From the IMG/VR virus record IMGVR_UViG_3300046507_000905, positions 1 through 21,347 of that record: a stretch of DNA of 21,347 bases; one strand, written 5' to 3'. Positions 1-21,347 of the stretch are shown here, piece after piece. Position 1 is the first letter of the stretch. Every line of letters starts with the position of its first letter. Under the pieces are notes generated by a model that saw only the letters and a list, made by a program, of their open reading frames with translations, was not told where the DNA came from and made no database searches. The DNA is from a virus. Made by a program: the position numbers and the translations under genes.

Positions 1-1050
1 ACCGGCATGGGTGCCCGCCGGCAGCCGCTGATGTTCATCATCACGACCGCCGGCGCTGACATCGAAGGCCCGTGCTACGACAAGCGCCGGCAGGTCATCG
101 AGATGCTCGAAGGCACGGTGCCCGACGACGAACTGTTCGGTTTCATCTGGACCCTCGACGAGGGAGACGACTGGACCGACCCAAAGATGCTGGCCAAGGC
201 CAACCCGAACCACGGGATTTCGGTGTTCCAGGAGTACTTGGAGAGCCAACAGGCCCGGGCGATTCGTTCGGCGCGCTTCACCAACACGTTCAAGACCAAG
301 CACTTGAACCTGTGGGTGAGCGCCAAATCCGGCTTCTACAACATGGAAAGCTGGAAGGCCTGTGAGGACACCACGCTGACGCTCGAGCAGTTCGAGGGGC
401 AGGAGTGGATTGCGGGCTTCGACTTGGCTCGCAAGCTGGACATGAACTCCCGGTCGCGCCTGTTCTGGCGAGTGATCGATGGCAAGACCCACTATTACAG
501 CGTCGGCCCGAAGTTTTGGGTTCCATACGACACGGCCTACAACACCGATAACAAGCGCATGTCCGAGCGGTTCCAGGCCTGGGTAAACTCCAAGCACCTG
601 GATGTTACCGACGGCGCCGAGATCGATTACCGCGAGATTCTCGAGGACACCAAGGAGGCCAACCATCTCGCGCCGCTGCGCGAGTCGCCCATTGACCCCC
701 ATGGCGCCACCGGATTGAGCCACGACCTTGACGATGAAGGCTTCAGCCCGATCACGATCACCCAGAACTACACGAACATGTCGGACGCCATGAAGGAACT
801 TGAGGCCGCTATCACTGCGGGCCGCTTCCACCATGACGGCAATCCGATCATGACCTGGTGTATCGGCAACGTGATCGGCAAGAACCTGCCGGGCAACGAC
901 GATGTCGTGCGGCCGATCAAGCAGGGCGACGACAACAAGATCGACGGCGCGGTGGCGCTGATAATGGCGGTGGGCAGGGTGCTTATTCTGGTCAACGACA
1001 ACAGCGGCAATATCAGCGACTTTTTCTCAAAACCAATCATCGTTGGATAA
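1..1050 (+). CDS. Phage terminase large subunit, C-terminal part (5' end outside window)
   Basis: ATP-driven DNA packaging motor and nuclease that cuts concatemers and docks on the portal. The frame is open to the first base of the window, so the N-terminal ATPase part (Walker A) is missing; what remains starts near the end of the ATPase domain ([10 protein letters not shown]) and holds the nuclease domain. Counting from the Met at position 7, the RNase H-like nuclease motif GFDLARKLD places a probable metal-binding Asp at residue 139, and the late motif [12 protein letters not shown] gives a second at residue 313. The length left (about 349 codons) and the position before portal, protease and capsid genes fit the HK97-type terminase family. 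The stop is 11 bases before a small membrane protein gene. No frameshift is seen. Confidence 0.93.
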
Positions 1051-1061
1051 CTGGACTGACC

Positions 1062-1226
1062 ATGAATACAGGCCTGCTCGTATTTCTCCTGGCGGCCATG
1101 GCGGGGCTGTGCCTGCTGGTTGGCGGCGTCTTCGTGCTAGCCGGCCTGGGGTGGTCACTGGTGGCCGGCGGCGCGGCATGCCTGGCAACTGCGGGCTTTG
1201 TTCGTAAGGGGCTGACAAGTGAGTAA
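1062..1226 (+). CDS. Small hydrophobic membrane protein between terminase and portal
   Basis: A 54-residue protein composed mainly of two hydrophobic segments (about residues 4-22 and 27-46, LLVFLLAAMAGLCLLVGGVF, then LGWSLVAGGAACLATAGF) and ending in a short charged tail, RKGLTSE. It overlaps the GTG start of the portal gene by 8 bases, so translation is probably coupled. Tiny two-helix proteins at this exact place are common in HK97-type phages, but their role is not established. It could be a morphogenesis accessory or, speculatively, a holin-like protein, because no holin is visible in the lysis cassette. The start is the first Met after the terminase stop; the ribosome binding site before it is weak. 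The gene is too hydrophobic and too well placed to be dismissed as noise. Confidence 0.7.
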   Translation: MNTGLLVFLLAAMAGLCLLVGGVFVLAGLGWSLVAGGAACLATAGFVRKGLTSE

Positions 1227-2556
1227 ACCCCTAAAGGCTGTGCTGCAGCAGGCGATGTCCAAGTCGGCTGAGCCTGGACTCATGAAGTCTTCGCTTGCGG
1301 GATGGGTCGGTCGCCGAATAGGCCTTGGCGATTCTTCATTCTGGAACAGCTTCTACGGCACCGACTCCGCATCCGGCAAGACGGTTAGCCAGCAAACGGC
1401 GCTCCAGCTTTCCACGGTCTGGGCATGCGTACGCCTCATTGCTGAGACGCTGGCTACGCTTCCGATTGCTCTGTACGAGGATAAGAACGGTGTCCCCGCC
1501 GTCGCATCAGCGCACCCCGTGCACCGCGTCATCAGCATGCAGCCGAACGCCGACCAGACCCCTGTGGAGTTCTGGGAATGCGTGGTTGCGAGCTTGCTGC
1601 TGAGCGGGAACAGCTTTAACGAACCGCACCTGGTGGGCCGCGATGTCTCGTCGTTGGAATTCATCCTGCCGCAGAGCGTATCGCCACCCAAGCGACTCAG
1701 TAACGGCGCTATCGAATATCGCTTCATCGATAGCCTGGGCAAGCCCCATACCCTGCTCGACGAACAAATGATGCACACCCGCGGTTTCGGTACTGACCCG
1801 CTTTATGGGCTCAGCCCATTGTCGATGGGTCGTAACGTCTTCGGTGCCGCTATGGCGGCTGATGAGTCGGCCAGCAAGATGTTCGCGAATGGCATGAAGC
1901 TCGGCGGCGTGCTGTCCACAGACCAGATCCTGAACAAGCAACAGCGTGAAGACATCCGCGAAGACATGGCTTCGAAGTTCGCTGGCGCCGTGAACACCGG
2001 AAAAACCATGGTGCTGGAAGCCGGCATGAAATATCAGCAGGTCTCGATGACGCCTGAAGATGCCCAGATGCTGCAAACCAGGGCGTTTAACGTCGAGGAA
2101 ATCTGCCGGTGGTTCCGCGTGCCGCCGTGGATGGTGGGGCACACATCCAACAGCACCAGTTGGGGCACGGGAATGGAACAGCAGATGCTGGGATTCCTCA
2201 GCTTTACGCTGCTGCCCTGGATGAAACGAATCGAGCAAAGCATCAATCGGCGCCTTCTTCGCCCGGACGAGCGCCGCCGGTTCTACGCCAAGTTCAACCC
2301 TGAGGGACTTCTGCGTGCCGATAGCGCCGCCCGTGCTGCGTTTTACAGCTCGATGACGCAAAACGGGATCTATACCCGCGACGACTGCCGGATCAAAGAG
2401 AACCTGGCGCCAATGGGTGGCAACGCCGCGAAGCTCACGGTGCAGTCGAACATGCTGCCCATCGACAAGCTTGGCGGCGACGCCGGGGATGCTCAGCAGG
2501 CCAGATCGGCGTTGCTGGATTGGCTCAACGACAAGCCGAAAGGTAATTCAGAATGA
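1219..2556 (+). CDS. Phage portal protein, HK97 family
   Basis: Dodecameric portal at the packaging vertex: channel for DNA entry and exit, docking site for terminase and later for the neck. The protein has 445 residues, the normal size for the HK97 portal family. The family's N-terminal signature is clear around residues 56-83 (TALQLSTVWACVRLIAETLA followed by TLPIALYED), and the stem/crown region contains VEEICRWFRVPPWMVGH, a typical portal motif. The start is GTG at 1219, preceded by AAGGGG with 7 bases spacing; it overlaps the upstream small gene by 8 bases. The stop overlaps the protease start (ATGA, 2553-2556), which suggests translational coupling of portal and protease. Confidence 0.95.
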   Translation: MSKPLKAVLQQAMSKSAEPGLMKSSLAGWVGRRIGLGDSSFWNSFYGTDSASGKTVSQQTALQLSTVWACVRLIAETLATLPIALYEDKNGVPAVASAHPVHRVISMQPNADQTPVEFWECVVASLLLSGNSFNEPHLVGRDVSSLEFILPQSVSPPKRLSNGAIEYRFIDSLGKPHTLLDEQMMHTRGFGTDPLYGLSPLSMGRNVFGAAMAADESASKMFANGMKLGGVLSTDQILNKQQREDIREDMASKFAGAVNTGKTMVLEAGMKYQQVSMTPEDAQMLQTRAFNVEEICRWFRVPPWMVGHTSNSTSWGTGMEQQMLGFLSFTLLPWMKRIEQSINRRLLRPDERRRFYAKFNPEGLLRADSAARAAFYSSMTQNGIYTRDDCRIKENLAPMGGNAAKLTVQSNMLPIDKLGGDAGDAQQARSALLDWLNDKPKGNSE

Positions 2557-3254
2557 AACGAAAAGACCAATCGGTGGCGGTTAAATATCGCTCATTCGAC
2601 TATGACGTGAAGGCTGTCGGCGAAGACGGCCTTTTTTCTGGGTACGGTTCTGTGTTCGGGGTCGTGGACAGCTACAACGAGGTTGTCGCGCCAGGCGCAT
2701 TTCTCGAATCAATCGCAGACGCCAAGGCGAAGTCGCGCACCTTTCCTGTGTTGTGGCAGCACCGCACTGGCGAGCCCATCGGCAGCTGGGATATCGAGAG
2801 CCTGAAGGAAGACGACCGCGGCCTTTTCGGCTCCGGCCAGCTCTGGCTCGAAGATGCCCCGTATGCGCGAATCGCCAACCGTGGCATGCAGTCGCGTTCT
2901 ATCACCGGCCTTTCCATCGGCTACTACGTGCGTGAGTCCAGCTTCGATGAGAAGACCCGGATTCGCACGTTGACCAAGCTCGACCTGGTCGAGATTTCCA
3001 TTGTCACCGTGCCGGCGAACGACGAAGCCCGCACCGACACCATCAAGTCGAAGCTGGCCCACGGTGGGCTGCCTTCGCTTCCCGAATTTGAGCTGCTCCT
3101 GCGTGAGGCAGGCTTCTCGAAAACTCAATCTGCGGTGATTGCCAACCGTGGATTGCAGCACCTGCTCCGGAGCGAGTCCGCGGGCGACCTGGCTGAAGCT
3201 GAACTTGTCGAGGCGATTAAGTCGCGCCCGGCACTGACTCTCCCATCGTTTTGA
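2553..3254 (+). CDS. Prohead protease, HK97 gp4 family
   Basis: Serine protease packed inside the procapsid that removes the N-terminal delta domain of the capsid protein and then digests itself. Length 233 residues. The family's catalytic triad can be placed by motif: His70 in VLWQH, Ser121 in ITGLSIGY, and Glu147 in LDLVEIS; HK97 gp4 uses His, Ser and Glu at equivalent spacing. The C-terminal 70 residues (after about 165) are less conserved and end in a helical part that fits a targeting or scaffold contact. The start overlaps the portal stop and has an AAGG site about 9 bases upstream. The next gene is the substrate, the major capsid protein, 9 bases downstream. Confidence 0.94.
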   Translation: MKRKDQSVAVKYRSFDYDVKAVGEDGLFSGYGSVFGVVDSYNEVVAPGAFLESIADAKAKSRTFPVLWQHRTGEPIGSWDIESLKEDDRGLFGSGQLWLEDAPYARIANRGMQSRSITGLSIGYYVRESSFDEKTRIRTLTKLDLVEISIVTVPANDEARTDTIKSKLAHGGLPSLPEFELLLREAGFSKTQSAVIANRGLQHLLRSESAGDLAEAELVEAIKSRPALTLPSF

Positions 3255-3263
3255 GGATTCACC

Positions 3264-4517
3264 ATGCATAACGCCATGAGCAACCAGGCTCGCTCCGAAA
3301 GCCGTCAAATGCAACGCAAGGAGCATTCCGACGACAAGATCCAGCTGAAAGCGGTCAATGACCTGCTGGACCAGCGCGACCAAGAAATCAAAGCCTTCGC
3401 CGAAAAGGCGAGCAAGGAAATCAAAGAGCACGGCACGATTCTGGCCGATACCAAAACCGTCCTCGACGGCCTGGTAAAGGATGGCCTGGGCCTCCAAGAT
3501 CGCCTGCAAGATATCGAGCAGAAAATGGCTCGCCGCTTCTCCGCCAACGATCCGGCCGAACAAAAATCCGCTGGCGAAGAACTGTCGGAGTCCGAAGACT
3601 TCCAGTCGCTGCAAACCCGCGGTCGCGGTATCGCTCGCATTGGTCGCAAAGCCGTAACCAACCTCACCAGCTCGACCACTGGCACCGGTGGCGTTGGCGC
3701 CGGTATCCAGGCCACCCGTGTGCCAGGAATCGTTGCCGGCCCAGACCGCGAATTCACCGTGCGCGACCTGATCATGCCAGGGCGCACGGCCTCGAACGCT
3801 ATCGAGTATGTCCGCGAAACCGGCTTCCAGAACATGGCCGCGCCGCAGGCCGGTGAGGGTGCAGCCAAGGCTCAGTCCGATCTCTCGTTCGGCCTGGTCA
3901 CCACCACCGTCAAGACCATTGCACACTGGTTCCGCGCTTCCAAGCAGGTGCTGTCGGATATCCCGCTGCTGCAGAGCTACATCAACGGCCGCGCGATCTA
4001 CGGCCTGAAGTACAAGGAAGAAGAGCAGCTCCTCGCTGGTGACGGTACCGGCCAGAATCTGCTGGGTCTGATTCCCCAAGCAACCGTCTTCAACGAATCG
4101 CTGCGTAAGGTCGGCGACACCAAGATCGACACCCTGCGCCGTGCAATCCTGCAGGTGCGCGTCGCTGAATACCGCGCCTCCGCTATCGCGCTGAACCCGG
4201 TCGACTGGGCGGACATCGAGCTGACCAAGGATGCCAACGGCTCTTACATCTGGGTCAACGTCCAAGAAGGTGGCGCACAGCGCCTGTGGAAACTGCCGGT
4301 GGTCGACAGCAACGCTGTGCCAGAGGGCGAATTTCTGGTCGGCGCTATGAACATTGCCGCCCAGGTCTTCGACCGTGAAGACGCTGCCGTCGAGGTTTCC
4401 ACCGAAGATGGCGACAACTTCCGCACCAACATGGTCACCATCCGCGCCGAAGAGCGCCTGGCCCTGGCCGTGTACCGTCCGGAATCTTTCGTCCACGGCG
4501 AATTCGACGCGGCCTAA
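3264..4517 (+). CDS. Major capsid protein, HK97 gp5 family, with N-terminal delta domain
   Basis: Forms the icosahedral shell. The 417-residue precursor has a charged helical delta domain (about residues 15-120, predicted coiled coil), a Ser/Thr/Gly-rich linker around 130-148 where the prohead protease probably cuts, and then the HK97 fold. The mature part aligns by eye, from memory, with HK97 gp5 (VRDLIMPGRTASNAIEYVRE, then KTIAHWFRASKQVLSDIPLL). Lys202, Asn389 and Glu396 line up with HK97 Lys169, Asn356 and Glu363, all with the same offset of 33, so covalent cross-linking is possible. The start at 3264 has GAGGA with 6 bases spacing; an alternative Met lies at 3276. No scaffold gene is present, as expected when the delta domain serves that role. 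Confidence 0.96.
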   Translation: MHNAMSNQARSESRQMQRKEHSDDKIQLKAVNDLLDQRDQEIKAFAEKASKEIKEHGTILADTKTVLDGLVKDGLGLQDRLQDIEQKMARRFSANDPAEQKSAGEELSESEDFQSLQTRGRGIARIGRKAVTNLTSSTTGTGGVGAGIQATRVPGIVAGPDREFTVRDLIMPGRTASNAIEYVRETGFQNMAAPQAGEGAAKAQSDLSFGLVTTTVKTIAHWFRASKQVLSDIPLLQSYINGRAIYGLKYKEEEQLLAGDGTGQNLLGLIPQATVFNESLRKVGDTKIDTLRRAILQVRVAEYRASAIALNPVDWADIELTKDANGSYIWVNVQEGGAQRLWKLPVVDSNAVPEGEFLVGAMNIAAQVFDREDAAVEVSTEDGDNFRTNMVTIRAEERLALAVYRPESFVHGEFDAA

Positions 4518-4533
4518 GGCCCTCGCCATCAAC

Positions 4534-4569
4534 AGGAGCGCGCCCGGGTGACCGGGCGTGTAAGCCATG
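4534..4569 (+). promoter_or_regulatory. Split ribosome binding site: Shine-Dalgarno, hairpin, start codon
   Basis: AGGAG at 4534-4538 is 28 bases from the ATG at 4567, too far to work in linear form. Between them lies a strong stem: 4539-4547 pairs with 4552-4560 (9 pairs, one G-U) around a GTGA loop, a GNRA tetraloop. If folded, AGGAG sits directly against the stem and only 6 bases (TAAGCC) separate the stem from the ATG. An in-frame TAA at 4561 rules out an upstream start. The same arrangement is known from phage T4 gene 25. An alternative reading is a decayed terminator, since no T-run follows the stem. Confidence 0.55.
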
Positions 4570-4788
4570 CCAGATATCACAGTGAAAACCGTAAAGGGTT
4601 TCGACAACCATGGCGAATACGCCAAGCGTGGCTCGACCATCACGGTCGACGAGTTCCGCGCGGCTGATCTGCACGCCAATGGCCTCATCGAGGATTACAA
4701 GGTGAAGAAAGCAGAAGAGCCGAGCAACAAGAAGGCGCCCGAGCCGGCCAACAAGGCGGCGGCCAAGCCAAAAAACAAGGCTGAATAA
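4567..4788 (+). CDS. Small Lys/Ala-rich phage protein of unknown function
   Basis: A 73-residue protein located between the capsid gene and the neck genes. Residues 1-45 look like a small folded domain (ITVKTVKGFDNHGEYAKRGS, then TITVDEFRAADLHANGLIED), similar in style to short beta-rich head-region proteins seen in Mu-like and HK97-like phages. Residues 46-73 are a disordered tail dominated by Lys, Ala, Pro and Glu that could bind DNA or capsid. I do not recognise a characterised family. Its translation may depend on the hairpin described at 4534-4569. The downstream connector gene begins 2 bases after its stop, so the two are probably translationally coupled. Confidence 0.75.
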   Translation: MPDITVKTVKGFDNHGEYAKRGSTITVDEFRAADLHANGLIEDYKVKKAEEPSNKKAPEPANKAAAKPKNKAE

Positions 4789-4790
4789 CT

Positions 4791-5267
4791 ATGAGCGTGA
4801 TCGACATCGAGTTGGCGATGAAGCATCTGCTGGCCGAGCCCGAAGACCAGGACCTGGTCGAGGCTCAGCTGGATGCGGCCGAAGAGGCCTGCATGCGGTT
4901 CCTGCAGCGCCGGTTCTTCGTCGATCAGGCCGCACTTGATGCGGGCAAGGCCGAGACGCTGCAGCGCACCAGGGATGCTCGGGGCCTGTACATGATTGCC
5001 ATGGGCACCGCCGACCTGCCTGAAAATCACGACTTCCAGCTTCGCTTGCGGGATAACGCCCGGCAGGCGCTCGCAGATGCGTACGAGGCCATCGACATGG
5101 ACGAGCACGGGATTATCATCAATGCTGCTATCTCTGCGGCCTGCCTGCTCAAGCTCGGGCACTTGTTCGCGAACCGCGAAGAGGTTGTCACGGGCACCAT
5201 CGCGACCGAGCTGCCGCTGGCGTCGAAGTCCCTGCTGATGCCTTATCGCATCCGGATGGGTGTTTGA
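4791..5267 (+). CDS. Head-tail connector protein (gp6-like adaptor)
   Basis: Neck component that forms a ring under the portal and extends the DNA channel. The 158-residue protein is mostly alpha-helical, with the typical gp6-like pattern: an N-terminal helix pair (IDIELAMKHLLAEPEDQDLV, EAQLDAAEEACMRFLQRRFF), a middle insertion, and a conserved C-terminal segment with IATELPLASKSLLMPYRIR, close to the family's ending 'LP.g...LL.PYR...'. This identifies it as an HK97 gp6 / SPP1 gp15 type adaptor. It begins 2 bases after the preceding stop, has no strong ribosome binding site of its own, and overlaps the next start (TGATG). Confidence 0.85.
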   Translation: MSVIDIELAMKHLLAEPEDQDLVEAQLDAAEEACMRFLQRRFFVDQAALDAGKAETLQRTRDARGLYMIAMGTADLPENHDFQLRLRDNARQALADAYEAIDMDEHGIIINAAISAACLLKLGHLFANREEVVTGTIATELPLASKSLLMPYRIRMGV

Positions 5268-5605
5268 TGCTGGCCGGCAAGTTGCGGCATCGCGTTGATT
5301 TCCAGGCGCTGGGAGAAGTGCAGGACCCGGCCAGCGGTGAGATGGTGCCCGGCTGGTCAACCATCTGGCCCAAGGTGCCGGCGTCCTTCCAGCCGCTGAG
5401 TGCCCGCGACATGATCGCTGCCCAGGCGGCCCAGTCCGAAGCCACGGCCCGGGTAGTGGTCCGGTACCGCGCCGGCGTGCTGCCGACCATGCGCATCATC
5501 CACCGCGGCGAGGTCTACGACATCAAGGGCCCGGCGCTCGCTGATCCTGATTCAGGCCTGGAATACCTCACCATTGTGGTGGCCAAGGGGGTGAACGATG
5601 GCTGA
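5267..5605 (+). CDS. Head closure / head-tail joining protein
   Basis: Neck protein of the SPP1 gp16 / HK97 head-tail joining family that seals the packaged head. The sequence is about 112 residues and follows the family pattern: an N-terminal LRHRVDFQALGEVQDPASGE, a conserved Trp-containing segment (GWSTIWPKVPASFQPLSARD), and a beta-rich C-terminal part (MRIIHRGEVYDIKGPALADP). The best start is the ATG at 5267, overlapping the stop of the connector gene in TGATG; a TTG at 5264 is possible but not needed. The gene overlaps the next start by 8 bases. Confidence 0.86.
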   Translation: MLAGKLRHRVDFQALGEVQDPASGEMVPGWSTIWPKVPASFQPLSARDMIAAQAAQSEATARVVVRYRAGVLPTMRIIHRGEVYDIKGPALADPDSGLEYLTIVVAKGVNDG

Positions 5606-6077
5606 CGGTCTCGACTTCAAGCTTCAAGGCGTTGATGGCCTGGTCGCAAAGCTCGAAGCCGTCAGTTACGACATGAAGCGCAAGGGCGGCCGCTCGGCGT
5701 TGCGCAAGGCTGCGCAGCTGGTCGCCGACCGCGCCAAGGAAAACGCCTCCCGCATCGACGACCCGGAAACAGGCCGGTCTATCGCGAAGAACATCGCTCT
5801 ACGATGGAATGGTCGGCTTTTCAAGCAAAGCGGAAATCTCGGTTTCCGTGTCGGCGTCTTGTACGGCGCGGTGCTAAAGAACGGCGGCGACAAGGCTGCC
5901 AACTCGCCGACCCCGCACTGGCGGCTGATCGAATTCGGCACCGTCAAGATGCGCGGCACGCCCTTCATGCGCCGGGCGCTTGCCGAGCACATTGGCGAAG
6001 CGACCGATGCGTTCGTCAGCAGCTACACGAAGGCCATCGACCGGGCAATCAAGCGCGCAGCCAAGGGGAACAACTGA
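5598..6077 (+). CDS. HK97 gp10-family neck/tail completion protein
   Basis: Protein of 159 residues matching the HK97 gp10-like family that acts at the head-tail interface. The visible family pattern is an N-terminal G-V-D-G-L-x-x-K-L-E helix (LQGVDGLVAKLEAV), a basic helix with RSALRKAAQLVADRAKENA, and the conserved block PHWRLIEFGTVKMRGTPFMR, in which HW..IEFGT and the following P are characteristic. It is basic overall and ends with a Lys/Arg-rich helix. It overlaps the upstream gene by 8 bases and shares its TGA with the ATG of the next gene (6075-6079), again implying coupled translation. Confidence 0.9.
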   Translation: MADGLDFKLQGVDGLVAKLEAVSYDMKRKGGRSALRKAAQLVADRAKENASRIDDPETGRSIAKNIALRWNGRLFKQSGNLGFRVGVLYGAVLKNGGDKAANSPTPHWRLIEFGTVKMRGTPFMRRALAEHIGEATDAFVSSYTKAIDRAIKRAAKGNN

Positions 6078-6442
6078 TGTACGCACCGATATTCGCTGTG
6101 TGCGCCGCAGACGCTGGCGTCACCGCGCTGCTGGGTGCTTCTCCGACCAGGCTCTACCCGTTCGGCGAGGCACCGGAAGGTGTCGCCAAGCCATATGCCG
6201 TGTGGCAACTGGTGACCGGCAGCCCGGAGAACTACCTGGCGGGCCGCCCGGACATGGATGGCTACACCCTGCAGGTGGACGTGTACGGCGCGACCGCCGC
6301 GTCGGCGCGAGCGGTGGCCACGGCGATCAGCACCGCCATTGAGCTGAAGGCCTACGTCACCCGCTGGGGCGGCGAGACCAAGGACACCGAAACAAAGCTG
6401 TACCGGTCGAGCTTTGACATCGACTGGCTTGTACCCAGATAG
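6077..6442 (+). CDS. Tail completion protein, DUF3168 family (gp17-like)
   Basis: A 121-residue tail terminator/completion protein that caps the tail tube at the head end. The DUF3168 pattern is visible: N-terminal [20 protein letters not shown], then [20 protein letters not shown], then [18 protein letters not shown] followed by a helix and a C-terminal strand pair. The ATG at 6077 overlaps the previous stop. The gene is followed by the first of the hairpin/T-run elements (6462-6483), which separates the neck genes from the major tail protein. Confidence 0.87.
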
Positions 6443-6461
6443 CCACACCTCAACCCCCAGG

Positions 6462-6483
6462 CCCGCCACGTGCGGGTTTTTTT
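6462..6483 (+). terminator. Intrinsic terminator-like hairpin before major tail protein
   Basis: CCCGC (6462-6466) and GCGGG (6472-6476) form a 5-pair G/C stem around CACGT, followed at once by seven T (6477-6483). The downstream gene begins only 24 bases later with TGGAGAA as ribosome binding site. It sits in the middle of the late operon, so it must be leaky or be read through by antitermination. Confidence 0.7.
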
Positions 6484-6506
6484 ATGCCCGACATTTGGAG
6501 AACGCC

Positions 6507-6998
6507 ATGTCGATCCTTTCCCAAGGAACCCAGATTTACGCTTTGGTGCCGCCGCTGACCGGCACCGGTCCCAAGACGGTGCTGGCGATCGAGTGCGCGA
6601 CCGCATTCAGCCCAGGCGGCGCGCCAGCGGACCAGATCGAGGATACCTGCCTGGAAGACAACGAGCGCAGCTACAAGAAGGGCTTGCGCACCCCGGGCCA
6701 AGCTTCGCTGACCGTTAACGCAGACCCGAACAACGCCAGCCACATCCGCCTGCACCAGCTCTCGGAAGCCAATGGCGATACCACCATCATCTGGGCTGTG
6801 GGCTGGTCCGACGGCACTGAAGCACCGACCGTGAACACTGCCGGCGATGACTTCGAGCTTCCCGATGATCGCACCTGGTTCACCTTCCGCGGTTACGTTT
6901 CGGACTTCCCGTTCGATTTCGCGGCCAACGCCGTTGTCAGCACCGCGGCCACCATCCAGCGTTCGGGCGGTTCCGCCTGGATCCCGAAAACCGCATAA
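6507..6998 (+). CDS. Major tail (tube) protein
   Basis: Building block of the tail tube, lambda gpV class. The product is 163 residues, with start at the ATG at 6507, which has TTGGAGAA 6-7 bases upstream; a longer open frame upstream runs through a terminator and is not used. The sequence starts [20 protein letters not shown] and shows the typical alternation of beta segments with an acidic loop ([20 protein letters not shown]), the conserved [13 protein letters not shown], and a C-terminal [20 protein letters not shown] strand pair. Placement between the tail completion gene and the tail assembly chaperone confirms the call. It should be among the most abundant late proteins, and it has its own strong ribosome binding site. 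Confidence 0.9.
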
Positions 6999-7007
6999 GG
7001 CCTGGGC

Positions 7008-7433
7008 ATGAAGCTGAATCTCGAAACGCTCAAGTCGGTCGGCGCCTTCACTGGCCGACCAGTTGAAAAGGACATCACCTGGATGCAGGGCGACCAGGAA
7101 GTGACCGCAACCGTGTACATCCGTCCGCTGGGCTACCAAGCAGCGGTCAGCGAGGTAATCGCCTCCGGCGGCAAGCACGACAGCATTGCTGGACGCATCG
7201 CGGCGAGCATCTGCGATGAGCATGGCGTCGCGGTGTTCACGGTGGCGGATATTACCGGCGAGGCCGATCCGGAGCGTGGCGCGCTTGACGGCCGCCTGAC
7301 TGTCGCTCTGTTGGCCGCCATCCACCAGGTCAACAACATGGGAAAGACGACGAGCTCTCCGAACTCGACGAGCTCTGGCACGAACTCGCGATCAGCTTCG
7401 GCTGCACGATCGCGGAAGCCCAGGAAAGGCTGA
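7008..7433 (+). CDS. Tail assembly chaperone, short form (lambda G-like)
   Basis: Zero-frame product of 141 residues, needed to keep the tape measure protein soluble and to recruit tail tube subunits. Residues 1-112 are a compact domain (MKLNLETLKSVGAFTGRPVE; WMQGDQEVTATVYIRPLGYQ; IAASICDEHGVAVFTVADIT). After the slippery site at codon 112-113 the zero-frame tail becomes low-complexity (TTSSPNSTSSGTNSRSASAA), as expected where a second frame carries the conserved sequence. The gene lies directly before the tape measure as in lambda. The start ATG at 7008 is 9 bases after the stop of the major tail protein. Confidence 0.85.
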   Translation: MKLNLETLKSVGAFTGRPVEKDITWMQGDQEVTATVYIRPLGYQAAVSEVIASGGKHDSIAGRIAASICDEHGVAVFTVADITGEADPERGALDGRLTVALLAAIHQVNNMGKTTSSPNSTSSGTNSRSASAARSRKPRKG

Positions 7434-7642
7434 GCCTGCGCGAGTTCAATGGCTGGGTGAAGTACCGGCGATTGCGCGGCTCCCTCAACATCGGCATGCG
7501 GGTGGAGCGGGGCGCCGCGCTGCTGGCGGCCATGTTTGCCAATTGGCGAAACAAGGACGGTGGCTACCTCGTGAATGATTTCATGCCCCATAACCCTCGA
7601 CCGGCTATTTCTCTGGACGAGGCCAAGGAAACATGGACTTGA
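7008..7642 (+). CDS. Tail assembly chaperone, frameshifted long form (lambda G-T-like)
   Basis: A -1 shift on GGGAAAG (7340-7346) moves ribosomes from G-GGA-AAG to GGG-AAA, and translation continues to the TGA at 7640-7642. The product is about 211 residues: 113 from the first frame and 98 new ones beginning DDELSELDELWHELAISFGC. The T part shows features of lambda gpT-like proteins (EFNGWVKYRRLRGSLNIGMR; ALLAAMFANWRNKDGG). It has no good start codon of its own near its conserved beginning, which supports expression only by frameshift. In lambda the shifted form makes up a few percent of product and binds the tape measure through G and the tube protein through T; the same role is inferred here. 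Confidence 0.85.
7340..7346 (+). promoter_or_regulatory. Programmed -1 ribosomal frameshift site GGGAAAG
   Basis: The heptamer is in the correct phase (G GGA AAG in the zero frame) and identical to the slippery sequence of the lambda G/T genes. About 5 bases downstream, two GAGCTC copies (7352-7357 and 7370-7375) can pair as a 6-pair stem with a 12-base loop, a possible stimulator. The -1 frame stays open for 98 codons of T-like sequence. Confidence 0.88.
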
Positions 7643-7679
7643 ACCATTTGCACTGGCCGAGTCGCTGCTCAGCAATGGT

Positions 7680-7710
7680 CCGCCACCTTGGCGGGCTACC
7701 GCCTGGAGAA
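7680..7710 (+). other. Decayed hairpin/ribosome-binding module before tape measure
   Basis: CCGCC (7680-7684) and GGCGG (7690-7694) form a stem around ACCTT, followed by GCTACC instead of a T-run and then GCCTGGAGAA (7701-7710), the same ribosome-binding block found after the terminators at 13638, 18151 and 19755. It looks like a copy of that module that has lost terminator function while keeping the translation signal. Confidence 0.5.
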
Positions 7711-7714
7711 TGCA

Positions 7715-10240
7715 ATGCCAAGTAATTCGCTGGGCACGCTGACGTTGGACCTCATCGCGAAGATTGGCTCGTTCACTGGTCCGCTCGACAAGGCAAGCCA
7801 GAACGCCAAGAAAAACATGAACGACATCAAGGTGTCGACGATTGCGGCCGGCGTCGCTATTGGTGAGTTTGCTGGCAACATCATCGGCTCCATCCCGTCG
7901 GCCGTACAGCACCTGATCACCGGCGCCGCCGAGTCGGCAAAGGAAATCGCTAACCTATCCAAGGTCGCCGGGCTTAGCACCACCGATTTCCAGAAATTGG
8001 CCGCTGGGGCTGCCACCGTTGGTGTCGCACAGGACAAGCTCTCGGACATCTTGAAGGACGTCAACGACAAGGTCGGCGACTTCATGAATACCGGCGGCGG
8101 CGCGCTGCAGGACTTCTTCACCGCCATCGCTCCTAAGGTCGGCGTTACAGCTGACCAGTTCAAGAAGCTCAACAGTGCCGATGCTCTGAAGCTGTACGTC
8201 TCCAGCCTGGAAAAAGCAAACGTCAGCCAGTCCGAGATGACCTTCTATATGGAGGCCATCGCGAACGATGCGACTGCGCTGGTGCCGCTGCTGCGCAATG
8301 GCGGCAAGGGGTTCAAGGACCTTGGTGACGCCGCCGAGGCCGCCGGCGCGATCATGAGCGGCGATACGATCCAGGCGGCCCAGGACTTTAACCAGCAGCT
8401 GGTCGTGCTGGGCCAGTACGTGGACGCGGCGAAGATCTCGCTGGCCGCTGATTTTCTGCCGGTGATTGCCCAGTTCAGCAAGGACGTGAACAAGGCCGCG
8501 AAGGACGGTGGCGGCTTGTCAGCGACCGTGCAGAGCCTGGGCGACAAGCTGGTCGACACCACGGCATTCATCGCAAGCGCCGGCGATGGCGTCGTGCGGG
8601 TGTTCGACATCGCCGGCAACACAATCGTTGGGCTTTACGCCACCGCGGTTGCCCACATGTCGTCATTGATGGGTGACCTGGCCGCCGGGTTGTCGAAAAT
8701 TACGTTGGGTGACGTAGCCAAGGGGTTTTCCGCTGATTCTGCGCGACTTCGCGATGAGGCCAAGGTCAACTTTGGTGTGGCCGCCCAGGCCGCCGCCGAG
8801 ATCCAGCAGAACCTTGAAAAGCCTATGGCTGGCGATGTGTTCAAGGACTATGTGAAAAACGCCAAGGCCGCAGCTGCTGAGGCGGCCAAGGCCACAGCCG
8901 AGGCAAACAAGGGCGGGACAGGCTCCGGCGTTGATCCGGCCAAGATCAAACAGGATGCCGCTGACGCGAAGAAGGCGGTATCTGACGCTGAGTCCGCGGC
9001 GAAGAAACTGCAGGGTACCTTCGACACTGCCGAGCAGGCGTATCAGCGCGAAATAGAGCTCATCAACACCTCGGTTGACGCCCGCAAAAACGCCACCGAG
9101 GTGGCCAAGCTTCAGTTCGAGATCGAGACTGGCAAGCTGGTGGGCATCAACGCTGAGCAGCAGAAGCGCTTGTTGGCGCTGGCCGCAGAGCTCGACGTGA
9201 AGAAAAAGCTGAAGCAGGCCAACGAAGACGAGGCAAAGGCTGCGGCATACGCTGCCACACTGGCTGAGGCGAACCAAACGGCGAAGTCCGGCTTTGATCA
9301 GGAACTCGCCGGCGCCGGGATGGGCGACAAGGCCCGTGACCGGCTGAAGCAGGACCTGCAGATTCAGCAGGACTACGACCGGCAGATGGCCGACCTGCAG
9401 AAACAGCGCAACAGCGGTGATACCAGCCAGGAGCTGTACACCAAGGAGACCAGCCAATTGCAGGAGGCCTTGGCCTCGCGGATGGTCATCCAGCAAGATT
9501 ATTACAATCAGCTGGACCAGGCGCAGAGCGATTGGATGTCGGGCGTTTCGGACGCATGGAAGAACTACCAGGATCAGGCCGCCGATTCGGCGAGCCAGTC
9601 GAAGCAGCTGTTCAGCGATGCGCTCAGCGGTACCGAAGATGCCATTGTGTCCTTCGTGAAAACCGGAAAACTGTCGTTCACGGATCTCGCAGATTCGATT
9701 ATCGAAGACCTGATCCGAATCCAGATTCGACAGGCCGCCGTTGGTCTTGCGAGCAGCGCAATCAGCGCGTTTACCGGTAGTGGATCGTCTCTTGGATCCA
9801 GCACGTCTTCCGGTTTCAGCGAAACCTTGACGGCCAACGCGAAAGGCGGTGTTTACGATTCGCCGAGTCTTTCTTCGTTCTCCGGCGGCATCTACGACAG
9901 CCCTCAACTGTTCGCTTTCGCGAAGGGTGCGGGTGTGTTCGGCGAAGCTGGTCCCGAGGCAATCATGCCGCTCACGCGCGCCGCCGACGGATCGCTTGGC
10001 GTAAGGGCGATTGGCAGCGATTCCAGTCCTGTGGATGCTGCTTCGACCGTTTCCAACTCAAGCCAAATCGTGATTCAGCAATCCATCAACGTTGCTGCAT
10101 CGGATGGGTCCATGAGCCAGCAGGACCAGGCGGCGGTGGCGAAAGTCTATGCCGACACCGCAAAGCGTGGTGCTCAGCAGGCAATAACCGAAGAACTGCG
10201 CCCAGGCGGCGCTATCTGGAAGGCAGTCAATGGCCGTTGA
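7715..10240 (+). CDS. Tape measure protein, lambda family
   Basis: Sets tail length and is ejected with the DNA. The start is the ATG at 7715, with GGAGA 5 bases upstream; a TTG at 7688 lies within a hairpin and is unlikely. The product is 841 residues. The N-terminal part has hydrophobic, possibly membrane-active stretches (VSTIAAGVAIGEFAGNIIGS near 40-60; a second near 310). The middle (about 370-640) is long Ala/Lys/Gln-rich helix, predicted coiled coil. The C-terminal region matches the lambda H family (LKQDLQIQQDYDRQMADLQK near 545; GVFGEAGPEAIMPLTRAADG near 737), with a 13-residue tandem repeat (GGVYDSPSLSSFS, GGIYDSPQLFAFA) at 711-736. At about 0.15 nm per residue, a tail of roughly 125 nm would be expected (inference). 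It overlaps the next gene by 11 bases. Confidence 0.94.
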   Translation: MPSNSLGTLTLDLIAKIGSFTGPLDKASQNAKKNMNDIKVSTIAAGVAIGEFAGNIIGSIPSAVQHLITGAAESAKEIANLSKVAGLSTTDFQKLAAGAATVGVAQDKLSDILKDVNDKVGDFMNTGGGALQDFFTAIAPKVGVTADQFKKLNSADALKLYVSSLEKANVSQSEMTFYMEAIANDATALVPLLRNGGKGFKDLGDAAEAAGAIMSGDTIQAAQDFNQQLVVLGQYVDAAKISLAADFLPVIAQFSKDVNKAAKDGGGLSATVQSLGDKLVDTTAFIASAGDGVVRVFDIAGNTIVGLYATAVAHMSSLMGDLAAGLSKITLGDVAKGFSADSARLRDEAKVNFGVAAQAAAEIQQNLEKPMAGDVFKDYVKNAKAAAAEAAKATAEANKGGTGSGVDPAKIKQDAADAKKAVSDAESAAKKLQGTFDTAEQAYQREIELINTSVDARKNATEVAKLQFEIETGKLVGINAEQQKRLLALAAELDVKKKLKQANEDEAKAAAYAATLAEANQTAKSGFDQELAGAGMGDKARDRLKQDLQIQQDYDRQMADLQKQRNSGDTSQELYTKETSQLQEALASRMVIQQDYYNQLDQAQSDWMSGVSDAWKNYQDQAADSASQSKQLFSDALSGTEDAIVSFVKTGKLSFTDLADSIIEDLIRIQIRQAAVGLASSAISAFTGSGSSLGSSTSSGFSETLTANAKGGVYDSPSLSSFSGGIYDSPQLFAFAKGAGVFGEAGPEAIMPLTRAADGSLGVRAIGSDSSPVDAASTVSNSSQIVIQQSINVAASDGSMSQQDQAAVAKVYADTAKRGAQQAITEELRPGGAIWKAVNGR

Positions 10241-10568
10241 AACCTTCACCTGGTGCCCCCGAATCGAGCCTGTGAGTTCTCCCTCCTACCGCAATCGGAC
10301 GTCACGCTTCGGTAACGGCTACGAGCAGGTAGTCGGCGACGGGCCGAACAACCTCGAGGACAGCTGGGCCCTGACGTTTGTCGTTGGGGCCGCTGACGCG
10401 GCGCTCATCAAGGCTTTCCTTGATAGGCACGCCGGGAACAAGTCGTTCCTCTGGACGCCGCCGCTGTCCGGTGTGAGCTTCTTCAAATCAACGGCGCCGT
10501 CGGTGACACCCAACGGGGCTGGCGTGTACACGCTGACCGCTACCTTTACCCTAGCATTTGCGCCATAG
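10230..10568 (+). CDS. Minor tail protein M
   Basis: Tail tip protein of the lambda M family, 112 residues. The family signature is the N-terminal FTWCPRIEPVSSPSYRNRTS segment followed by RFGNGYEQVVGDGPNN and a central AFLDRHAGNKSFLWTPP, where the G-Y-x-Q and the F.W.pP motifs are typical. It overlaps the end of the tape measure gene and is followed 9 bases later by L, the order seen in lambda (H-M-L-K-I-J). It is expected to form the distal tail ring at the end of the tube. Confidence 0.92.
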   Translation: MAVETFTWCPRIEPVSSPSYRNRTSRFGNGYEQVVGDGPNNLEDSWALTFVVGAADAALIKAFLDRHAGNKSFLWTPPLSGVSFFKSTAPSVTPNGAGVYTLTATFTLAFAP

Positions 10569-10577
10569 GAATCCGGC

Positions 10578-11327
10578 ATGCCGTTGATCAATGACATCCA
10601 GGTGCTCGAGCCGGGCAGCGAGGTTTTGCTTTTCGAACTCGACGGCACCGACTATGGCGCCGATGTGCTTCGATTCCACGGGCATTCAATCCCGCACACC
10701 TCGGCCGAGATCCTGGCCGCCGGCGCCGATGCCGACCAGCTGCCGGCCAAGTCCATCTGGTGGCAGGGCAACGAGTACGGCGCCTGGCCTATGCAGATCG
10801 ATGGCATCCAGGCGACCGGCGACGGCACGGCCGTTCGGCCCACGCTGTCGGTGGGCAACGTGAATGGCCGCATCACAGCGCTGTGCCTGGCCTTCGATGA
10901 CCTGATCGAATTCAAGATGACCATGCATGACACGCTGGGGCGCTACCTTGATGCCCTGAACTTCCCCAGCGGCAACGCCGAGGCCGATCCCACGCAGGAA
11001 TCGATTGAGGTCTGGTACGTCGACCAGAAGACCAACGAGGACGGCGAGTCGGTCACGTGGGAGCTGGCCAGCCCAGGCGATGTCGGCAACGAGTCGGTGG
11101 GCCGCCAGATGACCACGCTCTGCCATTGGTGCCTCACGGGCGGCTACCGGGGCCCGGACTGCGGCTACACCGGCGGCTATGTGGACAAGGATGGCAACCC
11201 CACCGACGACCCTGAAAAGGACGAATGCGATGCCACGCTGGCGCGCGGGTGCGAACCCCGTTTTGGGGCAAACAATGAACTGCCGTTCGGCGGCTTCCCA
11301 GCCGTATCGCTGATCGTGCGGAGTTGA
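10578..11327 (+). CDS. Minor tail protein L, iron-sulfur type
   Basis: Tail tip protein, 249 residues. The N-terminal two thirds resemble lambda gpL (INDIQVLEPGSEVLLFELDG; TLSVGNVNGRITALCLAFDD). The C-terminal domain has the cysteine pattern that in lambda L binds a [4Fe-4S] cluster: Cys185, Cys195, Cys217 and Cys225, spaced x9-x21-x7, with an extra Cys182 close by. The surrounding residues RGPDCGYTGG and the ending LPFGGFPAVS are typical. The start at 10578 is preceded by AGGAA. The stop overlaps the region before the K start by a few bases. Confidence 0.92.
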   Translation: MPLINDIQVLEPGSEVLLFELDGTDYGADVLRFHGHSIPHTSAEILAAGADADQLPAKSIWWQGNEYGAWPMQIDGIQATGDGTAVRPTLSVGNVNGRITALCLAFDDLIEFKMTMHDTLGRYLDALNFPSGNAEADPTQESIEVWYVDQKTNEDGESVTWELASPGDVGNESVGRQMTTLCHWCLTGGYRGPDCGYTGGYVDKDGNPTDDPEKDECDATLARGCEPRFGANNELPFGGFPAVSLIVRS

Positions 11328-11329
11328 CC

Positions 11330-12091
11330 ATGCTCAAATACATACTCGAGGCGGTGCAGGCGCACGCCCAGGCCGAATACCCGCGCGAGTGCTGCGGGCT
11401 GCTGCTGGCCATTGGGCGCAAGCAGCAGTACTTCCCGTGCGCGAACACTGCCAGCGACCCCAAGGAAGAGTTCCGCATTGACCCGGCCGAATATGTCGCG
11501 GCTGAGGCGGTGGGCGAGGTGATCGGCATCGTGCACTCCCACCCGGATGCCACCAGCAGGCCGTCGCCGCGGGACCGGGCGATGTGCGAAGCCACCGAAT
11601 TGCCCTGGCACATCCTGTCCTGGCCTGAGGGCGACCTGCGCACCATCATCCCCGAAGGCAACACGCCGCTGCTCGGTCGCCCGTTCGTGCACGGCGCCTG
11701 GGATTGCTGGCAGGTCTGCGCCGATTGGTACCAGCGCGAGATGGGCCTGGAGTTCGAGCCATTCAAGCGCGAAGACGGGTGGTGGGAGGACGCCGCCGGC
11801 CCCAGCCTCTACGAACAGGCCTACGAGGCTGCCGGGTTCGAGCGGGTGGGCACGCCGCAACGTGGCGACCTGATTGTCATGGCAGTGGGCAAGACCGCGC
11901 ACCCGAACCACGCTGGCATCTACCTGGCGGCCGATCCGGGGCTGCCTGGTGAGGCATCAGGCGTGCACGGCCAAGGGCCATTCCTTCTGCACCACCTGTA
12001 CGGCCGGCCCTCGGAGATCATTGTCTTCGGCGGCCCCTGGCACGACCGAACTCGCCTGGTGCTGCGCCATAAGGATTCGAAACCAGCATGA
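11330..12091 (+). CDS. Tail assembly protein K: JAMM metalloprotease plus NlpC/P60 domain
   Basis: Lambda gpK-type tail tip protein, 253 residues from the ATG at 11330 (GGAG 6 bases upstream; a TTG at 11324 overlaps the L stop and is less likely). The N-terminal JAMM/Mov34 domain is intact: Glu20 in PRECCGLL, then His69-Ser-His71-Pro, Ser79 and Asp82 in the exact H-x-H-P-x6-S-x2-D spacing, so zinc binding is expected. The C-terminal NlpC/P60 cysteine peptidase domain has Cys126 in GAWDCWQVCADWY and His194 in PNHAGIYLA. Both domains therefore keep their probable catalytic residues. Roles proposed for this family include tail tip assembly and cell wall opening at infection. Confidence 0.93.
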   Translation: MLKYILEAVQAHAQAEYPRECCGLLLAIGRKQQYFPCANTASDPKEEFRIDPAEYVAAEAVGEVIGIVHSHPDATSRPSPRDRAMCEATELPWHILSWPEGDLRTIIPEGNTPLLGRPFVHGAWDCWQVCADWYQREMGLEFEPFKREDGWWEDAAGPSLYEQAYEAAGFERVGTPQRGDLIVMAVGKTAHPNHAGIYLAADPGLPGEASGVHGQGPFLLHHLYGRPSEIIVFGGPWHDRTRLVLRHKDSKPA

Positions 12092-12094
12092 GCG

Positions 12095-12138
12095 CCGGAG
12101 CCGTGGCGGTGTGCGCGCCTAGCATCTGCGGGCTCCGG
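12095..12138 (+). other. Inverted repeat at left edge of lipoprotein cassette
   Basis: CCGGAGCC (12095-12102) is repeated in inverted form as GGCTCCGG (12131-12138) across a 28-base loop, starting 4 bases after the stop of K. It is not followed by a T-run, so it is not a classical terminator. It marks the exact boundary between high-G+C tail genes and the lower-G+C cassette that follows. It may be a weak terminator or a remnant of the insertion. Confidence 0.45.
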
Positions 12139-12147
12139 TTGGGCATT

Positions 12148-12176
12148 TTGAAAGGTATATGGCTAAGTGCTACAGT
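12148..12176 (+). promoter_or_regulatory. Predicted sigma-70 promoter of the lipoprotein cassette
   Basis: TTGAAA (12148-12153), a 17-base spacer, then TACAGT (12171-12176), with TG one base before the -10 (12168-12169), i.e. an extended -10. Transcription would start near 12183, about 20 bases before the lipoprotein start. It is located in a low-G+C gap inside a high-G+C operon, so a chance match is less likely than usual. Confidence 0.6.
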
Positions 12177-12203
12177 CGCATCTTAATTTCAAAGGAAATG
12201 AAA

Positions 12204-12605
12204 ATGATGCGTCGTACAGTCGCTTTTCTGGCGGTCACTGCCATGCTGACAGGTTGCGCTAACACCAAAGAGGTGGACTCTTGGAGGGCCGAAGCACAGC
12301 GAACAATTCCTATCTGCGTCAGCGACAATCAGTGCCAAGTAATGTGGTCAGCGGCCCGGGGATGGGTTCTGAATCATGCAGGAACGAAAATCCAGAATTA
12401 CGGCGTCGATTATTTCGACACCTACAATCCTATTCAGAATAGTCCAAGACTTGCCGCGCAAGTTTCGAAGGACGCGTTAGGGGCCGGAAAGTACAAAATT
12501 ATCGCCAAGCTGTGGTGCGACAATATGTTCGGATGTCAGCCCAACGCTTGGCAGGCGCTATTAGATTTCAATCGATCCGTTAACCTCGCAGGATCTGGGC
12601 AGTGA
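12204..12605 (+). CDS. Predicted outer-membrane lipoprotein with paired C-x5-C-Q motifs (moron gene)
   Basis: A 133-residue lipoprotein. The signal peptide MMRRTVAFLAVTAMLTGC has lipobox LTGC with Cys18; Ala at +2 predicts export to the outer membrane. Two similar motifs are present: Cys38-x5-Cys44-Gln-x2-Trp48 and Cys105-x5-Cys111-Gln-x3-Trp116, which could form two disulfide loops. I do not recognise a characterised family. The start at 12204 (or 12207) is chosen because AAGGA lies 7 bases upstream and because an earlier Met at 12159 falls inside the predicted promoter. Codon use and base composition are clearly more A/T-rich than the flanking tail genes. The position with its own promoter inside the tail operon fits a lysogenic conversion or superinfection exclusion gene (inference). 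Confidence 0.82.
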   Translation: MMRRTVAFLAVTAMLTGCANTKEVDSWRAEAQRTIPICVSDNQCQVMWSAARGWVLNHAGTKIQNYGVDYFDTYNPIQNSPRLAAQVSKDALGAGKYKIIAKLWCDNMFGCQPNAWQALLDFNRSVNLAGSGQ

Positions 12606-12627
12606 GCCGAAAGGCTGGAGTTTAAGT

Positions 12628-12972
12628 ATGCGAATTTTAGTCGGAACGCTTGCAGTTGCCCTGCTGGCCGGGTGTGCTTCTCCCAGCGATCTCAGGGCTG
12701 GCTCGCCCACCGTGAGCACCGCCACGAAGAAAACACCAAAGGCTTACGCGCTGTGCGTCTTCCCCAAGTGGCAAGACGCCAGGTCCGAAGCGGCCATGTC
12801 TGAAACTCAGGATGGCTATCGGTTGCTCATTGCCGCCTCGGGGCAGACGGATGAACTTCTCGACATCGCGGCCAAGGGAGCAGGCAGCTCCGTTAGGTTC
12901 TACCAACGCGCGGCTTGGCTGCCGGGAGTGGGCCGGGCAGCAGTCGAAAGCGCGGTCAAATCCTGCCTTTGA
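12628..12972 (+). CDS. Predicted outer-membrane lipoprotein (second gene of moron)
   Basis: A 114-residue lipoprotein with signal peptide MRILVGTLAVALLAGC, lipobox LAGC and Cys16 followed by Ala, so outer-membrane sorting is expected. A low-complexity linker (about 17-38, rich in Ser, Thr, Lys) leads to a small domain with Cys43 and Cys113 that could form a disulfide. No characterised family is recognised. The ribosome binding site is TGGAG, 7 bases from the ATG. It follows the first lipoprotein after 22 bases and is followed by a strong terminator, so the two form one transcription unit. G+C is closer to that of the phage than in the first gene. Confidence 0.8.
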   Translation: MRILVGTLAVALLAGCASPSDLRAGSPTVSTATKKTPKAYALCVFPKWQDARSEAAMSETQDGYRLLIAASGQTDELLDIAAKGAGSSVRFYQRAAWLPGVGRAAVESAVKSCL

Positions 12973-12985
12973 GCAGGAAGCATAC

Positions 12986-13008
12986 AAAGCCGCCTTCGGG
13001 CGGTTTTT
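12986..13008 (+). terminator. Intrinsic terminator closing the lipoprotein cassette
   Basis: CCGCC (12990-12994) and GGCGG (12999-13003) with a TTCG tetraloop, extended by A/T pairs from the upstream AAAG, followed by five T (13004-13008). This is the strongest hairpin of the series. It separates the lipoproteins from the tail gene I, whose ATG is 18 bases downstream of the T-run. Confidence 0.8.
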
Positions 13009-13025
13009 CATTTCTAGGGGGAGTC

Positions 13026-13616
13026 ATGGCGGCAACAGCAGCCCACTACACGCCGATGACAGAAATCCTTCTGTCTGGATCGCTCGCGAGCAAATTCGGG
13101 CGCAGGCATCGCCGATTGCTGGACTCGGGCCAGACCTGGGAGGCCTTCAAGGCACTCAAGTCCACCATCCCAGGCTTTGCCGAGGAGGTTAAGCGGCTCG
13201 ATTCGCTGGGCATGCGATTCGTCGTGTTCAGGAACCGCGCAAGCGCAAATGAAACCGAGTTTTCCATGGGAGGCACCCGGGAAGTACGCATTGTCCCCGT
13301 GGTGGCCGGTAGCAAGCGAGCAGGCCTGCTGCAAACAGTACTTGGAGTGATCCTGATCGCGGTCTCCTTTATCCCAGGCTTTCAGGCTGCAGCGGGGCCA
13401 GGCATTGCACTGGTCGCCGGCGGCGTCATCCAAATGCTCAGCCCCCAGGCCTCCGGGCTCAAGCAGAGCGCCTCGCCCGACAACCTGCCCAGCTACGCTT
13501 TCGGCAGCGCGAACAACACCACCGCCAGCGGCAACCCGGTGCCCATCTGCATCGGCGAGCGCCGGTGGGGCGGGGCGATCATCAGCGCCTCGATTTACGC
13601 CGAAGACAAGACCTGA
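13026..13616 (+). CDS. Tail assembly protein I
   Basis: Lambda gpI-type protein, 196 residues, required for tail tip assembly and always located between K and J. The start is the ATG at 13026 with GGGGGA upstream; a longer open frame would run through the terminator. The N-terminal half has the ubiquitin-like fold pattern of the family (LDSGQTWEAFKALKSTIPGF; RFVVFRNRASANE). It is followed by EVRIVPVVAGSKRAG and two hydrophobic stretches (LLQTVLGVILIAVSFIPGF and GPGIALVAGGVIQMLSP) that are typical for gpI. The C-terminus NTTASGNPVPICIGERRWGG is also a family feature, resembling the start of J. The normal K-I junction is interrupted here by the lipoprotein cassette. Confidence 0.92.
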   Translation: MAATAAHYTPMTEILLSGSLASKFGRRHRRLLDSGQTWEAFKALKSTIPGFAEEVKRLDSLGMRFVVFRNRASANETEFSMGGTREVRIVPVVAGSKRAGLLQTVLGVILIAVSFIPGFQAAAGPGIALVAGGVIQMLSPQASGLKQSASPDNLPSYAFGSANNTTASGNPVPICIGERRWGGAIISASIYAEDKT

Positions 13617-13637
13617 TCCAACGCCACTGACACCCGG

Positions 13638-13659
13638 CCGCCCATGAGGCGGTTTTTTT
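13638..13659 (+). terminator. Intrinsic terminator-like hairpin before J
   Basis: CCGCC (13638-13642), loop CATGA, GGCGG (13648-13652), then seven T. It is followed by TGCCTGGAGAAA (13661-13672), the ribosome-binding block, and the ATG of J at 13676. Same module as at 18151 and 19755. Confidence 0.75.
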
Positions 13660-13675
13660 ATGCCTGGAGAAAAGC

Positions 13676-16600
13676 ATGGGCGCAGCACAGCACCTGGACA
13701 TCGCCGGCGCCAAGAGCGGCAGCAGCAGCGCCAAGACGCCCGTCGAGGCCTCCGACAGCCTGCGCTCTACCAACCTGGCCAAGATTCTGATCGCGGTGGG
13801 CGAGGGTGAATTCGAGGGCACGCCGTCGGCAGCCGACATCTACCTCGACAACACCCCGATCAACGACGCCAGCGGCAACGTGAACTACCCGAACGTGACC
13901 TGGTCCTGGCGCAATGGCGCGGTCGATCAGTCGTACATCCCGGGCATCCCGTCGGTAGAAAACGAGACGACCATCAACGTCGAGCTGCGCAGCGACACCG
14001 CCTGGGTCCGGTCCATCACCAACCTGCAGCTGTCGGCTGTACGCGTGCGCCTGGCGTGGCCGGCCCTGCAGCAGCAGGACGACGAAGGCAATGTGGGCGG
14101 GTACCGCATCGAGTACGCCATCGATGTTTCCACTGACGGCGGCAGCTACCAGCAGGTGCTCGATGAAGCTGTCGACGGTAAGACCACCACCAGGTACGAG
14201 CGCTCGCGCCGCATTGATCTGCCGGCGGCCACCAGCGGTTGGCAGATCCGCGTGCGCCGCATCACGCCGAACCAGAACACCAACAAGATCGCCGACACCA
14301 TGCTGGTGGCTGGCATCACCGAGGTGATCGACGCGAAGCTTCGGTACCCGAACACCGCGCTGCTGTACATCGAGTTCGACGCCGAGCAGTTCACCAACAT
14401 CCCAGCCGTCACCGTGAAGTGCAAGGCCCGCAAGTGGCAGGTGCCCAGCAACTACGACCCGGTGGCCCGCACCTACAGCGGAGTCTGGGACGGCACCATG
14501 AAGGAAGCCTGGACCAACAACGCCGCCTGGATCACCTACGGCATCTGCACTGTGGACCGCTTCGGCCTGGGCAAGCGCATCAAGTCGTGGATGGTGGACA
14601 AGTGGGAGCTGTACCGCATCGCGCAGTACTGCGACCAGCTGGTGCCGAACGGCGTGGGCGGCACCGAGCCGCGCTACCTCTGCGACATGAACATTCAGGC
14701 CAAGGCCGACGCCTGGTCGCTGCTGCGCGACATTTCGGCGATCTACCGGGGCATGACCTACTGGGCCCAGGGCCAGCTGGTGGCGCAGGCCGACATGCCG
14801 CGCGCCCAGGACTTCGACTACGTCTTCACGCGCGCTAACGTGATCGACGGAAAGTTTTCCTACAGCAGCGCGTCGTCGAAGACCCGCTATACCCGGGCAC
14901 TGGTCAGCTACGACAACCCGGCCAACAACTACGACACCGACGTGACGGCCTATGCCGACCTGGTCCAGCAGCGCCGCTTCGGCGACAAGCCTGTCGAGAT
15001 CAGCGCCATTGGGTGCACGCGCGCTTCCGAGGCCCAGCGCCGCGGTAAGTGGGTGATCCTGAGCAACAACCAGGACCGCACCGTTTCGTTCAAGACCGGT
15101 ATGGAAGGCAGTATCCCGCTGCCGGGCTACATCATCCCCGTGGCCGACTCGCTGCTAGCTGGTCGGGAGATCGGCGGGCGCATCTCCAGCGCCGCCGGCG
15201 TGATGGTCACGCTAGACCGGGACACCCAGGCCAAGGCCGGTGATCGCTTGATCATCAACCTGCCCAGTGGCAAGGCCGAGGCGCGCACGGTGGCTTCGGT
15301 GGCCGGCCGCGCCGTCACCGTGACCACAGCCTATAGCGAGGCGCCCGGGGCGCAGCTGCAGTGGGCGCTGGACGCTGATGATCTGTCGATTCCGCTGTAC
15401 CGCGTGCTCACCACCAAGCGCACCACCGAGGGCGACTACGAAATCACGGCGCTGCAGTACGAGCCGAGCAAGTTCGACGCTATCGACACCGGCGCGCGCC
15501 TGGAAGAAAAGCCGATTAGCGTGATCCCGATCACTGTAGTGCCGGCGCCAGCCAGCATTTCGGTGACCTCGACCAGCAGCATCATTCAGGGCCTGGCTGT
15601 TGCGACGATGACCATCGCCTGGCCCGCCGTGACTGGTGCGGTGGCCTACGACGTGGAGTGGCGCAAGGACAGCGGCAACTGGATGAAAGTGGCCCGCACC
15701 GGCGCGCTGAACGTCGACGTTACCGGCATCTACGCCGGCGGCTACGTCGCCCGGGTGCGCGCCGTCAGTGCGTTCGACATCTCGTCGATCTGGCGCACGT
15801 CGGTGCTGACGCAGCTGGCGGGTAAGGTCGGCACGCCGCCGGCCGTGACCAGCCTGACGGCTACCAGCCAGCTGTTCGGCATTGCCCTGGCCTGGAACTT
15901 CCCGGCGGGCGCCGAGGACACCCAGCGCACCGAGCTCTGGTACGGCACCTCGCCGAGCCTGGATGCCGCCGCGAAGCTGAGCGACCTGGCGTACCCGCAA
16001 CGGGACTACGTGCTCCAGAACCTGAAGGCCGGCGCCACGCTCTACTTCTGGGCGCGCCTGGTGGATCGGATCGGTAACATCGGTCCCTTCTACCCAACGG
16101 GCAACGGAGTGCAGGGCATTGCCAGCACGGATGCCACGTTGATCCTTGAGCAGATCGCCGGAGAGATAACTAAAACCCAGCTGGGTCAGGACCTGCTGGA
16201 CGAGATCAACCTGATTCCCGGCCTGCAGGATCAAATCGACGATCTGTCGAACCCTCTGATGTACGTGCCCACCGATGCCTATGCATCCGGCGCCGTGGTT
16301 TATCAGGGCGACCGGCTATACCAGGCTATCGCTGCGGTTCCCGCTGCCGCCGATGGCAGCAACGCGCCGCCCAATGTCACCTACTGGAAGGATGTCGGCC
16401 AGATCCTCAACACCGCGAACGCCTTGGCGCTCCAGGTGCAAGAGAACACCGCTGATATCAGTGAACTCGACGGCGTGGTTACGGCCCAGGCATCGAGCGT
16501 GCAAGTGCTGCGCGCGGCCTACCGGGATGACGACGGGGAGGGTGACCTGCAGGGCGCACTGAAACTGTGGGACACCCAGGCGACCTACTCGAAAGAGGTG

Positions 16601-17152
16601 GTGGTGCGGGCAACACAGGATCAGGCGTTGGTGCAGACAGCGGAAACCCTGCAGGCGACCGTCGCTGATAGCAACGCCGCTGTGCAGACCACCAGCCAGG
16701 CAGTCGCCGACCTGAGCGGCAAGGCCTCGGCCATGTGGTCGGTCAAGCTGCAGGTGAACTCGCAGGGGCAATACGTTGCCGCGGGCATCGGCCTAGGAAT
16801 CGAGAACACTGCTGCTGGCCTGCAAAGTCAGTTCCTTGTGTCGGCCGATCGGTTCGCCGTGGTCAACAACGTGGATGGCACGCTTATCAGCCCGTTCGCG
16901 GTGCAGGGCGGCCAGGTATTCATCAATTCCGGCGTTTTCCAAGATGCATCGATCACCTTCGGCAAGATCACAGACTCGCTCCAGTCCACCGGCTATATCA
17001 CCGATACGACCGGCTGGAGACTGGGCAAGGATGGCACGCTGAATCTGAACGGCGCTGGCACCGGCTATCGACTCAAGCTTAATTCCAACGGGTTTTACCT
17101 GACGGATACAACGACTGGTGTCGTCGTGGTGGAACTTGGAGTGCTCTCATGA
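13676..17152 (+). CDS. Tail tip / host specificity protein J
   Basis: Central tail tip protein, 1158 residues, which contacts the receptor and carries the fibres. Residues 1-600 are the conserved hub region of gpJ (LRSTNLAKILIAVGEGEFEG; KSWMVDKWELYRIAQYCDQL; DMNIQAKADAWSLLRDISAI). Two fibronectin type III-like domains follow (about 622-710 and 718-815). A small aromatic module (about 862-908: Y..sGavVyqGdrLYqA ... YWKDVG) resembles a carbohydrate-binding fold. A DUF1983-like segment (about 985-1065, with WSVKLQVNSQGQYVAAGIGL) and a C-terminal beta part complete it. The ribosome binding site is TGGAGAAAA. The stop overlaps the next gene (ATGA). G+C remains high to the end, unlike the following genes. 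Confidence 0.95.
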   Translation: MGAAQHLDIAGAKSGSSSAKTPVEASDSLRSTNLAKILIAVGEGEFEGTPSAADIYLDNTPINDASGNVNYPNVTWSWRNGAVDQSYIPGIPSVENETTINVELRSDTAWVRSITNLQLSAVRVRLAWPALQQQDDEGNVGGYRIEYAIDVSTDGGSYQQVLDEAVDGKTTTRYERSRRIDLPAATSGWQIRVRRITPNQNTNKIADTMLVAGITEVIDAKLRYPNTALLYIEFDAEQFTNIPAVTVKCKARKWQVPSNYDPVARTYSGVWDGTMKEAWTNNAAWITYGICTVDRFGLGKRIKSWMVDKWELYRIAQYCDQLVPNGVGGTEPRYLCDMNIQAKADAWSLLRDISAIYRGMTYWAQGQLVAQADMPRAQDFDYVFTRANVIDGKFSYSSASSKTRYTRALVSYDNPANNYDTDVTAYADLVQQRRFGDKPVEISAIGCTRASEAQRRGKWVILSNNQDRTVSFKTGMEGSIPLPGYIIPVADSLLAGREIGGRISSAAGVMVTLDRDTQAKAGDRLIINLPSGKAEARTVASVAGRAVTVTTAYSEAPGAQLQWALDADDLSIPLYRVLTTKRTTEGDYEITALQYEPSKFDAIDTGARLEEKPISVIPITVVPAPASISVTSTSSIIQGLAVATMTIAWPAVTGAVAYDVEWRKDSGNWMKVARTGALNVDVTGIYAGGYVARVRAVSAFDISSIWRTSVLTQLAGKVGTPPAVTSLTATSQLFGIALAWNFPAGAEDTQRTELWYGTSPSLDAAAKLSDLAYPQRDYVLQNLKAGATLYFWARLVDRIGNIGPFYPTGNGVQGIASTDATLILEQIAGEITKTQLGQDLLDEINLIPGLQDQIDDLSNPLMYVPTDAYASGAVVYQGDRLYQAIAAVPAAADGSNAPPNVTYWKDVGQILNTANALALQVQENTADISELDGVVTAQASSVQVLRAAYRDDDGEGDLQGALKLWDTQATYSKEVVVRATQDQALVQTAETLQATVADSNAAVQTTSQAVADLSGKASAMWSVKLQVNSQGQYVAAGIGLGIENTAAGLQSQFLVSADRFAVVNNVDGTLISPFAVQGGQVFINSGVFQDASITFGKITDSLQSTGYITDTTGWRLGKDGTLNLNGAGTGYRLKLNSNGFYLTDTTTGVVVVELGVLS

Positions 17153-17451
17153 CGGTAGGCTTACGGGTTAGGGATCGGACTACCGGCCAAGTCATTGTCG
17201 AATACACGGACCGAATGACCAGGATCGTCGGCAGCTTCAGCACAGGGACCGCTGCGGGCTCTGTCACTGTCGACCTCTCGCTAGGTACCGGATGGGCAGC
17301 CGTCATGGAGGTGCCTCCTACCAATCCTAATATTGCGAACTATTACCGATACCCAAGGGTTACGGTGACAGGGAACATCATATCTTGGGATTTTCCCGGC
17401 GACTCGAGCTGGACGATACTGTCCTGCGTCGTTCTGTATGGTGTGCACTAG
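17149..17451 (+). CDS. Small tail tip accessory protein, single ~100-residue repeat module
   Basis: A 100-residue protein that starts within the J stop (ATGA) and ends directly against the next ATG. Its start GLRVRDRTTGQVIVEY resembles two segments of the following protein (GMRIRNNGNILQVDGN and GLKIRNNTTGAVLFNS), spaced by 300 and 303 bases, so it is probably one copy of a repeated beta-rich domain. Short proteins beginning with G-L-x-[VI] and lying behind J are common in Pseudomonas and related siphophages, but their function is not known; they probably decorate the tail tip. Lower G+C than J suggests exchange of this receptor-binding region. No signal peptide or membrane segment is present. 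Confidence 0.75.
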   Translation: MTVGLRVRDRTTGQVIVEYTDRMTRIVGSFSTGTAAGSVTVDLSLGTGWAAVMEVPPTNPNIANYYRYPRVTVTGNIISWDFPGDSSWTILSCVVLYGVH

Positions 17452-18132
17452 ATGATCGGCATGCGGATCAGGAACAATGGCAATATTCTGCAGGTCGATG
17501 GCAACTATCAGAACATGGAGGTATCCGCCCAAGGGACAGCGACTACATCGGGATCCTATGGTGGTACAAGTGAGATGTACGCTGACATCCCAATACCATC
17601 TGGCAGAGGAAACTCCCTGCTTGCTGTATATGGCGCGACAGCCGCAGTGTATTGCAAGAAGCAGGACGCCAACACCTTCAGGGTATTTTCACAGGCCAGC
17701 ACCCCGGCAACGTTTACCTACTATCTGTTTTCCACGCCTCAGGCTGTGAGTGGGGGAGTGGGCCTCAAGATCAGGAACAACACCACCGGCGCCGTGCTGT
17801 TCAATTCGCGCTACAAGTACCTCAGGGTACTTGACTACCTCACCGGTACCCTTGCCATTGACTCCGCTATCAGTCGCCAGTACCCCGGCAAAAAAGTCGC
17901 AATAATTCAGACACTGCGTCCTTTCCACATAAAAATAGACTCCGGGGGGACGAGTCAGCAACCGGCAGGCGTGTTCACCTTCCGAAGTGGTCAGATGACG
18001 AATCCGCAGTCGGACACAGCTACGGTGACCTTTGGTATTTCTTTCGTTTTTGGTGGGCCCGTCCAGGTCACGCCGGTGGCCAATGGTATGAACTCCATCG
18101 GCTACTTGGTGATAGACGTCACCGGATACTGA
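17452..18132 (+). CDS. Tail tip accessory protein with two repeat modules
   Basis: A 226-residue protein starting at the base after the previous stop. It appears to consist of two modules related to the 100-residue protein upstream: module A begins at residue 3 (GMRIRNNGNILQVDGN), and module B at residue 104 (GLKIRNNTTGAVLFNSRYKY). Both are predicted beta-rich, with the pattern G-[LM]-[KR]-[IV]-R-[ND] followed by G and a strand. The C-terminus ends in NSIGYLVIDVTGY. No enzyme motif is seen. The gene is followed by a terminator-like hairpin. Position between J and the tail fibre, together with lower G+C than J, suggests a role in receptor contact or fibre attachment. Function is inferred from context only. 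Confidence 0.75.
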   Translation: MIGMRIRNNGNILQVDGNYQNMEVSAQGTATTSGSYGGTSEMYADIPIPSGRGNSLLAVYGATAAVYCKKQDANTFRVFSQASTPATFTYYLFSTPQAVSGGVGLKIRNNTTGAVLFNSRYKYLRVLDYLTGTLAIDSAISRQYPGKKVAIIQTLRPFHIKIDSGGTSQQPAGVFTFRSGQMTNPQSDTATVTFGISFVFGGPVQVTPVANGMNSIGYLVIDVTGY

Positions 18133-18150
18133 TCCGCCCAAAATATACCA

Positions 18151-18172
18151 GCCCGCCAGGCGCGGGCTTTTT
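18151..18172 (+). terminator. Intrinsic terminator-like hairpin before tail fibre
   Basis: GCCCGC (18151-18156), loop CAGGC, GCGGGC (18162-18167), then five T (18168-18172), followed by TGCCTGGAGAAA (18175-18186) and the fibre ATG at 18190. Same organisation as at 13638 and 19755. Confidence 0.75.
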
Positions 18173-18189
18173 CATGCCTGGAGAAATGA

Positions 18190-19071
18190 ATGCCCTGGCT
18201 CAGAACAGGCACGGTCGCGTGCACGCTCAATTCCACAACGGTGACCGGTACCAGCACTGGCTTCGTGGCGAATGCCCGGGTGGGCGATGCCTTCCTTGGC
18301 CCGGACGGCCGCTGGTACGAGGTCGCGAACATCGCGAGCGACACCGCGCTGTCGATCTTGCCGGCGTATCTCGGGGCCACGGTCAGCGCCGGATCCTACG
18401 CGCTTGCGCCTATGCAGGGCTACGTGAAGGATTCTGCCGACCAGTTGCGCACGCTCGTGAACAAGTTCGGCACACTGGCTGCTGCGGCTTCAATCAATGC
18501 GCTGGCGGCCGTGACAGGGGCTGCGGGGAAATTCCCCTATTTCACTGCCGGGGATCAGATGGCGTTGGCCACCCTGTCAGACTACGCCAAGAGTGGGCAG
18601 AACGGCGATATCAAAGCACTCCTAGGAATGACAACCCCGCTTAGTGTTGCCCAAGGCGGAACTGGCGGGACCAGTCCGCCCTACACCCGTGCAAATTCCG
18701 TGGGCACCGTGTCACAAGCCAGTGGCGTGCCTACTGGCGCTATCGTTGAGCGCGGGAGCAACGCCAATGGCGAATATGTGAAGTATTTGGACGGTACGCT
18801 TATTTGCAAGCAAACGTTCACAGGCATTTCGGTAAGTACCGCTACTGGTGGCAACTACCTTTGGGCATTCACAACTGCGACTCAGACATGGACGTTTCCT
18901 ATCGCCTTTGTAGGGGCAGTTCCTGCCGTAACCGGCTCAGAAGTTAGTGCTGACGTAGTGTTCACGGCGGGTAACAGGGGGTCGCTTAGCTCTGCTGAAT
19001 TTCGCTTTTTTTATTCGTCTTCTATTACAGGGCGCGGAGCCACACTAATGGCCACAGGGAGATGGTTCTGA
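18190..19071 (+). CDS. Tail fibre protein
   Basis: Side or tip fibre of 293 residues. The N-terminal 80 residues (WLRTGTVACTLNSTTVTGTS; AYLGATVSAGSYALAPMQGY) form the attachment domain common in Pseudomonas phage fibres. A helical segment follows (KDSADQLRTLVNKFGTLAAA), then the hinge PLSVAQGGTGGT near residue 155, a motif shared by many short fibres. The C-terminal tip (RGSNANGEYVKYLDGTLICK to ATGRWF) is of the 'fibre knob' type that binds the receptor. The start at 18190 is preceded by GGAGAA. The tip-encoding part after about 18660 is richer in A/T than the first half, which suggests recombination at the hinge. The stop overlaps the next start (TGATG). Confidence 0.9.
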   Translation: MPWLRTGTVACTLNSTTVTGTSTGFVANARVGDAFLGPDGRWYEVANIASDTALSILPAYLGATVSAGSYALAPMQGYVKDSADQLRTLVNKFGTLAAAASINALAAVTGAAGKFPYFTAGDQMALATLSDYAKSGQNGDIKALLGMTTPLSVAQGGTGGTSPPYTRANSVGTVSQASGVPTGAIVERGSNANGEYVKYLDGTLICKQTFTGISVSTATGGNYLWAFTTATQTWTFPIAFVGAVPAVTGSEVSADVVFTAGNRGSLSSAEFRFFYSSSITGRGATLMATGRWF

Positions 19072-19457
19072 TGAAAATTAATCTTTCGCCGCAACGAAGG
19101 GATGACAGCCTCGACGTATCACGCGCTGGGGCCGCGCTCACGCTCAACGGCATCACGTTCGATTTTTCCCAGATGTCCGACGGTGACTCTCTACCTGCAA
19201 GCGCGATCAGCTCCCGGTGGTTTGCTGGCCAGGTCGACAACATCGGCGGCGAGCTGGAGCTGACACTGATCCTGCCGCTCCCGGCCAATTACAGCCCGGA
19301 ACAGGCGTTCCCTGTGCCGTTGGTGATCACCGCCGACGGCCCGGTGGCCCTTCCGGCGCCGCTACCTATCCCCGTGCCGATCATCGATGAGGCGTTTTCT
19401 GAATCCAGCGAGCAGCCGGCCGCCGAAGCGGTACAAACCCAGGAGCCTGAAGCATGA
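19071..19457 (+). CDS. Conserved phage protein behind tail fibre, unknown function
   Basis: A 128-residue protein from the ATG at 19071 (GGGAGA about 8 bases upstream; a Met at 19062 lies before the fibre stop and is less likely). The N-terminal part, MKINLSPQRRDDSLDVSRAG then TLNGITFDFSQMSDGDSLP, and the middle LELTLILPLPANYSPEQAFP are strongly patterned and, to my recollection, typical of proteins next to fibre genes in Pseudomonas phages. The last 45 residues are Pro/Ala/Glu-rich and probably disordered. No catalytic motif is visible. Position between the fibre and a fibre-assembly-like gene suggests a virion or fibre-assembly role. It overlaps the next gene by 4 bases (ATGA). Confidence 0.8.
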   Translation: MKINLSPQRRDDSLDVSRAGAALTLNGITFDFSQMSDGDSLPASAISSRWFAGQVDNIGGELELTLILPLPANYSPEQAFPVPLVITADGPVALPAPLPIPVPIIDEAFSESSEQPAAEAVQTQEPEA

Positions 19458-19735
19458 GCGGAAACATCGATTGGACCCAGCTAATCACCAAGGCCATGAA
19501 GGACCAGGCCGCCGCCGCGCAGCTGCTCGCCGGGGTAATTGCTGAGACTGCCGCCCGCCGGGCAGTGGCTGATGCCGCGATCGCGCCGCTGCAGGATGCG
19601 GTGGACATCGACGACGCCACAGACGCCGAGACCGCGCTGCTAAAGGCCTGGAAGAAGTATCGCGTGGCGCTGAACCGCCTGCCCGAGCAGGCCGGCTATC
19701 CGACAACCGTGGACTGGCCAACCGTTCCGGCCTGA
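19454..19735 (+). CDS. Tail fibre assembly-like small protein
   Basis: A 93-residue protein, mostly helical (KAMKDQAAAAQLLAGVIAET, then AARRAVADAAIAPLQDAVDI), with a C-terminal segment LKAWKKYRVALNRLPEQAGY followed by PTTVDWPTVP. The 'W..YR..L......yP..v.WP..P' ending is the hallmark of the C-terminus of tail fibre assembly chaperones, here with a shorter N-terminal part than the roughly 190-residue classic proteins. It is therefore probably a fibre chaperone or a virion protein derived from one. The start overlaps the previous stop by 4 bases. It is followed by a terminator-like hairpin before the lysis genes. Confidence 0.72.
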   Translation: MSGNIDWTQLITKAMKDQAAAAQLLAGVIAETAARRAVADAAIAPLQDAVDIDDATDAETALLKAWKKYRVALNRLPEQAGYPTTVDWPTVPA

Positions 19736-19754
19736 TCACAGCAAGCACACCGAA

Positions 19755-19779
19755 CCCGCCATCGAGCGGGATTTTTTTT
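19755..19779 (+). terminator. Intrinsic terminator-like hairpin before endolysin
   Basis: CCCGC (19755-19759), loop CATCGA, GCGGG (19766-19770), one A and eight T (19772-19779). The last T begins the block TGCCTGGAGAAA (19779-19790), and the endolysin ATG follows at 19795. It separates the structural genes from the lysis cassette. Confidence 0.78.
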
Positions 19780-19794
19780 GCCTGGAGAAAAGCT

Positions 19795-20241
19795 ATGCCA
19801 AGTGAAACCCGCGGGGTCCGCAATAAAAACCCCGGAAACATCGACTTCAACGCCCGCAACGACTGGCAAGGCCAGCTGGGCAAGGAGACCGGCCCGAACG
19901 GCCGCTTCGCCATATTCGACTCGCCTGAGAACGGCATCCGTGCGCTGGGCAAGCTGCTGATCAACTACCGAGGGAAGCACGGCATGCCGGGCGTGGGTGC
20001 ACCTGGCATCGACACCGTGCGCGAAACGATCAGCCGCTGGGCACCTGGCGGCGAGAACGACACCGAGGCCTACATCAAGGCTGTGGCCCGCGCGGTTAGC
20101 GTCGAGCCGAACCAGCCCATCGACATCAAGGCGCCGGCGGTGCTAGCCGGCATGGTCACCGCCATCATCGCGCATGAGAACGGAGGCAACCCCTACGCGC
20201 CGGCGATCGTTGCCGAGGGCGTGCGGCGGGCGCTGGTATGA
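19795..20241 (+). CDS. Endolysin / lysozyme-like peptidoglycan hydrolase
   Basis: A 148-residue protein of the family beginning with RGVRNKNPGNIDF, which in Pseudomonas phages is annotated as endolysin or virion structural protein. Conserved segments are the N-terminal RG-x-RN-x-NPGNI, FAIFDSPENGIRALGKLLIN, TVRETISRWAPGGENDTEAY, and a C-terminal helical part with IIAHENGG. The fold is expected to be lysozyme-like, but I cannot name the catalytic Glu with certainty. There is no signal peptide or SAR-type anchor, so release would need a holin. The following two genes are spanins, which supports the endolysin role. The ribosome binding site is TGGAGAAAA. The stop overlaps the Rz start (ATGA). 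Confidence 0.82.
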   Translation: MPSETRGVRNKNPGNIDFNARNDWQGQLGKETGPNGRFAIFDSPENGIRALGKLLINYRGKHGMPGVGAPGIDTVRETISRWAPGGENDTEAYIKAVARAVSVEPNQPIDIKAPAVLAGMVTAIIAHENGGNPYAPAIVAEGVRRALV

Positions 20242-20753
20242 CGGCGGCAGGCCGGCTGGCGGCCGTGCTGTTTCTGCTGGCCGCCATCGCTGGCGCGTTG
20301 TACGGCGCCTACCGCCACGGCGTGACCGTCACCGACCTGCGCTGGGAGGCCAAGCAGGCCGACCAGGCCAACCTGCAGTCGAAGGCCTTGGCCGCTGACA
20401 CCACGACCAAGCGCACTGAAGAACAACGCCGGCAGAACGCCGTGAACGAGGTAGCAGATGATTCAAGGAAACAGGAAGCGGCCGCTGCACCTGGTGTTGC
20501 CGCTGCTGGCGCTGCTGCTGACGGGTTGCGAAACGACACAGCCAAGCTGGTCGCCGCCGGTGGCAGCGTGCCCGGTGATCCCAGCCTTGCCGCCAGAAGC
20601 GGGGCAAACCGGCGCGCCGCCATGGTGCTCTCCGGACTGCTCGACAGGTCTGTCGCTCGAAATCGAGAGCTGGCGCAAGGAATTGACGACGCCCGACGCC
20701 GCGGGCTCAGCTGCGAACGGGCCTACGCCGCCCTGACTGGGCCCGCGCCCTGA
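20238..20753 (+). CDS. Inner-membrane spanin Rz (DUF2514-like)
   Basis: i-spanin of 171 residues that joins with Rz1 to disrupt the outer membrane in the last step of lysis. Residues 5-25 form a single uncleaved N-terminal membrane anchor (AGRLAAVLFLLAAIAGALYG). The rest is periplasmic, Ala/Gln/Lys-rich and helical (LRWEAKQADQANLQSKALAA; KRTEEQRRQNAVNEVADDSR), predicted coiled coil. The C-terminal RNRELAQGIDDARRRGLSCE followed by RAYAALTG is typical for DUF2514-type Rz proteins. It overlaps the endolysin by 4 bases and contains the whole Rz1 gene in the +1 frame. Its stop is 1 base from the stop of the convergent gene on the other strand. Confidence 0.88.
   Translation: MTAAGRLAAVLFLLAAIAGALYGAYRHGVTVTDLRWEAKQADQANLQSKALAADTTTKRTEEQRRQNAVNEVADDSRKQEAAAAPGVAAAGAAADGLRNDTAKLVAAGGSVPGDPSLAARSGANRRAAMVLSGLLDRSVARNRELAQGIDDARRRGLSCERAYAALTGPAP
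20458..20736 (+). CDS. Outer-membrane spanin Rz1, nested inside Rz
   Basis: o-spanin lipoprotein of 92 residues encoded entirely within Rz in the +1 frame, the same arrangement as in lambda. The signal peptide (HLVLPLLALLLTGC) ends in lipobox LTGC with Cys24. The mature part is proline-rich (PSWSPPVAACPVIPALPPEA), as usual for o-spanins, but about 69 residues long, somewhat longer than lambda Rz1, with a charged ending (LEIESWRKELTTPD). The start is the ATG at 20458, with GAGG 6 bases upstream inside Rz. Start, lipobox and proline content together make chance unlikely. Confidence 0.88.
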   Translation: MIQGNRKRPLHLVLPLLALLLTGCETTQPSWSPPVAACPVIPALPPEAGQTGAPPWCSPDCSTGLSLEIESWRKELTTPDAAGSAANGPTPP

Positions 20754-20754
20754 G

Positions 20755-21045
20755 CTATTGCGTGTGGTCGCCATAGACGTAGCCCATCTGCTTGGTGGCC
20801 GCCTGCGATTCCTTGAGGTAGACGGCGGAGAGGGAGGTCGTGGCCTTCCGCAGATCCGACTGCAGGGTGTCGCGCTCAGCTGTCAGGGTGTCGACCATGA
20901 GCACCAACTTCCTGATGTTGGCCTTGGCCTGGCGCAGGTCCTGCTGGTATTCCTCGATCTCGGTCGCCAGCAGAACGGTCTGCTGCTTCCACATTTCTTC
21001 GGGGGTAGGGATGCCCAGGCATCCGAAGTCGTCGTCGGAATCCAT
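20755..21045 (-). CDS. Small coiled-coil protein under a predicted SOS promoter
   Basis: A 96-residue acidic to neutral protein on the - strand. The N-terminus is acidic (MDSDDDFGCLGIPTPEEMW). Residues 20-70 are a long helix with heptad character (EIEEYQQDLRQAKANIRKLV; TLTAERDTLQSDLRKATTSL), so a dimeric coiled coil is likely. No family is recognised. The start at 21045 is preferred because CGAG lies 8 bases upstream; an in-frame ATG at 21051 is the alternative. A sigma-70-like promoter overlapped by a LexA-type palindrome lies directly upstream. Its 3' end is convergent with Rz, with one base between the stop codons and no terminator, so its transcript would be antisense to the lysis genes. 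Confidence 0.72.
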   Translation of the reverse strand: MDSDDDFGCLGIPTPEEMWKQQTVLLATEIEEYQQDLRQAKANIRKLVLMVDTLTAERDTLQSDLRKATTSLSAVYLKESQAATKQMGYVYGDHTQ

Positions 21046-21061
21046 GATCATTGCTCGATAT

Positions 21062-21083
21062 ATACTGTATGGGCGTACAGTAT
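21062..21083. promoter_or_regulatory. LexA-type SOS box
   Basis: Perfect palindrome with 8-base arms: ATACTGTA (21062-21069), TGGGCG, TACAGTAT (21076-21083). The core CTGT-N8-ACAG is the gamma-proteobacterial LexA operator, including the flanking TA that strong boxes have. It covers the -10 and transcription start of the predicted promoter for the - strand gene at 20755-21045, so LexA would block it until DNA damage. Confidence 0.82.
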
Positions 21084-21105
21084 TCGAGGCTGTGCGGATG
21101 ATCAA
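21077..21105 (-). promoter_or_regulatory. Predicted sigma-70 promoter overlapped by SOS box
   Basis: Read on the - strand: TTGATC (21105-21100), 17-base spacer, TACTGT (21082-21077). The -10 lies inside the LexA palindrome. Transcription would start near 21070, giving a leader of about 25 bases before the ATG at 21045. Confidence 0.62.
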
Positions 21106-21122
21106 GCGGGGATGACGGGCGG

Positions 21123-21347
21123 CTACTCCCACTCGATCCTTTCGTCGACCATGAAGGCGGCCAGGTCCTGCCATGGGCGCAGGTCGATCCCGGCGCGCGA
21201 GCATGTTGGTTCGTGCTGGAAATCGCAGCTGGAGAACTGGACGAATTGGGCGGATCGGCATTCGGTGCAGTGCACGGATGTGGAGTGGATGCGCCAGGCG
21301 CGCTTCCAGCGTTCCAGTGGCAGTTCATCGGTTGCGGCTTGGGTCAT
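21123..21347 (-). CDS. Cysteine-rich small phage protein, unknown function
   Basis: Open frame of 74 residues on the - strand whose first Met coincides with the window edge, so the real start could lie further out. It contains Cys27-x2-Cys30, then Cys41, His45 and Cys49, a spacing that could bind one zinc ion. The sequence is rich in aromatic and charged residues (LERWKRAWRIHSTSVHCTEC; DLRPWQDLAAFMVDERIEWE). No family is recognised with confidence. It precedes the SOS promoter on the same strand, with 71 bases between its stop and the first possible start of the next gene, so it is not controlled by that promoter. Confidence 0.65.
   Translation of the reverse strand: MTQAATDELPLERWKRAWRIHSTSVHCTECRSAQFVQFSSCDFQHEPTCSRAGIDLRPWQDLAAFMVDERIEWE

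Follow-up and report, generated by a model that had tools for sequence, protein, structure and literature searches.

A putative moron slot with exchangeable lipoprotein genes between tail genes K and I of lambda-like Pseudomonas phages

What are two lipoprotein genes doing between tail genes K and I, at a junction that is tight in phage lambda, and do they form a unit of their own or a part of the tail? The window analyzed here, the whole stretch of 21,347 bases from a virus record, carries a lambda-type tail module (tape measure, M, L, K, I and J). In this module, K, with JAB and NlpC/P60 domains (11324-12091, + strand; PF14464, 7.8e-19; PF00877, 1.7e-09; phrog_30, 1.9e-116), flanks the locus on the left and I (13026-13616, + strand; phrog_32, 2.2e-60) on the right, followed by J, the tip attachment protein gene (13676-17152, + strand; PF24801, 3.9e-48). 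From the K stop at 12091 to the I start at 13026 lie two open reading frames on the same strand, both with lipoprotein signal peptides, as a preliminary description of this DNA had noticed: gene A (12204-12605, + strand), encoding 133 aa with the lipobox LTGC, and gene B (12628-12972, + strand), encoding 114 aa with the lipobox LAGC. That description read the pair as a self-contained two-lipoprotein moron. Comparison with relatives retains an inserted lipoprotein locus with its own putative promoter and terminator, both conserved by position, and one empty junction, but not the two-gene unit.

Transcription signals and the empty junction

The extended -10 promoter previously proposed 5' of A is present as a sigma-70-type motif (12148-12176, + strand), with TTGAAA at 12148-12153, a 17-base spacer, TACAGT at 12171-12176 and TG at 12168-12169, and its position is conserved in relatives. 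A search for TGnTAnnnT ending 20 to 34 bases 5' of the start codon found it in front of 80 of 118 distinct B-type genes, where shuffling predicts 1.6, and of all six distinct A genes; at that distance, it preceded none of the tail genes (M 0/105, L 0/108, K 0/115, I 0/83, J 0/108). A T-rich -35 position emerged from the aligned sites, although it had been left out of the search motif, and the 38 B-type genes lacking the strict motif include several that lie behind a co-directional gene and others with near-miss motifs. The distance from K to B is 34-37 bases in "empty" types, in several of which K's TGA stop overlaps the promoter TG element; elsewhere, this space holds varied genes and extends to as much as 5.3 kb.

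At the other end, the hairpin described 3' of B is likewise found, a predicted intrinsic terminator with a TTCG loop and a T run (12986-13007, + strand) that would close the slot before I. A script placed a terminator 5' of I in 68 of 70 relatives, compared with 2/67 for M, 4/69 for L and 7/70 for K; the two misses are L156, whose junction is empty, and L094, whose hairpin is present and was clipped by the search window. The positional conservation of the putative promoter and terminator across relatives is more than chance. The boundary inverted repeat, by contrast with these signals, did not survive scrutiny: its two 8-base arms (12095-12102 and 12131-12138, within 12095-12138) were matched in 27 of 500 dinucleotide shuffles, the fold lay about 1.2 sd below the shuffles, and a repeat search at 12 bases listed none. 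We accordingly rejected it as an insertion signal.

Base composition separates the two genes. The A/T-richness reported for the first gene is borne out, with A at 51.5% GC and 56.0% GC3, below K (66.7/82.8), I (62.8/76.1) and J (64.1/84.8) and the 63-67% GC of the neighbors L, K, I and J, whereas B, at 61.4% GC and 66.1% GC3, is not A/T-rich. Two genes 3' of J (17149-18132) also fall below the tail genes, at 55.4% and 53.7% GC.

Searching the relatives for an empty K-I junction, as had been suggested, yielded L156, in which the K stop and I start overlap as ATGA and no terminator is found; the tight junction ascribed to lambda-like tails is thus seen in a relative, and the locus stands between genes that are adjacent there. 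Lambdoid morons, such as HK97 gp15, lie among tail genes and bring a promoter and a terminator of their own. On sequence grounds, the reading of the slot as a moron holds, the motifs for both signals being in place, with the difference that what is seen here is a standing slot for exchangeable lipoprotein bodies.

Slot occupancy and body exchange

Both genes belong to recognizable phage families, B matching phrog_914 over its full length (residues 1-114, 7.7e-33) and A matching phrog_16082 over residues 6-126 (3.5e-28), also a full-length match. The lipobox Cys is invariant in 39 aligned B and eight aligned A sequences, A having four further conserved Cys; the match to the LPAM_1 profile remained below its cut-off. 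In tblastn searches of phage records, B was matched in four records and A in two E. coli phages (41.6%), and B lies between K and I in Serratia OS31 and in vB_PaeS-D14P, the latter lacking an annotated gene at the matched position. Scans of viral contigs, which return close relatives only, gave 66 loci for B and nine for A.

To gauge occupancy, 80 of 598 loci were sampled through K, without reference to A or B. K and I were both within reach in 70, and the other 10 had no gpI in the stretch, L093, L095, L110 and L112 among them despite about 6 kb of sequence after K. The 70 junctions comprise 34 with B or B3, 30 with B2 and six with none of these, so that a lipoprotein of type B, B2 or B3 (B3 tallied under B) occupies 64 of 70, counts that are not independent, as the relatives share ancestry. 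In the six exceptions, we read other lipoproteins (L107 and L130), another exported protein (L146), long inserts (L129 and L135) and the empty junction of L156.

Sampling through K turned up gene A at none of the 70 junctions, which speaks against the claim that A and B are one unit. So does the nearest relative, L015 (K 95% and the N-terminal part of J 98%), which matches the window up to 12103 and again from the ATG of B; there, the same TGCTACAGT element stands immediately 5' of B, A is missing, and unrelated DNA lies between K and the promoter. In the viral and Pseudomonas loci that do carry A, a B-type gene follows it in 10 of 11 loci other than the window (L014 repeats L007), the body being B in the window, L007 and L010, B2 in L006, L008, L009, L011, L159 and L160, and B3 in L012. 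In the eleventh, L013, we read A as a solitary gene close to one that is integrase-like, with what seems a decayed signal-peptide stretch behind it. Since A is joined to all three body types, it is no fixed partner of B, and the comparison identifies it as a rarer addition to the slot.

The body types themselves were compared in 120 distinct B-type genes (76 B, 35 B2 and nine B3). Of 72 distinct signal peptides, five occur with more than one body type, and the cross-type DNA identity over the first 48 bases averages 69%, the level found within types, and reaches 100%, falling to 27% over the next stretch. B and B2 are unrelated in their mature parts; B and B3 share a Cys-W-Q and C-terminal Cys pattern, which B2 does not show, and may be remote relatives. 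The same signal-peptide DNA heads mature bodies that are unrelated to each other, which suggests that bodies have been exchanged while the promoter and leader stayed constant. At the level of sequence, these comparisons demonstrate a slot with promoter-like and terminator-like ends, the exchange of its bodies and the independence of A from B.

Relatives and known systems

Both families extend beyond phages. Of 149 Pseudomonas genomes, 123 contain matches to phrog_914, usually at two to six places; 33 short loci around such matches divide into 19 close to gpI and 14 with no K, I or J within about 3 kb. Judging from their translations, some chromosomal B-family copies adjoin genes for OsmE-like lipoproteins or AlkB/Ada-like or GNAT-like genes; L204-L213 are chromosomal B-family lipoproteins in Pseudomonas, some of them beside an OsmE-like lipoprotein gene. 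Relatives of A (29-39%) were found in 10 Burkholderiaceae genomes and, in the two Caballeronia loci that we read, are flanked by gshA-like and MFS-like genes. Because both have relatives in chromosomal contexts, A and B seem to represent lipoprotein families of hosts that phages acquired, a direction that we infer.

Neither protein gave a clear fold or a relation to the other. Foldseek searches of the PDB with models of A (built from seven sequences, pLDDT 74.9) and B returned no match with E <= 0.001, a PDB sequence-profile search of both gave no convincing match, and PADLOC-DB profiles matched neither up to E 1. The best structural scores, for VIA (Z up to 7.9 for B and 7.6 for A) and Flpp3 (7.6 and 7.4), were not above background and were set aside as a known fold, and similarity to the helix-grip/BamC-like fold (BamC N-domain, Z 6.6 for B and 6.8 for A) was in the range usual for models that lack a clear match. 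Homology between A and B was likewise rejected, as hhalign aligned just 13 signal-peptide columns.

The nearest functional precedents are phage exclusion lipoproteins. Cor of phi80, N15 and related phages is a small lipoprotein encoded near tail fiber genes that brings about exclusion through inactivation of FhuA (PMC4936722). A and B, at 133 and 114 aa, are also small phage lipoproteins near tail tip or fiber genes, but no homology to Cor was detected beyond the signal peptide: the Cor profile phrog_1119 covered only the signal peptide of A (residues 2-23, E 0.055) and was not listed for B. T5, a lytic phage, offers a further case, with a lipoprotein, Llp, that is smaller than A and B. Llp is encoded beside the receptor-binding gene, is periplasmic, and jams FhuA from inside (PMC9586334). 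In the mEpimmI phages, the lipoproteins Lpp021 and Lpp010, of which several sequence types occur in the structural gene cluster, have tested exclusion activity (PMC11893012); the slot lipoproteins resemble them in having several types among structural genes, the mEpimmI phages being coliphages.

Slot lipoproteins have themselves been noticed before, the authors of phiAH14a and Serratia OS31 having proposed, in silico, that theirs are Cor analogues (PMC4936722, PMC7556043). We assign phiAH14a p83 to body type B2 and OS31 p54 to type B, both in the K-I slot; in the available text, these accounts treat one gene each and mention neither the slot, nor its conserved signals for transcription start and stop, nor the exchange of bodies (PMC4936722, PMC7556043). 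None of the open-licence papers listed by our literature searches described the slot or body exchange in its title or opening abstract; such a description may be in print elsewhere. As far as the literature searched shows, the new part is the slot architecture with exchangeable bodies.

Possible functions and other cargo

The explanation that we favor, and consider on balance probable as a whole, is a lysogen-expressed moron slot for envelope lipoproteins. The K-I junction of these Pseudomonas lambda-like phages would be a standing cassette in the late tail operon, made up of a promoter, a short leader, a lipoprotein signal peptide, an exchangeable mature domain and a terminator, with B as the resident lipoprotein. 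In this phage, A stands between the promoter and B, 22 bases from the latter, so that both are expected on one transcript that starts near 12183 and ends near 13007. Host RNA polymerase would transcribe A and B in the uninduced lysogen, and late readthrough past the terminator before I would supply I and J. We hold this part, the slot and its lysogen expression, to be likely. The E. coli sorting rule has it that the residue after the lipobox Cys, if Ala and not Asp, favors the outer membrane, and in both A and B this residue is Ala; both proteins would be exported and probably anchored there. The altered envelope would then benefit the lysogen, most plausibly through an action from the periplasmic side, like that of T5 Llp, that blocks competing phages at adsorption or at the entry of their DNA.

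Exclusion is the best-precedented function, and we put it forward only tentatively as the one selected. A receptor-specific self-exclusion protein might be expected to track the tip of J, and the mature part of B did not do so significantly for the J C-terminus (partial r 0.11, permutation p 0.10, n = 53, from 126 typed loci, 62 with complete J, duplicates removed), which counts against a strict receptor match. The lack of a PADLOC match and a resemblance to Cor confined to the signal peptide also weigh against the favored explanation. Given that both proteins have chromosomal relatives, a general envelope role would be as natural as exclusion. It is quite possible, if short of probable, that A and B were captured from hosts as envelope lipoproteins and aid the bacterium, in envelope stress or surface properties, with no role in exclusion. 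The frequency of phrog_914 in Pseudomonas genomes and the chromosomal relatives of both genes point this way, as does a BamE-domain lipoprotein that fills the slot in L029, but the slot lies beside tail tip genes, as cor genes do (PMC4936722), and repeated exchange of bodies would fit an arms race better than housekeeping aid.

That B, and with it A, could be an ordinary tail gene, acting late only in tail-tip assembly or infection, is suggested by its presence in most K-I junctions, by the covariation of its mature part with gpI in the same 53 loci (partial r 0.39, p 0.001; 0.62 for type B only), and by the occurrence of a lipoprotein together with gpI outside tail operons in phiAH14a and its satellite phiAH14b. 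The preliminary description had reasoned that genes carried by all related phages with normal composition would be ordinary tail genes, and B comes close, being nearly fixed and near-normal in composition; its own putative promoter and terminator nonetheless make it look unlike such a gene. L156, moreover, does wholly without a lipoprotein, the lambda junction is tight, unrelated bodies replace each other, and the association with gpI may reflect linkage, B and I being about 50 bases apart. We regard this alternative as improbable. Still further from likely is a dedicated two-component lipoprotein system of A and B: the genes are adjacent behind one promoter, and A nearly always precedes a B-type gene, but the partner varies among B, B2 and B3, of which B and B2 are unrelated in their mature parts, and sampling through K recovered no A in 70 junctions.

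Beyond the favored reading of a lysogen-expressed slot, a bolder one, which we consider rather unlikely, is that of an exchange platform. Here, the constant promoter, leader and signal peptide would be a recombination handle that takes up host-derived lipoprotein bodies, each phage lineage changing the surface protein of its lysogen; the lipoprotein and gpI would form a portable module that also moved into satellite phiAH14b, and superinfection exclusion would be diversified by mimicry of host lipoproteins. In phiAH14a, a second B and gpI lie near the repressor, outside the tail operon (L003, 5001-5981), this B copy having similar promoter-like and terminator-like sequences, which counts in favor of the lysogen-expressed slot, and satellite phiAH14b carries gpI and a B2-like lipoprotein (L215, 6001-7065). 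Such cassettes did not prove to be common: K and J were absent, among 85 loci, only from phiAH14b, the second copy of phiAH14a and perhaps L226, whose sequence stops shortly past I.

With a defined slot and its constant start signal, export leader and stop signal, the surface genes of Pseudomonas lambda-like prophages can be located from their position, even where they are unannotated, as is the B2-like body gene in 10 of 15 P. aeruginosa phage records among the matches listed. The swapped bodies behind one leader also offer a ready experimental series, the same expression with a different protein, by which exclusion or envelope phenotypes could be assigned to each body.

Other cargo occurs at the same place. 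Pfam searches of two sets of 10 proteins gave BamE and SocA/Panacea in one and Bro-N, P22_AR_N, MCP, FtsK_gamma and DUF6338 in the other, and PADLOC matched none of 10 hand-picked cargo proteins, of many, as defense genes. Antirepressor-type genes lie between K and I in L072 (3918-5874) and L218 (605-2294), with Bro-N and P22_AR_N domains and Rha in Medea1, so the slot can hold regulators too, and L061 has a methyl-accepting chemotaxis protein gene (2640-4280) in the space between K and B. The I-J junction (13617-13675 in the window) looks like a second slot, empty here, since a second putative intrinsic terminator (13636-13654, + strand) recurs in 67 of 69 relatives and the gap exceeds 200 bases in 13 of 69. 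L214, from a Pseudomonas genome, has a remote B relative between I and J (4941-5294), and in E. coli phage HK639, a B2-like lipoprotein gene lies directly 3' of the tape measure gene (L217, 3959-4372).

Follow-up and report, generated by a model that had tools for sequence, protein, structure and literature searches.

LexA-controlled genes of prophages are best known from enterobacteria, and those that have been studied are anti-repressors. Such anti-repressors are established in Salmonella and in coliphages, and those of the Gifsy prophages act on repressors that are not cleaved (PMC3121763). Genes for SRAP proteins (DUF159/YedK/HMCES) recur with SOS operons and have been noted in temperate phages, in a paper whose text does not contain the word "coiled" (PMC3765255).

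Here we describe a gene that appears to be under LexA control. It lies at one end of a viral record of 21,347 bases (the window, by which we mean the whole stretch of DNA analysed) that resembles tailed Pseudomonas phages. We consider it moderately probable that a temperate Pseudomonas phage carries it as an accessory gene under LexA control, with a probable part in DNA-damage tolerance. Genes for a repressor and an integrase are absent from the window, a 21,347-nt fragment, and its lifestyle is therefore read from relatives.

The coiled-coil gene and its operator

The features on which the argument depends are as follows.

19795 to 20241, plus strand: endolysin-like protein (phrog_873)
20238 to 20753, plus strand: Rz-like spanin (DUF2514, phrog_312), convergent with the coiled-coil gene
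20458 to 20736, plus strand: Rz1-like gene (phrog_11621), nested within Rz in a different frame
20755 to 21045, minus strand: coiled-coil gene, 96 amino acids, N-terminal motif LGIPTPEEM and then one long helix; no Pfam, NCBIfam or PHROGs model
21059 to 21087, minus strand: alternative promoter resembling that of E. coli recA, -35 TCGAAT (21087-21082), 17 nt, -10 TATATA (21064-21059); the spacer holds the operator
21062 to 21083: LexA-type operator, perfect inverted repeat ATACTGTA-N6-TACAGTAT
21077 to 21105, minus strand: predicted promoter, -35 TTGATC (21105-21100), 17 nt, -10 TACTGT (21082-21077); the -10 overlaps the operator
21123 to 21347, minus strand: small open reading frame upstream of the operator, 74 amino acids, running to the end of the window; a weak relative lies in L177

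The minus-strand coiled-coil gene that had been noticed from the bare sequence is borne out, both as an open reading frame and in its predicted fold. Of the two ATGs in the frame (21051 and 21045), the second fits better with the relatives and with the distance to the box, and from it a protein of 96 residues is read (MDSDDDFGCLGIPTPEEMW...YGDHTQ). The AlphaFold model is a single helix over residues 17-97, with pLDDT values of 96-98 over most of its length and a mean of 88; the helix probably pairs as a coiled-coil dimer. Comparison with the nearest relative (L002, 72-73% identical) reveals purifying selection, with a dN of 0.18, a dS of 0.50 and a dN/dS ratio of about 0.36. We are in little doubt that this is a selected protein-coding gene. 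The window ends exactly on the start codon of the small open reading frame listed above, and the record of the nearest relative likewise stops at the start codon of its coiled-coil gene, leaving the operator region outside. That both records end on start codons suggests that they were trimmed at gene borders.

The operator lies 19 nt upstream of the gene. As first noted, it is a perfect palindrome, ATACTGTA-TGGGCG-TACAGTAT, whose arms of 8 bases each (21062-21069 and 21076-21083) are 100% complementary. The LexA-type sequence within it, TACTGTATGGGCGTACAGTA at 21063-21082, occurs once in the window, and its core, CTGTATGGGCGTACAG at 21065-21080, is the sole exact CTGT-N8-ACAG of the window and a full match to the LexA consensus. 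The longer 12-letter form, TACTGT-N8-ACAGTA, has an expected frequency of 0.00 in 100 dinucleotide shuffles. The core also overlaps the predicted promoter, as expected of a member of the LexA regulon.

The promoter itself is less clear. The TTGATC-17-TACTGT pair proposed in the initial annotation is present, and when 42 non-redundant promoters of the family are averaged its position has the best sigma-70 fit; on the other side, it matches the consensus at only 8 of 12 positions, falls below the threshold of the scan tool, which did not call it, and has a -35 sequence that is not itself conserved in the family. The main alternative is the recA-like layout, in which the operator sits between the -35 and the -10; in its favour, most relatives keep a CTCGAt element immediately before the box. 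In both predicted layouts the operator would cover the promoter. Further out, about 20-40 nt before the box, many relatives share a conserved stretch resembling CGTCGCCTCAAATCGC, which may be a promoter element, the site of another regulator or part of the attachment region.

A Pseudomonas family that keeps its box

To ask how far the gene and its box occur together, homologues were collected by protein sequence only. With the window protein as sole query, viral contigs yielded one relative and genomes yielded none, and a five-sequence alignment was required. The window protein has the three marks of its family: an acidic stretch at the N-terminus, the LG-PTP-E motif, which is near-invariant among members, and a long helix. 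Searches of Pfam, NCBIfam, PHROGs and the PDB returned nothing for the family beyond coiled-coil noise. Two members carry other names in public records: MF975720.1 VW6S_23, of phage VW-6S, is annotated as "defense against restriction protein A" (DarA) and OP626800.1 WHS04348.1 as "minor tail protein". We judged both labels, in VW-6S and in PseuP_222, to be spurious and apparently due to coiled-coil similarity.

The box is almost always found with the gene. Where at least 60 nt of upstream DNA could be read, CTG-N10-CAG was present at 105 of 108 loci and the strict CTGT-N8-ACAG at 102, mostly 16-18 nt from the start codon; the three loci without a box look decayed, with a shortened protein or no usable start codon. 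Another 50 loci, drawn from 399 Pseudomonas genomes and including 20 very divergent ones chosen for weak similarity, kept the box in 47 cases. These loci are partly redundant and not independent, and they reduce to about 42-54 distinct promoter regions once redundancy is removed. As background, one Pseudomonas genome of 6.2 Mb holds 71 strict sites, which puts the expectation at about 0.002 for an upstream region of 150 nt. The same host genome has similar boxes before yebG (CTGTATTTATATACAG), before a radical-SAM gene (CTGTATGTGGATACAG) and before a DUF1654 gene (CTGTATGCATATACAG).

Because the box is kept across homologues against so low a background, and because similar boxes precede host genes of SOS type such as yebG, LexA control of the coiled-coil gene is very likely. 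The SOS control proposed in the initial annotation is thus strongly supported, and we are confident in reading the palindrome as an operator for the host's LexA.

The family was present in 127 of the 399 Pseudomonas genomes; 368 genomes of other Gammaproteobacteria yielded no member, and a search of plasmids with the homologue from record L005 found no relative. It is an unnamed, genus-wide family, found with the same switch in about a third of Pseudomonas species. A literature search found no description of this family, of the LexA regulons of the P. fluorescens group or of DUF1654. The L005 homologue itself (L005:4001-4339) has a LexA box and no adjoining recognised phage gene; its neighbours resemble an alpha/beta hydrolase, a PepSY-like protein and a TonB receptor, and the record is labelled "Bacteriophage sp." but looks like bacterial chromosome.

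Neighbours of the gene in prophages

A tRNA gene or an integrase is often close to the family gene, which places it at the prophage edge; in most of the phages examined it has the lysis cassette on one side and the attachment site or integrase on the other. Phage records bearing the family usually encode an integrase (13 of 15) and a Peptidase_S24 repressor (12 of 15). The record of the window's nearest relative is among those with S24, the window itself having no repressor gene. We conclude with good confidence that this is an accessory gene of prophages, carried near att.

On its downstream side the gene faces a recognised Rz in 93 of 121 loci. In about 52 of the 121 loci of the first survey an SRAP (YedK/HMCES-like) gene follows on the same strand, usually directly; when sizeable downstream genes were scanned with Pfam, 54 of 74 were SRAP. 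SRAP is not an obligate partner, since it is missing in over half of the family loci and in the window, where the coiled-coil gene abuts Rz instead. The SRAP proteins found beside the family (L004:4342-5046 and others) are mostly about 80% identical to that of PseuP_222, and the coiled-coil proteins share only about 30% identity with that of the window. This disparity suggests different rates of change, or exchange.

A second LexA-type box precedes DUF1654 (PF07867) genes by 33-38 nt in several phages that bear the family and in a host genome. DUF1654 genes with such a box are found at L137:2698-3009 (phage VW-6S) and in L198, L202, L203 and L143, and in the record of the nearest relative (L200) the DUF1654 box has the CTG-N10-CAG form, CTGGATGGATATACAG. 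The gene at L143/VW6S_20 had been considered as YebG; this was rejected when a Pfam scan identified DUF1654, the true yebG being at L139.

Proposed role, alternatives and known systems

These observations lead us to the following model. In a lysogen, host LexA bound to the operator over the promoter would keep the coiled-coil gene off. Upon DNA damage, RecA would trigger cleavage of LexA and the gene would be transcribed from the prophage; to judge from the operator, this would happen without a fall of the phage repressor. The product, a small protein whose conserved N-terminal motif precedes a long helix, would probably form a coiled-coil dimer. Alone or beside SRAP, it could then contribute to DNA-damage tolerance, as a scaffold or adaptor, during the SOS response and early prophage induction. 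Among possible jobs we regard this as the most likely because an SRAP gene follows on the same strand in more than a third of relatives; taken by itself, a DNA-damage-tolerance role for the protein is a tentative assignment drawn from gene order. A more specific version, somewhat more speculative still, is that prophages have spread a family of SOS effectors to about a third of Pseudomonas species, the coiled coil directing the phage-borne, abasic-site-binding SRAP protein to damaged DNA. Prophages would then carry a portable, LexA-controlled damage-tolerance module that serves the host or the replicating phage DNA.

Small and diverse LexA-controlled proteins commonly act as brakes on division or replication, SulA being the host's own SOS brake on cell division. 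The coiled coil might accordingly bind a host division or replication protein while the phage replicates, and family members do weakly resemble the coiled coils of YabA and ZapB. Those similarities are, however, at the level of coiled-coil noise, no division inhibitor was matched in family or structure libraries, and a brake would leave the link to SRAP unexplained. We think this explanation unlikely.

An anti-repressor, as suggested initially by analogy with Tum of coliphage 186, is less probable again. A protein of this kind, like Tum or GfoA/GftA of Gifsy, would bind the phage repressor and trigger or tune induction, and in its favour the control logic would be the same and the protein is small and encoded outside the immunity region. 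Yet the S24 repressor of 12 of the 15 records (the other three had no S24 match) is expected to cleave itself on induction, making an anti-repressor unnecessary in most of these phages. Moreover, an anti-repressor should track its repressor, but here very different phages share one N-terminal motif almost unchanged, and PHROGs, Pfam and NCBIfam gave no match to known anti-repressor families. We therefore disfavour the comparison with Tum as a guide to function.

It was also proposed that the transcript matters rather than the protein, with SOS-induced antisense RNA running into Rz/Rz1 and delaying lysis. The arrangement that inspired this idea is confirmed: Rz stops at 20753 and the stop codon of the coiled-coil gene occupies 20757-20755, leaving a single base between them, and a scan found no terminator-like site at the junction. 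A local inverted repeat nearby (20700-20747) lacks a T run, and RNA folding at the junction is nothing unusual (z = -0.80). Read-through into Rz is thus possible in the window, and 20-nt overlaps with Rz recur in relatives. But only 28 of the 93 loci with a recognised Rz show the two genes abutting or overlapping, including L060, where the overlap is probably mis-called; in the remainder SRAP, often, or other genes intervene, and the distance to Rz reaches about 4 kb. The conserved function is therefore not antisense control of lysis, and the protein sequence is itself conserved under purifying selection. As an evolved function the antisense effect is unsupported, and we give it very little weight.

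Least probable of all is that the operator belongs to the phage's own repressor rather than to LexA: phage repressors too use palindromes, and the centre of most family boxes contains GC (YGCACA) and is not AT-rich, but the 14 records scanned hold only 1-3 boxes per phage (at the family gene, DUF1654 and a few other places), host genes including yebG have similar boxes, and the box accompanies the gene in many different phages and in a chromosomal copy.

An unannotated family with a LexA operator thus extends across a large genus and many host species. With it, one can test whether prophages contribute components of their own when the host responds to DNA damage, and SRAP, a protein whose role in bacteria is still under study, becomes a candidate partner. 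The combination of protein motif and operator also provides a signature for annotating a gene that is now mislabelled or unlabelled.

How, then, does the locus compare with described systems? With tum of 186, antC of N15 and gfoA/gftA of the Gifsy prophages it shares an operator for host LexA, here a predicted one, and a small gene outside the immunity region; it differs in having no detected sequence relation to them, in belonging to phages that mostly have S24-type repressors and in giving no sign of anti-repressor function. The DUF1654 genes of Pseudomonas and its phages have no detected sequence relation to the family either, and in VW-6S they lie near the repressor and integrase, not beside the lysis genes; they are alike in having their own LexA-type box in several of the phages that bear the family. 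The third comparison is with the SOS operons of SRAP genes. The window differs from these in having no SRAP gene, whereas in more than a third of its relatives SRAP lies behind the same promoter region, one that is, on the evidence of its box, putatively LexA-controlled.
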